Shown here piece after piece: positions 1 through 64,000 of a stretch of DNA of 64,000 nt. Position 1 is the stretch's first letter, and each line of letters opens with the position of its first letter. The position numbers and the translations under genes were made by a program. The notes under the pieces are model-generated. The model searched no databases and was not told where the DNA came from. It saw only the letters and a program-made list of their open reading frames with translations. Source of the stretch: Rhizobiales bacterium NRL2 (GTDB lineage: Bacteria > Pseudomonadota > Alphaproteobacteria > Minwuiales > Minwuiaceae); NCBI GenBank assembly GCA_001664005.1, contig CP016093.1, forward strand, positions 1,557,001 through 1,621,000, in the 5' to 3' direction.

Positions 1-1
1 C

Positions 2-406
2 CTGCCGGGGAAGAAGGCCGTCGTCGGCGACGGCCCGCAGCTCGCCGAACTGAAGCAGAATCACCCCGACGCGATCTTCCCGGGCGCGAAGTTCGGCGAG
101 GAACTGGCCGCCTGGTACCGCAGCGCCAGCGTCTTCGTCTTTCCCAGCCGCACCGACACCTTCGGCCTCGTGCTGCTTGAGGCGCTGGCCTCCGGCGTGG
201 CCGTCGCGGCCTATCCGGTGCCGGGGCCGCTGGACGTGATCGGGGCCGACGGACCGGGTGTACTGGACGAGGATCTGGGGCAGGCTGCCCTTGCGGCGCT
301 GAAAGTCGACGCCGCCCGTTGTCGGGGGCACGCCATGCGGTTCTCGTGGGCGGCCTGCGCACGGCTGTTCCTCGACAATCTGGCGCCGATCCCGACAAAG
401 GGGTAG
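2..406 (+). CDS. Glycosyltransferase family 4/1, C-terminal part (5' end outside window)
   Basis: The reading frame is open from base 2 and shows the C-terminal Rossmann half of a GT-B glycosyltransferase. An AVVGDGPQLAEL strand-turn motif is followed by FVFPSRTDTFGLVLLEALAS, the donor-sugar EX7E region, and then GVAVAAYPVPGPLDVI. About 134 residues are visible. The enzyme would transfer a nucleotide-activated sugar at the inner face of the membrane. The acceptor cannot be told from this fragment. The FPSRTDTFGLV signature is common in alphaproteobacterial glycolipid-type family members, but that subfamily assignment is inference. Confidence 0.85.
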   Translation: MPGKKAVVGDGPQLAELKQNHPDAIFPGAKFGEELAAWYRSASVFVFPSRTDTFGLVLLEALASGVAVAAYPVPGPLDVIGADGPGVLDEDLGQAALAALKVDAARCRGHAMRFSWAACARLFLDNLAPIPTKG

Positions 407-444
407 GAAAGGGAAAAGAACACGCGGCAAGGGAGACCCCGTCC

Positions 445-1191
445 ATGACCCCCGACCTGAAGGAAATGCGGATCGATCTCGCCTGCGCGCTCCGCTGGGC
501 GGCGCGCCTCGGCCTGCACGAAGGCGTCTGCAACCACTTCTCGCTGGCCGTGCCCGACGCCGATGGCGCGATGCGCGGCAACCGCTTCCTGATCAACCCC
601 TATGGCTGGCACTGGTCGGAGATCACGGCGTCGTCGCTGGTCATGGTGGACGCGAACGGCAACGTGATCGAGGGCGACAACGAGGTGGAGGACACCGCCT
701 TCACCATTCACCGGGGCATCCATGTCGCCGCCCCGCACGCGGTCTGCGTCATGCACACGCACATGCCGCACACCACCGCGCTCACCCTGCTTCGGGACGG
801 CGAACTCAAGATGTGCGAGCAGAACGCGCTCAACTTCCACGACCGCATCGCCTATGACGAGGACTACAACGGTCTGTCGCTCGACATCGCGGAAGGCGAC
901 CGGATCGCCTCGAAGCTGGGCAACCGCTCGGTGCTGATGATGGCGAGCCACGGCGTCACCGTGACGGGCCCGAACGTCCGCGAATGCTTCAACGATCTCT
1001 ACTATCTGGAGCGCGCGGCGACCTTCCAGGTGCTGGCGCGGTCCACGGGCGGCGAATTGCGGACGCTCTCCGACGACGTCGTCGCTCATACCGCGCGCCA
1101 GATGGCGGAGGAGCGGCCCAAGCTGGCCGAGCGGCACTTCTCGGCGCTCCGGCGCATCCTGGAGCGGGAAGAGCCGGAGTTTCTGAACTGA
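445..1191 (+). CDS. Class II aldolase/adducin family protein
   Basis: This 248-residue protein has the class II aldolase/adducin fold, a Zn-dependent aldolase/epimerase/decarboxylase family. Metal-ligand histidines are visible in VCVMHTHMPHTTAL (about residue 104) and in MMASHGVTVTGP (about residue 172). NHFSLAVP near residue 35 is the usual phosphate/substrate loop. The start at 445 was chosen because it follows a GGGAGA ribosome site and gives the family's normal N-terminus. A longer in-frame start at 319 would overlap the preceding glycosyltransferase. The substrate is unknown; many stand-alone members near catabolic genes have no assigned substrate. Confidence 0.88.
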   Translation: MTPDLKEMRIDLACALRWAARLGLHEGVCNHFSLAVPDADGAMRGNRFLINPYGWHWSEITASSLVMVDANGNVIEGDNEVEDTAFTIHRGIHVAAPHAVCVMHTHMPHTTALTLLRDGELKMCEQNALNFHDRIAYDEDYNGLSLDIAEGDRIASKLGNRSVLMMASHGVTVTGPNVRECFNDLYYLERAATFQVLARSTGGELRTLSDDVVAHTARQMAEERPKLAERHFSALRRILEREEPEFLN

Positions 1192-1219
1192 CCGGTATGC
1201 CGGTTGCGCAGGGCAAGAC

Positions 1220-1331
1220 AACTCTCCCCCCTCGATGGGGGGAGACGGCCGCGAAGCGGCCAGAGGGGGGTGTGCATGCCGCTGGCGGTGCACTCCCACC
1301 CCGACCCTCCCCCATCAAGGGGGAGGGAGCG
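1220..1331. repeat. Intergenic palindromic repeat, CTCCCCC/GGGGGAG type
   Basis: Two hairpins with the same CTCCCCC...GGGGGAG core (1224-1244 and about 1304-1329) flank two inner inverted repeats: GGCCGC-GAA-GCGGCC at 1247-1261, and a GTGCA...TGCAC pair. The compact paired layout between two genes resembles the dispersed palindromic elements found in intergenic DNA of many alphaproteobacteria. No protein is encoded. The copy number elsewhere in this genome cannot be seen from this window. Confidence 0.7.
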
Positions 1332-1357
1332 AAGTCAGGCGGCACAAGCCTCATGCC

Positions 1358-1639
1358 ATGGTCGTGATGGATCGCCCGCGGCGGCTGCCCGACGGGCGGC
1401 TGACGGCGCATCTGCTTTCCGACCGCGCCGGCCCGGCGGGCTACCGGGAACTCATGCCTGTGGCGCTCTCGCTCGGCTGCCATCCACGCGCGCTGCAGGC
1501 GCCGGGCACCTACAAGGAGCATTTCGATCTGATGGGAGAGAAGCGGATCGGGGCGGCGCTGGCGCATCCCGATATCGCCACGGTGACCTGGCGCCGGATC
1601 GCCGACATCCTGAAGGCGAAGCGCGCTCAGCGGTCCTGA
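1358..1639 (+). CDS. Small DUF4031-like protein
   Basis: This 93-residue ORF starts MVVMDRPRRLPDGRLTAHLL and contains GCHPRALQAPGTYKEHFDLM. The layout resembles the DUF4031 family, in which a conserved W/H-x-x-F/L-Q segment is followed by a HYD/HFD motif. The function of that family is unknown. The ATG at 1358 is preferred over the repeat-derived upstream codons; 1367 is an alternative start. Its 3' end overlaps the convergent dinB gene by 13 bases. The family assignment is from memory of the pattern and is moderately sure. Confidence 0.6.
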   Translation: MVVMDRPRRLPDGRLTAHLLSDRAGPAGYRELMPVALSLGCHPRALQAPGTYKEHFDLMGEKRIGAALAHPDIATVTWRRIADILKAKRAQRS

Positions 1640-2931
1640 TCGCGCTGCTTCCGCGAGTTCGACCCGAAGCCTCGGCCCTCGCCGATCGACGTCTTGCCGT
1701 ACCGGGCGCGGATCCGGTCGAGCGCGCCCTCGATCTGGCGGCGTTTCGCCCGGTCCTGGTCGAGCAGGTCGGGCGGATCGGCGTCGCGCTCCCCGTCGAG
1801 ACCGCTCATCCCGACGCCGATGAGCCGGAACCTGCGCCGCCCGTCCGCCTCCCGGCGCAGCAGCGGCTCTGCGGCGTGGTAGATGGTCCCGGCGAGCTGG
1901 GTCAGGTGGTCGAGCGTGTGGCTGCGCGTGTGGATGCGGAAATCGGCGGTGCGGAGTTTCAGCGTCACCGTCCGCCCTGCGATCCGCTTCTCCTTCAGCG
2001 TCGCCGAGACGTCCTCCGACAGCCGCCAGAGGATTCGCGCCAGTTCGTCGAAACCGGCGATATCGTCATTGAATGTGGTCTCGGTGGAGACGCTCTTGCG
2101 TTCCCCGTCCGGGTTCACGGCGCGCGTGTCGCGGCCGTCGGCGAAGGCGCGGAGCCGCTTGCCGATGACGCCGTAGCGGCGCATCAGCTCGGTCTCGTCA
2201 TGGCGGCGCAGGTCGGCGAAGGTGCGGATGCCGTCGGCCGCCAGCCGGCCCGCGAAGGCCCTGCCGACGCCATAGATGTCGGAGACCGGACGCGGCGCCA
2301 GGAACTCGACCGCTTCCGCCCGGCCGATGACCGCGAAGCCGCGCGGCTTGTCGAGGTCGGAGGCCAGCTTGGCGAGAAACTTGTTGTAGGAGAGGCCGAC
2401 CGAGATGGTGACGCCGATCTCCGTCTCGATGCGTTGCGCCAGGCGGGCCAGGGTGGCGGCCGGACTGGCGTGGTGGACGCGCGCCGTGCCGGTCAGGTCG
2501 AGAAAGGCCTCGTCGATGGACAGCGGTTCCACCAGCGGCGTCAGGTCCAGCATCAGGGCCCGGATCTGCCGGCTGACGGCGGCGTATTTCTTCATGTCCG
2601 GTTTCCGGACCACCGCATCGGGACAGACCTTCAGCGCCTTGAACATGGGCATGGCCGAGCGAACGCCGTAGATGCGGGCGAGGTAGCAGGCGGTCGAGAC
2701 GACGCCGCGCCGGCCGCCGCCGATGATCAGCGGCTTGTCGCGCAGGCTCGGATCGTCGCGCTTCTCCACCGAGGCGTAGAAGGCGTCGCAGTCGATATGG
2801 GCGATCGAGAGGTCGAGCAGTTCCGCGTGGCCGAGCGTGCGCGGCGACCCGCAGGCGGCGCACAGGTCTCCGGCGATGTCGGTCGAGAAGCAGTCGCGGC
2901 AGAGCGCGTTCACGATTCCGGCCAGAGCCAT
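1627..2931 (-). CDS. dinB: DNA polymerase IV (Y-family) with N-terminal zinc knuckle
   Basis: This 434-residue Y-family translesion polymerase has the catalytic carboxylates in HIDCDAFYASVE (D47, D49) and SIDEAFLD (D140, E141), with F51/Y52 at the steric-gate position. GVTISVGLSYNKFLAKLAS is the conserved palm/thumb segment, and the little-finger domain follows. The protein begins with about 40 extra residues carrying C11-x2-C14 and C24-x2-C27, a likely zinc knuckle not found in E. coli DinB. The start at 2931 lies 22 bases inside the end of the upstream ROK kinase gene, so the two are probably translationally coupled. The open frame runs further upstream through the ROK gene, but that part is a shadow. 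Confidence 0.93.
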   Translation of the reverse strand: MALAGIVNALCRDCFSTDIAGDLCAACGSPRTLGHAELLDLSIAHIDCDAFYASVEKRDDPSLRDKPLIIGGGRRGVVSTACYLARIYGVRSAMPMFKALKVCPDAVVRKPDMKKYAAVSRQIRALMLDLTPLVEPLSIDEAFLDLTGTARVHHASPAATLARLAQRIETEIGVTISVGLSYNKFLAKLASDLDKPRGFAVIGRAEAVEFLAPRPVSDIYGVGRAFAGRLAADGIRTFADLRRHDETELMRRYGVIGKRLRAFADGRDTRAVNPDGERKSVSTETTFNDDIAGFDELARILWRLSEDVSATLKEKRIAGRTVTLKLRTADFRIHTRSHTLDHLTQLAGTIYHAAEPLLRREADGRRRFRLIGVGMSGLDGERDADPPDLLDQDRAKRRQIEGALDRIRARYGKTSIGEGRGFGSNSRKQRDQDR

Positions 2932-3782
2932 GCCGCGCCACGCACGCCGCTGGCGTCGCCGAACACGGGCTGGCGGATGACGGTTGAGACGTAGTCGGAG
3001 AAGACGTGATCGTTCAGCCGGTCGGCGACGGGCTGATAGAGCGCCACGCGGTTCGAAAGGCCGCCGCCCAGGACGATCATGTCGGGATCGATGATATTGA
3101 TGACGTGCGCCAGGGCCCGCGCCAGGCGGTCGATGTAGTCCGCCCAGATCCCGCTGTCCTCGATCTCGGACGCCGCAACGCGCCGCCCGGTCCTTTCCAG
3201 GTGGAGGCGTTCGACGGCCGGGCCGGACAGGAAGGATTCGATGCAGCCATGCTTTCCGCACCAGCAGGCCGGGCCGGGGCGCTCGTCGTCGCGCGGCCAG
3301 GGCAGGGGATTGTGGCCCCATTCTCCGGCGATGGCGTTGGGGCCGGTCAGCGCCTTGCGGTCGATCACCAGCCCGGCGCCGACTCCGGTGCCGAGAATGA
3401 CGCCGAAGACCACTGGCGCACCGGCGGCCGCGCCGTCGATGGCTTCGGAGAGCGCGAAACAGTTGGCGTCGTTGGCCATGCGCACGGGCCGGCGCAGCGC
3501 CGCCTCCAGGTCCCGCGCCAGCGGCTGGCCGTTGAGCCAGGTGGAATTGCAGTTCTTCATCAGACCCGTGGCGGGAGAGACGGCGCCGGGCGTGCCGACG
3601 CCGACGCGGCCCTGCCGTCCGGTCCGCGCTTCGATCTCGGCTACCAAAGCCACAATGGCGTCGATCGTGGCGTGGTAGTCGTCGCGGGGGGCGGCCACGC
3701 GTTGGCGGTACATCTCGCGGCCCCGGTCGTCGATCGCCAGGGCCTCGATCTTGGTGCCGCCGAGATCGATGCCGATGCGCAT
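2910..3782 (-). CDS. ROK family sugar kinase (fructokinase/N-acetylglucosamine kinase type)
   Basis: This 290-residue protein phosphorylates a hexose with ATP in the cytoplasm. It opens with the phosphate motif IGIDLGGTKIEALA and has the GVGTPGAVS loop, the catalytic Asp in MANDANCFAL, and the second phosphate loop GVILGTGVGAGLV. The ROK zinc site is complete: a His in GEWGHNPLPW, then CWCGKHGCIE. The sequence pattern around GPNAIAGEWGHNPLPW is that of the Mak/NagK-like group, so fructose or GlcNAc are the likely substrates. No sugar transporter is nearby. It lies 5 bases downstream of the HAD hydrolase gene and overlaps dinB. Confidence 0.9.
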   Translation of the reverse strand: MRIGIDLGGTKIEALAIDDRGREMYRQRVAAPRDDYHATIDAIVALVAEIEARTGRQGRVGVGTPGAVSPATGLMKNCNSTWLNGQPLARDLEAALRRPVRMANDANCFALSEAIDGAAAGAPVVFGVILGTGVGAGLVIDRKALTGPNAIAGEWGHNPLPWPRDDERPGPACWCGKHGCIESFLSGPAVERLHLERTGRRVAASEIEDSGIWADYIDRLARALAHVINIIDPDMIVLGGGLSNRVALYQPVADRLNDHVFSDYVSTVIRQPVFGDASGVRGAAWLWPES

Positions 3783-3787
3783 GGCGC

Positions 3788-4441
3788 TCAGTCCTCGAAG
3801 AGGTGGCGCTCGATGATGCGCCGCGCCTCGGGCCAGGTATCCGCCCGGTGGTGGCTGTCCTCGGCGCGGGGGATCAGCCGCGCCAGCCGCGGGTCGGCGA
3901 CGAAATGCAGCCGTTGCACCTCCGGCGCGTGTTCGCGGACGGAGCTGTGATTGTGCGGAATGTCGTCGATGAAGATCGCGGGCGCTGCCGCCAGCTCGTG
4001 CAGATGCCGCACGGCCGGACCCTTCAGCCCCTCGTTGGCGATCAGCGGATAGTCCATGCCGTGACGCCGCAGTGCCCGCTCGCGGGCCTCGCGCTGGGGC
4101 AGCGGCAGGTTGGAAAGCACGATGATCTGCGCCCGCTCCGACAGTTCCGCCAGCGTCTCGGCGGCGTGATCGACCGGATCGAGTTCCTCGGTGTGGCGTT
4201 CGAAGAACGTGCCCAGATGGGCCCGTACCGCCTCCCGCTCCAGCGCCTCGCCGTCGGACGTCCGGACATTGCCGGAGATGGCGAAGGAGGAGAAGTCGAA
4301 GGTCAGCCCCTCGCCGATCAGGTAGGTCTCGAGGCCGGCCATGAAGGCGAACAGCACCTCGTCCGCGTCGGTGACGATCAGCGGCTGGCCCGGTCGGATC
4401 TCCAGTCGTGCAATCTGTTCCTGTACCTGGTCGGCGATCAC
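3788..4441 (-). CDS. HAD-superfamily hydrolase
   Basis: This is a 217-residue haloacid-dehalogenase fold protein. Motif I is VTDADEVLFAF (nucleophile Asp in D-x-D), motif II is IIVLSNLP, motif III is the Lys in NEGLKGPAV, and motif IV is IFIDDIPHNHSS. All four motifs are present, so it should be an active phosphatase-type enzyme of unknown substrate. It is the first gene of a tight set with the ROK kinase (5-base gap) and dinB, which suggests cotranscription. A link to sugar-phosphate turnover is only an inference from the neighbouring kinase. Confidence 0.85.
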   Translation of the reverse strand: MIADQVQEQIARLEIRPGQPLIVTDADEVLFAFMAGLETYLIGEGLTFDFSSFAISGNVRTSDGEALEREAVRAHLGTFFERHTEELDPVDHAAETLAELSERAQIIVLSNLPLPQREARERALRRHGMDYPLIANEGLKGPAVRHLHELAAAPAIFIDDIPHNHSSVREHAPEVQRLHFVADPRLARLIPRAEDSHHRADTWPEARRIIERHLFED

Positions 4442-4465
4442 GGGCGGCGCTTTCTCTGTCTGCGG

Positions 4466-5629
4466 TCAGTCGAGGCTGTCATACACGCACTTCTCGTAGT
4501 CCTGGTAGAGGCGGATCACGCCAGCCTCGACGAACGGGAACATCTGCGTGGCGAAGATTCCCCCGACCCCGCGCGCCGGGTCGATCCAGAAATGACTGTT
4601 GGCGAGTCCGGCCCAGGCGAGGCTGCCTGCCGAGCGGCCCGTGGGCGCCGGATCCTCGTTGATCATGAAACTCAGGCCCCAGCTCTTCTCGATGCCGGGA
4701 AAGATGTCGACATCGCAGGTCAGTTCGGGCGCCTGGCTCTTCAGTGGGTGCACGCGAAGGCCGCCCATCTGGTTGACCGACATCCGGCGCACCGTCTCTG
4801 GCTTCAGGACCTGTTCGCCGCCCGCGCAGCCCTCGTTCAGGATCATCCGGATGAAGCGGACATAATCGTTCATGGTCGAGTAGATGCCGCCGCCGCCGCC
4901 TTCCAGTTCGGGCGCGCTCTCGGGCGGGTTGCGATCGACGAAGCCGATGCCGTCTGCGGTCTTCCTGTGCATGCGCGCCAGGCGGCCGCGGCGGCCGGTC
5001 GGAACATGAAAGGCGGTGTCCGCCATCCCGAGCGGCTCGAAGAGGTTGGCGGCCATGAAGGCGCCCAGACTCATGCCGCTCGCTTCCTCGACCATGACGC
5101 CGGCCCAGTCGATCCCGATGCCGTACTGCCAGTCCGTCCCGGGATCGAAGACCAGCGGCATGCGCAGCGAATCGAGCCTGTCGGAGCCGTCGCGTTCGCG
5201 CATTTCGTTGAAGCGCTTCAGGCCAGCGTTCCAGAAGGTGTAGCCGAAGCCGGAACTGTGGGTGAGCAGGTGGCGCAGCGTGATCTCCCGCGCGGGCGGC
5301 CGCAGGCGCGGGGCGCCGTCAGCCCCGAAGCCCTCCAGCACCTGCGCCTCGCCAAGCCAGGGCGCGAGTACGCTGGCCGGCGCGTCGAGGTCCAGTTCGC
5401 CGCGTTCGACCAGTTGCATCGCCGCGGCCGCCGCCATGGGCTTGGTCATGGACGCGATCCACATCACCGTGTCGGCGGTCATGGGCTCGCCGGAACCCAG
5501 CGCCCGTTCGCCGAACTCGCCGGTGTAGAAACTGTTCCGGGCGTCGGTCGCCATCGCCACCACGCCGGGCACGACACCGTCCGCCACCCCTTCCGCCAGC
5601 AGGCGATCCGCGTCCCGCTGCAACGCCAT
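4466..5629 (-). CDS. Serine hydrolase, beta-lactamase/EstB family
   Basis: This 387-residue protein has the class C beta-lactamase/penicillin-binding fold. The nucleophile motif S-x-x-K is seen in MWIASMTKPMAAAA. A tyrosine motif is likely at WQYGIGIDW, and the third motif corresponds to WAGLANSHFWIDP. No signal peptide is evident, which fits the cytoplasmic esterase/hydrolase branch rather than a secreted antibiotic-resistance enzyme. The ATG at 5629 gives the usual family N-terminus; longer in-frame starts run into the DUF3572 gene. The substrate is unknown (carboxylic esters or D-amino peptides in characterised relatives). Confidence 0.87.
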   Translation of the reverse strand: MALQRDADRLLAEGVADGVVPGVVAMATDARNSFYTGEFGERALGSGEPMTADTVMWIASMTKPMAAAAAMQLVERGELDLDAPASVLAPWLGEAQVLEGFGADGAPRLRPPAREITLRHLLTHSSGFGYTFWNAGLKRFNEMRERDGSDRLDSLRMPLVFDPGTDWQYGIGIDWAGVMVEEASGMSLGAFMAANLFEPLGMADTAFHVPTGRRGRLARMHRKTADGIGFVDRNPPESAPELEGGGGGIYSTMNDYVRFIRMILNEGCAGGEQVLKPETVRRMSVNQMGGLRVHPLKSQAPELTCDVDIFPGIEKSWGLSFMINEDPAPTGRSAGSLAWAGLANSHFWIDPARGVGGIFATQMFPFVEAGVIRLYQDYEKCVYDSLD

Positions 5630-5652
5630 GGGCTGTCTCCCCGAAATTCCGC

Positions 5653-5928
5653 TCAGTAGTCTTCCGTCGCCGCGCCAGGCAGCGCCTGCCGCGCCTTCGC
5701 CGGCGTTTCGGGCGAATGGCCGCACGCATCGCAGAACGCCAGCAGCAGCGATTCGTCGGAAAGCACGAAATCCAGCACGCCGGCCTGCGTCTCCGGTTCG
5801 CCGGCGGCGCGGCGAAGCTGGTCGGGGCTGACGCCGGCGAACTGGATGAATCGGAGCAGCGCGGCCTCTTCCGCCGCGATGTAGGCCAGCGCTTCAAGCG
5901 CCACGACACTAGCCTGATCCTGTTTCAC
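5653..5928 (-). CDS. DUF3572 family protein
   Basis: This 91-residue protein begins with GTG at 5928 behind a GGAG-like site. It carries the DUF3572 pattern: ALEALAYIAAEE, then AGVSPDQLRRAAGEPE, then VLDFVLSDESLLLAFCDACG. The family is confined largely to alphaproteobacteria and commonly sits beside divK and pleD, as here, where it is divergent from divK. Its function is unknown. An upstream in-frame extension would cover the divK promoter region and is rejected. Confidence 0.82.
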   Translation of the reverse strand: MKQDQASVVALEALAYIAAEEAALLRFIQFAGVSPDQLRRAAGEPETQAGVLDFVLSDESLLLAFCDACGHSPETPAKARQALPGAATEDY

Positions 5929-5945
5929 CGCCGCTCCGCCGGTTA

Positions 5946-5960
5946 TTAACGGTTGCTTTA
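5946..5960. promoter_or_regulatory. Candidate CtrA site upstream of divK
   Basis: TTAA-CGGTTGC-TTTA is a one-mismatch version of the CtrA recognition sequence TTAA-N7-TTAA. It lies in the divergent gap between the DUF3572 gene and divK, about 140 bases before the divK start. CtrA control of divK is established in Caulobacter; applying it here is inference. Confidence 0.4.
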
Positions 5961-6098
5961 CAGCCTGAGCCACATCATTCCGCCCGACGACGGATATCAC
6001 CAGATACACGTCCGATGGCCGGTCCGTCGACGGTTCCCATCGGCGTGCGCCAGCGCTAGTGTGATCAGCATAGTGGCAGAAGGCCACCAGGGGTAGAG

Positions 6099-6464
6099 AT
6101 GACCAAAACCGTCCTCATCGTCGAAGACAACGATCTCAACATGAAACTGTTCCACGATCTGCTCGATGCCCACGGGTATGCGACGGTTCGGACCAAGGAC
6201 GGCATGGAGGCGTTGAAACTGGCTCGGGAGCATCATCCCGATCTGATTCTCATGGACATCCAGCTTCCCGAGGTTTCGGGGCTGGAAGTGACCAAGTGGA
6301 TCAAGGAGGATGACGACCTGCAGAGCATCCCGGTCATTGCCGTGACCGCCTTTGCGATGAAGGGCGACGAGGAGAAGATCCGCGAAGGCGGGTGCGAAGC
6401 CTATATCTCGAAGCCGATTTCGGTTGGTACCTTCATCGACACCGTCAAGCAGTTCCTCGGATAG
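6099..6464 (+). CDS. divK: Cell-cycle response regulator DivK
   Basis: This is a 121-residue single-domain receiver with no output domain. The acidic pocket is E9-D10, the phospho-acceptor is D53 in LILMDIQLP, the switch Thr is in VIAVTAFAM, and the conserved Lys is in YISKPIS. DivK is phosphorylated by PleC/DivJ-type kinases and signals through DivL-CckA to lower CtrA activity. It sits 12 bases upstream of pleD, the classical arrangement. The length and sequence match orthologues throughout. Confidence 0.96.
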
Positions 6465-6476
6465 GAGGGAAGGCGG

Positions 6477-7838
6477 ATGTCCGCCCGCGTACTGGTCGTC
6501 GACGACGTCGCGCCAAATATCCGCATTCTCGAGGCGAAGCTTTCGAGCGAGTACTACAACGTCCTGACCGCGATGAACGGTCCGGAAGCGCTGGAATCGG
6601 CCGAGCGTGACAATCCGGACATCATCCTTCTCGATGTCATGATGCCGGAGATGGACGGCTTCGAGGTCTGCCGCCGGCTCAAGGCGAATCCCGACGTCTC
6701 CCACATTCCTGTGGTGATGGTCACCGCGCTCTCCGACGTCTCCGACCGGGTGCAGGGCCTGGAGGCCGGGGCCGACGACTTCCTGACCAAGCCCGTCAAC
6801 GACCTGGCGCTGTTCTCGCGCGTGCGCTCGCTGGTGCGGCTGAAGATGACCATGGACGAACTGAAGCTGCGCCGTCAGACCGGCGAACGCTTCGGCCAGC
6901 GCCAGACCGAGGCGGAGATGGAGGTCGATGGCGCGCAGGTTCTGGTCATCGACGACAACGCTTCCGACGCCCGCCTGATCGGCCGCCACATGGGCGAGCG
7001 CTTCCACATGACCTACGAGGCCGACCCGGACAAGGCGATGGCCCTGGCGAACTCCAATCCGCCCGAGCTGATCATCCTGTCGCTGGACCATCGCGGCGCC
7101 GATCCGCTCAGGCTGACCGCTGGCATCCGCAATCAGCCGAATTCGCGCCAGACTCCGATCCTGCTGGTGGGCGAGGAGAGCGACGTGCAGCGCGTCGCCA
7201 AGGCGCTGGAACTGGGCGTCAACGACTACATCCTGCGCCCCATCGACGCCAACGAGTTGCTGGCCCGCGCCAAGACCCAGATCCGCCGCAAGCGCTACCA
7301 GGACATGCTGCGCCAGAACGTCGAGGATTCCATCGCCCTGGCGATGACCGATCCGCTGACCGGGCTGCACAACCGGCGCTATTTCGACCAGCACCTCGAC
7401 ACGGCCCTGGAGCGGCAGCGTTCCGCCGCCAAGCCGTTCTCGCTGATCATGCTGGACATCGACCACTTCAAGCACATCAACGACACCCACGGCCATCCGG
7501 CCGGCGACCGCATTCTGGAGGAGTTCGCCCGGCGGCTGGAGCGCGATATCCGCGGCTTCGACCTGGCGGCGCGCTATGGCGGCGAGGAATTCGTGGTCAT
7601 GCTGCCCGACGCCGACGCGCCCCTGGCGGAAAAGGTCGCCGAACGCCTGCGCGGTAATGTCGAGGCCGTGCCGTTCGAGACCGGCGAGGCGGTGGGCAAG
7701 GTCGAGATCACCTGTTCGATCGGCGTCACCACGGTCTGCGAGGGCGACGACCGGACCAGCGTGCTCAAACGCGCGGACGAATGTCTCTACAAGGCGAAGG
7801 CCGGCGGCCGCAACCGCGTCGTCGTCGCCGCGGCCTGA
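6477..7838 (+). CDS. pleD: Diguanylate cyclase response regulator PleD
   Basis: This 453-residue protein has two receiver domains and a GGDEF domain. The first receiver has D53 in IILLDVMMPEMDG. The second (from about residue 155) starts VLVIDDNASDARLI and has lost the phospho-acceptor context (LIILSLDHRGAD), as in other PleD adaptor receivers. The cyclase motif is intact in AARYGGEEFVVMLPDAD, with an inhibitory RxxD (RGFD) site just before it. It makes c-di-GMP at the cell pole during the swarmer-to-stalked or motile-to-sessile transition. It is cotranscribed with divK. Confidence 0.96.
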   Translation: MSARVLVVDDVAPNIRILEAKLSSEYYNVLTAMNGPEALESAERDNPDIILLDVMMPEMDGFEVCRRLKANPDVSHIPVVMVTALSDVSDRVQGLEAGADDFLTKPVNDLALFSRVRSLVRLKMTMDELKLRRQTGERFGQRQTEAEMEVDGAQVLVIDDNASDARLIGRHMGERFHMTYEADPDKAMALANSNPPELIILSLDHRGADPLRLTAGIRNQPNSRQTPILLVGEESDVQRVAKALELGVNDYILRPIDANELLARAKTQIRRKRYQDMLRQNVEDSIALAMTDPLTGLHNRRYFDQHLDTALERQRSAAKPFSLIMLDIDHFKHINDTHGHPAGDRILEEFARRLERDIRGFDLAARYGGEEFVVMLPDADAPLAEKVAERLRGNVEAVPFETGEAVGKVEITCSIGVTTVCEGDDRTSVLKRADECLYKAKAGGRNRVVVAAA

Positions 7839-7857
7839 CCGCGGCCGGCGCCACAAA

Positions 7858-7892
7858 CGAAAAGGGCCGGCGCGGCGGCCAGCCCCTTTCCG
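7858..7892 (-). terminator. Rho-independent terminator at the carD/pleD convergence
   Basis: Between the convergent pleD and carD genes, AAAGGG with a following CCGGC arm pairs with GCC..CCCTTT. Read on the minus strand, the hairpin ends in CCCTTTTCGTTT, a T-rich tail that suits carD. On the plus strand the tail is poor. Confidence 0.6.
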
Positions 7893-7914
7893 AACCGTAG
7901 TTGCGGCCGGTGCG

Positions 7915-8445
7915 TCAGGCCGCCAGCAGCTTGTTCAGCCTGTTCTGCGCATCTTCGTGGCCGATCTTCTCGACCGCCGCCAGTTCCCGGATCAGCCGCT
8001 CCTTCGCCGCCTCGTAGATCTGGCGTTCGGAATAGGACTGATCGGGCTGATCCTCGTTGCGGTGGAGGTCTCGCACCACCTCGGCGATGGAGACCGGGTC
8101 GCCCGAGTTGATCTTGGCCTCGTACTCCTGAGCGCGGCGCGACCACATGGTGCGCTTCACCCGGGCGCGGCCCTTCAGGGTGTCGAGCGCCTGCTTCATG
8201 ATCTTGTTCGACGCCAGCGGGCGCATGCCCGTCGCTTCGGCCTTGGTGATCGGGACGCGCAGCGTCATTTTCTCGTGCGGGAAGTCGATGACGAACAGCT
8301 TCAGCGAGAAGCCGGAGATCTCCTGCTCCTCGATGGCCGTTATCTTGCCCACGCCATGGGACGGATAGACGACATAGTCGTTGGCCGCGTACTCGCTGCG
8401 GGCCTTCTTCTTCTTCACAGCGGAATTCGCCTTCTTATCGCTCAT
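7915..8445 (-). CDS. carD: CarD family transcriptional regulator
   Basis: This is a 176-residue CarD/CdnL-type protein. A lysine-rich start is followed by the RNA-polymerase-interacting Tudor-like domain (YVVYPSHGVGKITAIEEQEI, about residues 24-43) and a helical C-terminal DNA-binding part. A Trp corresponding to the DNA-wedge residue is seen in KRTMWSRRAQEYE. Such proteins bind RNA polymerase beta and stabilise open complexes at rRNA and other growth promoters. ATG 8445 gives the normal N-terminus. It is monocistronic, with its own terminator and a 340-base upstream region. Confidence 0.93.
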   Translation of the reverse strand: MSDKKANSAVKKKKARSEYAANDYVVYPSHGVGKITAIEEQEISGFSLKLFVIDFPHEKMTLRVPITKAEATGMRPLASNKIMKQALDTLKGRARVKRTMWSRRAQEYEAKINSGDPVSIAEVVRDLHRNEDQPDQSYSERQIYEAAKERLIRELAAVEKIGHEDAQNRLNKLLAA

Positions 8446-8785
8446 CGTGATCTTCACCGTCCTTCGTGTCAGCCCGCCTGGCATGGCGGACGCTCGCCCA
8501 TCGACGCAGACGACAACGCTCACGCGCGCCCGAACGGGAGCGCCGCCCTCCTCATCGCCGCCTGGCTATGTCCGGATTCCGGGATGACCGTCAAAAGAGG
8601 TCGGCGTTTGACACGAAAAGACGGGCCGCATTGCGCCACCCGTCAATCGTGTCGGAGACAGCCGGACCAGTAACAGGCCCTCGTCAACCAGACAGCGATA
8701 TATATAGCACAAAGATGACGGTTTTCCTACCCGAATCTTCCGACGCGGGCAGGACGGCAGCGGCTCGGCGCGGGATGCGGCGTGG
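8446..8785. other. 340-base gene-free stretch between carD and fdxA
   Basis: No plausible coding sequence is seen on either strand; the open frames here lack family likeness. The stretch should hold the carD promoter and the 3' end of the fdxA transcript. An AT run (TATATATA near 8699-8706) stands out from the GC-rich surroundings and could be part of a promoter on the minus strand. I could not fit a convincing -35/-10 pair. No clear terminator hairpin follows fdxA. Confidence 0.5.
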
Positions 8786-9124
8786 TCAGTTCCCCTTGCC
8801 GGGGGTCTCGCTGAAGTGCTTCTCGAACTTGTTCTCGACGTCCCGCCACTCGTCCGCGTCCGCCGGAGACTCGCCCTTGCGGGTGATGTTGGGCCATTTC
8901 TCGGAGAAATCCCGGTTGAGCTCCAGCCACTTGTCGGATTCCGGGTCGGTGTCGGGAATGATCGCTTCGATCGGGCATTCGGGCTCGCACACACCGCAAT
9001 CGATGCACTCGTCCGGATGGATCACCAGCATGTTCTCGCCCTCGTAGAAACAATCCACCGGGCACACTTCGACACAGTCCTGGAACTTGCACATGATGCA
9101 GTTTTCCGTGACGACGTAGGGCAT
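8786..9124 (-). CDS. fdxA: Seven-iron ferredoxin FdxA
   Basis: This 112-residue ferredoxin resembles Azotobacter FdI and has one [3Fe-4S] and one [4Fe-4S] cluster. Ligand cysteines by homology are C9, C17 and C50 for the 3Fe cluster and C21, C40, C43 and C46 for the 4Fe cluster, in [19 protein letters not shown] and [14 protein letters not shown]. It is a cytoplasmic electron carrier. The ATG at 9124 leaves the family's exact N-terminus MPYVVTENC. It lies downstream of a TerB-like gene and near erpA, so this end of the block is rich in Fe-S functions. Confidence 0.96.
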
Positions 9125-9179
9125 CAGCCGTATCTCCCCAACTTGAGCGAATTCACGCGGCGGATGCCGCTTGGCATGA

Positions 9180-9632
9180 CTAGCCGAGCCGCGCCAGCAC
9201 CCTCTGCCGCGCCTCGCCATTCTCGCGATCGGAAACATAAATGAGGCCTCCGACGCGGCGCAACAGATTGGCTTCATAGGCATGCAGATCGCCGTCCGCA
9301 AGCACGACTTCCCACAGCATTTCCATAATCTCGATCCGCTGCGGCGGCGGAAGCTGCTTGATGGCGCGCGTGAAGCGGGAAATCTCGACCGCGTCGCCAT
9401 GCGCCTGCTCGGCGGCGTCCATCAGCGCGCCGACCTCCTCGTCGGAAAGGTCGAAATGGCGGGCCAGCGCGGCCTCGATCGCATGCCGCTCATCGGGTGA
9501 GAAATCCCCGTCCAGATGCGCGGCCTCGACCAGCAGGGCGGCGGCGCCGAGCTGGGTTTCGTCGGGGCCGTCCTCGGGACGGTCTTCCTCGGTCAGCCGG
9601 TTGAACCAGCCTGCAATGCGATTGAGCGCCAC
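9180..9632 (-). CDS. TerB family (tellurite-resistance-like) protein
   Basis: This 150-residue all-helical protein has TerB features: [24 protein letters not shown], an acidic metal-binding-like loop, repeated as [20 protein letters not shown]. The two D-G-D/E-x-H/E segments are typical of TerB. No other ter genes are present, so tellurite resistance should not be assumed. Single TerB proteins in this position, next to fdxA and erpA, are common in alphaproteobacteria and have no fixed role. It lies 10 bases downstream of erpA, so cotranscription is likely. Confidence 0.85.
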
Positions 9633-9642
9633 GGGCTGCGGG

Positions 9643-9984
9643 TCACATCACCGAGAAGGACGTACCGCAGCCGCAGCTGGCGGTGGCGTTCGGATTGCGC
9701 ACCTGGAAGGAGGAGCCGATCATCTCCTCCACATAGTCGAATTCCGAGCCCTTGAGGTATTCGATCGAAACGGAATCGACCAGCACGGTCACGCCGTCCT
9801 TCTCGATCACCAGATCGTCCTCGGCCACGTCCTGGTCGAAACGGAAGTCGTACTGGAAGCCCGAACAGCCGCCGCCCAGCACCTGGACGCGCAGCTTGAG
9901 CGCCGGATTGCCCTCGGACTCGATCAACTGCGCCACCTTGGCGGCGGCGGCGTCGGTCACGGTGAAGGTCGCGTTCTGGTTCAT
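9643..9984 (-). CDS. erpA: Iron-sulfur cluster insertion protein ErpA (A-type carrier)
   Basis: This 113-residue HesB/IscA-type carrier hands Fe-S clusters to apoproteins. The three ligand cysteines are present: C40 in GGGCSGFQY, and C104 and C106 in [30 protein letters not shown] is the conserved domain centre. A second ATG three bases upstream (9987) is equally possible. In many alphaproteobacteria a dgt gene separates erpA from argS. Here the two are divergent neighbours with about 160 non-coding bases and no dgt. Confidence 0.93.
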
Positions 9985-10148
9985 CATGCCCGTCAACGGA
10001 ATAGGGTTTCGTTGTTGCTTCCTGATGCGCCCGGATTTAGACCGCTGGCCGAGATTGTCAATCGGCCGGCAGGGCGCACGGGCGCCGCCGTTGGCCGCCC
10101 GCGCCCGAATTCTATAGTCTGCGGCCCCGTCAGATCGAGCGATTCGCA

Positions 10149-11894
10149 ATGAACATCTTCGAGCAGTTCCGAGAGATGATCCGGGAGGTCGTGCACGCCT
10201 GCGGCGCACTGCCCGACGGCATCGACAGCAGCGTCGTCGGCGTCGAGCCGCCGCGTGACGCCGCCCATGGCGATCTGGCGAGCAACGCGGCCATGGCCCT
10301 GGCGCGTCAGGCGGGCATGAAGCCCCGCGACATCGCCGAGGCCCTGAAACCCGGCATCGCGGCGCTGGCCGGCGTCGAGAGTGTGGAGATCGCCGGACCC
10401 GGCTTCATCAACATCCGCCTCGATCAGGGCTTCTGGCAAGCGCGGCTGCAGGAGATCCTGCGCCGCGGCCAGGCGTTCGGCGACAGCGAGATGGGCGCCG
10501 GGCGGGCGATCAATGTGGAATACGTCTCGGCCAATCCGACCGGTCCGCTGCATGTCGGCCATGCCCGCGGAGCGGTGTTCGGCGACGCGCTGGCCGGTCT
10601 GCTCGACAAGGCCGGGTTCGACGTCACCCGCGAATACTACATCAATGACGCCGGCAACCAGATCGACGCGCTGGCGCGGTCGCTCCATCACCGCTATCGC
10701 GAGGCGCTGGGCGTCGACGCGGGCGAGATGCCGGAGGGCCTCTATCCCGGCGACTATCTGATCGAACCGGCCCGGGAGCTGGCAGAGCGCGACCAGGACC
10801 GCTGGCTCGACCTACCCGAAAGCGAGTGGCTGGCCCCGCTGAGGAGCTTCGCCGTCGAGCGGATGATGGCGCTGATCCGCGACGATCTCGCCGCCATCGG
10901 CATCAACCAGGAAATCTTCACCTCGGAGCTCAGCCTGCATCGGGACGGCCGTATCCAGGACGTGGTCGACGAGCTGGAGAGCCGCGACCAGGTCTACACG
11001 GGCGTGCTGGAACCGCCCAAGGGCAAGACGCCGGAAGACTGGGAGCCCCGGCCGCAACTGCTGTTCCGGGCGACCGACTGGGGCGACGACGTCGACCGGC
11101 CGCTCAGGAAGTCGAACGGCGACTGGACCTATTTCGCCGCCGACATCGCCTATCATCTCGACAAGTACCGCCGCGGCTTCGCCGACATGATCGATGTCTT
11201 CGGCGCAGATCACGGGGGCTATGTGAAGCGCATGGTGGCGGCGACGCGGGCCGTGACCAACGACCGGGGGCGGCTGACCATCAAGCTCTGCCAGCTGGTC
11301 CATCTCTACGAGAACGGCGAACCGGCGAAGATGTCGAAACGCGCGGGAACGTTCATCACGCTGCGCGATGTGGTCGACCGCGTCGGCCGGGACGCCGTGC
11401 GCTTCATGCTGCTGACCCGCAAGAACGAAGCGCCGCTGGACTTCGATTTCGCGAAGGTCATGGAGCAGTCGCGGGACAACCCGGTATTCTACGTGCAGTA
11501 CGCCCACGCGCGCTGCTGCTCGGTGTTCCGCAACGCCGAACAGGAGATCGCCGGCCTCGATCTATCGCGGGAGGCGCTGATCGCCGCCGACCTCGCACCG
11601 CTTGCCCATCCCGAGGAACTGGCGCTGATCAGGCTGATGGCGGCGTGGCCGCGCACGATCGAACAGGCCGCGGAAGCCTCGGAGCCCCATCGGCTCGCCT
11701 TCTACCTGCATGATCTGGCTTCGGCGTTCCACGGTTACTGGACCAAGGGGCGCGATGCGGACGAACTGCGCTTCATCCAGCCCGGCGATCCCGCGCTGAC
11801 CCTGGCGCGGCTGGCCATGGTGGAGGGCGTCAGGACGGTGTTGCGTAGCGGTCTCGGGGTGCTTGGCGTGACGCCGGTGGAGGAGATGCGCTGA
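10149..11894 (+). CDS. argS: Arginyl-tRNA synthetase
   Basis: This 581-residue class I synthetase charges tRNA-Arg. The HIGH-type motif is in [18 protein letters not shown] (about residue 135), the KMSKS-type motif is [10 protein letters not shown], and the family's additional N-terminal tRNA-binding domain and C-terminal anticodon domain are both complete. It ends in a one-base overlap with the SPOR gene (TGATG) and starts the long plus-strand run through scpB, so translational coupling is likely. Confidence 0.97.
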
Positions 11895-12730
11895 TGGCCC
11901 GCCAGGCGGAGGGGCAGGGCCGGTGGCGGCTGATCGCGGGTTTCGTCCTGCTGATCGCTGTCATGGCCTTCGCCCTCGTCGCCTGGTTCGGTTTCCGGGG
12001 TGATGAGGACGCGCGGACCGCCGCCGGCGGTCAGGCCGTGCCGATCGTCCGCGCGCCGGACGGTCCTGACCGGGAGAAGCCGGAGGATCCCGGCGGCGTC
12101 GATGTTCCGGACCGGGACAAACAGGTCTACGACACCTTCAAGCCTGCGGCGGAGCGCGGCGAAGCGACGGTGGAGCGGCTGCTTCCCGCCGTCGAGGCGC
12201 CCCTTGCCGAGCCAGAGCCAGAGCCAGAGCCGGAGCCGCAGCCCGCACCGGTCGCGGAGACGGCTATGGACACGGCGCAGGAGGCCGCGCCTGCCGATGC
12301 CGGTCCGGAGAGCGCCGAACCCGCGGTCGTGGTTGAAGAGCGCCCCGCCGCACCCGCGCTGGAGGAGAAGGAAGTTGCCCCCCGTCCGGCGCCGCCGCCG
12401 GCCCGGCCCGAACCGGCCGCGAAAGCCGAGCCGAAGCCGGCGCCGCAAGCTGCTGCGGCTGCCCCGGCGGCGGAATCGGACGGCCCCTGGCAGGTGCAGA
12501 TCGCCGCGTTGCGCGAGGAGGCAGATGCCACGGCCACCTGGCAAAGGGTGCAGCGCCGTCACGAAGCGCTGCTGGGCGACCTGCGGCCCACGGTCACCCG
12601 CGTCGATACCGGGGCCAATGGCGTCTTCTACCGCCTGCGCACCGGCGGTTTCGCTTCCAGGGAGGCGGCGCTGGCGTTCTGCGCCCGGCTGAAGGACAGC
12701 GGGCAGGACTGCATTGCGGTGAAGCGGTGA
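11894..12730 (+). CDS. SPOR-domain membrane protein
   Basis: This 278-residue bitopic protein has a short cytoplasmic start, one transmembrane helix (about residues 13-34, FVLLIAVMAFALVAWFGF), and a long Pro/Glu/Ala-rich periplasmic linker with an (EP)n run near residues 105-115. It ends in a C-terminal SPOR domain from about residue 195 (GPWQVQIAALREE to GFASREAALAFCARLK). SPOR domains bind denuded septal peptidoglycan, so a role in division or cell-wall remodelling is likely. The argS-SPOR-nagZ order is conserved in alphaproteobacteria. Confidence 0.9.
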   Translation: MARQAEGQGRWRLIAGFVLLIAVMAFALVAWFGFRGDEDARTAAGGQAVPIVRAPDGPDREKPEDPGGVDVPDRDKQVYDTFKPAAERGEATVERLLPAVEAPLAEPEPEPEPEPQPAPVAETAMDTAQEAAPADAGPESAEPAVVVEERPAAPALEEKEVAPRPAPPPARPEPAAKAEPKPAPQAAAAAPAAESDGPWQVQIAALREEADATATWQRVQRRHEALLGDLRPTVTRVDTGANGVFYRLRTGGFASREAALAFCARLKDSGQDCIAVKR

Positions 12731-12734
12731 CGCC

Positions 12735-13739
12735 TTGATCCCCGCCGTCTTCGGCATTGCCGGAACCGAACTGAACCCGGAGGAGGCGGCCTTTCTGGCC
12801 GATCACCGGCCCCTGGGCGTGATCCTGTTCCGCCGCAACGTGGACAATCCCGATCAGGTCCGGCGGCTGACCGATGCGGTGCGCGACGCGCTGGACGCTG
12901 AGGGTCCCTGCCTATGGGTGGATCAGGAGGGCGGACGCGTCCAGCGCCTGTCGCCGCCGCACTGGGAGGCGCTGCCTTCGGCCCGCCGGATCGGACAGGC
13001 GTTCGACCGCGACCCGCAGGACGGCGAGTACGCGGCCTGGCTGCTGGGCCGGATCATCGCCGACCAGACGGCGGCCGCGGGCTTCGACATCGTCTGCGCG
13101 CCGGTGCTCGACCTCGCGCAGACGGACGGACACGACGTCATCGGCGACCGTGCCTTTCACGCGGACCCGGAGGTAGTTGCATTTCTGGGCAGAGCCATGG
13201 CCGACGGCCTGGCGGCGGGCGGGATCCTGGCCGTCAGCAAGCACTGGCCGGGGCATGGCCGGGCCTGGGTGGACAGCCATCTGGAACTGCCCGTGGTCGA
13301 AACCGAGCCGGTATTGCTTGAAGCCACGGATTTCGCTGCCTTCCGCCGGGCGGCCGACTGTGCGCCGATCGCCATGACCGCCCATATCCGCTATCCGGCG
13401 ATCGACCCGGACCTGCCGGCCACCCTGTCGACGCAGATCGTCGAAGGGATCATCCGCGGCTGGTGCGGTTTCGACGGCTTTCTCGTCTCCGACGATATCG
13501 ACATGAAGGCGCTGGACGGCGTGCCGGGCGACCTGGCGCGTGCGGCCCTGTCGGCCGGGTGCGATGCGGTGCTGCAATGCTCCGGCGACTTCGCCGTGAT
13601 GACCGCCGTGGCTGAGGCGATCGGCGGGTTCTCGCCGGCCGCCGTGGAGCGCTGGAGCCGGCTCTCGGCCGCGCGGCAGGCACCTGAGTCCGTGGACCGT
13701 GCGCAATTGCTGGCCGAACTGGGTGAAGCCCTCGTCTGA
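12735..13739 (+). CDS. nagZ: Beta-N-acetylhexosaminidase NagZ (GH3)
   Basis: This 334-residue cytoplasmic GH3 enzyme removes GlcNAc from anhydromuropeptides in cell-wall recycling. The signature KHWPGHGRAWVDSHLELPVV contains the NagZ-specific Asp-His dyad loop, and FLVSDDIDMKAL carries the nucleophile Asp. The start is TTG at 12735, 4 bases after the SPOR stop. No ATG lies early enough to keep the conserved IPAVFGIAG beginning. Confidence 0.94.
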   Translation: MIPAVFGIAGTELNPEEAAFLADHRPLGVILFRRNVDNPDQVRRLTDAVRDALDAEGPCLWVDQEGGRVQRLSPPHWEALPSARRIGQAFDRDPQDGEYAAWLLGRIIADQTAAAGFDIVCAPVLDLAQTDGHDVIGDRAFHADPEVVAFLGRAMADGLAAGGILAVSKHWPGHGRAWVDSHLELPVVETEPVLLEATDFAAFRRAADCAPIAMTAHIRYPAIDPDLPATLSTQIVEGIIRGWCGFDGFLVSDDIDMKALDGVPGDLARAALSAGCDAVLQCSGDFAVMTAVAEAIGGFSPAAVERWSRLSAARQAPESVDRAQLLAELGEALV

Positions 13740-13784
13740 AGCTGCGATAATGACGTTCCGGCGAATCACACGGACCCGACCGCG

Positions 13785-14570
13785 ATGAACCAGAGCGCAG
13801 CCGATTTCGAGGAGGACGCCCCGCGCGAGCCCGCCGGTCAGCGGCTCGTCGTCGATCTGGGCGCCTATGAGGGGCCGCTCGACCTGCTGCTCGATCTGGC
13901 CCGCGACCAGAAGGTCGATCTTGCCCGGATCTCCATGCTCGCGCTGGCCGAGCAGTATCTCGACTATGTCGAGAAGGTCCGCGAACTGCGCCTGGAACTC
14001 GCGGCGGACTACCTCGTGATGGCGGCCTGGCTGGCCTATCTGAAATCGCGTCTGCTGATCCCGGATCCGGAGCCCGAGGATGAGCCCTCCGCGCAGGAGA
14101 TGGCGGCCCGGCTCAACTGGCAGCTCCGCCGCCTTCAGGCCATGCGGCAGGTCGCGGCCAGACTGCTGGAGCGTCCGCGCGAGGGCCAGGATTTCCATCG
14201 CCGCGGCGCGCCGGAGGGCATCCGGGTGCAGCGCAGTTCGGCATGGACCTGCGACTACTACGATCTGCTGAAAGCCTATTCGGTCCACCTGGAGGCCAGG
14301 GGCGACAGCGAGCCGCTGCGGATCCGCCGCGACAAGGTGATCAGCGTGGAGATGGCCCTGGAACGGATGCGCAAACTGCTTGGCGCGCTGCCCGAATGGT
14401 CCAGCCTGCAGGCCTTTCTGCCGCCGGCCATCGCCCATCCTTTCACCCGCCGGTCGGCGACTGCGTCGACCCTGCTGGCGGCGCTGGAACTGGCCAAGCA
14501 GGGCGACATCGAGATCCGGCAGGGCCGCAGTTTCGGACCCATCTACATCCGGCGCCGGGACAAGGCATGA
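13785..14570 (+). CDS. scpA: Segregation and condensation protein A
   Basis: This 261-residue kleisin of the SMC-ScpAB condensin complex has the family hallmark YEGPLDLLLDLARDQKVDLARI near residue 27 and a C-terminal winged-helix SMC-binding region (residues about 185-260). It works with ScpB and SMC to compact and segregate chromosomes. It overlaps scpB by four bases (ATGA), so the two are translationally coupled. Confidence 0.95.
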   Translation: MNQSAADFEEDAPREPAGQRLVVDLGAYEGPLDLLLDLARDQKVDLARISMLALAEQYLDYVEKVRELRLELAADYLVMAAWLAYLKSRLLIPDPEPEDEPSAQEMAARLNWQLRRLQAMRQVAARLLERPREGQDFHRRGAPEGIRVQRSSAWTCDYYDLLKAYSVHLEARGDSEPLRIRRDKVISVEMALERMRKLLGALPEWSSLQAFLPPAIAHPFTRRSATASTLLAALELAKQGDIEIRQGRSFGPIYIRRRDKA

Positions 14571-15145
14571 GCGTCGACCGCGACCATGTCCGCGTGGTCG
14601 AGGCGCTGCTCTTCGCCGCCGCGGAGCCACTGGATCTGGCGACCATCCAGCGCCGGTTGCCCGAAGGGGTGGACCCGACCGTGGTGCTCGCCGCGCTGGC
14701 CGAGGACTACCGGGGGCGTGGCGTGGAGCCTGTCCAGGTCAACGGCAAGTGGCTGTTCCGCACCGCACCGGACCTTGCCGACGCGCTGGCCGAGCACCGG
14801 GTGACGCCAAAGAAGCTCTCCCGCGCCGCCGTGGAGACGCTGGCCATCATCGCCTACCATCAACCCGTCACCCGCGCAGAGATCGAGGAACTGCGCGGCG
14901 TCGCGGTCTCCAAGGGCACCATGGACGTACTGATGGAGACCGGCTGGGTGCGCCCGCGCGGCCGGCGGCAGACGCCGGGACGGCCGCTGACCTATGGCAC
15001 CTCCGACGAGTTCCTGATCCATTTCGGGCTCGCCAGCCTCAACGACCTGCCGGGCATCGACGAACTCAAGGCCACCGGTCTGCTTTCGGCCGAGCCGCGC
15101 GATCCCGGCTTGTTCGATGACGGCGGAGACGACGGCGCGGCCTGA
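14567..15145 (+). CDS. scpB: Segregation and condensation protein B
   Basis: This 192-residue dimeric kleisin-interacting protein has two winged-helix domains. AVETLAIIAYHQPVTRAEIEELRGV and the following GTMDVLMETGWVRPRGRRQTPGRP are diagnostic. The start at 14567 overlaps the scpA stop. The open frame extends upstream inside scpA, but only from 14567 does it show ScpB likeness. Confidence 0.95.
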   Translation: MSVDRDHVRVVEALLFAAAEPLDLATIQRRLPEGVDPTVVLAALAEDYRGRGVEPVQVNGKWLFRTAPDLADALAEHRVTPKKLSRAAVETLAIIAYHQPVTRAEIEELRGVAVSKGTMDVLMETGWVRPRGRRQTPGRPLTYGTSDEFLIHFGLASLNDLPGIDELKATGLLSAEPRDPGLFDDGGDDGAA

Positions 15146-15225
15146 AACGCGCGCCGATTGCGCCGCCGACCGAGACGGACTATCACCGCCGCTCGACCCG
15201 AACTTCACCCGCAGGGGCCTTTCGC

Positions 15226-16269
15226 TTGGCCAAGCTCCGCTTCTCCGACGTGACCCACCGGTTCGGCCCGCTGAAGGCCGTCGACGGGCTGTCGCTCGAC
15301 CTTGCCGAGGGTGAGATACTCTGCCTGCTGGGCCCCTCGGGCTGTGGCAAGACGACCAGCCTGCGGCTGGCCGCCGGCCTGGAAGAACTGCAGGCGGGCC
15401 GGATCGAGATCGACGGCCGCGTGGTCGCCGAGCCCGGCCGGGCCTCGCCGCCCGAGCAGCGTCGCGTCGGCATGGTCTTTCAGGATTACGCGCTGTTCCC
15501 TCATCTCACCGTCGCGGGCAACGTCGCCTTCGGCCTGAAGCACATGACTGCGGGCGACCGGCAGGAACGGGCGATGGCGATGCTGGCCAGGGTCGGGCTG
15601 ACCGGCCGCGCGGACGTCTATCCCCACCAGCTCTCGGGCGGCGAGCAGCAGCGGGTCGCCCTGGCGCGCGCGCTGGCGCCGGAACCGCGGCTGATGCTGA
15701 TGGACGAGCCCTTCGCCAATCTCGACGTCACGCTGCGCAATTCGGTGCGCGACGAGACGCTCTCCCTGCTGAAGGGCCTGGGCTCCACCGTGCTGCTGGT
15801 CACGCACGATCCGGAGGAGGCCATGCGCATGGCCGACCGTATCGCGGTGATGCAGGCCGGCCGGCTGGTCCAGGTGGGACCGGCGGAGGATGTCTACCTG
15901 CGGCCGGCGGATCCGTTCATGGCGCGCTTCTTCGGGCCGGTCAACGAGGTCCCGGCGAACGTGAAGGACGGCGTCGCGGCGACGCCGCTCGGGTCGTTCC
16001 CGGCGGCCGGGGCGGCGGAAGGCCGGGCGCTTGCGGTGATCCGCCCGGAGGCCATGGTTCTCGGCCCGGACGGCGGGGGGGGTGACGGTGTGGAGGCGGC
16101 GGTGACCGATATCCGGCTGATCGGCGCCTACTGGCGGGTTGCCCTGGAGACGGAAGCCGGGCTGCAGCTGAGGGCCCGCACAACGGTGCGCCCGCCCGGG
16201 ACCGGCGAGCGAATTCGCGTCACCGTTGACCCGCAGAGGCTGATTCTTTTTCCTGAAAGGGCCATATAG
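15226..16269 (+). CDS. ABC transporter ATP-binding protein, FbpC/PotA-like, orphan
   Basis: This 347-residue ATPase has Walker A (LLGPSGCGKTTSLRL), a Q-loop (MVFQDYALFPH), the signature LSGGEQQRVALARAL, Walker B (LMLMDEPFANLD) and the His switch (LLVTHDPEEA). A C-terminal TOBE-like regulatory domain covers residues about 240-347. It fits the iron(III)/polyamine CUT1-like group, but no permease or binding-protein gene is adjacent; it sits alone between scpB and tatA. The start is a TTG at 15226 behind AGGGGC. The substrate is undetermined. Confidence 0.88.
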   Translation: MAKLRFSDVTHRFGPLKAVDGLSLDLAEGEILCLLGPSGCGKTTSLRLAAGLEELQAGRIEIDGRVVAEPGRASPPEQRRVGMVFQDYALFPHLTVAGNVAFGLKHMTAGDRQERAMAMLARVGLTGRADVYPHQLSGGEQQRVALARALAPEPRLMLMDEPFANLDVTLRNSVRDETLSLLKGLGSTVLLVTHDPEEAMRMADRIAVMQAGRLVQVGPAEDVYLRPADPFMARFFGPVNEVPANVKDGVAATPLGSFPAAGAAEGRALAVIRPEAMVLGPDGGGGDGVEAAVTDIRLIGAYWRVALETEAGLQLRARTTVRPPGTGERIRVTVDPQRLILFPERAI

Positions 16270-16353
16270 CTCTATAAGGGACCGAACCCCTTGGTGGCGG
16301 CGCGTCCATGACGCCGGCCCGCCGCCGGAACCGCAAGTGATGGAGTTTCATCT

Positions 16354-16575
16354 ATGGGTACTTTCAGCATCTGGCACTGGCTGATCGTTCTGGCCGTGGT
16401 GCTGCTGCTGTTCGGCGGTCGAGGCAAGATTTCCAGCATCCTCGGCGACGTCGGCAAGGGCATCAAGAGCTTCAAGAAGGGCATCAGCGAAGAAGAGGCC
16501 CAGAACAAGGAAGACGCCACGGCCAACGCCAACGCCAAGGTGACCGAGGACAAGGACAAGGCAACCTCGTCCTGA
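16354..16575 (+). CDS. tatA: Twin-arginine translocase subunit TatA
   Basis: This is a 73-residue pore-forming Tat subunit. It has a short N-terminus, one transmembrane helix ([19 protein letters not shown], residues about 6-24), an amphipathic helix with the G-K-G-I-K-S-F motif, and a charged tail. It exports folded proteins in the inner membrane with TatB and TatC. It is followed by a GC hairpin before tatB. Confidence 0.96.
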
Positions 16576-16587
16576 CAACGCGTCCCG

Positions 16588-16608
16588 GGCGCGCCGCCGT
16601 GGCGCGCC
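16588..16608 (+). promoter_or_regulatory. Perfect GC hairpin between tatA and tatB
   Basis: GGCGCGCC-GCCGT-GGCGCGCC forms an 8-bp perfect stem with a 5-nt loop, 13 bases after the tatA stop. No T-run follows, so it is not a classical terminator. It could act as an RNA-stabilising 3' structure or partial attenuator favouring TatA over TatB and TatC. Confidence 0.5.
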
Positions 16609-16627
16609 AACCGACAGGCTTATCCTG

Positions 16628-17056
16628 ATGCTTGATCTCGGATGGTCCGAGCTTCTGGTGGTCGCCGTTCTGACGGTCCTGATCTTCGGGCCGAAGGAAC
16701 TGCCGACCGTGCTGCGCACCGTCTCCCAGCTTCTCAGCAAGGCGCGAGGCGTCGCCCGCGATTTCCAGCGGACGATGGACGACATGGCGCGCGAGGCCGA
16801 ACTGGACAAGCTGAAGAAGGACATCAGCGACAGCACACGGCCGGAGAGCCTGCTGGATCCTTCGGGCAGCGACGACGGCATGTTCGACAGTCCCTTCGCC
16901 GAACCGCGGGAGACGCCGAAGAAGCCGGCCGACGGCAAGGATCAGGAAATCTCCGAGGGACAGGGCGAGGCCGCGGCCTCCCAGGAACCGCCGGACGCGC
17001 CGGAGACGGCGTCCGAACCCCGGACGGAACCCAAGACCGCCGGAAAGGCCGGCTGA
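16628..17056 (+). CDS. tatB: Twin-arginine translocase subunit TatB
   Basis: This 142-residue Tat receptor subunit begins MLDLGWSELLVVAVLTVLIF (transmembrane helix) with the conserved GPKELPTVLRT hinge and amphipathic helix after it. The acidic/proline-rich C-terminal half is low complexity, as usual. Its stop is 3 bases from tatC. With TatC it binds twin-arginine signal peptides. Confidence 0.95.
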   Translation: MLDLGWSELLVVAVLTVLIFGPKELPTVLRTVSQLLSKARGVARDFQRTMDDMAREAELDKLKKDISDSTRPESLLDPSGSDDGMFDSPFAEPRETPKKPADGKDQEISEGQGEAAASQEPPDAPETASEPRTEPKTAGKAG

Positions 17057-17059
17057 TCC

Positions 17060-17881
17060 ATGACCGATGCGGCCAACAGCCCCGACGGCGGCGACGCCTA
17101 TGACGAGGTATCGGACAACAAGCAGCCGCTGATGCAGCACCTCGTGGAGCTGCGCAACCGGCTGATGTACTCGGTCGCGGCGATCATCGTCGCCTTCATC
17201 TTCTGCTTCTACTTCGCCGAAGCGATCTACGCCTTCCTGATGCAGCCGCTGGTCGACCTGGTGGGCGCGGAAAAGGGCCGGCGGATGATCTTCACCGCCC
17301 TGCACGAAGCCTTCTTCACCTACATCAAGGTGGCCTTCTGGGCGGCGTTCATGCTCGCCTTCCCGATCATCGCCAGCCAGATCTACATGTTCGTGGCGCC
17401 CGGGCTCTACCGCAACGAGAAGAAGGCCTTCGCCCCCTTCCTTGTGGCGACCCCGATCCTGTTCCTGATCGGCGGCTCCATGGTCTACTTCCTAGTCATG
17501 CCCATGGCGTGGCAGTTCTTTCTGTCCTTCGAGGCGCCGTCTGGCGATTCGTCGCTGGCGATCCAGCTCGAGCCAAAGGTGGGCGAGTATCTTTCGCTGG
17601 TCATGAAGCTGATCTTCGCCTTCGGGCTCTGCTTCCAGCTCCCGGTCCTGCTGACCCTGCTGGCGCGCGTCGGCCTGGCCACGGCGGCGGGGATGCGGGC
17701 GAAGCGCAAATACGCCATCGTCGGCGTCTTCGTGGTCGCCGCAATCATCACGCCGCCGGACCCCATCAGCCAGATCACGCTCGCCATTCCGATCATCATT
17801 CTGTACGAGCTCTCGATCCTCTGCGCCGTCGTCGTCGAACGGAAACGCGCCCGCGCCGAGGCCGAGGAAGAGGACGGCTGA
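17060..17881 (+). CDS. tatC: Twin-arginine translocase subunit TatC
   Basis: This 273-residue protein has six predicted transmembrane helices. MQHLVELRNRLMYS is the conserved N-terminal cytoplasmic signal-peptide-binding segment (Glu in VELRNR), FAPFLVATPILFLIGGSMVY follows, and the C-terminal part ends in a charged cytoplasmic tail. It is the core receptor of the Tat system. The tatABC order is complete here. Confidence 0.96.
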   Translation: MTDAANSPDGGDAYDEVSDNKQPLMQHLVELRNRLMYSVAAIIVAFIFCFYFAEAIYAFLMQPLVDLVGAEKGRRMIFTALHEAFFTYIKVAFWAAFMLAFPIIASQIYMFVAPGLYRNEKKAFAPFLVATPILFLIGGSMVYFLVMPMAWQFFLSFEAPSGDSSLAIQLEPKVGEYLSLVMKLIFAFGLCFQLPVLLTLLARVGLATAAGMRAKRKYAIVGVFVVAAIITPPDPISQITLAIPIIILYELSILCAVVVERKRARAEAEEEDG

Positions 17882-17937
17882 CCGGGTGGACGCCGGCCGG
17901 GCCGGGCCCTATAACCCGGCCAGTCTCAACTCCCTGA

Positions 17938-19233
<1,296 letters not shown>

Positions 19234-19243
19234 AGGCGAACCC

Positions 19244-19999
19244 ATGAAGATTCTGCTGACCAATGACGATGGCATCCACGCGCCCGGCCTGAAGACGCTG
19301 GAGAATATCGCGCGGGAGCTGACCGACGACATCTGGATCGTCGCGCCGGCGCACGAGCAGAGCGGCGCGGGCCATTCGCTCAGCCTGACCAATCCCCTGC
19401 GCATGCAGAAGCTGGACGACCGCCGCTTCGCGGTTGCCGGCACGCCGACCGACTGCGTGATGATGGCGCTTCGCAAGGTGGTCCAGGGCGTGCCCGATCT
19501 GGTGCTTTCGGGGGTCAACCGCGGCGCCAATCTGGCCGAGGACGTGACCTATTCGGGCACTGTCGCCGCGGCGATGGAGGCGACGTTGCTGGGCGTGCCG
19601 TCGATCGCGCTCAGCCAAGTTGGTTATTTCGGCCAGGACATCCGCTGGCACACGGCGGAACGCCATGCGCCGGACATCATCCGCAAGCTGGTCGACAAGG
19701 GCTGGCCGGCCGACGTGCTGATGAACGTCAACTTCCCCGACGTGGAGCCCGACGATGTGAAGGGGGTCCACGTCGTCCCCCATGGCCGGCGCGATCAGTC
19801 CGACATCACCATCGACGCCCGCGTCGACGGGCGCAACGTGCCCTACTTCTGGATCGGCCTGCGCCGCCAGCGGCACCTGCCGCAGCCGGGCACGGACATC
19901 GGCGTGATCTGGCGCGGCGGCATCTCGGTGACGCCCATCAGCCTCGACCTGACCGATCCCCGGTCCCTGGAAGAGATGGGCCGGGTGTTCGGGGACTGA
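19244..19999 (+). CDS. surE: 5'/3'-nucleotidase SurE
   Basis: This 251-residue survival-protein phosphatase hydrolyses nucleoside monophosphates with a divalent metal. The N-terminal metal motif ILLTNDDGIHAPGL (Asp-Asp) is present, with a Ser/Asn metal ligand in HEQSGAGHSLSL and SGVNRGANLAEDVTYSGTV. Pairing with pcm is conserved across proteobacteria and relates to stationary-phase survival and protein repair. Confidence 0.96.
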   Translation: MKILLTNDDGIHAPGLKTLENIARELTDDIWIVAPAHEQSGAGHSLSLTNPLRMQKLDDRRFAVAGTPTDCVMMALRKVVQGVPDLVLSGVNRGANLAEDVTYSGTVAAAMEATLLGVPSIALSQVGYFGQDIRWHTAERHAPDIIRKLVDKGWPADVLMNVNFPDVEPDDVKGVHVVPHGRRDQSDITIDARVDGRNVPYFWIGLRRQRHLPQPGTDIGVIWRGGISVTPISLDLTDPRSLEEMGRVFGD

Positions 20000-20008
20000 G
20001 CGCCGAAC

Positions 20009-20656
20009 ATGGGCGATGCCGACCGCAAGATCAGGCTGATCATGGAACTGCGCCGGGAGGGCATCACGGATGCGGCGGTGCTCGGCGCGGTCGAGAAGGT
20101 GCCGCGGGAGAAGTTCATCGATCCCGCCCTGCGCCACCAGGCCTATGACAACATGCCTCTGCCGATCCGTCAGGGACAGACCATCAGCCAGCCCTATGTC
20201 GTCGCCTTCATGACCGAGAAGCTGAAGCTGGGGCATCGCATGAAGGTGCTGGAAATCGGGACGGGCTCGGGCTACCAGGCCGCGGTGCTGGCGCAGATCT
20301 GCCGGCGCGTCTACACGATCGAACGCCACCGCGGGCTCTATCTCGAGGCGCGCCGGGTGCTGGAGGAACTTGGCCTGCACAATGTCGTCACCCTGCATGG
20401 CGACGGCATGAAGGGCTGGCCCGCCCAGGCGCCCTTCGACCGGATTCTGGTCACGGCCGCCGCCTTCGGCGAGCCGCCGAAGGCGCTGATCGATCAGCTC
20501 GCGCCCGGTGGCATGATGCTGATCCCGGTGGGCGACAGCTCGACCAGCCAGCAGATCGTGCGCGTGACGAAGGGCGAGAACGGCGAGATCAACCGGGAGA
20601 ACATTCTGCCGGTGCGTTTCGTGCCGCTGGTCTCGGGCCTGCCGGGCGAGAGCTGA
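20009..20656 (+). CDS. pcm: Protein-L-isoaspartate O-methyltransferase
   Basis: This 215-residue SAM-dependent enzyme methylates L-isoaspartyl residues so that damaged proteins can be repaired. LPIRQGQTISQPYVVAFM is the isoaspartate-binding segment, VLEIGTGSGYQAAVLAQI is the SAM-binding motif I, and FDRILVTAAAFGEPPKAL is the late conserved motif. It is 9 bases downstream of surE. Confidence 0.96.
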   Translation: MGDADRKIRLIMELRREGITDAAVLGAVEKVPREKFIDPALRHQAYDNMPLPIRQGQTISQPYVVAFMTEKLKLGHRMKVLEIGTGSGYQAAVLAQICRRVYTIERHRGLYLEARRVLEELGLHNVVTLHGDGMKGWPAQAPFDRILVTAAAFGEPPKALIDQLAPGGMMLIPVGDSSTSQQIVRVTKGENGEINRENILPVRFVPLVSGLPGES

Positions 20657-20699
20657 GGGTTTTCTTGTGCGCCGGGTGGGCCGCCCGTACCTTCCGCCC

Positions 20700-21710
20700 A
20701 TGGTGATTCGCCTCGGCCTGTTGCTCGCCCTGTTTGCCGCAGCCGCCTGCGGGCCGCGCACCACGCCCGCGCCGGTGCACGACGCCAACAGCAATCTGGG
20801 CGGGGTCGTGCTGGTGCGGCAGGGTGACACCGCATGGGGCATTGCCCGGAAGACCGGCGTGCCGGTACGCGACTTGATCGAGGCGAATGGCCTCCAGCCG
20901 CCCTATACCCTGCACATCGGCCAGCGCCTGTTCGTGCCCGATCTGCGCCTGCACCGTGTCGCGGCGGGCGAATCGCTCTCGACCATCGCCGAACGCTATG
21001 ACGTCGGCCGTTACGAACTGGCGCGGCTGAACGAGATCGGCCCGCCGCATCGCGTCCATCCGCGCCAGATCCTGCGGATTCCGGGGGGATCCCGTGTCGA
21101 GCCCGCGACCCGCGTCGCGCGCGCCGTCACGCCGCCGCCGCTGCCGCCGCCAAGGCCGCGGGGCTTCGATCCCCGCCCGGCGCGCAGCGTTCAGGTGGCG
21201 GAATTGCCGGCGCAGCCGTCCGAGGCGCAGCCCTCGGTCACGACCTCGCCGGCGGCCGGCCGCACGGAGGTCGCCGTGGCCCCGCGCCCGCCCGCCGAGC
21301 CGCCGGCCCCGCCGGGTCTCATCTGGCCCGTAAGCGGTCGCGTGATCTCCGGTTTCGGGCCGAAACCGGGCGGCCTCCACAATGACGGCGTCAACATTGC
21401 GGCGCCGCGCGGCACGCGCGTGGTCGCGGCCGAAAGCGGCACGGTGGTCTATGCCGGCAACGAACTGCGCGGCTTCGGCAACCTGATCCTGATCCGCCAC
21501 GGCGACGGTCTGACCACCGCCTACGCCCATCTCGACGACATGCTGGTGGAGCGCGGGCGCAAGGTCTCGCGCGGCGATCCGATCGCCACCGTCGGCACAT
21601 CGGGCGGGGTCAATCCGGCGCAACTTCATTTCGAGATCCGCAAGGGCCGCAAGGCGCTCGACCCCCGCAAGGAACTGGGATCCCTTCCCGTGGCCGCCTC
21701 GGCGTCGTGA
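20700..21710 (+). CDS. NlpD-like LysM/M23 lipoprotein
   Basis: This 336-residue envelope protein has a lipoprotein signal (MVIRLGLLLALFAAAAC), two LysM repeats (about residues 42-83 and 90-133), a Pro/Arg-rich linker, and a C-terminal LytM/M23 domain from about residue 215. The metal-binding first motif reads LHNDGVNIAAP, with Asn where catalytic M23 enzymes have Asp. It is therefore probably a non-catalytic amidase activator like E. coli NlpD. The surE-pcm-nlpD order supports this. ATG 20700 is preferred over GTG 20667 because it places the signal peptide at the N-terminus. Confidence 0.9.
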   Translation: MVIRLGLLLALFAAAACGPRTTPAPVHDANSNLGGVVLVRQGDTAWGIARKTGVPVRDLIEANGLQPPYTLHIGQRLFVPDLRLHRVAAGESLSTIAERYDVGRYELARLNEIGPPHRVHPRQILRIPGGSRVEPATRVARAVTPPPLPPPRPRGFDPRPARSVQVAELPAQPSEAQPSVTTSPAAGRTEVAVAPRPPAEPPAPPGLIWPVSGRVISGFGPKPGGLHNDGVNIAAPRGTRVVAAESGTVVYAGNELRGFGNLILIRHGDGLTTAYAHLDDMLVERGRKVSRGDPIATVGTSGGVNPAQLHFEIRKGRKALDPRKELGSLPVAASAS

Positions 21711-22198
21711 ATACGACGCTGCGCACTGCCGGCCCCGAGGACCATGCAGCGATCCGGCGTGTCCACCTTGAGGCTTTCCCCACGGCGGCCGAGGCCGATC
21801 TGGTCGAGCGGCTGCGGCGGGACGGCGACGCCGCGGTCGAGCTTGTCGCCGACCATGACGGCGCCGCGATCGGTCACGTCATGCTCTCCGCAATGCAGGC
21901 GCCTTTCCCCGCGCTGGGTCTCGGCCCTGTGGGGGTGCTGGCGGCGCATCGTGGTCAGGGGGTCGCGGAACGGCTGATCCGGAATGCGCTGCGCAGGGCC
22001 CGGGAGGGCGGCTGGCGGGCCGTCTTCGTCCTGGGCGACCCAGCCTATTATCGCCGCTTCGGCTTCCGGGCCGAACACGCCGCCGGCTTCGAGTGCGCCT
22101 GGTCGGGCCCCTGTCTGATGGCCCTGCCGCTCGAGGGAACGATGCCGGCCACGAGGGGGCGGATCGACTACGCGCCCGCGTTCGCGGATCTCAGCTAG
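21707..22198 (+). CDS. GNAT family N-acetyltransferase
   Basis: This 163-residue acetyltransferase of the YhbS-like GNAT group has the acetyl-CoA-binding motif A in GLGPVGVLAAHRGQGVAERLIRN. VFVLGDPAYYRRFGF is the hallmark of that subgroup. The substrate is unknown. It starts with GTG overlapping the stop of the preceding gene (GTGA), so it is translationally coupled to the lipoprotein gene. Confidence 0.88.
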   Translation: MNTTLRTAGPEDHAAIRRVHLEAFPTAAEADLVERLRRDGDAAVELVADHDGAAIGHVMLSAMQAPFPALGLGPVGVLAAHRGQGVAERLIRNALRRAREGGWRAVFVLGDPAYYRRFGFRAEHAAGFECAWSGPCLMALPLEGTMPATRGRIDYAPAFADLS

Positions 22199-22278
22199 AA
22201 GGCTCGCCATTTTTGGCGATAGCGCCATTATCGATCCGGCGTTGGCAGTTGTGCCACGCCGTTTCCGGAAGTGAGCCG

Positions 22279-22677
22279 ATGGATATCCTCTTCTTCCTCG
22301 CCGCGGGGATCTACGCGGCGCTGGGCGGGCTGCACCTGCTCTACGCCCTGAACGACATCGTGCGCGGCCCGAAATACTTCCGCCCCCGGGACCGGGCGCT
22401 GCTGGAAGGCATGCAGCAGACGACGACCGCGATCGCGCCGAAGGGGCATGATTTCTGGCGCAACATCCTTGGCTTTCACCTGAGCCACAGCCTGGGCGGA
22501 ATGTTGTTCGCCCTGTTGATCGTGCTTGCGGCCGGTGGCGCGACGCCGTGGCTCGAATATCTCGCATTGGCGGTCAGCGCGCTCTACACGCTGATCGCCT
22601 GGCGCTTCTGGTTCAGCGTGCCGCTGATCGGCTGCGCCCTGGCGACCGCTCTGCTGGCTGCCACTCTGGCGTTCTAG
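22279..22677 (+). CDS. Small four-helix membrane protein (LIC_13387-like)
   Basis: This 132-residue protein has four hydrophobic segments (residues about 3-22, 66-86, 90-108 and 112-130). LGGLHLLYALNDI, PRDRALLEGMQQTTT and NILGFHLSHSLGGMLF resemble a small uncharacterised membrane family known as LIC_13387-type proteins. No function is known. Its TAG stop and the stop of the convergent DUF815 gene share the tetranucleotide CTAG. Confidence 0.65.
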   Translation: MDILFFLAAGIYAALGGLHLLYALNDIVRGPKYFRPRDRALLEGMQQTTTAIAPKGHDFWRNILGFHLSHSLGGMLFALLIVLAAGGATPWLEYLALAVSALYTLIAWRFWFSVPLIGCALATALLAATLAF

Positions 22678-23534
22678 TCGAGCGGCTTGCCCTGGCGGCC
22701 GGCCAGATCCTGGATGTACTGCCAGGCGACGCGGCCCGACCGCGCGCCGCGCGTGGTCGCCCATTCGACCGCTTCGGCGCGGAGCGTCTCGTCGTCGATC
22801 TCCAGTCCGTAGCTGTCGCAATAGCCGCGGACCATCTCCAGGTAGTCCTGCTGGCTGCAGGAATGAAAGCCGAGCCAGAGACCAAAGCGGTCCGAGAGCG
22901 AGACCTTCTCCTCCACCGCCTCGGAGGGGTTGATCGCCGTGGAGCGTTCGTTCTCCACCATGTCGCGCGGCATCAGGTGACGGCGGTTGGAGGTGGCGTA
23001 GAAGATCACGTTGGCCGGCCGGCCCTCGATACCGCCTTCCAGCACTGCCTTCAGCGACTTGTAGGCGGTGTCGTCATGGTCGAAGGAGAGATCGTCGCAG
23101 AACAGGATGAAGCGACGGTCGGGATGGTCCTTCAGCACGCCGAGCAGGCGGGGCAGGGAGGCGATATCCTCGCGGTGGATCTCGATCAGGACCAGACGGC
23201 CGCCGGTCTCCGCATTGACGGCCGCGTGGGCGGCCTTGACGAGCGAACTCTTGCCCATGCCGCGGGCGCCCCAGAGCAGGGCGTTGTTCGCGGGGTGACC
23301 GCTGGCGAAGCGGCGGGTGTTGTCAGTCAGGATGTCGCGCACGTGATCGATGCCGCGCAGCAGGCCCATCTCGACATGGTTGACCACCGGCACCGCTTGC
23401 AGCGAGGCGCTTTCCGCATGCCAGACGAAGGCCGAGGCCCGGCTCATGTCCGCCGGCTTCAGCGTCGGCGGCGCGATGCGCTCCAGCGCATCGGCGATGC
23501 GGGTCAGCAGGGCGGTCAGCTCGGTATCGCTCAT
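22674..23534 (-). CDS. DUF815 AAA-type ATP-binding protein
   Basis: This 286-residue ATPase has Walker A in LLWGARGMGKSSLVKA and Walker B in FILFCDDLSFD, followed by a sensor-1-like VIFYATSNRRHLMPRD. DUF815 proteins are AAA+-like and uncharacterised. In many alphaproteobacteria they lie near pcm/nlpD and yajC. Here the gene is on the opposite strand, 17 bases downstream of aroA, so it is probably cotranscribed with it. It shares a CTAG stop overlap with the preceding plus-strand gene. Confidence 0.88.
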   Translation of the reverse strand: MSDTELTALLTRIADALERIAPPTLKPADMSRASAFVWHAESASLQAVPVVNHVEMGLLRGIDHVRDILTDNTRRFASGHPANNALLWGARGMGKSSLVKAAHAAVNAETGGRLVLIEIHREDIASLPRLLGVLKDHPDRRFILFCDDLSFDHDDTAYKSLKAVLEGGIEGRPANVIFYATSNRRHLMPRDMVENERSTAINPSEAVEEKVSLSDRFGLWLGFHSCSQQDYLEMVRGYCDSYGLEIDDETLRAEAVEWATTRGARSGRVAWQYIQDLAGRQGKPLD

Positions 23535-23551
23535 CGTCTCGATCTCGTCCC

Positions 23552-24883
23552 TCAGCGGCTCTGAATGTCGGCGCCCAGCAGGGCGAAATGGTCGGTGAAG
23601 GCCGGGTAGCTGGTGGCGATGGTCTCGGCGCCGGTGACGGCAATCGGCTTCGCGCAGGCCAGACCCAGCACCAGGAAGCTCATGGCGATGCGGTGATCGT
23701 GACTGGCGTCGATCTCGCAGCCGCCGGCCGGCGGCCGGCCGCCCGTTCCGGTGACGGTCATGCCGTCCTCGTGCTCCTCGACCTCGACGCCGGCCGCGCG
23801 CAGGCCGTTGACCATCAGCGCGATGCGGTCGCTCTCCTTGACGCGCAGTTCCTTGATGCCCCGCATCTCCGTCCGGCCTTCGGCCAGCGCCGCCGCGACG
23901 CAGAGGATCGGATATTCGTCGATCATCGCCGCCGCATTGGCAGGCGGCGCGACATCGCCCTTCAGCGCCCCGCCCCGGACGCGCAGGTCGCCGACCGGCT
24001 CGCCGCCGGCCTCGCGCCGGTCCAGGACCTCGATCTCGCCGCCCATCGCCGTCAGCACCTCGAACAGGCCGGCCCGCAGCGGATTGAGCCCGACATTGCG
24101 GATCATGACCTCGCTGCCGGGCAGGATCAGCGCCGCGACCGCCGCGAAGGCGGCCGAGGATGGATCGCCCGGCACGGCGATGTCCTGGGGCGCCAGCTCG
24201 GGTTGGCCGTCGACCGTGACCACGTTCATCCCGTCCTCGGTCCGGGTCTCGACGGCCGCACCGAAGCTGCGCAGCATGTTTTCGGTGTGATCGCGGGATG
24301 CCGTCGGTTCCCGGACCGTGGTGCGTCCGGCGGCGTTGAGCCCGGCCAGCAGCACCGCGGACTTCACCTGCGCCGAGGCCACCGGACTCCGGTAATCGAT
24401 CGGCATGACGTCGGCCGGGCCGGTCAGCGTGATGGGCAGGCGGCCGCCCTCGCGGCCATGAAAGACCGCGCCCATGCGGCTGAGCGGCTCGATCACCCGG
24501 CTCATCGGCCGCCGCGAGAGCGAGGCGTCGCCGATGAAGGTCGCCGTGATCGGGCAGCCGGCGACCATGCCCATGAGCAGGCGGGCGCCGGTGCCGGAAT
24601 TGCCCAGGTCGAGCGCGCTTTCGGGTTCGGCCAGTCCACCGACACCGACGCCTTGCACCGTCCAGGCGCCCTCGCCGGTGCGCTCCACTCCGGCGCCGAG
24701 CGCGGCGACGGCGCGGGCGGTCGCGCGCACGTCCTCGCCCTCCAGCAGGCCCGTTATCCGGGTCGGGCCGACGGCCAGCGCGCCGAACATCAGCGACCGG
24801 TGGGAGATCGACTTGTCGCCCGGCGCTGCGATCTCGCCCTTCAGGGGCGTCTTGCCCATGGGGGCGGCGGTCAGGGTGGTCAT
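23552..24883 (-). CDS. aroA: 3-phosphoshikimate 1-carboxyvinyltransferase (EPSP synthase)
   Basis: This 443-residue shikimate-pathway enzyme joins shikimate-3-phosphate and [51 protein letters not shown] and [11 protein letters not shown] are the substrate-binding motifs. Overall it is close to the Agrobacterium CP4-like branch. The PEP-site loop reads GNSGTGARL, with Gly at the position where CP4 enzyme has the alanine that blocks glyphosate. The ATG at 24883 gives a normal N-terminus. It is divergent from hsp20. Confidence 0.95.
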
Positions 24884-24956
24884 GAATCCGGCTCGAAAGG
24901 TTGGAAAAGCTCCGCCTCGGCGGCGGATAGCACGCCGCCCGCGGACTGGCCAGCCG

Positions 24957-24984
24957 CTTGAATGCGAACTGGAACGGCTTAAAT
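24957..24984 (+). promoter_or_regulatory. Sigma32 (RpoH)-type promoter candidate for hsp20
   Basis: CTTG (24957-24960), 17 bases, then CTTAAAT (24978-24984). The alphaproteobacterial RpoH consensus is about CTTG-N17/18-CYTATnT, so only one -10 base differs. It lies 89 bases before the hsp20 start in an otherwise GC-rich gap. Confidence 0.6.
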
Positions 24985-25012
24985 TAGGGGATGAACGCCT
25001 CGATGAGGGTTC

Positions 25013-25075
25013 GCGCCGGATCCGGCGCCGATCGGGTCCGGTCTGCTCGCTTATGTGCAAGGAGTAGAACACATG
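25013..25075 (+). promoter_or_regulatory. ROSE-like RNA thermometer candidate in the hsp20 leader
   Basis: A perfect 16-base palindrome (GCGCCGGATCCGGCGC, 25013-25028) is followed by a hairpin whose left arm (25042-25052, TCTGCTCGCTT) pairs with the right arm (25059-25068, AAGGAGTAGA). That is 10 pairs, including one G-U, with G49 of the arm (base 25049) bulged and a 6-nt loop. The right arm contains the Shine-Dalgarno AAGGAG. The anti-SD strand contains UCGCU, matching the U-Y-G-C-U signature of ROSE elements. The pairing was read by eye and not folded. Confidence 0.6.
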
Positions 25076-25543
25076 ACCAGGATGTCGCTGTTCAACAGCC
25101 CCCTGTTGCTCGGCTTCGATCATGTCGAGCGCGTGCTCGACCGGGTCGCCAAGTCCGCCAATGACGGCTATCCACCCTACAACATCGAACAGACGTCGGA
25201 GAACGCGCTGCGTATCACGCTGGCCGTCGCCGGCTTCGAGGACGACGACCTCACCGTCACGGTGGAGGAAAACCAGCTCGTCATCCGCGGCCGCCGCCAG
25301 GAGGATGATTCCGACCGGATCTTCCTGCATCGCGGCATCGCCACGCGGCAGTTCCAGCGCGCCTTCGTGCTGGCCGAGGGCATCGAGGTCGATGACGCCA
25401 GGCTGGACAACGGCCTGCTGCACATCGACCTGAGCCGGCCCGCGGCCGAGACGCTGGTGAAGACGATCAGGATCCGTTCAGCCAAGGCCGCTTCAAAGCC
25501 GATGCTGAGGACCGAACCCGAAGAGGAAGTTGGCAATGGCTGA
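25073..25543 (+). CDS. Small heat shock protein Hsp20 (IbpA type)
   Basis: This 156-residue alpha-crystallin-domain chaperone holds unfolded proteins in heat stress. It starts [20 protein letters not shown], typical of alphaproteobacterial class A sHsps. YPPYNIEQ opens the crystallin domain; [21 protein letters not shown] and GLLHIDLSR close its conserved strands. The ATG at 25073 follows AAGGAG by 8 bases. The promoter and leader look heat-regulated at both transcription and translation. The DUF1150 gene overlaps its end. Confidence 0.94.
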
Positions 25544-25754
25544 GAACATCGACATCCGTGAACTGACACCCGAGATGCTCGCCGAGATCGGAGCGCCCGC
25601 CCTGGCCTATGTCCGGCCCGTGGAGATCGACGGCGGCCAGAGGGCCTTCGGGATCTTCTCCGCGAAGGGGCAGCAGATGGGCGTCGCGCCCTCGCGCGAA
25701 CTGGCCTTCATCGCCGTCCGACAGCACGAGATGTTCCCCGTCAACGTGCACTGA
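25536..25754 (+). CDS. DUF1150 family protein
   Basis: This 72-residue protein ([20 protein letters not shown]) has the DUF1150 core LAYVRPVEIDGGQRAFGIFSA and ends ...REL-AFIAVRQHEMFPVNVH. It is almost always next to an hsp20 gene in alphaproteobacteria, as here, and overlaps it by 8 bases. GAGGAAG precedes the ATG at 25536; a TTG at 25530 is a possible alternative. The function is unknown; its context implies a role in the heat response. Confidence 0.88.
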   Translation: MAENIDIRELTPEMLAEIGAPALAYVRPVEIDGGQRAFGIFSAKGQQMGVAPSRELAFIAVRQHEMFPVNVH

Positions 25755-25799
25755 CCGTTGCGACCGGAGGGACGGTGCGCCGCGCCGTCCCTCGAGGCG

Positions 25800-26297
25800 T
25801 CAGCCCGGCGGCGTCCGGGGATGGAAGTAGAGCCCGCCGAGAACCATGTCGATGACCGCGCCGTCGCTCGATAGCGGCAGATTCAGCGTCTCGTAGCTGT
25901 AGAAGTTGCGGTCCGGATAGAACGCTTCGCCATGGGTGCGAAGCGGCCGGCGGTTCGCGAAGATCCATTCGAAGCTCCGGTAGATCGAGGCCAGCAGTTC
26001 TGGTTCGTAGATCTCGTCATAGTACTTGCCCGTGGAATCGCGGCCCATGAGCCCGGTAATGCGCGTGCCGATGAGGCGATAGCGCAGCCGCGTGGGTTCG
26101 TGTTCGATGTCGATGAGGATGAGATTGCCGAGATGGCGGCGCAGCTCCTGCGGGTCGATGTCCGCACGGCCGGGCATCTCGCGCGCGCCGCGCTTGTCGT
26201 TCCAGTAATCGAGAAGCTGGAAGAGCGCCGGATCCTCGCAGCGCAGTTCGGCGTCCATGCCGACCCAGAGATCGGGCGTGCGGCAGTTCATCATCAT
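25800..26297 (-). CDS. PAS_5-type PAS domain protein
   Basis: This 165-residue protein consists of little more than one PAS-like domain of the PAS_5 group common in alphaproteobacteria. LLDYWNDKRGAREMPGRADIDPQELRRHLGNLILIDIE is the family hallmark, followed by LRYRLIGTRITGLMGRD and ...SYETLNLPLSSDGAVIDMVLGG. No output domain is present, so the partner and ligand are unknown. I chose the ATG at 26297 (MMMNCRTPDLW); a GTG at 26339 is also possible. Confidence 0.78.
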   Translation of the reverse strand: MMMNCRTPDLWVGMDAELRCEDPALFQLLDYWNDKRGAREMPGRADIDPQELRRHLGNLILIDIEHEPTRLRYRLIGTRITGLMGRDSTGKYYDEIYEPELLASIYRSFEWIFANRRPLRTHGEAFYPDRNFYSYETLNLPLSSDGAVIDMVLGGLYFHPRTPPG

Positions 26298-26430
26298 GGT
26301 TCGGGCGTTCCAGTCGAGGTTCCGGCGAGGGCCGTTCACTCCACCGATGGCCGGCGCGCATCCTAGCGAACGACGCAGCGCCGTCCAGAATTACGCACAC
26401 AGGAAATCGTGATCCGGCCGGGCCTGCCTC

Positions 26431-28863
26431 TCAGGCGCGCATGCGTGCGCCCTGCGGGTCGAACAGTGGCTCTTTCAGCAGTCGCGCCGGCCGGCGTTCG
26501 CCGATGATCTCCACGTCGAATGGCGCTTCGGCCCCGTCGGCGAAGGCGGCCTCGACATAGCCCAGCGCCACCGAGGCGTCGGAGGCATGGGCGAAGCCGC
26601 CAGACGTGACCCAGCCGCGGACCCGGCCGTCGATCCAGATCGGCTCGTCGCCGATGACATCGGCGTTGCCGGCGTCGACCTTCAGCGCGACCAGCTTGCG
26701 CGGCGGTCCTTCCTCGCGTTCGCGGAGCGCGGCATCGCGGCCAGTGAAATCGTTCTTTCGGAAATCGACGAAGCGTGACAGGCGCGCGGCCTCGGGGCCG
26801 TAGACCGGGCGGTATTCCCGGGCCCAGGTGCCGAAGTTCTTCTCCAGCCGGAGTCCGTTGAGCGCCCGGGCGCCGAACAGCGTCAGCCCGTGGTCCTCGC
26901 CGGCGATCCGCAGCATGTCGTAGAGCTGTACGAGGTATTCGGGTTTCACCCATATCTCGAAACCCAGATCGCCGGTGAAGGTGATCCGGCCCGCCAGCGC
27001 CGGGATCATGCCGATGTCGATGCGGCGGAAGTCCATGAAGCGGAAGTTCTCCGCCGAGACGTCATGGTCGGTGACCGCCTGAAGCACCTCGCGCGCCTTC
27101 GGCCCGGCGAGCGACAGCCCCGTGAGATCGAGTCCCATAGGCCGGACGGCGACCCGGCCGTCGTCGGGCAGGTGGGCCTGGAACCAGCGCATGTGGTAGT
27201 TCTCGGCGATGCCGGAGCCGAAGACGTAGAACCGCTTGTCGCCGGCCCTGGCGACCGTGAAGTCGCCGATCAGCCCGCCGGCGGCATTGAGCATCGGTGA
27301 GAGCACGATCCGCCCTGTCTTCGGCATGCGGTTGGCCAGCATGCGGCTGAGCCAGACCTCCGCGCCGGACCCGGTGACCTCGTACTTCGCGAAGCTGGAG
27401 ATCTCGATCATGCCGACGCCGTCGCGCACGGCGCGGCATTCGCGCGCGACCGGCTCATGGCTGTTGGAGCGCTGGAAGGTGACATCCTCGACCGGCTGTT
27501 TGCCCGGTTCCTGGAACCAGAGCGCGTGCTCGAGACCATAGCTGGCGCCGAAGACGGCGTTCTCCGCCTTCAGCCGGCCGTGGATCGGCGTCGTACGCAG
27601 CGGCCGCGCGGCGGGCAGTTCCTCGTTGGGGAAGGTGATGGAGAAGCGGCGGGAATAGTTCTCCCGCACCTTGGCCGAGGTGTAGGCCATGGTGGCCCAG
27701 TCGCCATAGCGGCTGACATCCATGGCCCAGACGTCGAAGCCCGGATCGCCGTAGACGATCCAGTTCGACAGCGCCAGCCCGACGCCGCCGCCCTGGCTGA
27801 AACCCGCCATCACCGCGCAGGCGCACCAGAAGTTCCGCAGTCCCCGGACCGGGCCGACCAGCGGATTGCCGTCCGGGGCGAAGGTGAAGGGGCCGTTGAT
27901 GATCTGCTTGATGCCGGCGCGCTCGAACGCCGGGAAGTGCTTGAAGCCGACTTCCAGCGACGGCGCGATGCGGTCCAGGTCCGGCTGCAGCAGCTCGTGG
28001 CCGAAGTCCCAGGGCGTTGTCTTCGGCGACCAGGGCCGGCCGGCACGCTCGTAGGTGCCCATCAGCATGCCGCCACGCTCCTGGCGCATGTAGATCTCGC
28101 CGCCGAAGTCGATGGCGTGGAGCACTTCCTTGCCGGTGACGCGGTTGATCTCGGCCACTTCCGGCATGTCCTCGGTCAGCAGGTACATGTGCTCCATGGC
28201 CAGCAGGGGCAGTTCCAGCCCGACCATGCGGCCGACCTCGCGCGCCCAGAGCCCGCCGGCGTTGACGACGTGCTGGGCGTGGACCGTCCCCTGTTCGGTG
28301 ACCACGCTCCAGGTGCCGTCGGGGCGCTGGTTCAGCTCGACGACCCGGTTGCGCAGCACGATCTCGGCGCCGTTCAACCGCGCCGACTTCGCATAGGCCT
28401 GGGTAACGCCGGAGGGGTCGACGTAGCCGTCGACGGGGTCGTACATGGCGCCGACGAAGTACTTCTCCTCCAGCAGGGGGTAGAGCGCCTTGGCCTCGCT
28501 GACGCTGATCAGCTCGGTCTCCATGCCGAGATAGCGCCCGCGGGCGTGGGCCATCTTCAGCCACTGCATGCGCTCCGGGCTGTCGGCCAGCAGGACGCCG
28601 CCGGTCTGGTGCGCGCCGGTGGCCTGGCCCGACTTTTCCTCGATCTCCTTGTAGAGCTCGATGGTGTAGGCCTGCAGCTTGGCGACGTTCGGGTCGCCGT
28701 TCAGCGTGTGCATGCCGCCAGCCGCGTGCCAGGTCGATCCCGAGGTCAGCTCGGAGCGCTCGATGAGCATCACGTCGCGCCAGCCGAGCCTGGTCAGGTG
28801 ATAGAGCACGCTGGCGCCGACCACCCCGCCGCCGATCACCACCACACGGGCGCTGTCTTTCAT
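26431..28863 (-). CDS. FAD-dependent GcvT-type dehydrogenase (dimethylglycine/sarcosine dehydrogenase family)
   Basis: This 810-residue two-part enzyme has an N-terminal FAD-binding amine oxidase half. The Rossmann motif is VVVIGGGVVGASVLYHL, and the flavinylation-type region SGSTWHAAGGMHTL carries a His. The C-terminal half, from about residue 430, is a GcvT folate-binding aminomethyltransferase (GMIEISSFAKYEVTG, FTGDLGFEIWV, GLRLEKNFGTW). Such enzymes demethylate dimethylglycine, sarcosine or related N-methyl compounds and pass the one-carbon unit to tetrahydrofolate. It is 16 bases downstream of the MttB-family gene, so the pair probably degrades a methylated amine such as glycine betaine. 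Confidence 0.9.
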   Translation of the reverse strand: MKDSARVVVIGGGVVGASVLYHLTRLGWRDVMLIERSELTSGSTWHAAGGMHTLNGDPNVAKLQAYTIELYKEIEEKSGQATGAHQTGGVLLADSPERMQWLKMAHARGRYLGMETELISVSEAKALYPLLEEKYFVGAMYDPVDGYVDPSGVTQAYAKSARLNGAEIVLRNRVVELNQRPDGTWSVVTEQGTVHAQHVVNAGGLWAREVGRMVGLELPLLAMEHMYLLTEDMPEVAEINRVTGKEVLHAIDFGGEIYMRQERGGMLMGTYERAGRPWSPKTTPWDFGHELLQPDLDRIAPSLEVGFKHFPAFERAGIKQIINGPFTFAPDGNPLVGPVRGLRNFWCACAVMAGFSQGGGVGLALSNWIVYGDPGFDVWAMDVSRYGDWATMAYTSAKVRENYSRRFSITFPNEELPAARPLRTTPIHGRLKAENAVFGASYGLEHALWFQEPGKQPVEDVTFQRSNSHEPVARECRAVRDGVGMIEISSFAKYEVTGSGAEVWLSRMLANRMPKTGRIVLSPMLNAAGGLIGDFTVARAGDKRFYVFGSGIAENYHMRWFQAHLPDDGRVAVRPMGLDLTGLSLAGPKAREVLQAVTDHDVSAENFRFMDFRRIDIGMIPALAGRITFTGDLGFEIWVKPEYLVQLYDMLRIAGEDHGLTLFGARALNGLRLEKNFGTWAREYRPVYGPEAARLSRFVDFRKNDFTGRDAALREREEGPPRKLVALKVDAGNADVIGDEPIWIDGRVRGWVTSGGFAHASDASVALGYVEAAFADGAEAPFDVEIIGERRPARLLKEPLFDPQGARMRA

Positions 28864-28879
28864 CTCTGTCTCCCTGGAT

Positions 28880-30472
28880 TCAGAAATCCGTCGGTGCGCC
28901 GCCCTCTTCGGTGCGGCGGGCGACGAAGGCTTCCAGTTCCTCCCGCGCGGCCGGGTCCATCGGCGGCGGCTCGTAGGCGGCGACGAGTTCGCGGTAGATG
29001 CGGTTGGCCTTCTCCGGCGCCTGCGGCCGGCCCGCCTCCTCCCAGCTTTCGTAGTTGCGCCAGTCGGATATCAGCGGCTGGTAGAACGCCGTCTTGTAGC
29101 GGGCCCGGGTATGGGCGCAGCCGAAGAAGTGCCCGCCGGGGCCCACCTCCCGCATGGCGTCCAGGGCGAGGTCCTCGGGGCTGGTTCCGACAGGGGTCAG
29201 GAACCCGGCCACCATCTGCAGCAGGTCGGCGTCCATGACGAACTTCTCGAACGAGGTCTGCAGCCCGCCCTCCATCCAGCCCAGGCCGTGCTTCAGCATG
29301 TTCACCCCGCCCATGATCGCGCCCCAGAGCGAGAACACCGCCTCGTAGCCGGCCTGGGCGTCCAGACTGTTGGCGGCGTTCACGTTGGACGAGCGGTAGG
29401 GCAGCCGATAAAGCCGGGCGAGCTGCCCGCCGATGATCGCCGCGCGCATGGCCTCGGGCGTGCCGAAGGCGGGGGCGCCGGACTTCATGTCGACATTGGA
29501 GGTGAAGCCGCCATAGACGAACGGCGCGCCGGGCTCGACGGCCTGGCACAGGACGTAGCCGGCCAGCACCTCCGCGTTCTGCTGTACCAGCGCGCCGGCA
29601 ATCGTCACCGGCGCCATGGCGCCGGCCAGGGTGAAGGGCGTCAGCACGACGGGCTGGCGGTGACGGGCGAGCTGGATCACGCCCTCCAGCATCGGCGTGT
29701 CCAGCCGGAGCGGGGAGGAGGAATTGATGATGGAGAGGACCGAGGGTTCACGCAGCAGGGTCTCGCGGTCGATGCCCCTGGCGATGCGGGTCATCTCGAT
29801 GGCGTCGACGATGCGCTCCCGGCCCAGGCTGTAGGCGTGGATCGCCTTGTCTGTCATCACCAGCATGTCCTGCAGCGCTTCGAGATGGCGCACGCCGGGA
29901 TGGATGTCGATGGGCTCGACCGGGTAGCCGCCGAACATGTGCACGGCGTTGAGCATCTGGCCCAGCTTCAGGAAGTTGCGGTAGTCCGCGCGGTTGCCGG
30001 GCCGGCGGCCGCCCTGCAGGTCGAAGGCGTTGGGGGCGCTGGCCGCGGCGCAGAAGGTCACGTGGCCGTCGCCGAAGCGCAGCCTGTGGGCCGGATTGCG
30101 GCTGTGCAGGTCAAAGGCCGCCGGCGCCCGCCCGATGGTCTCCTCGACCAGGCCGGGATCGAAGCGGACCCGGTCGCTGCCGGCCTCGACCTCTGCGCCG
30201 GCGCGGCGCAGCAGTTCCTTCGCTTCTTCGTGCAGGAAGTCGACGCCGATCTCGGACAGGACCTGCAGCGAGGCGTTGTGGATCGATTCCAGTTCGTCGG
30301 CCGAGAGCATTTCGGTGGGCGGGAAGGGCAGCTTCGGCTGGCGGAAAGGCGGCTGCTCGATGACCGCCGCGACGCCCTCGGCCCCCGGGCCGTCCGCCGC
30401 TCCGCGCCGCCTGCCGCGCCGCCGGCGTCCGCCGCCCGCGGCCGCAGGTGCTTGCTCGCTCATTCCGGACAC
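28880..30472 (-). CDS. MttB-family (trimethylamine/betaine) methyltransferase, non-pyrrolysine
   Basis: This 530-residue protein of the trimethylamine methyltransferase superfamily has an Arg/Gly-rich start (about residues 14-25) and then a TIM-barrel body: LPFPPTEMLSADELESIHNA, EVGPGGHFFGCAHTRARY and TRARYKTAFYQPLISDW. The frame is open without an internal TAG, so no pyrrolysine is used; that places it with the MtgB-like members acting on quaternary amines. The corrinoid partner protein is not in the window. Together with the downstream dehydrogenase it suggests betaine-type demethylation, but the substrate is inferred from family only. Confidence 0.88.
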   Translation of the reverse strand: MSGMSEQAPAAAGGGRRRRGRRRGAADGPGAEGVAAVIEQPPFRQPKLPFPPTEMLSADELESIHNASLQVLSEIGVDFLHEEAKELLRRAGAEVEAGSDRVRFDPGLVEETIGRAPAAFDLHSRNPAHRLRFGDGHVTFCAAASAPNAFDLQGGRRPGNRADYRNFLKLGQMLNAVHMFGGYPVEPIDIHPGVRHLEALQDMLVMTDKAIHAYSLGRERIVDAIEMTRIARGIDRETLLREPSVLSIINSSSPLRLDTPMLEGVIQLARHRQPVVLTPFTLAGAMAPVTIAGALVQQNAEVLAGYVLCQAVEPGAPFVYGGFTSNVDMKSGAPAFGTPEAMRAAIIGGQLARLYRLPYRSSNVNAANSLDAQAGYEAVFSLWGAIMGGVNMLKHGLGWMEGGLQTSFEKFVMDADLLQMVAGFLTPVGTSPEDLALDAMREVGPGGHFFGCAHTRARYKTAFYQPLISDWRNYESWEEAGRPQAPEKANRIYRELVAAYEPPPMDPAAREELEAFVARRTEEGGAPTDF

Positions 30473-30571
30473 CCATGGATCGTGGCGGCGCGGAGATCGC
30501 GCCGCCCGTTCCCAAGTCTGTCACCGCGAAACCCCGACGGCCCCCGCCGCTTTGCGCCAAATGATGTCCTG

Positions 30572-30595
30572 GATGCGACCGGGTCGTGTCGCATC
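30572..30595. promoter_or_regulatory. Inverted repeat upstream of the mttB-type operon
   Basis: GATGCGAC-N8-GTCGCATC is a perfect 8+8 inverted repeat whose arms are separated by 8 bases. It lies 100 bases before the methyltransferase start in a 187-base gap with no gene. The size and symmetry suit a dimeric regulator operator. No regulator gene is adjacent. Confidence 0.5.
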
Positions 30596-30659
30596 GACCG
30601 TGCGGGCGCCGCTGTCGAGGCCGCTCTGGCGCCGGGATCAAGTCCCGGTGCAGGCAGAG

Positions 30660-32279
30660 CTACATCCGCCCGACGCCGAAACTGTTGGGCTTGAGGGGGC
30701 GCGTGTCCGCCTCGCGGCAGATGCCGAGACAGAGGCCCAGAACCTTGCGCGTGTCGCGCGGGTCGATCAGCCCGTCGTCATAGACCAGCGCGGTGTTGTA
30801 GAGCGCCTCGCCCTCGCGCTCGAACTGGCTGACGATGCCGTCGAACATCTTCTTGATGCGGTCGTGGTCGGGCTCGACGCCCTTCCGCTTCGCGCCCTGC
30901 TCGGCGACGATCTTCAGCACCGTCGCCGCCTGCTCGCCGCCCATCACCGACATCTTGTAGTTCGGCCAGCCGAAGATGAAACGCGGCTCGTAGGCCCGCC
31001 CGCACATGGCGTAGTTGCCGGCGCCGAAGCTGGCCCCGATCATCATGGTGATCTTCGGCACCCGCACGTTGGAGGTGGCCTGGATCATCTTGGAGCCGTG
31101 CTTGACCATGCCACCGCGTTCCGACTCGGTGCCGACGATGAAGCCCGTGGTGTTGTGCAGGAAGACGATGGGCGTGTCGGACTGGTCGCAGAGCTGCATG
31201 AACTGCGCGGCCTTGGTGGCGCCGCCATTGTCGATGGGGCCGTTGTTGCCGATCAGTCCGACGGCCTGGCCCATGATCTCGGCGAAGCCGACCACCGTGC
31301 CCGGCCCGTATTCGGCCTTGAAATCGACGAAGTCGGAGCCGTCGACCAGCCGCGCGATCAGTTCGCGGACGTCATAGGGGCGGCGGTAGTCGACCGGGAC
31401 CAGGCCGCAGATCTCGTCCGGATCGTAGAGCGGCTCGCGGAAGGTCTTCGGCGTCGCAGCCGGCAGCCGGTCGTTCCAGCGCAGCTTGCCCATGATCTCG
31501 CGGGCCAGCCGGATACCGTCGGCGTCGTCGATGGCCATGTATTCGGAGACGCCGGAAACCAGCGTGTGCATCTCGGCGCCGCCGAGATCCTCGTCGGTGG
31601 CCACTTCGCCGGTCGCGGCGAAGAGCAGCGGCGGGCCGGCGAGAAACACCTTGGCGCGGTCCTTCACCATGATGGTGTAGTCCGACATGCCCGGAATGTA
31701 GGCGCCGCCGGCCGTCGACGAGCCATGTACCACCGTGATCTGGGGAATGCCGGCGGCCGAGAGCTTCGCCTGGTTGTAGAAGCCCTTGCCGCCCTCGACG
31801 AACAACTCGGCCTGGTACTTCAGGTTGGCGCCGCCCGATTCCACCAGGCTGATGCGGGGTAGCTTGTTCTCCAGCGCGATGTCCTGGGCGCGCAGGCTCT
31901 TCTTCGAGCCGAGCGGCGTGATGGTGCCGCCCTTGATGCCGCTGTCGGAGGCGTTGACCATGCAGCGCACGCCCTGGACATAGCCGATCCCGATGATGGC
32001 GCCGCCGCCCATGATGTCGTTCTCGCCGTCGTCGTCATGGAAGCCGAGCCCGGCCAGCGTCTGCAGCTCCAGGAAGGGCGAGCCCTTGTCGAGCAGCCTG
32101 TCGATCCGCTCGCGGGGCGGGATCTGGCCGCGCGACTTGAAGACGTCGGCCTTGGCGTTGGAGGTGTCGCGCACCTTCTGCTCCAGGCCGCGCACGCGCT
32201 CCAGCATCGCCAGCATGTCGGCGCGGTTCTTCCGGAACGCCTCGGAGGCGGGGTTCAGGTTCGATTTCAGCACGGACAT
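30660..32279 (-). CDS. Acyl-CoA carboxylase beta subunit (methylcrotonyl/geranyl-CoA type)
   Basis: This 539-residue biotin-dependent carboxyltransferase subunit carries the two crotonase-like halves: SAAGIPQITVVHGSSTAGGAY for the acyl-CoA site, and IGASFGAGNYAMCGRAYEPRF for the carboxybiotin site. IGNNGPIDNGGATKAAQFMQ and the ending SFGVGRM match the MccB/AtuC (methylcrotonyl-CoA/geranyl-CoA) group. The biotin-carrying alpha subunit is not present in this window. It is 16 bases downstream of the PECR-like reductase, and together with the enoyl-CoA hydratase this suggests breakdown of a branched or isoprenoid acyl-CoA. Confidence 0.9.
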   Translation of the reverse strand: MSVLKSNLNPASEAFRKNRADMLAMLERVRGLEQKVRDTSNAKADVFKSRGQIPPRERIDRLLDKGSPFLELQTLAGLGFHDDDGENDIMGGGAIIGIGYVQGVRCMVNASDSGIKGGTITPLGSKKSLRAQDIALENKLPRISLVESGGANLKYQAELFVEGGKGFYNQAKLSAAGIPQITVVHGSSTAGGAYIPGMSDYTIMVKDRAKVFLAGPPLLFAATGEVATDEDLGGAEMHTLVSGVSEYMAIDDADGIRLAREIMGKLRWNDRLPAATPKTFREPLYDPDEICGLVPVDYRRPYDVRELIARLVDGSDFVDFKAEYGPGTVVGFAEIMGQAVGLIGNNGPIDNGGATKAAQFMQLCDQSDTPIVFLHNTTGFIVGTESERGGMVKHGSKMIQATSNVRVPKITMMIGASFGAGNYAMCGRAYEPRFIFGWPNYKMSVMGGEQAATVLKIVAEQGAKRKGVEPDHDRIKKMFDGIVSQFEREGEALYNTALVYDDGLIDPRDTRKVLGLCLGICREADTRPLKPNSFGVGRM

Positions 32280-32295
32280 GGCTCTGTCTTCCCGG

Positions 32296-33183
32296 TCAGC
32301 TCTTGTCTTTCAGTGTCTTCGGCAGGCGGTAGCGGTGAAAGCCCTGCCAGGAACGGTCCTCCCGCGGCCCCTCCTCGGAGGGGCGGAAACCGCGCTCCAG
32401 CGGCGCGCCGCCGTCGACGGCGATGCTCTCGCCCGTGGTGAAGGCCGCGGCGTCCGACAACAGGAAGCAGACGGCGGCCGAGACCTCCGCCTCGGTCCCG
32501 TGGCGGCGCATGGGCACGAACTTCGAGCGGCCGGCGATCTCGGCCGCGACCTCTTCGGGGTATTTCTCGTAACCCGAGGAGGCGACCCAGCCCGGCGCCA
32601 CGGCGTTGACCCGCACGTTCGAATGCGCCCACTCCAGCGCCGCCGTCTTGGTCAGGTTGTCCATGCCTGCGCGCGCGGCGCTTGAATGGCCCATGTCGGG
32701 GATGCCGGTATGGAAATCTGCGGTGATGTTGACGATGGCGCCGCCATGGCGCTCCATCCACTGGGTGTAGACTTCCCGCATCATCAGGAAGCCGCCGGTC
32801 AGGTTGTTCCGCACGACCGCGTCCCAGCCGCGGACCGAGATGTCCTTCAGCTTTGCGGAGAACTGCCCGCCGGCATTGTTCACCAGCCCGTCGATGCGGC
32901 CCAGATCGCGGATGATTTCGCCGATCATCGCGCGGACGCGCTCCTCGTCGCGGATGTCGGCGGTCCAGGCCCGGGCCTTGCCGCCATCCTCGGTGATCTC
33001 CGCGACGGTCTGTTCCAGCGTCTCCAGCGTCCGTCCGACGACGGCGACCGTCGCGCCCAGCGCCGCCAGCTCGTGCGCCGTGCACCGCCCCATGCCGGAG
33101 CCGCCGCCGGTCACGATCACGACCCGCCCGTCGAATGCGCCGTCCCTGAAGATGGACCGATAGCCCAAGGCGAGCCTCCCCAC
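32296..33183 (-). CDS. PECR-like short-chain dehydrogenase/reductase
   Basis: This 295-residue SDR has the cofactor loop VTGGGSGMGRCTAHEL and the structural motif LVNNAGGQF. The usual catalytic Y-x-x-x-K is replaced: the segment reads GHSSAARAGMDNLTKTAALE. This is the pattern of peroxisomal trans-2-enoyl-CoA reductases (PECR), which lack the classic Tyr-Lys pair. It therefore probably reduces an enoyl-CoA double bond with NADPH. C-terminal FTTGESIAVDGGAPLERGF also fits. It starts an operon with the carboxylase beta gene and is divergent from an enoyl-CoA hydratase. Confidence 0.85.
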   Translation of the reverse strand: MGRLALGYRSIFRDGAFDGRVVIVTGGGSGMGRCTAHELAALGATVAVVGRTLETLEQTVAEITEDGGKARAWTADIRDEERVRAMIGEIIRDLGRIDGLVNNAGGQFSAKLKDISVRGWDAVVRNNLTGGFLMMREVYTQWMERHGGAIVNITADFHTGIPDMGHSSAARAGMDNLTKTAALEWAHSNVRVNAVAPGWVASSGYEKYPEEVAAEIAGRSKFVPMRRHGTEAEVSAAVCFLLSDAAAFTTGESIAVDGGAPLERGFRPSEEGPREDRSWQGFHRYRLPKTLKDKS

Positions 33184-33234
33184 TTGCCTTCACCCCTCAT
33201 GCATTAGAGCATCTGAGGCGGGGAGGAAACCGAG

Positions 33235-34041
33235 ATGACCGAAGACGTGTTGAAGATCGACAGACGCGGGGCCGTGGACTGGGTCACGCTAAACCGGCCC
33301 GACGCCTACAACAGCCTGAACGATGCGATGATCGACGCGCTGCTGGATTACTTCCAGCGGCTCTATAACGATCACGATACGCGTGTCGTGGTGCTGCGGG
33401 GCGCGGGACGCGGCTTCTGCGCCGGGCTGGACCTGAAGGCGCGGGCCGGCAACAACGCCCAGCCCGAATCGCGCAGTTCTGCCGACGGGCGGCGCGCCCA
33501 GCGGCGCATCTCCGAGATCGTCATGCGCATGCGGCGCTGCCCGCAGCCGATCGTCTCCCTGATCCACGGCGGTTGCGCTGGCGGCGGCTTCGCCTTCGCG
33601 CTGGCCTCCGACATCCGCATCGCCGGGCGCAGCGCGAAGATGAACGCCGCCTTCATCCGCCTCGGCCTGTCCGCCTGCGATATCGGCGTGTCCTACTTCC
33701 TGCCCAGGCTGGTCGGCGTCTCGGTGGCCAGCGAACTGATGCTGACCGGGCGGTTCATCGGCGCGCAGCGGGCGCTGATGACCGGCCTCGTTTCGGAGGT
33801 GGTGGAGGATGACCGGCTCGAGGAAGCCGCCCAGCCCTTCGTCGAGGACCTGCTCAACGCCACGCCGCTCGGGCTCCGGCTGACCAAGGAGTGCCTCAAC
33901 ATGTCCGTCGACGCGCCGAGCCTGGAATCGGCCATCGCCATGGAGGACCGCAACCAGATCCTCTGCGCCCAGGGGCCGGACTTCCAGGAAGGCATCCGCG
34001 CCTTCATGGAGAAGCGCAAGCCGAACTATTCGGGGAGCTGA
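33235..34041 (+). CDS. Enoyl-CoA hydratase/isomerase (crotonase family)
   Basis: This 268-residue crotonase-fold protein has the oxyanion-hole segments GRGFCAGLDLKAR and IHGGCAGGGFAFALASDIR. Where classical hydratases carry two catalytic glutamates, this one reads FIRLGLSACDIGVSYFLPRL, with Asp at the second position. The same substitution is seen in a group of actinobacterial and alphaproteobacterial EchA proteins of uncertain reaction. It is divergent from the reductase-carboxylase operon, with a 51-base gap, and probably acts in the same acyl-CoA pathway. Confidence 0.88.
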   Translation: MTEDVLKIDRRGAVDWVTLNRPDAYNSLNDAMIDALLDYFQRLYNDHDTRVVVLRGAGRGFCAGLDLKARAGNNAQPESRSSADGRRAQRRISEIVMRMRRCPQPIVSLIHGGCAGGGFAFALASDIRIAGRSAKMNAAFIRLGLSACDIGVSYFLPRLVGVSVASELMLTGRFIGAQRALMTGLVSEVVEDDRLEEAAQPFVEDLLNATPLGLRLTKECLNMSVDAPSLESAIAMEDRNQILCAQGPDFQEGIRAFMEKRKPNYSGS

Positions 34042-34062
34042 GGGCCGGCGCGCTCCCTGTTC

Positions 34063-34138
34063 GTCATTGCCCGGCCTGTCCGGGCAATCCACCGAGCGAT
34101 CAGCGGCCATGGGCTGCCCGGACAAGCCGGGCAGCGAC
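34063..34138. repeat. Paired palindromic element (REP/BIME-like), copy A
   Basis: Two 23-base hairpins are present: ATTGCCCGG-N5-CCGGGCAAT (34066-34088) and GCTGCCCGG-N5-CCGGGCAGC (34113-34135). The element is the reverse complement of the one at 39515-39574 apart from about 16 extra bases between the hairpins. It sits after the enoyl-CoA hydratase gene, between convergent genes, where it may also stop transcription or protect mRNA ends. Confidence 0.75.
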
Positions 34139-34157
34139 CGGACGAGAGGTGTTGTCC

Positions 34158-34784
34158 CTACTTCGCCTTCGGCATCAGTTCGTAGGGCGGGACGAAGCCG
34201 TCCATGGCCGCGACGGTTCCGGTCCAGCGCCTGATGTTCGGGAAATCGGGCCAGCCTTCCATGCCGAATTCGTCCGGGTAGTAGAGATAGCCGAGCAGCG
34301 AGAAGTCGGCGATGGTCAGCCTGTCGCCCAGGAGGAACTCGCGGTCTCTGAGCCGGCGTTCGACGACCTTCAGCGCCTGGATCATGCGGCCCTTCAGGAA
34401 TTCGTGCACCGCCGGATCGCCGACCCTGGCGAGGAAGGCCATGAAGCGGTAGGTGGCGATGTTCGACGTGAACTTGTGGTTGTCGAACAGCATCCAGCGC
34501 AGGACCTCCCGGCGTTCGTCGTCGTCCTGCGGGCCGAACTTGCCGAGCTTCTCCGCTAGGTAGTCCAGGATCACGCCGGACTGGCTGAGGACCACGTCGC
34601 CATGGCGCAGCACGGGCACTTCGCCCATCTCGTTCATGGCGAGATATTCGGGCGCGCGGTGCTCGCCGTTGAAGAAGTCGACGAACTGCGGCTGCCAGTC
34701 GGCGCCGGCGATGTTCAGCATCAGCGCCGCCTTGTAGGAATTGCCCGACTGGGCAAAGCAGTAGAGTTCGAATTCGGCCATCAT
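34158..34784 (-). CDS. Glutathione S-transferase family protein
   Basis: This 208-residue two-domain GST has a thioredoxin-like N-terminal half (FELYCFAQSGNSYKAALML, catalytic Ser/Tyr region about residue 14, EVPVLRHGDVVLSQSGVIL with the cis-Pro and Glu/Ser glutathione site) and a helical C-terminal half with LTIADFSLLGYLYYPDEF. The substrate is unknown. Two adjacent in-frame ATGs (34784 and 34781) are possible starts. It is divergent from the STAS gene. Confidence 0.88.
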   Translation of the reverse strand: MMAEFELYCFAQSGNSYKAALMLNIAGADWQPQFVDFFNGEHRAPEYLAMNEMGEVPVLRHGDVVLSQSGVILDYLAEKLGKFGPQDDDERREVLRWMLFDNHKFTSNIATYRFMAFLARVGDPAVHEFLKGRMIQALKVVERRLRDREFLLGDRLTIADFSLLGYLYYPDEFGMEGWPDFPNIRRWTGTVAAMDGFVPPYELMPKAK

Positions 34785-34915
34785 GTCCCCCTCCGGAATC
34801 CGGGTGCGAGATTGCGCGCTTGCCGGGCGGGGTCAAGCCGCCATCGTCGTTGCCGCCTACCCCGGTCGCGCCTATGATCGCCTCCGGGGCGTCTGGACGG
34901 TACGGGAGTGGCTGC

Positions 34916-35290
34916 ATGGAAGTGTCATCGGATGTCTACGGAGACGCCATCGTCGTCAGGGTAAAGGGCCGGATCGACCAGAATTCGGCGGCGGCGTTCC
35001 AGACGGAACTGACGTCACGGGTCGACGCGGCCATCGAGAACCGCCAGCAGATCGTCGTCGATCTCTCCAGGGTCGACTACATTTCCTCGGTCGGTCTGCG
35101 CGCGCTGATGATCGCCAACAAGCAGGCGCAGCCCAAGGGGGTGACCATACGCGTCGCCTCCCTGCAGGAAGTGGTGAAGGAGGTCTTCACCATCAGTCAT
35201 TTCGACAAGGTGTTCCCGACCTTCGACGAGATGCCCAAGGCGCTGCAGGCGGTCTCCGCGCTTTCCGCCGCCGCCTATACGGGCGAATAG
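34916..35290 (+). CDS. STAS domain anti-sigma factor antagonist-like protein
   Basis: This 124-residue single STAS-domain protein belongs to the SpoIIAA/RsbV type. VVDLSRVDYISSVGLRALMIA holds the phosphorylatable Ser (S58 by alignment with SpoIIAA). In such systems a kinase phosphorylates the Ser and a PP2C phosphatase removes the phosphate. The PP2C protein two genes downstream is the obvious candidate partner; the kinase is not in the window. GGGAG precedes the ATG at 34916. The gap to the next gene is 4 bases. Confidence 0.92.
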   Translation: MEVSSDVYGDAIVVRVKGRIDQNSAAAFQTELTSRVDAAIENRQQIVVDLSRVDYISSVGLRALMIANKQAQPKGVTIRVASLQEVVKEVFTISHFDKVFPTFDEMPKALQAVSALSAAAYTGE

Positions 35291-35294
35291 CCCG

Positions 35295-36245
35295 ATGCTG
35301 GTACGGTTCTGGGGCACCCGCGGTTCGATCCCGACCGCGATGAACAATCACGACATGCGTTCGCGGGTGATGGATGTCGCCCGGCACGTCCTGGATCATG
35401 GCGGCGGGGATCTGGAGGCCGCGGTGGACGCCATGCCGTTCCATCTGCGCGGCACCTATGGCGGCGAGAGTTCCTGCGTGCAGATCGACACCGGCGGCGA
35501 TGAATACGTGGTCTGCGACATGGGCTCGGGCGCGCGGCGCTTTGCGCTGGACTGCCTGGGCCGGCACGGACCTGGGTCGCCGAAGACCTACAACGTGTTC
35601 CAGAGTCATGTGCACTGGGACCACATCATGGGCTTCCCCTTCTTCGTGCCGGCCTACATTCCCGGCAACGTGATCCGCATCCATGGCTGCCACGATGTTC
35701 TGGAGCAGGCCTATCGCGGGCAGCAGTCCGACCCCTGCTTTCCCGTGCCCTTCGACTTCCTGGGATCGACCATCGAGTTCGTCAGGCTGGAGCCCGACCG
35801 GATCTACCAGGTCGCCGGCGTGACGGTGACACCGTTCCGGCAGCTTCACCATGGCGATTCCTACGGCTACCGCTTCGAGAAGGGCGGCAAGACCGTGGTC
35901 TATTCCACCGATTCCGAGCACAAGCTGGAAGATCGCGATCACCTCGACTATGTCGTCGGGCACTTCCGCGGCGCTGACGTGGTGGTGTTCGACAGCATGT
36001 ATTCCCTGGCCGAGTCGACCTCGCTGAAGGAGGACTGGGGCCATTCGTCGAACATGGTCGGGGTCGAGCTCTGTCACCAGGCAGGTGTCGGCGAGCTTTG
36101 CCTTTTCCATCACGAGCCGATCTACTCCGACGCGCAGATCGATCAGGTTCTGGCCGAGACCGTCCGCTACGAGGAGATCGCCCGAGGCGAATATCGTCCG
36201 CTGAAGGTCACGGCTTCCTATGACGGGCTGGAAGTCACGGCCTGA
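35295..36245 (+). CDS. MBL-fold metallo-hydrolase in a STAS/PP2C operon
   Basis: This 316-residue metallo-beta-lactamase-fold protein begins LVRFWGTRGSIPTAMNNHDM and carries the metal motif SHVHWDHIMGFPFF (H-x-H-x-D-H, about residue 110). Further ligands are probably the His residues in FRQLHHGDS and LFHHEP and the Asp in VVFDSMYS. It belongs to the PhnP-like/phosphodiesterase-type group; the substrate is unknown. Its place between a STAS gene (4-base gap) and a CHASE2-PP2C gene (5-base gap) suggests a signalling role, perhaps nucleotide hydrolysis. Confidence 0.88.
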   Translation: MLVRFWGTRGSIPTAMNNHDMRSRVMDVARHVLDHGGGDLEAAVDAMPFHLRGTYGGESSCVQIDTGGDEYVVCDMGSGARRFALDCLGRHGPGSPKTYNVFQSHVHWDHIMGFPFFVPAYIPGNVIRIHGCHDVLEQAYRGQQSDPCFPVPFDFLGSTIEFVRLEPDRIYQVAGVTVTPFRQLHHGDSYGYRFEKGGKTVVYSTDSEHKLEDRDHLDYVVGHFRGADVVVFDSMYSLAESTSLKEDWGHSSNMVGVELCHQAGVGELCLFHHEPIYSDAQIDQVLAETVRYEEIARGEYRPLKVTASYDGLEVTA

Positions 36246-36250
36246 GCGGG

Positions 36251-38404
36251 ATGGCCGCAAAGAGCAACGATCCGGGCGGCGACGCCGGCGAACTGGCCGC
36301 CGAGCTGGGCCCGGCGCAGCGGGTCGTGACCCTCTGGCGTGGCCGCGCGCTCGGCCTTGCGCTCCTTGTACTCAACCTCCTGATTTACGCGTTCCTCGTC
36401 ACCGACGATGCGGCGCCCCGGCGGTTCCTGTTCGATTTCTACCAGTTCATGGACCCGCGCGAGCCGGTCTCCGCCCTGCCGGCGATCGTCGCCATCGACG
36501 AGAAGTCCATTGCCGAACACGGGCAGTGGCCCTGGCCGCGCATCAAGGTGGCCGAACTGATCGACCGCATCGGCGCGGCGGGCGCGCTGGTGATCGGCGT
36601 CGACATCCTGTTTCTGGAGCCGGACCGGCAATCGCCGGCGCGGGCGATCCCGGCGCCGCAGGCCCTGCAGCCGGCCGTGCGGGAGTTCCTGGCGACCCTG
36701 CCCGACTATGACGAGACGCTGGTCGACGCCATCGCCCGCAACCCGGTGGTTCTGGCGCTGGCGGGCACGCGGCGGGGGGCGGGGCTGAACGGCCCGCCCC
36801 GGGTGCCGCCGATCGCCTTCGAGGATGCGGCCCTGCTGGAGCGGCTGCCGCGTTTCCCCGGCGCCGATCAGAGTATCGAGGCCATCAGCGCCGCGGCGCT
36901 GGGGCAGGGGCTGGTCAACCCGATCGAGGATGTCGACGCCATCATCCGGCGCGTGCCGCTGGTCGCGAACGTGAACGGCCGGCCCGCCCCGGGCTTTGCC
37001 GCCGAGCTGCTGCGCGTCGCCCTGGGCGGCCGTATGCAGGTGCGGGGCGATGCGGACGGCGTCGACGGCGTGATCATCGGCGACTGGTTCGTGCCGAGCC
37101 TGAAGGACGGTACGGTCTACGTGCCCTTCTCGCCGCCCTATGCCGACCGCTATGTCTCGGCCCATGACGTGCTGACCGATCCGGCCGCCGCGGCCTCGCT
37201 GCAGGGCGCCATCGTGCTTGTCGGCCTGACCGGCCAGGGCCTGGTGGACTTCCCGACCTCGCCGCTGCGCGACCGGATGCCCGGGGTCGAAGTCCACGCC
37301 CAGTTGATCGAAGCCATCGACGAGGCCAACTCGATTTCCCGGCCCGACTGGGCGCGGGCCGTCGAGGCGGCGTTGATCGTGCTGGTGGGCGGGCTGTTCA
37401 TCTTCGCCGTGCCCAGGCTGCGCCCCGGCATCGGTGCGCCGGTCGTCGCCTCGACGCTGATCGCCGTGCTCGCCGGCGGTGCCGTTCTCTACGCCACCAC
37501 GCGCGTCCTGCTGGACCCGGTCGGCGCGGCGGTGACCGGCGTGGTCGTCGGCATCGCCATGCTGGTCTCCACGCTCACTCTCGCCAACGCCCATCGCCGC
37601 GTGCTCGGCGCCAGCCTGCAGCGCGAACGGGAGGAACAGGCCCGGGTGCAGGGTCAGCTCCAGGCCGCCGGCGATATCCAGGCCAACCTGTTGCCCAGGG
37701 TGGAGGGCGTGCATCTCAACGACCGGCGATACTCCCTGGCCGCAATGCTGGAACCCGCCTCGAACGTGGGCGGCGATCTCTACGATTTTTTTCGTATCGA
37801 TGAAGACCGTCTCTTCGTCGCCGTGGGCGACGTCTCCGGCAAGGGCCTGCCGGCGAGCCTCTTCATGGCCATTTCGAAATCCCTCTACAAGAGCGCCGTG
37901 CTGCGCGACAAGGGTACGATCGAAGCGATCACCTGCGCCGCCAACGCCGAAATCAGCCGCGAAAACCCGGACATGCTGTTCGTGACGCTGTTCGGCGGCA
38001 TCCTGGATCTGAATACCGGCGTCCTCCGGTTCTGCAATGCCGGCCACGACCCGCCCATGCTGTTGCGGCCCGGCTCGCCGGAGGTCAGCCAGCTCGAGGG
38101 CGGCGGCGGGCCGCCGATCTGCGTCGTCGACGATTTCCCCTACATGGCGGCCGAGGTCGCGCTGGAGCCGGGGCAGGTGGTTCTGCTGACCACGGACGGC
38201 ATCGGCGAGGCGATGAACGAGGCGGGCGAGCTCTACGGGATGGAGCGGCTTCTGAGTCTGCTTCGTGACCTGCCGACCGACGCCGATGCCGACATGGTGC
38301 TGCGGCGTATCTACGACAGTGTGAAAGGTCACGCGGGCGGTGCGGCGCCGTCCGATGACATCACCATTCTCATCCTGCGCTGGGACGGGCCGCCCGCCGG
38401 CTGA
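36251..38404 (+). CDS. CHASE2 sensor - SpoIIE/PP2C phosphatase
   Basis: This 717-residue membrane receptor has an N-terminal transmembrane helix (about residues 32-53) and an extracytoplasmic CHASE2 domain (about 55-365, with DEKSIAEHGQWPWPR). Three further helices follow (about 373-455), then a coiled coil, and a PP2C-like serine phosphatase domain from about residue 480. Phosphatase metal motifs are present: VGGDLYDFF, VAVGDVSGKGLPASLFM, GHDPPML, TTDGIGEA and PSDDITILIL. It should dephosphorylate a phosphoserine partner in response to an extracytoplasmic signal; the upstream STAS protein is the likely substrate. Confidence 0.92.
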   Translation: MAAKSNDPGGDAGELAAELGPAQRVVTLWRGRALGLALLVLNLLIYAFLVTDDAAPRRFLFDFYQFMDPREPVSALPAIVAIDEKSIAEHGQWPWPRIKVAELIDRIGAAGALVIGVDILFLEPDRQSPARAIPAPQALQPAVREFLATLPDYDETLVDAIARNPVVLALAGTRRGAGLNGPPRVPPIAFEDAALLERLPRFPGADQSIEAISAAALGQGLVNPIEDVDAIIRRVPLVANVNGRPAPGFAAELLRVALGGRMQVRGDADGVDGVIIGDWFVPSLKDGTVYVPFSPPYADRYVSAHDVLTDPAAAASLQGAIVLVGLTGQGLVDFPTSPLRDRMPGVEVHAQLIEAIDEANSISRPDWARAVEAALIVLVGGLFIFAVPRLRPGIGAPVVASTLIAVLAGGAVLYATTRVLLDPVGAAVTGVVVGIAMLVSTLTLANAHRRVLGASLQREREEQARVQGQLQAAGDIQANLLPRVEGVHLNDRRYSLAAMLEPASNVGGDLYDFFRIDEDRLFVAVGDVSGKGLPASLFMAISKSLYKSAVLRDKGTIEAITCAANAEISRENPDMLFVTLFGGILDLNTGVLRFCNAGHDPPMLLRPGSPEVSQLEGGGGPPICVVDDFPYMAAEVALEPGQVVLLTTDGIGEAMNEAGELYGMERLLSLLRDLPTDADADMVLRRIYDSVKGHAGGAAPSDDITILILRWDGPPAG

Positions 38405-38472
38405 GCCCCCGGCTTGCCGGCCCCGGCGCATTGGGGGCAAACTGCGCCGCGCTTTCGGAGGGGGAGAAGCCG

Positions 38473-39486
38473 ATGCCGACCACGCGACAGATCGTGCTGA
38501 ACAGCCGGCCGCAGGGCTGGGTGACGCCGGAGAGCTTCGCCATGCGAGAGGCGGACACGCCCGAACTGGCGCCGGGCGACGTGCTGGTGCGCCATCTCTA
38601 CATGTCGGTCGATCCCTACATGCGCGGACTGATGAACGAGGGCGGGGTGGCCTACGCGGCCGGCTTCCAGATCGGCGAGCCCCTGTTCGGCCGCGTCATC
38701 GGCCAGGTCGCGCAGAGCCGCAACGACAAGTTCCGCGAAGGCGACTGTGTCTACGGCATGCTGGACTGGGCCGAGTGGTCGGTGGCGAAGGGCGGCGAGA
38801 GCCTGCGCAAGGTCGATCCGGACCTGGCGCCGCTGTCCTACTACCTCGGCACGCTGGGCTTTCCGGGGCTCACCGCCTATGTCGGGATGACGCTGATCGG
38901 CAAGCCCAGGGAGGGTGAGACGGTCTATGTCTCCGCCGCATCCGGCGCCGTGGGGCAGGTCGCCGGCCAGCTTGCCCGGATCGCGGGCGCGCGGGTCGTC
39001 GGCTCCGCCGGGACTGACGAGAAGGTCCGATTCATCGTCGGCGAATGCGGCTTCCACGACGGCTTCAACTACCGGCTCTTCTCGATCGCCGAAGCGCTGC
39101 GCCTCTACTGCGGCGACGGCATCGACGTCAATTTCGAGAATGTGGGCGGGGCCAACCTGGAGGCCGTGCTGGAGGTCGCCAACGATTTCGCCCGCTTCGC
39201 CATGTGCGGCATGATCAGCCAGTACAACCTGACCGAGACCTATCACGTGCGGAACCTGAACGAGATCGTCTCCAAGCGCCTGCACGTCCAGGGCTTTGTC
39301 GTCCGTGACCACGCCCACCTGATCGAGCCGTTCATCGAGGAGACGGCCGATCACATCGCCCGGGGCCGCATGTCGGTGGCCGAGGATATCGTGACCGGGC
39401 TGGAGAACGCGCCGCAGGCCTTCATCGGCATGCTGCAGGGCGACAATCTCGGCAAGCGCGTGGTCCACATCGCCGACCGGTCGTAG
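38473..39486 (+). CDS. NADP-dependent medium-chain oxidoreductase (CurA/leukotriene B4 dehydrogenase-like)
   Basis: This 337-residue zinc-free MDR enzyme begins with the family pattern RQIVLNSRPQGWVTPESFAM. LYMSVDPYMRGLMNE is the substrate-side signature, and the cofactor motif is VYVSAASGAVGQVAGQLARI. The members reduce activated C=C bonds (2-alkenals, curcumin, prostaglandin-like enones) with NADPH. The ATG at 38473 follows GGGGAG. It follows the CHASE2-PP2C gene by 68 bases and is probably a separate unit. Confidence 0.9.
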   Translation: MPTTRQIVLNSRPQGWVTPESFAMREADTPELAPGDVLVRHLYMSVDPYMRGLMNEGGVAYAAGFQIGEPLFGRVIGQVAQSRNDKFREGDCVYGMLDWAEWSVAKGGESLRKVDPDLAPLSYYLGTLGFPGLTAYVGMTLIGKPREGETVYVSAASGAVGQVAGQLARIAGARVVGSAGTDEKVRFIVGECGFHDGFNYRLFSIAEALRLYCGDGIDVNFENVGGANLEAVLEVANDFARFAMCGMISQYNLTETYHVRNLNEIVSKRLHVQGFVVRDHAHLIEPFIEETADHIARGRMSVAEDIVTGLENAPQAFIGMLQGDNLGKRVVHIADRS

Positions 39487-39514
39487 GGCGGGCTGCCCTT
39501 TCCGCAGAGCGTCC

Positions 39515-39574
39515 GTCGCTGCCCGGTTCATCCGGGCAGCCCACCGGGATTGCCCGGACGAGCCGGGCAATGAC
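39515..39574. repeat. Paired palindromic element (REP/BIME-like), copy B
   Basis: Hairpins GCTGCCCGG-N5-CCGGGCAGC (39518-39540) and ATTGCCCGG-N5-CCGGGCAAT (39549-39571) are separated by 8 bases. On the opposite strand this is the same element as that at 34063-34138. It lies between convergent genes. Confidence 0.75.
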
Positions 39575-39584
39575 GTTGTCGCCA

Positions 39585-39623
39585 CAAGAAAAAGGGCGTC
39601 CCGGCCGAAGCCGGAACGCCCTT
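39585..39623 (-). terminator. Rho-independent terminator of the aldehyde dehydrogenase gene
   Basis: On the minus strand, AAGGGCGTTCCGGC-TTC-GGCCGGGACGCCCTT forms a long stem (39592-39623) followed by TTTTCTTG. It lies 27 bases after the dehydrogenase stop. Confidence 0.85.
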
Positions 39624-39649
39624 CATCCGTTCGAGGCTCGGGCCTGCAG

Positions 39650-41077
39650 TCAGGCCGCGTTGTGGCCCTGGATCGCCTTGACCTCGAGATATTCCTCCAG
39701 GCCGAACTCGCCCCATTCGCGGCCGTTGCCGGACTGCTTGTAGCCGCCGAAGGGCGCGAAGACGTCGACGTTCGCGCCGTTCACCTGGATGGAGCCGGCG
39801 CGGAGCTTCGAGGCGATGCGGTTGGCGTGCTCGGGCTCACCTGAGACATAGCCGGCCAGGCCGTAGTCGGTGTCGTTGGCGATGGCCACCGCGTCGTCAT
39901 CGTCCTTGTAGCCCAGGATCGACAGCACCGGACCGAAGATCTCCTCGCGGGCGATGGTCATGTCGTTGGTGACGTTGGTGAACACCGTCGGACGGGCGTA
40001 GAAGCCCTTGTTGAGGTTCTCGGGACGGCCCGGGCCGCCGGCGGCCAGCTTGGCGCCTTCCTGCATGCCCTTCTCGATCAGGGCCTGTACCTTCTTCCAC
40101 TGCACGTCCGACGACAGCGGACCCATGGTGGTGTTCTCGTCGGCCGGGTCGCCGACACGCACCTTGGCCGCGGCGGCGGCGGCGATCTCGCCGGCCTCGT
40201 CCATGCGGTCCATCGGCACCAGCATGCGGGTCGGTGCGTTGCACGACTGGCCGGTATTGCCGAAGCAGCCCATGGCGCCGCCGAAGACGGCCTTCTGGAA
40301 GTCGGCGTCGTCCAGGATGATGTTGGCCGACTTGCCACCCAGTTCCTGCGCCACGCGCTTGACCGTCGGCGCGGCGTTCTGCGCCACCGAGATGCCGGCG
40401 CGGGTGGAGCCGGTGAAGGAAACCATGTCGATGCCGGGGTGGCTCGACAGCGCCTCGCCGACGCCTGGGCCGTCGCCGTTGATCATGTTGTAGACGCCGG
40501 CCGGCACGCCCGCGGCGTCCAGGATCTCGGTGAAGATCACGCCGCTCATCGGCGCCACCTCGGAGGGCTTCAGGATCATGGTGCAGCCCGCCGCCAGCGC
40601 CGGCGCGACCTTGGCCGCGATCTGGTTGACCGGCCAGTTCCACGGCGTGATCAGGCCGCAGACGCCGATCGGCTCCTTGGAGATGCGGGTGGCGCCGCGG
40701 TCCTCGTTGAACTCGTAGTTCTGCAGGATCTTGGAAATGGTCTTGAAGTGGCCGATGCCGGTGGCCGCCTGGACCTTCTCGGCCAGGGTCTTCGGCGCGC
40801 CCATCTCCAGGCGGATCGCTTCGGCCAGGTCGTTGTAGCGCTTCTTGTATTCCTCGAGGATCTTCGCGATCAGCTCCAGGCGCTCTTCCTTTGTGGTCCG
40901 GGAATAGCTCTCGAAGGCGCGGCGCGCGGCCTTGACCGCCTTGTCGACGTCCTGGGCGCTGCCCAGCGAGATCCGCGCGAAGGCTTCTTCGGTGGCCGGA
41001 TTGATGACGTCCAACGTCTTCGGCTCGGCCGGGTCGACCCACTTGCCGTCGATGTAGAACTGCAGTTTCTCGATCAT
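39650..41077 (-). CDS. Aldehyde dehydrogenase family protein
   Basis: This 475-residue NAD(P)-dependent dehydrogenase has the cofactor segment ITPWNWPVNQIAAKVAPALA, SFTGSTRAGISVAQ, the general base Glu in ELGGKSANIIL and the nucleophile Cys in FGNTGQSCNAPTRML. It oxidises an aldehyde to its acid; the substrate is unclear, since this NGQSCNAPTR type is found with aromatic and short-chain aldehydes. CAAGGAGAACAG precedes the ATG at 41077. It is monocistronic with a strong terminator. Confidence 0.92.
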   Translation of the reverse strand: MIEKLQFYIDGKWVDPAEPKTLDVINPATEEAFARISLGSAQDVDKAVKAARRAFESYSRTTKEERLELIAKILEEYKKRYNDLAEAIRLEMGAPKTLAEKVQAATGIGHFKTISKILQNYEFNEDRGATRISKEPIGVCGLITPWNWPVNQIAAKVAPALAAGCTMILKPSEVAPMSGVIFTEILDAAGVPAGVYNMINGDGPGVGEALSSHPGIDMVSFTGSTRAGISVAQNAAPTVKRVAQELGGKSANIILDDADFQKAVFGGAMGCFGNTGQSCNAPTRMLVPMDRMDEAGEIAAAAAAKVRVGDPADENTTMGPLSSDVQWKKVQALIEKGMQEGAKLAAGGPGRPENLNKGFYARPTVFTNVTNDMTIAREEIFGPVLSILGYKDDDDAVAIANDTDYGLAGYVSGEPEHANRIASKLRAGSIQVNGANVDVFAPFGGYKQSGNGREWGEFGLEEYLEVKAIQGHNAA

Positions 41078-41257
41078 CGTTCTGTTCTCCTTGATCGGAA
41101 GGAGGACGCCCCTCCCCAGGGCCGGTCCCCGCCGGAATTCCGCGGTACGCGATAGCCGCGCGCCGGATGGAGAATGTTTCACAGAAAGCGCCCGTCAAGG
41201 CAAGGGGAGGCGGTGCCGCAGCGACAACGGGAGTTGCCGGTTACCGCGCCGCGACCC

Positions 41258-41809
41258 TCACCGGAACGCCGGGCCGTGGACCCAGGCCGTCATGGAATAG
41301 CGGGCGTTCGACGTCATCGGCGTGACCCGGTGCGGCGTGAAGCTGGGGAACAGCGTCGCCGCGCCGAGCTGCCGCGAGACCGCCTTCGGGCATCCGTCGG
41401 CGTTCAGCTCCAGGTCGCCGCCCGCATAGCTGTCGCCGTCGCTCAGCTGCACCACCAGCGTCAGCTTGCGGCGGATCGCGAACTGGCCGTCGCCGATGTC
41501 GACGTGCCAGTCGAAATGGCCGCCATGGTCCGCATCGTACCAGGCGATCTGCATCTTCTCGTCAAACCCGGTCAGGTCGAAACCGAAGTGCGCCCGGTTC
41601 GCCCCGATGACCGTATCGACCAGCCGCTCGAACGCCCATGCCGCTTCGCCGTCCGAGTCCAGCCAGGCCGTTCGCGCGCGGCGGATGTTGTCGTTGATGC
41701 CGCCGCGGACCAGCCCGGCGTCGGCGAACAGCCGGCTCTCGACGACGCGGATGATCTCCCCGCATTCGCGCAGGTCGAAGACGTCGTCGATCTGGAAGGG
41801 CGTGAGCAT
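41258..41809 (-). CDS. 2OG-Fe(II) dioxygenase (prolyl-4-hydroxylase-like)
   Basis: This 183-residue double-stranded beta-helix oxygenase has the Fe(II) ligands H-x-D in GGHFDWHVDIGD and a distal His in SFTPHRVTPM, with the 2-oxoglutarate-binding Arg in NARYSMTAWVHG. Its DLELNADG and LFPSFTPHRV segments are like the PKHD/YbiX-type hydroxylases. The substrate is unknown. It lies between the aldehyde dehydrogenase and the PHA genes, with gaps of more than 130 bases on both sides. Confidence 0.86.
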   Translation of the reverse strand: MLTPFQIDDVFDLRECGEIIRVVESRLFADAGLVRGGINDNIRRARTAWLDSDGEAAWAFERLVDTVIGANRAHFGFDLTGFDEKMQIAWYDADHGGHFDWHVDIGDGQFAIRRKLTLVVQLSDGDSYAGGDLELNADGCPKAVSRQLGAATLFPSFTPHRVTPMTSNARYSMTAWVHGPAFR

Positions 41810-41886
41810 CGTGCGAGGGTTTCCGAATGGATCGGCGTGCCTGTACGCCTGCGCCGGGAAAAGTGCTGGAAAATCACGGCGCCACG

Positions 41887-41923
41887 AAAAGGGCCGCCGC
41901 CCGCTGCCGGACGACGGCCCGTT
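41887..41923 (-). terminator. Rho-independent terminator after phaB
   Basis: On the minus strand GGGCCG...CGGCCC (41891-41920) forms the stem, with an imperfect inner part, followed by TTTTCGTGG. It lies 24 bases after the phaB stop. Confidence 0.65.
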
Positions 41924-41947
41924 CGGGTTCGTGCTGACGCCGGCGCG

Positions 41948-42670
41948 TCAGTACATGTGCTGGCCGCCGTTGATGGACATGGTCGAGCCGGTCACGAAGG
42001 CGGCGTCGTCGCCCACCAGGAACAGCACGCCGCGGGCGATCTCGTTGGCCTGGCCCAGGCGCCCGATCGGGATCTTGGCGACGATCTTCTCCAGCACGTT
42101 GGCCGGCACCGCGGCCACCATGTCGGTGTCGATATAGCCCGGCGCGATGGCGTTCACGGTGATGTTGAAGCGCGCGCCTTCCTGCGCCAGGGCCTTGGTG
42201 AAGCCGTGGATGCCGGACTTGGCGGCGGCGTAGTTCACCTGGCCGTACTGGCCGGCCTGGCCGTTGATGGAGCCGATGTTGACGATGCGGCCGAAGCCCC
42301 GCTCTTTCATACCGGCGAAACAGGCCTTGGCCATGTTGAAGCAGCCGCCCAGATTGGTGTCGACCACCGCCTGCCAGTCTTCGTGGCTCATGCGCATCAG
42401 CGTGCCGTCGCGGGTGATGCCGGCGTTGTTGACCAGCACGTCGATCGGGCCGAGGTCTTCGGCGATCTGGGCGCAGGCCTGCTGGCAGCCATCGTGGTCG
42501 GCGACGTCGAACTTGTAGGAGGCGATGCCTGTTTCCTCGGTGAACGCCTTTGCGCGCGCCTCGTTGCCGGCGTAGTTCGCCGCGACCTTGTAGCCCGCGT
42601 CGCGAAGTGTTTCGGAGATGGCGCGCCCGATGCCGCGGGTGCCGCCGGTGACGATTGCCACTCGTGCCAT
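41948..42670 (-). CDS. phaB: Acetoacetyl-CoA reductase
   Basis: This 240-residue SDR makes (R)-3-hydroxybutyryl-CoA with NADPH for polyhydroxybutyrate. It has VTGGTRGIGRAISETL for the cofactor, DVLVNNAGITRDGTLMRM, and the catalytic Tyr/Lys in VNYAAAKSGIHGFTKALAQE. The end SINGGQHMY is diagnostic of PhaB. It is 106 bases downstream of phaA. Confidence 0.95.
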   Translation of the reverse strand: MARVAIVTGGTRGIGRAISETLRDAGYKVAANYAGNEARAKAFTEETGIASYKFDVADHDGCQQACAQIAEDLGPIDVLVNNAGITRDGTLMRMSHEDWQAVVDTNLGGCFNMAKACFAGMKERGFGRIVNIGSINGQAGQYGQVNYAAAKSGIHGFTKALAQEGARFNITVNAIAPGYIDTDMVAAVPANVLEKIVAKIPIGRLGQANEIARGVLFLVGDDAAFVTGSTMSINGGQHMY

Positions 42671-42776
42671 GATCGTTTCCTCTGGGGAGTTTCTTTTCTG
42701 GGGAGGTTGGGGGAGGGTGCCGTTGCGGCGGTCCCGCCCGGCCAGAGCCGGGCGGATGGGGAGCCCGCCGCGTGGA

Positions 42777-44124
<1,348 letters not shown>

Positions 44125-44126
44125 CA

Positions 44127-45365
44127 TCATTCCACTGCCGCCAGCCACTGCTCCAGCGGCCGCCAGAGGGCGGTCTCCGCATGGCGTCCGACGACCATGC
44201 CGATATGGCCGGCGGGCAGCCGGAGCGTGGTCGCGCGGGGCAGCAGCGCCGCCAGCGCGGCGGCCGAGGCCGGCGGCACGATGCGGTCCTTTTCCGGGAT
44301 GGCGACGAAGGCCGGGGCGGCGATGCGCGCCGGGTCGATGACCACGCCGTCGATCAGCCAGTGGCCAGTGGCGGCGCGGTTCTGTCCGAACCATCCGTTC
44401 AGGGTTTCCTCTGCGACGCGGGCGGTCAGGGGCACGCCGTCGTTCAGCCAGTCTTCCAGGGCGACGAAGCGGCGGGCTTCGGGGCTGTCCATGTCCAGCC
44501 GGCTGAAGGCCTCGAACTTGCGCTGCGCCAGGTTGGGGTCCAGGGCGGCGAAAAAGCTCTGCAGCAGATCCACGGGCATTTCGCCGAAGGCTTCCAGCAC
44601 CGGCCGCCAGAAGCCGGCCGAGCCGGCGTAGACCTTCGCCTGCGGCGACAGGCTGGCGTGGAAGTCCCAGGGCGCGGCCAGCAGGCCGAGCGCGGAAACC
44701 CGGTCCGGGTAGAGCTGGGCCGCGGCCGCCGACAGTGTGCCCCCCATACAATAGCCCACAAGCGGCGCCGGTCCCCCGGCCATCGCCGCCACATGCGCCA
44801 GGGCGTCGGCCAGCGGTCCGGTGACATAGTCGGCGGTGCCGTAGCCGCGCACCGGACCGGCCGGCGCGCCCCAGTCCATCAGCAGCGGCCGCACCCGGCC
44901 CCGGCCGGCGAGCCAGCGCATCAGGCTGGCGCCCTCGTCCAGGTCCAGCACATGGGCCCGGTTGACCAGCGAGGGCGCGAACAGCACCGGACGGCCGCCG
45001 CCGCCGAAGTCGAGCAGCCGCGCTGATCCCTGTTCCCATGCGGCCGGCGGCTCGGTCACGCGGCGCGCATAGCCGTGGTTCTGGTAGAGTTCGATCCCCC
45101 GCAGCGTGGCCGACAGACGCTCCTGAACCTGCTGCATGACGGCCAGCGTCAGGTCCGTCTCATCGCTTCGGGCGATCTCCGCCGCCAGGGCGTCGGCTTC
45201 GGCGGCGAGCGCCGGATGCCACCGGATCAGTCCCCGCCGCGCCAGCGGCAGGGCCGCCGCCGCCCCCGTCAGCGACATCGCCGCCGACATCAGGTGCAGG
45301 CCGAGAGGCCTGGGCGAGATGCGGCGGATCGCCGGCGGCTGGGTTGTCGTCTCCGGGGGTGTCAT
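44127..45365 (-). CDS. phaC: Short PhaC-type polyhydroxyalkanoate synthase/alpha-beta hydrolase
   Basis: This 412-residue alpha/beta hydrolase has the PHA-synthase lipase-like box GYCMGGTLSAAAA with Cys as nucleophile (rather than Ser). A likely His closes the triad in LPAGHIGMVVG. FAPSLVNRAHVLDLDEGAS and LLMDWGAP are the conserved PhaC segments. At about 412 residues it is much shorter than class I enzymes (near 600) and closer to the PhaE-dependent class III size. It is encoded with phaA and phaB, so a role in polymer synthesis is likely. ATG 45365 is preferred to the preceding GTG. Confidence 0.85.
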   Translation of the reverse strand: MTPPETTTQPPAIRRISPRPLGLHLMSAAMSLTGAAAALPLARRGLIRWHPALAAEADALAAEIARSDETDLTLAVMQQVQERLSATLRGIELYQNHGYARRVTEPPAAWEQGSARLLDFGGGGRPVLFAPSLVNRAHVLDLDEGASLMRWLAGRGRVRPLLMDWGAPAGPVRGYGTADYVTGPLADALAHVAAMAGGPAPLVGYCMGGTLSAAAAQLYPDRVSALGLLAAPWDFHASLSPQAKVYAGSAGFWRPVLEAFGEMPVDLLQSFFAALDPNLAQRKFEAFSRLDMDSPEARRFVALEDWLNDGVPLTARVAEETLNGWFGQNRAATGHWLIDGVVIDPARIAAPAFVAIPEKDRIVPPASAAALAALLPRATTLRLPAGHIGMVVGRHAETALWRPLEQWLAAVE

Positions 45366-45501
45366 CACTCAGCCGTTCGATCCATTCCCGCGCGGCCCGG
45401 CCGATGGCGGGTTCGGCGTTCATCTGCGCGAGCTGTTCCTGCCAGAGCCGGATGAAGCGGACGGCCAGGCGGTCGATGGCGGGCCTTTCGCCAATGCTCA
45501 T
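45160..45501 (-). CDS. Small ORF overlapping the start of phaC
   Basis: This 113-residue ORF lies directly upstream of phaC and overlaps its first 206 bases in another frame. Only residues 1-50 look protein-like: RFIRLWQEQLAQMNAEPAIG is amphipathic and recalls PhaC/PhaE N-terminal helices. The rest is Gly/Ala/Arg-rich, as expected from the out-of-frame phaC sequence. It may be a real small partner of PhaC, an upstream coupling ORF, or the remnant of a PhaE-like gene that lost its stop by frameshift. Confidence 0.4.
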   Translation of the reverse strand: MSIGERPAIDRLAVRFIRLWQEQLAQMNAEPAIGRAAREWIERLSDDTPGDDNPAAGDPPHLAQASRPAPDVGGDVADGGGGGPAAGAAGTDPVASGARRRSRRPGGGDRPKR

Positions 45502-45551
45502 GACGGCACTCTAGTCCCCGCACGGGGTGCGGCCAAGCCGCCCCATCGACT

Positions 45552-45590
45552 GTGCACTGCGCAAACTTCTTGCGCGTTGCAGCAATTGGG
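45552..45590. promoter_or_regulatory. Candidate PhaR operator between phaC and phaR
   Basis: A perfect inverted repeat GCGCAA-N5-TTGCGC (45559-45575) is followed by TTGCAGCAA (45577-45585), also palindromic. It lies in the gap shared by the divergent phaC-side ORF and phaR, matching PhaR autoregulation and phaC control. The pattern GCAGCAATTGG repeats the one before phaA. Confidence 0.6.
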
Positions 45591-45634
45591 CGCGATAGTG
45601 AAGTTTCATGCAGAACTGGTTTCCGCGGGGTTTC

Positions 45635-46231
45635 ATGGCCAAACGCGAGCGTAAAGACGACGGTCCGGTGACGATCAAGAAGTACGCGAACCGGCGTCTC
45701 TACAACACGTCGACGTCGTCCTATGTCACGCTCGACCATCTGGCGGAGATGGTGCGCGACGATGTGGATTTCGTCGTCTACGACGCGAAGTCCGGCGAAG
45801 ACATCACCCGTTCGGTGCTCGCCCAGATCATCTTCGAGGCCGAGGGCAAGGGACAGAGCGTGCTGCCGGTCAACTTCCTGCGTCAGCTCATCAGCTTCTA
45901 CGGCGACAGCCTGCAGAACGTGCTGCCCGGCTATCTGGAGATGTCGATGGAAGCCTTCGCCCGCAATCGCGAGCAGATGAAGGACCAGTTCGGCGGCGCG
46001 CTGGAAATGCCGATCAAGCAGTTCGAGGAAGCGGCGCGGCGCAACATGGAACTCTACGAACAGACGATGGCGATGTTCAATCCGTTCGCCGGCGTCGCGC
46101 GCGGGGGCGGCAAGTCCACTGGCGCCGAGGAATCGGGGAACGCCGGCGAGGACGACATCGGCCGGCTCAAGGGCCAGCTCGACGAAATGCAGCGCCAGCT
46201 CGACCAGCTCATCAAGACCCGCAAGGACTGA
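45635..46231 (+). CDS. phaR: Polyhydroxyalkanoate synthesis repressor PhaR
   Basis: This 198-residue PHA-granule sensing repressor has the N-terminal DNA-binding domain VTIKKYANRRLYNTSTSSYV and the PHB-accumulation regulatory domain DITRSVLAQIIFEAEGKGQ, followed by an amphipathic helical C-terminus that binds polymer. It represses phasin and pha genes until granules form. The start at 45635 (MAKRERK) fits the family; an in-frame ATG at 45608 would extend it by nine residues. Confidence 0.95.
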   Translation: MAKRERKDDGPVTIKKYANRRLYNTSTSSYVTLDHLAEMVRDDVDFVVYDAKSGEDITRSVLAQIIFEAEGKGQSVLPVNFLRQLISFYGDSLQNVLPGYLEMSMEAFARNREQMKDQFGGALEMPIKQFEEAARRNMELYEQTMAMFNPFAGVARGGGKSTGAEESGNAGEDDIGRLKGQLDEMQRQLDQLIKTRKD

Positions 46232-46348
46232 GCCCCCGCCGACCGGGCCCGCGCGCGGGCATCTGGGGGGCTGCCACGGGCGGCCTTTTGTGGTCTTCTA
46301 TGGCCGGGACCGGGGGCCGTCCGCGACGGCCGATCGAGGGGGATCGTC

Positions 46349-47968
46349 ATGACCGAATATCAGCCGCTGTTTCCGCTGGGCGCGGACACCACCGAATACC
46401 GCAAGCTCGACGTCGACGGGGTGAAGACCGAAACCCTCGGCGGCCGCAGCTTCACCGTGATCGAACCGCTTGCGATCAGCCATCTGGCCGAAACCGCCTT
46501 CGCCGACATCAGCCATCTGTTCCGCAAGGGGCACCTGGAGCAGCTCCGCTCCATTCTGGATGATCCCGAGGCGTCGGCGAACGACCGGTTCGTCGCCCTG
46601 GAGCTTCTGAAGAACGCCAACATCTCGGCCGCGATGGAGTATCCCTCCTGCCAGGACACGGGCACGGCGATCATCTCCGGCAAGAAGGGCCAGTACGTGC
46701 TGGTGGAGGGCGACGACGGCGCCGCGCTCTCCGAGGGCGTGCAGCGCACCTGGGCCAGCCGCAACCTGCGCTACAGCCAGATGGCGCCGCTGTCGATGTT
46801 CGAGGAGAAGAACACCGGCTCCAACCTGCCGGCCCAGATCGACATCGAAGCGGTGGGCGGCGACGCCTACAAGTTCCTGTTCGTCGCCAAGGGCGGCGGT
46901 TCGGCCAACAAGACCTTCCTCTTTCAGCAGACGCGGCGCGTGCTCGATCCGGAGCGGCTGATGGTGTTCTTCGCCGAGGAACTGCCCAAGCTCGGCACCG
47001 CCGCCTGCCCGCCCTACCACCTGGCGATCGTCATCGGCGGCATGTCGGCGGAGCAGACCCTGAAGACCGTCAAGATGGCCTCGACCAAGTACTATGACGA
47101 GCTGCCGACCGAAGGGTCGATGTCGGGTCACGCCTTCCGCGACATCGGCCTGGAGCAGGAGATCCACAAGCTGACCCAGAATCTGGGCATCGGCGCGCAG
47201 TTCGGCGGCAAGTATTTCTGCCACGACGTCCGCGTCATCCGCCTGCCGCGTCACGGCGCCTCGCTGCCGATCGGCATCGGCGTGTCCTGTTCGGCCGACC
47301 GTCAGGCCAAGGCCAAGATCACCGGCGAAGGCGTGTTCATGGAGGCGCTGGTGCGCGACCCCTCCGTCTATCTGCCGGAGAAGGAGATCGACATGGGCGA
47401 CGCCGTCCGCATCGATCTCAACCTGCCCATGAACGAGATCCGTTCGATCCTGACCCGGCTGCCGGTCGAGACGCCGGTGCTGCTCTCGGGCACCATGATC
47501 GTGGCGCGCGACATCGTGCATGCCGAGCTGTCGAAGCGCGTGGCCCAGGGGGGCGAACTGCCCGACTACATCAAGAACCATCCGGTCTATTACGCCGGTC
47601 CGGCGAAGACCCCGGAAGGCCGCGCCTCCGGCGCCTTCGGTCCGACCACGGCCGCGCGCATGGACCCCTATGTGGCCGAGTTCCAGGCGCTGGGGGGCTC
47701 CATGGTCTCCATCGCCAAGGGCAACCGCTCCAAGCAGGTGGTGAATTCCTGCAAGCAGCATGGCGGCTTCTATCTCGGCTCCATCGGCGGCGCCGCCGCG
47801 CGTGTCGGCCAGGACGAGATCACCAATGTCGAGGTGCTCGATTTCGAGGAACTGGGCATGGAAGCGGTCTGGAAGATCGACGTGCAGAACTTCCCGGCCT
47901 TCGTGGTGATCGACGACAAGGGCAACGATTTCTTCGACTTCAACCGCAAGCGCGAGTCCGACGCCTGA
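46349..47968 (+). CDS. Class I fumarate hydratase (Fe-S)
   Basis: This 539-residue oxygen-sensitive [4Fe-4S] fumarase hydrates fumarate to malate in the TCA cycle. The single-chain FumA/FumB-type length and the cysteines at [22 protein letters not shown] and [11 protein letters not shown] are consistent with cluster binding. The catalytic beta-domain part starts at about residue 380 ([21 protein letters not shown]). It stands alone with a GC-rich leader. Confidence 0.95.
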
Positions 47969-48008
47969 GTCGCGAACCGGCCGCCTGAGCCGGGGCGTCG
48001 AGCAGTCC

Positions 48009-48116
48009 GTGCCGTTCAGTCACGGCCATCATTTCGGCGGGCTGGTCTGGCTTGCCGTGCTCTTCGGCCTGACGCTGCTGGACTACGCCTTCCGCACGCC
48101 CTCCGGCATTTCGTGA
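48009..48116 (+). CDS. Possible 35-residue membrane peptide
   Basis: A GTG-started frame encodes 35 residues with one hydrophobic helix (GGLVWLAVLFGLTLLDYAF) between a His-rich start (FSHGHHFG) and a short tail. It is 40 bases after the fumarase stop and 90 bases before the next gene. No ribosome site is clear and I recognise no family. It is listed because the composition is that of a membrane peptide. Confidence 0.3.
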   Translation: MPFSHGHHFGGLVWLAVLFGLTLLDYAFRTPSGIS

Positions 48117-48206
48117 GGCCGGCCCGGACGATCCGCCGCATGGGGTCCCGCGCCGCAGCCCTCAAATGGCATGTCATGCCGCCGATCGTTGTGTGCAGGA
48201 GGCCGC

Positions 48207-49862
48207 ATGACCCGTGACGTTCTGAAGCGCTACAGCCTGTTCATCGCCGGCCTTGTTCTTACCGCCCTGTTTGCAGTGCTGGGCTGGCTTGTCAGCCCGT
48301 GGTTCCTGACCGGGCTGATTGTCGCTGCGCCGCTCGCCGCGCTGGGCGTGCGCGACTGGCGGCAGACGCGCTGGACGCTGACGCGCAACTATCCCGTCGC
48401 GGCGCGTATCCGCTGGCTGGCGCTGCGCCTCCGGCCCTATCTCAGGGCCTACATCGTCGAAGGCGACCGGGAGGGAAAGCCCTTCGATCTGCGTGCACGG
48501 AACCTTGTTCACGCTCGTGCGCGGGGCTTCAATGACACCATTCCCTTCGGCACCGAACTGGACATGGCGTCGGGGGAATATGAATGGCTCGGCCATTCCA
48601 TGGAACCGGCGAACGATCCGGACCCGGATCCCCGCATCCTGATCGGCGGCCCGCAGTGCGAGCGGACCTACGACGCCTCCGTCTTCAACCTCTCGGCGAT
48701 GAGCTTCGGTTCCCTGTCGGGCAACGCCATCGAGGCGCTGAACCTGGGTGCGGCGAAGGGCGGCTTCTATCACGACACCGGGGAAGGCGGCATCAGCCCC
48801 TACCATCTGAAGTATGGCGGCGATCTCGTCTGGGAACTGGGCACCGGCTATTTCGGCTGCCATGACGGCGAAGGGAATTTCGATCCTGCGCTTTTCGCGG
48901 AGAAGGCGCGGAAGGACCAGGTGAAGATGGTCGAGATCAAGCTGAGCCAGGGCGCCAAGCCGGGCCATGGGGGCATGCTGCCGGGCGCAAAGGTGACCGA
49001 GGAGATCGCGAAGACCCGCGGTGTGCCGGTCGGTGAAACGGTGATCTCGCCGCGCAGTCACCCGGCCTTCTCGACCCCGGTGGAACTGCTGGAGTTCGCC
49101 GCCCGGCTGCGTGATCTCTCCGGCGGCAAGCCCGTTGGCGTCAAGCTCTGCGTCGGCCAGATTCATGAAGTCCTGGCGGTCATGAAGGCGATGCTGAAGA
49201 CCGGCATCCTGCTGGATTTCATCGTCGTCGACGGTGGCGAGGGCGGTACCGGCGCCGCGCCGAAGGAGCTCTCCGACAGGGTCGGCATGCCGCTCACCGA
49301 CGGGCTGGTGACCGTACGCAACGCACTGGTCGGCACGGGCCTGCGCGATCATGTGAGCCTCGCCGCCAGCGGCAAGGTCTTTTCCGGCGCGGGGCTGGCG
49401 CGCAACTTCGCCATCGGCGCGGACTGGTGCAATGCGGCCCGCGCCTTCATGTTCTCCATCGGCTGCATCCAGGCGCAACGCTGTCACCTCGATACATGTC
49501 CGACGGGCGTCACGACGCAGGACAAGGGCCGCCAGCGCGGCCTCGTCGTCGATGTTCAGGGTCCGCGCGCGGCACGGTTCCACGCCAAGACCGTGGAGGC
49601 GCTGACCGAGATTCTGGGCGCCGCCGGCCTGACCCATCCGCGCGAACTGAAGCCGCATCACCTGGTCCACCGCATCGGCGAGAGCGACGCCGCATCGATC
49701 GATCAGGTCCACGACTTCCTGGCGCTGAACGCGCTGATCGACGCGCCGGAGGAGACGATCTACGCGGACTGGTGGGAGGCTGCCTCGGCGGACAGCTTCA
49801 GGGCGCAGATCCCGCTGGATCCGGAGGGTTCCCGCGCGCCGATGAAGGCTGCCGCCGACTGA
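48207..49862 (+). CDS. FMN-binding glutamate synthase-family membrane protein
   Basis: This 551-residue protein has two N-terminal hydrophobic helices (about residues 10-45) and a glutamate-synthase-type TIM barrel. FNLSAMSFGSLSGNAIEALN and IVVDGGEGGTGAAPKEL bind FMN and substrate; CIQAQRCHLDTCPTGV carries the [3Fe-4S] cysteines. It lacks the amidotransferase domain of GltB, so the reaction is not established. AGGAGG precedes the ATG at 48207. Confidence 0.9.
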   Translation: MTRDVLKRYSLFIAGLVLTALFAVLGWLVSPWFLTGLIVAAPLAALGVRDWRQTRWTLTRNYPVAARIRWLALRLRPYLRAYIVEGDREGKPFDLRARNLVHARARGFNDTIPFGTELDMASGEYEWLGHSMEPANDPDPDPRILIGGPQCERTYDASVFNLSAMSFGSLSGNAIEALNLGAAKGGFYHDTGEGGISPYHLKYGGDLVWELGTGYFGCHDGEGNFDPALFAEKARKDQVKMVEIKLSQGAKPGHGGMLPGAKVTEEIAKTRGVPVGETVISPRSHPAFSTPVELLEFAARLRDLSGGKPVGVKLCVGQIHEVLAVMKAMLKTGILLDFIVVDGGEGGTGAAPKELSDRVGMPLTDGLVTVRNALVGTGLRDHVSLAASGKVFSGAGLARNFAIGADWCNAARAFMFSIGCIQAQRCHLDTCPTGVTTQDKGRQRGLVVDVQGPRAARFHAKTVEALTEILGAAGLTHPRELKPHHLVHRIGESDAASIDQVHDFLALNALIDAPEETIYADWWEAASADSFRAQIPLDPEGSRAPMKAAAD

Positions 49863-49865
49863 CTG

Positions 49866-50771
49866 CTATTCCGCGGCCTCGGCCAGCAGCCAGTTGCGGA
49901 AGGCGCTGATCCGCGGCTGGTCGGACTTCTCCGGTGTGGTGACGAACCAGTACGACATGGTCAGTGGCTGCTCGGTCTCGAACAGCGGCACCAGCCGCCC
50001 GTCGGCGATGTCCTGGGCCGCGATGGAACGGCGCGCAAGAACGATGCCGACGCCATCGATCGCCGCCTGCAGGGCGTGGTCGGCGAAGGAGAAATGCGGG
50101 CCCCGGCGCCAGTCCACGATCTCGTCCACGCCCGCGGCGGTCAGCCAGGCCTGCCAGTCCGGCGTCATCGGGTCGAAGCGCAGCGAATCGTCGTGCACCA
50201 GCGGCAGACGCGCCAGGTCCGCCGGCGTTTTGATCGGGCCTTCCTGCTCCAGCAAAGCCGGGCTCGCCGCAGGCAGGATGGTATCGTCAAGGATCTTCCA
50301 GACCTTCTGGCCCGGATAGATGCCGCGGCCGAAGCGGATGGAACAGTCGATGTGATCGCGGCGGAAATCCGCCATCTCCACGCTCGCCGAGATTCTGACG
50401 TCGTAGTCGGGATAGGCGCGGTTGAAACGGTCGAGGCGCGGGATCAGCCACTTCACGGCGAAGGACGGCACCGTCGAGACGGCGATGACATTGGTATCGT
50501 CCGGCCCTTCGATCGCCGACAGCGCCTCTACCATCTGGTCGAAGGCGGCCGACAGGCCGGGCATCAGCCGCCGGCCCCGGTCCGTCAGCTCGACGGAGCG
50601 GTTCAGGCGCGCGAACAGCTCCACGCCCAGATGGTCTTCCAGGGTGCGGACCTGGTGACCGACGGCGGCAGGCGTCACCGCCAGCTCTTCCGCCGCGGCC
50701 TTGAAACTTTCGTGGCGGGCTGCGGCCTCGAAGGCGCGCAGCGCGTTGAGCGGCGGCAGGCGTCTCTTCAT
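49866..50771 (-). CDS. LysR family regulator, GcvA-like
   Basis: This 301-residue regulator has a winged helix (LPPLNALRAFEAAARHESFKA, LAVTPAAVGHQVRTLEDHLG) and a periplasmic-binding-like effector domain. The start pattern RLPPLNALRAFEAAARH is typical of the GcvA group. The ATG at 50771 follows CAGGGAC. It is divergent from a DUF1127 gene, with 145 bases between. The regulated genes are not evident. Confidence 0.88.
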   Translation of the reverse strand: MKRRLPPLNALRAFEAAARHESFKAAAEELAVTPAAVGHQVRTLEDHLGVELFARLNRSVELTDRGRRLMPGLSAAFDQMVEALSAIEGPDDTNVIAVSTVPSFAVKWLIPRLDRFNRAYPDYDVRISASVEMADFRRDHIDCSIRFGRGIYPGQKVWKILDDTILPAASPALLEQEGPIKTPADLARLPLVHDDSLRFDPMTPDWQAWLTAAGVDEIVDWRRGPHFSFADHALQAAIDGVGIVLARRSIAAQDIADGRLVPLFETEQPLTMSYWFVTTPEKSDQPRISAFRNWLLAEAAE

Positions 50772-50916
50772 CGGTCCCTGATATACTATTGGTATGTCGA
50801 GCGTGGAGAATATGTCGTTTGCTGCGCTGCGGTAAAGCACCATTTCACCGTTCAACGGAGATCAGATCGATTTCCACCCGGGCAAAAAAGCCTTTGCCGA
50901 ACGAAGGAGTTGAACG

Positions 50917-51144
50917 ATGACTGTCCAGAGCTACGACATCCGCCATGGTGACGCCGGCTTCTTCGCCCGTCTGGGCGAGCGCGTCGCTGCCGTCGTCGAG
51001 CGCATCGGCGATTTCTATGCCGAGGAAGGCCGCCTCCGCCAGCTCATGGCGCTGGACGACCGCACCCTGAAGGACATCGGCCTGAGCCGTGCGGAGCTCA
51101 CTTCCGTCGCCCGCCACCCGCTCGACAAGACGCGGGCCCGCTAG
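50917..51144 (+). CDS. DUF1127 small protein
   Basis: This 75-residue protein carries the C-terminal DUF1127 motif RLRQLMALDDRTLKDIGLSRAEL. In Agrobacterium and Sinorhizobium such small Arg-rich proteins affect phosphate and carbon metabolism and bind RNA. It is divergent from the LysR gene, so it may be a target of it. GAAGGAG precedes the ATG. Confidence 0.85.
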   Translation: MTVQSYDIRHGDAGFFARLGERVAAVVERIGDFYAEEGRLRQLMALDDRTLKDIGLSRAELTSVARHPLDKTRAR

Positions 51145-51180
51145 AGTGCTCACAATGCTTCGTGAAAACACACAATCCTG

Positions 51181-51250
51181 TCGCCCTTGGACTTGATCCA
51201 AGGGCTCAGCGGACTGAAGGACTGGGTCCTGGGGTCAAGCCCCAGGACTT
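51181..51250. repeat. Paired palindromic element, family 2, copy A
   Basis: Hairpins GCCCTTGG-N7-CCAAGGGC (51183-51205) and GTCCTGGGG-N5-CCCCAGGAC (51226-51248) lie between DUF1127 and trmFO. The first arm type is close to that at 59335-59357. The location between convergent genes is the same as for the other repeats. Confidence 0.7.
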
Positions 51251-51290
51251 CAAATAATTCAGTATCTTCGCGGATTGACCGAGTGCTTGA

Positions 51291-52658
51291 CTACTCGGCG
51301 GCGACCGTCTCGCCGCCGAGCCAGCCGGCCAGGGCAGCCAGCGCCCGGTCGGAATAGGCCTTGCGCTTCCGCCGCTGCTTGTCGCGGCCCCGGAAACGCT
51401 CGCCGAGTTCGGGGAAGAGGCCGAAATTCACGTTCATCGGCTGGAAGGTCCGCGCGTCGGCGCCGCCGGTAATGTGGCTGTGCAGGGCTCCCATGGCCGT
51501 CTCCGCAGGCGGCGGGTCGATCAATTCGCCCCGGGCCTCGGCGGCGGCCAGCCGTCCGGCCAGCAGCCCGATCGCGGCGCTTTCCACATAGCCTTCGACG
51601 CCGGTGATCTGGCCGGCGAAGCGCAGGCGCGGTTCCGCCTTCAGGCGCAGTTGCGGGTCCAGCAGGCGCGGGCTGTTGATGAAGGTGTTGCGGTGCAGAC
51701 CGCCGAAGCGCGCGAACTGTGCGTTCTCCAGCCCCGGGATCATCCGGAAGACCCGGCCCTGCTCGCCGTATTTCAGCTTCGTCTGGAAGCCGACGATGTT
51801 GTAGAGCGTACCCAGCGCGTTGTCCTGGCGGAGCTGGACGACGGCGTGGGGCGATTGCCCCGTGCGCGGGTCCGTCAGCCCGACCGGTTTCATCGGGCCG
51901 AAGCGCAGCGTCTCCCGCCCGCGTGCGGCCATGACCTCGATCGGCAGGCAGCCCTCGAAATAGGGCGTCGATTTCTCCCAGTCGCGGAATTCGGTCTTGT
52001 CGCCCTCCAGGATCGCATCGAGGAAGGCGTTGTACTGTTCCTCGTTCAGCGGGCAGTTGACGTAGTCGGCGGTGCCGCCGCCCGGTCCGGGCTTGTCGTA
52101 GCGCGACTGGAGCCAGGCGATGTCGAAGTCGATCGACTCCCGGGTCACGATGGGCGCGATGGCGTCGAAGAAGGCCAGCGCGTCCTCGTCGGTGAGCGAC
52201 AGGATCGCCTCGCTGAGCGCCGGCGAGGTCAGCGGTCCCGTCGCGATGATGACGCTGCGCCATTCGGCCGGCGGCAGGCCCGGCACTTCGCCGCGCTCTA
52301 TCGTCACCAGCGGTTCCGCCTCGATTGCCGCCTGTACCGCGCCGGAGAAACCGTCGCGGTCGACCGCCAGCGCGCCGCCGGCGGGCAGCTTGTGGCTGTC
52401 CGCGGCGGTCATGATCAGGGAATCCGCGCGCCGCATCTCCTCGTGCAGCAGGCCGACGGCGTTCTGTTCGGCATCGTCGGAGCGGAAGGAATTGGAGCAC
52501 ACCAGCTCGGCCAGGCCATCGGTCTGATGGGCGTCGGTGCGGCGCTCCGGGCGCATCTCGTGCAGCACGACGGGCCAGCCGGCGCGCGCGATCTGCCAGG
52601 CCGCCTCGGAGCCGGCCAGGCCCCCGCCGACAACGTGGATTGGGTCGCGATCTGTCAT
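51291..52658 (-). CDS. trmFO: Folate-dependent tRNA U54 methyltransferase TrmFO
   Basis: This 455-residue FAD protein methylates uridine 54 of tRNA using methylenetetrahydrofolate. The FAD motif is [18 protein letters not shown], and [19 protein letters not shown] and [28 protein letters not shown] are hallmarks. The catalytic cysteine lies in LVCSNSF. It replaces the SAM-dependent TrmA of gamma-proteobacteria. The ATG at 52658 begins [12 protein letters not shown]. Confidence 0.95.
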
Positions 52659-52753
52659 GCGCCCCGAAATAGTGCGAAGCGGCCCGCCGCACAAGCGAAT
52701 GACAGCGCCGCCGCGCGCGCTATAACGCGGAGACGCATGAGGGGAGGGGCCGC

Positions 52754-53695
52754 ATGGGCGCCGTCATCGAGATCGTCCTGCCGGTCTTCGCGCTGATCGC
52801 GATCGGCTACGCGCTGGGCCGTTCGCCGTTGCTGGCGGGAGAGGCCGGCATCAAGGCGCTGACCAATTTCGTCTTCTACGCGGCCATTCCGGCGCTGCTG
52901 TTCCGGCTGTTCGGCCGCGGCCTGCCCGAGCAGGGGATCGAATGGTCGATCGTGCTGGGCTATTTCGCCGCCGTGCTGACGCTGTTCGCGCTGACCATGG
53001 CCATGGGCCGCTTCGTCTTCGCCAACGACAAGCCGGAACTCGGTCTGGCGGGCATGTCGGCGGTCTTCTCGAACACCGTGCTGATGGGCATTCCGCTGAT
53101 CTACACCGCCTTCGGCGAGGCGGGGATGCTGCCGCTGCTGATGATCGTCACCTTCCACCCGATGATCCTGATCCCGCTGGCGACGCTGCTGGTCGAGGCG
53201 CTGCGCGGCGAAGGCGAGGTAAATCCGGGCCGCATCCTGCTCAACGCGTTCCGCAGCCTGGCGGTCCATCCGGTCATCCTGGGCATGGTCGCCGGCATCG
53301 CCTTCGGCTTCACCGGCTGGACCCTGCCGTCGGTCCTCGACCGGCTGATCGACATGCTCTCCGCGGCGGCGACGCCGGCCGCGCTCTGCGCCCTCGGCGC
53401 ATCGCTGACGCAGTTCTCCCTCGCCGGCGACCTGAAGGAGAGCCTGACCCTGGTGGCGCTGAAGCTGGCGGCGCTGCCGCTGCTGGTATGGTTCTTCACC
53501 GCCATCGTCTTCCAGAACGACCCGCTCTGGGTCGCCGTGGCGACGATCAACGCCGGCATGCCGGCGGGGGTGAACGTCTTCCTGCTGGCGCGATATTACG
53601 GCATCTACACCCAGCGTTCGGCCTCGGCGATCCTGCTCGGCACCGGTCTGTCGCTGTTCACGATCTCGGCACTGATGGCCATCTTCACCCGCTGA
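52754..53695 (+). CDS. AEC (auxin efflux carrier) family transporter
   Basis: This 313-residue inner-membrane permease has about ten hydrophobic helices in two halves. The start [20 protein letters not shown] and the broken-helix segment [18 protein letters not shown] are typical of the AEC family of malonate/malate and other dicarboxylate exporters. The substrate is unknown. Its 3' end overlaps the convergent FlaEY-like gene by 11 bases. Confidence 0.88.
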
Positions 53696-56318
53696 GGCGC
53701 GCCAGGGCGGCCTGGAAGTTCGCGATCTGCTTCTGGATTTGCGCCGGCGGCCGCTCCAGCAGGGCCTCGCGTCGACGCTTGGCCAGCGGGTCCTCGTTGC
53801 TTGCGGTCAGGCTGTCGAACGCCTTCTCGATCTGTTTCAGGGCGAAGCCCATATGGTCGCGTGCGTCCGCAGCTGCCTCGAAGTCCAGCAAGTTGACGAA
53901 CTTGCCGAAGCCGAGGGCGAAGACGTCGTCGCGTTCCTTCATCTTCGGCCCGAAGATGTCGGTTTCCTTCAGGCCGAGGCCCGGCAGGGCGTCGAATCCC
54001 TCCGAACCGCCGCGCAGCGAGATCTTGGAGTCGCTCCGCGCATTGACCCTGAGATATTCGTGGTCGCCCTCGCGCTTGACCTCGACCAGGCCGTCGCGGC
54101 CGAGCACGCGGTTCATCTGAAAGGCGACCCAGCGGATCGAATCGTCGGCCTCGATATCGATACGGCGCAGCGGACCGTCGTCGACCGCCATGGAGAAGGA
54201 CATGCCCGGCCTGACCGCGCTGGTCGAGGTCACGGTCAGCGAACCGATATCGCCGATATTGCCGTGCCCGAGGCCGAGGCGGGTCAGGGCGGAATCGCCT
54301 TTCTCGTCGATCACGATGGCGTTGGAATCCACGCGGCCGTTGATGCCGGAGTAGGTCTTCGTGGTCTGCGGCGCGCCATTGGCGTCCATGCGGCTGATGA
54401 AGCCGTCGCGGCTGCCGACCAGGTTGTTGCCGTCCAGATCGCCTTCCGTCTCGCCGGTGACGTAGATCTCGCCGGTGGATGCAATGGCGAGACCGCGGAT
54501 ACGGTCGGCCTCGGCAGTGCCCAGATAGGCGCCGAAATCCATGCTCCCGCTGGCTTCGTCGAGCCGGGCCACGAAGCCGTCGGCGCCGCCCGAATGGGTC
54601 AGGCGGCCGTCGGTCCCCGCACCGGTGAAAGTGCTGTCCGTGGTGTCGCCGGCGACGAAGATCTTGCCGGCCCCGTCGACTTCGATGGCGGAGATGCGGG
54701 TGGTCTCGCCGGCTCCGCCGACAGTGATGGTTCGCGTCGGCCCGGCGGCGAGGTCATTGACGTCATAGACGTTGACGACGCCCTGGCCGTCGTCGTTGAC
54801 CGCGACATAGGCGAGGCCGTTCGCCACCCGGACCGCGCTGGCCGTCTCGCTGCCGGCATCGCCGAACTGGATCTGGTCGAGCACCGCGCCGTTGCCGGCC
54901 GAAAGCCGCTGGACATAGGCGTCCTGCCCGCCCTGGTGGGTCTGGCCGGAAAGGGCGCCGGCGCTGGCGCCCGCCACGACGACATTGCCGTCGGCGTCGA
55001 AGTCGACCGCGAAGGCCGCGTCGACCGCCTGCGGGCCCGTGTGGCGGGTCCACTGCGCTTCGCCGCCCGAGTCGTAGAGGGTCACGAAGCTGTTGATGCC
55101 GTTGTCGGGGGAGGCTTCGGTCAGGGGCTTGTTGGCGCGGCCTGAAATGGCGACCGAGCCATCGTCGGAGACGGCCAGGCCATAGCCTTCGGCGGTGTCG
55201 GTCGAGCCGACGAGCCGCCGCCAGACCTCGTTGCCGGCGGCGTCGTAGCGGGTCAGGAAAACGTCCTTCTCGCCGCCGACGACCTGCCCGCCGATGTCGC
55301 CGGAGGTGGTGCCCAGCACGAACAGCTCGCCATTGGGACCGAGAGCGGACGCGGCGATCTGGGAGACACCGTCCTCGACCTCGGTCTTGGCGTCGAAGGC
55401 CTGGGTCATCGCACCGTCGAGCTCGGTGAACTTGCGCACGCTGCCCTTGGCGAACTCGCCATTGCCGGAGGTGCCCGCAACATAGACCGCCGCGTCGCCG
55501 TCGACCGGGGTCAGCACGACCTCCTCCAGGATGGAGCGCGTGACCTTCAGGCCGAATTTTCCTTCCCCATCGCCATAGGTGAAGAACCGCGTCGTCACCC
55601 CGGCGGCTTCCAGTTGCGTATTGATGTGCTCGGAGATGTTGCCGAGCGTCTTCGAGGCGCCGATGTCCGCCAGGTCGATGGCGATGTCGAAGACGGAGCC
55701 GTCGCTCTTGGTGACGTTGATGTTGAAGCGCGTATTCGAATCCAGACCCGGAACCGCGTCGCCGACGCTGCTCATCAGCCGCCGACCCTCGTACTCCGAG
55801 GACGAGCGGGGGATGCGCGCGTCCGTCTCGGCCTTCGTCTCGAGCGGCCCGGCGATGAGCTTCACGCCCGACAGCTGGGACTTGGCGACGAAATCGAAGA
55901 TCTCGCTCTCGTAGCGCTCGAACTGCTTCTGGAGCTGGCCGCGCACCAGGTCGGCGCGCTTGTCCTCTGCGGCGAAGGCCGCCAGGGCCTGCATCTTCTT
56001 CATCCCCTTCCACATCCGGAAGAGGTTCTCCTGGGTCTTGGTCAGGTCGGAGCGCAGGCCCTCCCCGGTGCCTGCGAAAAGGTTGTTCCGCGACAGGTGC
56101 TCGCCCAGTTCGTCCGGCAGATCGAGCAGGCCCGCCGGCTTGTCCCACGGGGCGATGACGTCCGGGCCGCGGCTGCCGGCGGCGGTCGGCGCGACGCCGC
56201 GAGCGACCGCGTTCTGCGCCAGCTTGGCGTTGAACGCGCCCTGCAGCAGCGAGCTGTCGATCGAGAACAGCGTGATTGTCCGCGTCTGACTGTCGTTTCC
56301 GCCGAATATGCCGACCAT
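53685..56318 (-). CDS. FlaEY-like flagellar protein with flagellin-like ends and an SBBP-type repeat insert
   Basis: This 877-residue protein has flagellin-like ends (a helical N-terminal region to about residue 170 and a helical end from about 815). Beta-rich segments (residues about 195-270 and 720-800) resemble flagellin hypervariable and hook-IN domains. Between them, about residues 270-700, lies a repeated segment (GEIYVTGETEGDL, GEKDVFLTRYDAAG, GGQDAYVQRLSAG) like the beta-propeller SBBP repeat. The layout recalls Caulobacter FlaEY, a factor linked to flagellin export and assembly. A perfect CtrA box and a FliL-like divergent gene support flagellar function. The precise role is inferred. 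Confidence 0.6.
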   Translation of the reverse strand: MVGIFGGNDSQTRTITLFSIDSSLLQGAFNAKLAQNAVARGVAPTAAGSRGPDVIAPWDKPAGLLDLPDELGEHLSRNNLFAGTGEGLRSDLTKTQENLFRMWKGMKKMQALAAFAAEDKRADLVRGQLQKQFERYESEIFDFVAKSQLSGVKLIAGPLETKAETDARIPRSSSEYEGRRLMSSVGDAVPGLDSNTRFNINVTKSDGSVFDIAIDLADIGASKTLGNISEHINTQLEAAGVTTRFFTYGDGEGKFGLKVTRSILEEVVLTPVDGDAAVYVAGTSGNGEFAKGSVRKFTELDGAMTQAFDAKTEVEDGVSQIAASALGPNGELFVLGTTSGDIGGQVVGGEKDVFLTRYDAAGNEVWRRLVGSTDTAEGYGLAVSDDGSVAISGRANKPLTEASPDNGINSFVTLYDSGGEAQWTRHTGPQAVDAAFAVDFDADGNVVVAGASAGALSGQTHQGGQDAYVQRLSAGNGAVLDQIQFGDAGSETASAVRVANGLAYVAVNDDGQGVVNVYDVNDLAAGPTRTITVGGAGETTRISAIEVDGAGKIFVAGDTTDSTFTGAGTDGRLTHSGGADGFVARLDEASGSMDFGAYLGTAEADRIRGLAIASTGEIYVTGETEGDLDGNNLVGSRDGFISRMDANGAPQTTKTYSGINGRVDSNAIVIDEKGDSALTRLGLGHGNIGDIGSLTVTSTSAVRPGMSFSMAVDDGPLRRIDIEADDSIRWVAFQMNRVLGRDGLVEVKREGDHEYLRVNARSDSKISLRGGSEGFDALPGLGLKETDIFGPKMKERDDVFALGFGKFVNLLDFEAAADARDHMGFALKQIEKAFDSLTASNEDPLAKRRREALLERPPAQIQKQIANFQAALARLSG

Positions 56319-56369
56319 GGCCCTTTTCCGGGAGGGAGTTCTCCACCTGTCATTGGGCGCGGCGAGCGC

Positions 56370-56384
56370 TTAAGGATCGATTAA
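56370..56384. promoter_or_regulatory. CtrA binding site between the FlaEY-like and FliL-like genes
   Basis: TTAA-GGATCGA-TTAA matches the full CtrA consensus TTAA-N7-TTAA. It is 52 bases before the FlaEY-like start and 85 bases before the FliL-like start, in a gap of 150 bases. CtrA is the established class II flagellar regulator in alphaproteobacteria. Confidence 0.65.
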
Positions 56385-56468
56385 CGCAGGCCGGTTCAGC
56401 AGCTGTTAACGGCTTCCGGGCTACACTTTTCCGATGAACCTGAAACAGCCGGATCTCGGGCGGAAACG

Positions 56469-56915
56469 ATGAAGAAACTGATCATTTTCGGTGCGCTCGG
56501 CCTGCTGCTGGCCGGCGGCGGCGGTGCGGCCTTCATGATGATGTCGGGCGGCGAGTCGCCCGCCCAGGCGGAGACGGCGGCCATCACGCCGCCGTCGGAG
56601 CCCATCTACCTGCGCATGGAGGGTCTGACGGCGCCGATCATCCGCGCGAACCGAATCCGCCACTACATCTTCCTGAACGTGACCATGGAGATGGCGAGCA
56701 GCACCGCACGCGATGAGGCCATGACGCTGAAACCGCGATTGCATGACGCCTTCCTGCGGGAGTTCTACGGCCGCTCGGTGACCGACAAGGACGGCTCGGG
56801 CCGCATCGACTTCGAATCGGTGAAGAACCGCCTGGTCAAGCAGGCCAACGAGGTGCTGGGCGAAGGGCAGGTGATCGACGTGCTGGTCACGCGCGCCATG
56901 CGCGGCGCGGGCTAG
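56469..56915 (+). CDS. FliL-like flagellar protein
   Basis: This 148-residue single-pass protein has an N-terminal membrane helix (LIIFGALGLLLAGGGGAAFMM, residues about 4-24), a short linker, and a soluble domain in the FliL pattern. IYLRMEGLTAPIIRANRI and LNVTMEMA are its beta strands, and LKPRLHDAFLREFY and FESVKNRLVKQANEVLG its helices. FliL strengthens the stator-rotor connection of the flagellar motor. A role is inferred from this and from the divergent FlaEY-like gene with its CtrA box. The family match is weak in places. Confidence 0.6.
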   Translation: MKKLIIFGALGLLLAGGGGAAFMMMSGGESPAQAETAAITPPSEPIYLRMEGLTAPIIRANRIRHYIFLNVTMEMASSTARDEAMTLKPRLHDAFLREFYGRSVTDKDGSGRIDFESVKNRLVKQANEVLGEGQVIDVLVTRAMRGAG

Positions 56916-56916
56916 G

Positions 56917-57267
56917 TCAGCCGCGTTTCAGCTCGACCGGCCGCCCGTGAGGCGTGGCGAGATAGGCCTGCCGCCAGGCGTCCCTGCGTTCGTCCAGTTG
57001 CGCTGCGCCGGCGAGTCCCTTTTCGGCGCAGAGCCGCTCCAGCGCCGCCAGCCAGTGCCGGTAATAGGTGTCGCCCCGGTCGGCGTCGCCGGCAGTCCTG
57101 GCGCGGTCGATCTCCGCCGACAGCGTCGCCGCCCACTCCGCCCAGGTGAAATGACCCTGCTCGTGCAGCCGCACGGTGAGCGCGAAGGCTTCCGCCTCCC
57201 AGGGTTCGGCGAAGACGGGGCCGTCGGCGTCGCGCGGCAGGCCGGGCAGGTCCGCGGGCGCGCTCAT
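56917..57267 (-). CDS. Nitrile hydratase accessory (activator) protein
   Basis: This 116-residue protein follows the beta subunit gene and resembles its N-terminal half (FAEPWEAEAFALTVRLHEQGHFTWAEWAATL), as expected for the NhlE/activator family that delivers cobalt to the alpha subunit. YYRHWLAALERLCAEKGL is the second conserved segment. It overlaps the beta gene by four bases (ATGA). No cobalt transporter gene is next to it. Confidence 0.85.
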   Translation of the reverse strand: MSAPADLPGLPRDADGPVFAEPWEAEAFALTVRLHEQGHFTWAEWAATLSAEIDRARTAGDADRGDTYYRHWLAALERLCAEKGLAGAAQLDERRDAWRQAYLATPHGRPVELKRG

Positions 57268-57926
57268 GCCGTCTCCAGGTGCGGTTCCCAGAGGTCCACC
57301 ATGACCGCGCCGCCGAAGGCGTCCGGACCCCAGATTTCCTTCGCGTCGAAGCGGACGGTGTAGAGATGCTCGCCCCGGCGCTCGCCATGCGCGTTGGCGT
57401 CGGCGAAGACATGGCCGCCATGGTGCAGCACGACCTCGCCGACATGGCCGCGGACGTATCGCGGTGAGCGGGTGTGGCCCGCCGGGTTGATGTTCAGCGC
57501 CCGGACCCTGTCGCCAATGGCGAAGGCGGCGGGCCGCCCGGCGTCCAGCGACGCGGGGCCGCCCTTGTCGAAGACCCGGTCCACCGTGCCGGCCTTCAGG
57601 AGGCGGTACTCGTCCCGCGCAACCTTCCGCTCCGGGCGGCCGCTGGTCAGTTCCGCTTCGGTGATCAGGCCCTTCTCGACCATCTGCCGGCCGACGGCGT
57701 CGAGCCATTTCTCGTAATAGCCGGCGCGGAGGTAGTCGGCGGGGTTCATGCGCTCGCGGGCGTGACGGGCCTCGTCGATGGACCACTCGCCCAGGAAACC
57801 GGCGGCAAGCGTCAGGGCGAAGACGCGCCGCTCCCAGGGCTCGTGAAACAGGGGCTCCTCCGCCTCCGGCTCCGGCGCGATGGGCCCGAAGCCCTGCATC
57901 CCGCCCATGTCATGGACGCCGTTCAT
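57264..57926 (-). CDS. nthB: Nitrile hydratase beta subunit
   Basis: This 220-residue beta subunit has the helical start [16 protein letters not shown] and the [21 protein letters not shown] segment, then the C-terminal barrel [39 protein letters not shown] contains the arginines that contact the metal-site sulfenate oxygens in known enzymes. It pairs with the alpha subunit and hydrates nitriles to amides. It overlaps the alpha gene by four bases (ATGA). Confidence 0.94.
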
Positions 57927-58552
57927 CGCCCCGCCTCTGGGCTTCGCGCCTTCTCGACGCCGATCATGGAGTTCCGCGTGACCAGTTTCTCAAGTTCGTC
58001 CGTCCCCCAGCCCTCGGCGCCGGCGGGCCGCTCGGGGATGACGAGATAGCGGACTTCCGAAGTGGAATCCCAGACGTCGATCTCGACGTCGTCGGCCAGT
58101 TCCGTTCCGAACTCGGCCAGCACGCCGCGCGGATCGATCACGGCGCGGCTGCGGTAGGGCGATGACTTGTACCAGGCCGGCGGCAGGCCGAGCACCGGCC
58201 ACGGATAGCAGGAGCAGAGCGTGCAGACGACGAGGTTGTGGCGCTTGGGGCCGTTCCAGACGGCGACCATGTGTTCGCCCTGGCGGCCGGTGAAACCCAT
58301 CGAGGAAATCGCCGCCGTGGCGTCGTCCCGCAGGGCGTCGGCGAAGGCCGGATCGGTCCAGGCGCGGGCGACGACCTTCGCGCCATTGCGCGGTCCGACG
58401 CGGTGCTCGTAGCGCTCGATGATTTCCTCGAGCGCCTGCGGGTCGACAAGTCCCTTCTCGACCAGCAGCGATTCCAGCGCCTTCGTGCGCAGCGCCAGAT
58501 CGTGCGGCGGATCGGTATGGTCGTCGTCGTGGTGGTGGCCGTCATGCGCCAT
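57923..58552 (-). CDS. nthA: Nitrile hydratase alpha subunit, cobalt type
   Basis: This 209-residue alpha subunit carries the metal-binding claw [11 protein letters not shown] (C110, C113, C115; two cysteines become oxidised in mature enzyme). The Thr in C-T-L-C marks the cobalt type; iron enzymes have Ser. The N-terminus is His/Asp-rich ([18 protein letters not shown]), perhaps helping cobalt loading. In this operon alpha precedes beta and then the activator. No amidase is adjacent, so the amide product is probably handled elsewhere. Confidence 0.95.
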
Positions 58553-58676
58553 GGTGGTCTCCCCATCGGACCTGATCGGGACAAGCTTGCCATGCGGCGC
58601 CGCCGCTGTCAGCGTCCCGGTCGGTTGCCCGGACAGGTTATACTGGCGGCCTTGCCAGTCTTGAAGGAGCGGCGCG

Positions 58677-59264
58677 ATGGACATTCTCGACCTCTGGCCA
58701 AGACTTCGGCGCGACTGGCGCGGTCCGGTCGCCGCACTTGCCGGTGCGGTGCTGGTGCTGGTCTTCGCCGCCCCGGGACTGGGTTTCCTGCTGGCCGTGT
58801 TGCTGGCCGGCGCGCTCGCCATGGGGCGCGATCCGGTGCGCGCTGCGCCAGACAGTCCAGCGGCGGTGCTCGCGCCCGTGGACGGGCGGGTGACGGCGGT
58901 GGAGCGCGCGGCCCCGCCGGCGTCCATGGGATTTGGCGAGGATGCCCGGCTTTGCGTGACCGTGGCGAGGGGCCCGCTGGATTCGGCGGCGCTGCGCCAG
59001 CCGGCGGACGGGTCAGTCCGCCGCGCGGGCGAGTTCGGCTGCATCATCTCCAACGAGGGGCAGGCGGATGTCGGGTTGCTGCTGGCGCCGGCGCAGTGGT
59101 CCATGCTGACGCGCCTGCGCACCGGTCGCGTGGGCGCCGCCGGCGACAGCCTGGGCGCGATGGGCCCGTTGGGTCAGGTGAAGGTCTATCTGGAGCCCGG
59201 CGTCGAAATCGCGGTCCGCCGCGGCCAGACCGTCATCGCGGGCGAGACGGCGCTGACGCGGTAG
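58677..59264 (+). CDS. Phosphatidylserine-decarboxylase-like protein lacking the active site
   Basis: This 195-residue protein starts with two membrane segments (about residues 18-50), like the small PSD-II type enzymes. It shares [11 protein letters not shown] in the middle and [27 protein letters not shown] at the end. The residues needed for activity are missing. The autocleavage Gly-Ser site (usually FGSR-x-D-VYL) reads LGQVKVYL here, so no pyruvoyl group can form, and the usual catalytic His in FDVHVNR is replaced by LDSAALRQ. It is probably a non-enzymatic paralogue. Confidence 0.7.
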
Positions 59265-59280
59265 GCGGTGAAGCGGCACC

Positions 59281-59358
59281 GGATTCCTCGGGCTCGACCC
59301 GAGGATCCGTGAACCGGAAACGCCACGCCCACAGGCCCTCGGATCAGGTCCGAGGGCA
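59281..59358. repeat. Paired palindromic element, family 2, copy B
   Basis: Hairpins CCTCGGG-N5-CCCGAGG (59286-59304) and GCCCTCGGA-N5-TCCGAGGGC (59335-59357) lie between convergent genes. The second is of the same type as GCCCTTGG...CCAAGGGC at 51183-51205. The pair layout repeats that of the other elements. Confidence 0.7.
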
Positions 59359-59372
59359 TCAGCCGACCGTCC

Positions 59373-60971
59373 TCACGGTCGCATCCACATCCTAGCCCGG
59401 CCCGGCCGGAGGGTCGGCGCGACCATGTTGGTGAACTCGCAGAGCAGCGGCCGCGTCTCGCGGGGATCGACCATTTCCTCGATGGCGAAGGTCTCCGCGG
59501 TCCGGAAGGGGCTGCGCAGCTTTTCCAGCCGTTCGTTGATCTCGGCCAGCTTGGCGTCCTCGTCCTCGGCCGCGTCCAGCTCGGCGCGGTAGGCCGCCTC
59601 GATGCCGCCGGACAGCGGCAGCGAACCCCACCGGGCCGACAGCCAGGCGAAGCGGTAGTGGAAGCGGCTGGAGGGCGCATGCGCACCGCCGGCGACGCCG
59701 AAGGCGCTGCGGACGATCACCGAGCACCAGGGCGTGGTCGTCTGTTCGATGGCCGCCATGGCGCGGACGCCGAGGCGGATGGTGGCGTTGCGCTCGGCCT
59801 CCAGGCCGACCTGGAAACCGGGACAATCGCAGAGATAGACCACCGGCAGGTGGAAGGTCTCCGCCAGGTCCACCATGCGTATGACCTTCTGGCAGGCGTC
59901 GGAGGTCCAGACGCCGCCGTAATGGAACGGGTCGGAAGCCAGCAGGACGACCGGCCAGCCGTCGAAACGGGCCAGTCCGGCGATCACGGAGCGGCCGAAC
60001 AGCGGCGCGATCTCGAAGAAGCTGTTCTGATCCGCCACCAGCTCGATGATCTTCCGCATCTTGTAGACCTTGCGGATGTCGCGCGGCACGAGGGAGAACA
60101 GCTTCTCCTCGCGGCGGTCGACCGGATCGGCGCATTCGGTCCTGGGTGGCAGCTCGTCAATGGAGTTCGGCATGTAGGACAGGAACTGCCGGGCCTGCTC
60201 GAAGGCGTCCTCCTCGTCGTCGGCCGCGTTGTCGACGCCGCCCGCCGGGAGCTGGATCTGCCAGCCGCCGAGCTCCTGCTTGGTCAGGTCCTCGCCGATA
60301 CCCTTCACCACCGGGGGACCGGCGACGAACATGGCCGACTGCTCCTTGACCATGACCGAGAAATGGGTCGCGGCCAGCCGAGCGGCGCCCAGCCCCGCGA
60401 CCGAGCCGAGACCCAGGCCGACGGTCGGGATCTCGCCCATGTTGATCATGAGCTGCTCGGAGCCGAAGGACTGGCCCTGGCCGCCGGGCAGGTTGGCGTG
60501 GCCCTTGGTCTCGATGGTTTTCACCGAGCCGCCGCCGCCCGAACCCTCGATCAGGCGGATGATCGGGATGCGCAGGTCGCGCGCCATCTCTTCCGGATAG
60601 AGCGCCTTCGACTTGTTGGTCGCGTCGGCCGAACCACCGCGCACGGTGAAGTCGTCGCCCGAGATCACGACGGGACGGCCGTTCACCTGGCCGCGGCCCA
60701 TGACCGAGTTGTTGGGCAGCAGATGCACCAGACGGCCGTTCTCGTCGTACTGGCCGACGCCCGTCAGGCGGCCGATCTCCCGGAAGCTGCCGGGGTCGAG
60801 CAGTTTCCCGATGCGCTCCCGGACCGTCAGCCGGCCGCCGGCGTGCTGGCGGGCCACCTTGTCGGGACCGCCCATGCCGCCGGTCATCTCCTCGCGGAGA
60901 TGGAGTTCGTCGAGTTCCGGCGTCCAGTCCTTCGGCGCCGGCTTGTTGTCGGGGTTCGTCGTGTCAGGCAT
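59373..60971 (-). CDS. Acyl-CoA carboxylase beta subunit (carboxyltransferase)
   Basis: This 532-residue biotin-dependent carboxyltransferase has the N-terminal acyl-CoA-binding half (GGRLTVRERIGKLLDPGSF, RGGSADATNKSKALYPEEM) and the C-terminal half (FDGWPVVLLASDPFHYGGVW, VYLCDCPGFQVGLEAERNA). The sequence differs clearly from the first carboxylase beta gene of this window. No biotin carboxylase subunit is adjacent. It overlaps the amidohydrolase gene by 8 bases and so belongs to that operon. Confidence 0.87.
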   Translation of the reverse strand: MPDTTNPDNKPAPKDWTPELDELHLREEMTGGMGGPDKVARQHAGGRLTVRERIGKLLDPGSFREIGRLTGVGQYDENGRLVHLLPNNSVMGRGQVNGRPVVISGDDFTVRGGSADATNKSKALYPEEMARDLRIPIIRLIEGSGGGGSVKTIETKGHANLPGGQGQSFGSEQLMINMGEIPTVGLGLGSVAGLGAARLAATHFSVMVKEQSAMFVAGPPVVKGIGEDLTKQELGGWQIQLPAGGVDNAADDEEDAFEQARQFLSYMPNSIDELPPRTECADPVDRREEKLFSLVPRDIRKVYKMRKIIELVADQNSFFEIAPLFGRSVIAGLARFDGWPVVLLASDPFHYGGVWTSDACQKVIRMVDLAETFHLPVVYLCDCPGFQVGLEAERNATIRLGVRAMAAIEQTTTPWCSVIVRSAFGVAGGAHAPSSRFHYRFAWLSARWGSLPLSGGIEAAYRAELDAAEDEDAKLAEINERLEKLRSPFRTAETFAIEEMVDPRETRPLLCEFTNMVAPTLRPGRARMWMRP

Positions 60972-62646
60972 GTCCACCACGCAGCAGGTTTCCAGGAAGG
61001 GGACCGTTCGGGTCCACGGCGTCGGCATTGTCCTGCCGGATTAGGGTGCCGTTGACAATCACGGCGTCGATGCCGTCGGCCTCCGAGATCAGCCGGTCGG
61101 CGCCGGCCGGGAAATCCCAGACACGCTGGACGGGTCCGCAGCCCACGGTCTCGGGATCGAAGATCACGATGTCCGCGGGCCGGCCTTCGGCCAGTGTGCC
61201 CCGGTCGGTGATGCCGAAGACCTCGGCCGGGCGGCTGGTCAGCATGCGCACGGCTTCCTCGATGGAGAAGACCTTCTTCTCCCGCACCCAGCGGCCGAGC
61301 AGGTGCGTCGGCAGGCAGGCGTCGCAGAGCTGGCTGGCGTGCGCCCCGGCGTCGGAGAGGCCGATCACCGTGTTGCCGTCCTTCAGCAGCGGCTCGACCT
61401 CGTCCTCGAAATGGTTCGCCACCGGCATGCGGAAGCGCGCCTCCAGGTCGGTCGCCAGCGAGATGTCGAGCATGAAATCGGTCGGATGCTTGCCGGCCTG
61501 GGCGGCGGCATCCGCCAGGGTCATCTCCGCCAGCTCGGGATGGCCCGGGACGTCGGCGATGATGGTCATGTCGAAGCTGCGCTGGAAGCCGGGACGGATA
61601 TTGCCCGACAGCTTGTGGCGGAACGCGTCGCGGAAGTCGGCATCGGCGTAGAGGCGCTTCTTCTCGTCGAAGCTGGCGCCGCGCACCGGCTTGAAGACCG
61701 AGACAGGCTCGAAGATGAAGGGCGCCTTCATCTGGATCTCGAACATCAGGGCCCGCGGCGTGACCTGGGGCACGATGTCGAGGCCCTGTTTCTTCAGCTC
61801 CCGGGTGCGCTCGAGATGCTCTTCCGCCGTGCCGTCGGCGAGTTGCGTACCCGCCAGCATGGCGGTCCAGGTCACGGGGCGGCCCGTCTGGCGCGCAATC
61901 CGCTCGAATTCCGGGATGAACAGCTCACGGCCGATGGTGGCCTGCAGAATGCCCTTGTCCTTTTCGCCCAGCACGCCGGCCAGGGTCTCGATCTCATGCA
62001 TGGAGGCGAGGCGGCTCGGCACCGGCCGGCCGGCATAGCCCGTATGGGTCACGGCCTTGGAAGTGGCGAAGCCGATGGCGCCGGCGTCCAACGCCTCCTC
62101 GACGAGGCGCTTCATTTCGGCCAGTTCGTCGGCGTTGGCTTCGCGTTCCGTCGCTTCCTCGCCCATGACGTAGAGCCGGAGCGGCGTGTGGCCGCAGAAG
62201 ACGCTGATGTTGATGGCCGTGCCCAGCTTCTCCAGCGCATCAAGATACTCCGGAAAGCTCTCGAAGCCCCAGTCGCCCAGACCGCTTGTCAGCGCGGCCA
62301 CGCTCATGCCCTCGACGTTCTCCAGCGTGCGCATGATCAGGTCGCGGTGCTCGCGCCGCGTCGGCGCAACGGCGAAGCCGCAATTGCCCATCACGGCCGT
62401 GGTGACGCCGTGCCAGGGCGAGATCGACAGCATCCGGTCCCAGACCACCTGCGCGTCGTAGTGGGTGTGGATGTCGACGAAGCCCGGCGCGACGACATGG
62501 CCCTTCGCGTCGATGGTGCGCTCGGCGTCGCCGTCGACCTTGCCCATGGCGACGATCCGGCCGTCCTTGACGCCGATATCGCCCTTCCAGCCCTTGGCGC
62601 CGGTGCCGTCGACGATGGTTCCGTTGGTGATCTTGAGATCGAGCAT
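60964..62646 (-). CDS. N-acyl-D-amino-acid deacylase family amidohydrolase
   Basis: This 560-residue metal-dependent amidohydrolase has the N-terminal GFVDIHTHYDAQ (H-x-H), a nearby metal motif GHTPLRLYVMG, and the C-terminal catalytic Asp in VIGLSDAGAHASQL. ADIVIFDPETVG is the closing segment of D-aminoacylases. It hydrolyses N-acyl-D-amino acids or related amides. It lies between an amidohydrolase_2 gene and a carboxylase beta gene, suggesting a shared catabolic pathway. Confidence 0.9.
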   Translation of the reverse strand: MLDLKITNGTIVDGTGAKGWKGDIGVKDGRIVAMGKVDGDAERTIDAKGHVVAPGFVDIHTHYDAQVVWDRMLSISPWHGVTTAVMGNCGFAVAPTRREHRDLIMRTLENVEGMSVAALTSGLGDWGFESFPEYLDALEKLGTAINISVFCGHTPLRLYVMGEEATEREANADELAEMKRLVEEALDAGAIGFATSKAVTHTGYAGRPVPSRLASMHEIETLAGVLGEKDKGILQATIGRELFIPEFERIARQTGRPVTWTAMLAGTQLADGTAEEHLERTRELKKQGLDIVPQVTPRALMFEIQMKAPFIFEPVSVFKPVRGASFDEKKRLYADADFRDAFRHKLSGNIRPGFQRSFDMTIIADVPGHPELAEMTLADAAAQAGKHPTDFMLDISLATDLEARFRMPVANHFEDEVEPLLKDGNTVIGLSDAGAHASQLCDACLPTHLLGRWVREKKVFSIEEAVRMLTSRPAEVFGITDRGTLAEGRPADIVIFDPETVGCGPVQRVWDFPAGADRLISEADGIDAVIVNGTLIRQDNADAVDPNGPLPGNLLRGGHA

Positions 62647-62656
62647 CTTCCGCCTC

Positions 62657-63760
62657 CTACTGGATCGGCAGGTCGTAGAGTTCCCGCACGTTGTCGCGCA
62701 GGATGCGTTGCTTTTCGTGATCGGACAGATTGACGGTCTGCTCCGCCAGTATCTCCTGCGACCAGGGCCAGGTGGCGTCCGAATGGGGGAAGTCGTTGGC
62801 CCACATCAGGCGGTCGACGTTCAGCAGATCCTTCATCTGGAAGGCCGACCAGTCGTCCTGGAACGTCAGGTAGATGTGCTCCAGGAAATACTCGGACGGC
62901 AGGCGCTGCAGCTCGTCGCACTTCATCCAGTAGCGGTGGCGCTTGTAGGCGTGGTCGGCGCGGTACATCCAGTGGGGCGCCCAGCCGGCATCGGCTTCGA
63001 CGCAGACGATCTTCAGGTCCGGATGCCGGTCGAAGACGCCGCCGAAGATGAAGGTGCCCAGAATGTCCTGGTTGCCGCGGATGATCGACTGGAATGAGTT
63101 GATCCGTGGCCCCCGCGTGCGGCCGGCGGCGGCGTTGCTCGACGTCAGGATGTGGAACGACAGCGGCATCTTCAGGTCGACCGCGGCCTCGTAGAACGGG
63201 TCGTAGATGGGGTCGTCATAATCGGCGACCGCCGGCTCGCCCGGCATCATGATGCCGCGGAAGCCGCGCCCCTTCAGGTCCCTCAGGTCGGCGATGCCTT
63301 CGTCCACGGTGCGCATCGCGATCTGCGGCATGCCGAACAGCCGGCCGGGGGCGAAGTCGCAATACTCCTGCAGCCAGATGTTGTAGGCGTCGAAGCAGGC
63401 CTTCTTGTAGTCGAAGTCGGGGTGATTGCAGAGCATCATGCCGACCGAAGGGTAGATGATCTCGCCGTAGACCCCGTCGCGGTCCTGGTCGGCCAGCCGC
63501 GCCTTGGGATCGTACCCACCCGGATGCAGGTCGCCGTAGTTCTGGGTGTTGAAGTTGAGATCCTTCGGATCCCGCCCCGCGGCGGCCACGAGCCCCATCG
63601 GGATCGGCTTGTCGAAGCCGGGAATGACGAAGACCTCGCCGAACTTCGGATCCTTGACGATATGCGGCGCCTTGTCCCGCCAGGCCTTGTCGATGCGCGC
63701 GGAATAGCAGTCCGGCGGCTCGGTGATGTGAGAATCGGCGGAAATCGGCGTGATGCTCAT
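62657..63760 (-). CDS. Amidohydrolase-2 family protein
   Basis: This 367-residue TIM-barrel protein of the ACMSD/amidohydrolase_2 type has the metal-binding start ISADSHITEPPDCY (D-x-H in place of the usual H-x-H), LSFHILTSSNAAA, and the catalytic Asp in LMWANDFPHSDATWPWS. Members decarboxylate or hydrolyse ring or amide substrates. It is 10 bases upstream of the D-aminoacylase gene in the same operon. The substrate is unknown. Confidence 0.87.
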   Translation of the reverse strand: MSITPISADSHITEPPDCYSARIDKAWRDKAPHIVKDPKFGEVFVIPGFDKPIPMGLVAAAGRDPKDLNFNTQNYGDLHPGGYDPKARLADQDRDGVYGEIIYPSVGMMLCNHPDFDYKKACFDAYNIWLQEYCDFAPGRLFGMPQIAMRTVDEGIADLRDLKGRGFRGIMMPGEPAVADYDDPIYDPFYEAAVDLKMPLSFHILTSSNAAAGRTRGPRINSFQSIIRGNQDILGTFIFGGVFDRHPDLKIVCVEADAGWAPHWMYRADHAYKRHRYWMKCDELQRLPSEYFLEHIYLTFQDDWSAFQMKDLLNVDRLMWANDFPHSDATWPWSQEILAEQTVNLSDHEKQRILRDNVRELYDLPIQ

Positions 63761-63883
63761 GGCGCAGTCCTCCCCTTGGATCGCATATTCTTCTTTTGGG
63801 GCATCCTAGGGGCCGCGTGGGGAGGTGTCAGCACGCTTTGGCACATGCCGCCCCGTCCGTTGACGCAGGGGGCCGACGCGGCG

Positions 63884-64000
63884 TCAGGCGACCGCGGCGC
63901 GGGCGACGTGATCGGGGATGCGGACGACGACCGTGGTGCCTTCGCCGAGGGTGCTGTCGATCTCCAGGCTGCCGCCATGCAGTTCCGCGAAGCGGCGCGC
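63884..64000 (-). CDS. Sensor histidine kinase, last 38 residues (start outside window)
   Basis: The minus-strand frame open to the window edge ends RRFAELHGGSLEIDSTLGEG followed by TTVVVRIP, which is the G2 box and final strand of a HATPase_c domain. The rest of the gene lies beyond base 64000. Domain order and signal are unknown. Confidence 0.8.
   Translation of the reverse strand, partial: ARRFAELHGGSLEIDSTLGEGTTVVVRIPDHVARAAVA

Follow-up and report, generated by a model that had tools for sequence, protein, structure and literature searches.

The window analysed here is a stretch of 64,000 nucleotides from the single contig (CP016093.1; 4.70 Mb, 99.99% complete) of Rhizobiales bacterium NRL2, which belongs to the genus Minwuia and is called G000 below. 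The gene under study, psdL, starts with ATG, ends with TAG and encodes a protein of 195 amino acids that resembles phosphatidylserine decarboxylase (PSD). Its neighbours are the genes for the alpha and beta subunits of nitrile hydratase, in divergent orientation, on one side and a convergent carboxyl transferase gene on the other. The third-position GC of psdL (0.87) is similar to that of the neighbour genes. The features of the gene are collected in Table 1.

Table 1. Features of psdL and its 5′ flank (positions in the window).
Feature	Positions	Strand	Evidence
psdL, encoding a PSD-like protein of 195 aa that lacks the pyruvoyl site	58677..59264	+	PF02666, 28.7 bits; intact G004 copy, 92% identical
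AAGGAG, likely ribosome-binding site, 7 bases 5′ of ATG	58664..58669	+	Sequence; G004 has GAGGGAG there
Predicted N-terminal membrane hairpin, residues 12-49, two helices	58710..58823	+	Model, hydropathy, alignment
PVDG, residues 67-70 (canonical PADG; Asp kept)	58875..58886	+	Both PSD alignments (32; 56 canonical)
Ala104, column of the invariant His	58986..58988	+	56/56 canonical rows have His; psdL and G004 have Ala
Rebuilt active-site region, residues 130-169	59064..59183	+	0 non-synonymous, 9 synonymous codon differences, G000 vs G004
Leu165-Gly166, columns of the Gly-Ser self-cleavage pair	59169..59174	+	Both PSD alignments (32; 56 canonical)
GQTVIAGET, residues 183-191, retained C-terminal segment	59223..59249	+	Both PSD alignments (32; 56 canonical)

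A palindromic intergenic repeat is located at 59287-59357 of the window, and short similar matches to it were found at three further places in G004, another Minwuia genome. In G004, about 570 extra bases lie between psdL and the carboxyl transferase gene (L064, about 13594-14268), which are absent in G000 (window 59265-59372). By eye, these bases resemble a Doc-type toxin and an AbrB-like antitoxin.

The relationship of psdL to PSDs was examined with profiles and alignments. PF02666 matches psdL in two stretches with an E-value of 1.2e-06 and 28.7 bits (cut-off 22), and eleven PSD-type models of NCBIfam match it with E-values from 1.5e-06 to 1.1e-17. No other type of family was found in Pfam or NCBIfam. 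It should be mentioned that none of the eleven models came near its cut-off (183-377): the best score was 64.4 bits against a cut-off of 252, whereas the canonical PSD of another Minwuia genome, G005, reached 379.5 bits against 315. We aligned psdL first with 32 canonical PSDs and then with 56. Across the 56 canonical rows, 65 columns are conserved at 90% or more, and psdL keeps 24 of them. The retained parts comprise the hydrophobic N-terminus, RDP, PxDG, PP, RxP and GQTxIAGET, and their order, beginning with the hairpin, is the PSD order. Judged by its sequence, psdL is a divergent relative of PSD with a kinship beyond chance, as the first-pass annotation had proposed. The membrane start named there was likewise found: helices are predicted at residues 12-31 and 33-49, the mean hydropathy across residues 25-43 is 2.74, and in the 56-row alignment this region is aligned to the hydrophobic N-terminus of canonical PSDs. 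We take the Asp of PVDG to correspond to Asp90 of E. coli PSD; residues of short-type PSDs were matched to E. coli numbering in the same manner, by motif. The number of Asp90 itself is that given in the excerpts of PMC7952604.

Catalytic parts lost from psdL

In both alignments, FGSR of canonical PSDs is replaced by PLGQ at residues 164-167 of psdL (IRFGSR to MGPLGQ). The Gly-Ser pair and the catalytic His are present in 56 of 56 canonical rows. The pair is replaced by Leu165-Gly166 in psdL, and the His by Ala104 in both psdL and its G004 counterpart. Both replacements had been seen in the first-pass annotation, and its list of losses proved incomplete: NER, which is also found in all 56 canonical rows, falls in a gap in psdL and the G004 copy, and GLVARR is deleted from psdL in the same alignment. 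We also looked for the alternative Ser or Cys cleavage site that the annotation had considered. The old cleavage pair and its adjoining residues (MGPLGQVK) contain no Ser, Thr or Cys; the nearest such residue upstream is Ser158. According to excerpts of PMC7952604, the S254A and G253P variants of E. coli PSD are not cleaved, and mutants at H144 do not produce PE. Because the residues needed for it are lost, maturation of psdL by the known PSD route is, on sequence grounds, ruled out. Homology, loss of the catalytic residues and retention of the gene together suggest that psdL is a pseudoenzyme of the PSD superfamily, most likely non-catalytic.

The lipid pathway in Minwuia and the origin of psdL

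In most bacteria, PSD is the exclusive source of PE, as stated in the excerpts of PMC7952604. Profile searches with PF02666 at E 1 and E 10 found no second gene in G000; the same search gave matches in eight of 14 control genomes. The description of psdL as a paralogue thus has to be given up, since no normal psd was found elsewhere in the genome. The sole PF01066 gene of G000 is PgsA (TIGR00560, 137.5 bits against a cut-off of 109.1) and not PssA, and no PssA-type gene was found among this gene and the one PLD-type protein scanned. The latter, L224, scored 64.6 against 290 for cardiolipin synthase; with 23.4 against 314 for E. coli-type PssA, it was rejected as an alternative PE route. PF13091 occurs at two places in G000. 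The NCBIfam scoring covers L224, and the other place is a 799-aa frame, at which a PLD-type PE synthase may sit. An OlsB-like protein of G000 scored 311 against a cut-off of 320, and PF13444 was above its cut-off in all nine genomes of the family searched. Because PgsA is the sole PF01066 gene and the OlsB-like protein and PF13444 are present, the G000 membrane is expected, from gene content, to hold PG, cardiolipin and ornithine lipid, with no PS or PE made by the standard route. The literature passages on the genus that were consulted yielded no polar lipid data for Minwuia.

The six other Minwuia genomes fall into three groups. Three (G001-G003) yielded neither psd nor pssA: they show no PF02666 match and one PF01066 gene each. 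One, G004, has an intact 195-aa copy of psdL that is 92% identical. The remaining two, G005 and G006, have a canonical psd (230 aa) adjoining a PF01066 gene. As to the conservation of psdL, which the first-pass annotation had left to be checked, the intact G004 copy speaks for it, and psdL was not found in five of the six other genomes. The canonical pairs of G005 and G006 are of Rhodobacteraceae type and lie at L065:656-2094 (G005:C34) and L066:5246-6684 (G006:C121). The best NCBIfam match of the gene beside the G005 psd is the pssA model TIGR00473 (95.3 against a cut-off of 107). Because the G005 PSD shares 84% identity with its counterpart in an uncultured Rhodobacteraceae genome and 79-82% with those of Tateyamaria and Sulfitobacter, and because the G005 and G006 PSDs sit among Rhodobacteraceae rows in three of three trees, the psd-pssA pair was probably acquired, an apparent re-acquisition of the PE pathway. 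Both genomes are multi-contig drafts, and the pair may come from a binning error. A repeat of about 195 bp is located just 5′ of the acquired psd (L065:249-442), with 15 copies listed in the complete genome G003; it is perhaps a mobile element tied to the acquisition. In G004, a second PF01066 gene has no pssA match in NCBIfam and is possibly contamination (contamination of G004, 4%). G004, unlike G000, has a CDP-alcohol transferase gene of unclear type, L063 (G004:C24:14592-15044), beside a frame that resembles CdsA by eye. The sister genera G007 and G008 carry a canonical psd beside a PF01066 gene. A further PF02666 match, weak at 12.5 bits, lies in G008:C63 and was judged to be chance; the opposite frame reads by eye as a permease.

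Among 60 relatives, high identity to psdL was found in G004 only, and the lowest E-values outside the genus were those of G007 (1.2e-16, 39% identity) and G008 (6.1e-16, 35%). In a sample of the class (385 genomes, E 1e-10 or better, at most eight scored candidates from each), G007 again gave the best non-self match (E 1.2e-16). Identities in this sample reached 43%, over parts of the sequence; G004 was not among these matches. A contig-level scan with psdL as query found no relative. Comparison of the window with PSD loci by tblastx gave no clear synteny around a psd match, with mostly low-scoring pieces among the matches listed. In a tree of 59 rows, the psdL branch measures 9.4 changes per column, and other long branches lie nearby. 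We left out 20 rows for two trees of 39 rows. The quick one placed psdL with G007 and G008 (SH-aLRT 97), and a constrained grouping with G005 and G006 scored 11.3 log units higher (p-AU 0.675). The careful one placed psdL beside G009 and G209 with weak support (58/65); here the constraint to G007 and G008 scored 0.5 higher (p 0.531), that to G005 and G006 scored 4.0 lower (p 0.453), and neither was rejected. Vertical descent of psdL is favoured by the search ranking and the taxonomy only, and the trees do not settle the origin.

Selection on psdL and its structure model

Between G000 and G004, psdL shows 26 synonymous and 15 non-synonymous codon differences, with no stop and no indel over 588 bp. 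The dN value is 0.041 and the dS value is 0.192, which gives a dN/dS of 0.213. This ratio is 1.7 to 8.5 times those of eleven neighbour genes (0.025-0.123). For comparison, neutral evolution was simulated with nine mutation settings of 3000 runs each. The mean number of non-synonymous codons was 28.0-31.1 and the minimum was 16; in none of the 27,000 runs was it as low as the observed 15. No stop arose in 44-66% of the runs with 45 substitutions, and therefore the open frame alone is weak evidence. Because of the low dN/dS, the absence of indels and the outcome of the simulations, we conclude that psdL has been under purifying selection, weaker than that on its neighbours. Since only two species carry psdL, the selection was measured on one pair and concerns recent divergence.

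The first-pass annotation held that the gene is not simply decaying, and these values bear it out. We nevertheless weighed whether psdL is a slowly dying relic, a psd that became jobless after the loss of pssA and drifts, its frame open only because the split of the two species is recent. The fast evolution of psdL relative to the eleven neighbours, its very long branch in the trees, the lack of a PF02666 match in three other Minwuia genomes and the stop-free share of the neutral runs are what such a relic would give. However, neutral drift did not reproduce the observed count, and the dN/dS of 0.21 without indels, the neighbour-like third-position GC and the ribosome-binding site argue against it. 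Moreover, psdL seems to have diverged too far from canonical PSD to have been decaying freely all along. We therefore regard a relic as rather unlikely.

The region that replaces the active site, residues 130-169, has no non-synonymous and nine synonymous differences, as a new active site might. It is very improbable, however, that psdL retains an enzymatic activity through a different chemistry or undergoes self-cleavage at some other position. Ser, Thr and Cys are missing from the old pair and the residues next to it, and His, NER and GLVARR are gone. In addition, the region was picked post hoc, and by our own arithmetic the chance that 40 named codons stay free of 15 evenly spread changes is about 3%.

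The model of psdL has a mean pLDDT of 63; the hairpin and the outer strands are fair and residues 111-164 are poor. When a canonical Minwuia PSD was the target with the same 33 sequences, the mean pLDDT was 87.8. The best structural rows for the psdL model are those of EIIA-Glc (Z 8.0, rmsd 3.2, 116 residues aligned), a commonly reached Z level, and rows of RNA polymerase and cytochrome f lie within 1 Z of them. The control model of the canonical PSD matched E. coli PSD with Z 10.8-12.3 and EIIA-Glc with Z 12.0-13.5. Its fold family is thus that of E. coli PSD (6L06, 7CNW-7CNZ) and PsiD. In contrast, no PSD row is among the chains listed for the psdL model; the alignment took in only those chains that Foldseek had preselected, and hence this is uninformative. 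Foldseek itself gave no match for the psdL model at E 0.001 or better. Sequence searches of the PDB with psdL and the A1 profile gave no match either; they are too insensitive, since PSD structures exist. The psdL model may represent a shrunken PSD core. Because the canonical control also matches EIIA-Glc, alongside E. coli PSD, this likeness goes with the PSD fold; an origin of psdL from another beta-domain family, for example one of EIIA-Glc-like or LytM-like fold, is barely credible in spite of the EIIA-Glc rows, given also that Pfam and NCBIfam name PSD-type families only and that the order of parts is that of PSD, and a separate EIIA-Glc-like origin was rejected.

A possible role of psdL in a PssA-less lineage

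We give a probability of roughly 60% to the reading that psdL is a former PSD which a lineage without PssA has retained as a membrane-anchored protein with no catalytic function. It would probably go back to the family's own ancestral psd, passed on vertically, and the loss of PssA would have removed the known source of phosphatidylserine. The N-terminal hairpin may hold psdL on the inner membrane, where the remaining beta core would lack the site for the serine head group. The rebuilt region may bind one of the lipids still expected in the membrane, namely PG, cardiolipin or ornithine lipid, or else another protein, and psdL may act as a scaffold or a lipid-sensing factor. Most likely, psdL is a membrane-anchored PSD remnant that is re-used as a putative lipid- or protein-binding factor. 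As reported in PMC10172927, maturation of the malarial PSD is controlled by binding of anionic phospholipids, a precedent for a PSD proenzyme that binds lipid.

The nearest known system is the short alphaproteobacterial PSD (PF02666; NCBIfam NF003677 and NF003679), with which psdL shares the hairpin, RDPxR, P[AV]DG, PP, RxP and GQTxIAGET and their order. In contrast to this enzyme (230 aa in G005 and G006), psdL is shorter, lacks Gly-Ser, His, NER and GLVARR, scores far below the NCBIfam cut-offs and has no pssA found in its genome. The AdoMetDC prozyme of Trypanosoma, as described in the excerpt of PMC5201418, is likewise a catalytically dead relative of a pyruvoyl enzyme that has been kept. 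However, the prozyme activates a live paralogue, and the search of the psdL genome revealed no live PSD. Literature searches covering titles and abstract openings did not turn up a PSD pseudoenzyme from bacteria. If selection retains a PSD that has neither its known maturation nor its usual substrate, this would show that the protein does something other than catalysis. Within the small Minwuia clade, the loss of the PE pathway can be compared with its conversion and its apparent re-acquisition. There is also a warning for annotation: Pfam alone would label psdL phosphatidylserine decarboxylase, and this label would suggest PE synthesis where there is probably none by the PSD route.

A tentative generalization, which we consider possible though doubtful, is that PssA loss is a repeatable route in Alphaproteobacteria. 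An orphan PSD would lose its pyruvoyl Ser and be retained, non-catalytic and in the membrane, for a new role in cells whose membranes are PE-free. This would have happened at least twice, with Minwuia G000 and G004 far along and the G054 lineage early, and other Minwuia would have deleted the pathway or taken up a Rhodobacteraceae psd-pssA pair. The second case comes from a motif screen of 144 ORFs with PSD matches, which were chosen by similarity and count overlapping loci repeatedly, so that they are not a census. Thirty of them failed one or both of two crude motif patterns. Twenty-six of these 30 have GS and missed only the His pattern, which was too narrow; the other four are the G004 psdL (three overlapping loci) and one G054 protein. 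Neither another PF02666 gene nor PssA was found in G054, and the only PF01066 gene found there is PgsA; because this genome is 75% complete, the missing genes may be gaps. G178, another genome of the family of G054 (69% complete), gave no match. The G054 protein (L228:4975-5751, G054:C179) has FGGE in place of FGSR. Like psdL, it has lost the cleavage Ser, is the only PF02666 gene found in its genome and occurs where no PssA was found. Unlike psdL, it belongs to a separate lineage, keeps His and NER and is less degraded, with 41 of the 65 conserved positions against 24.
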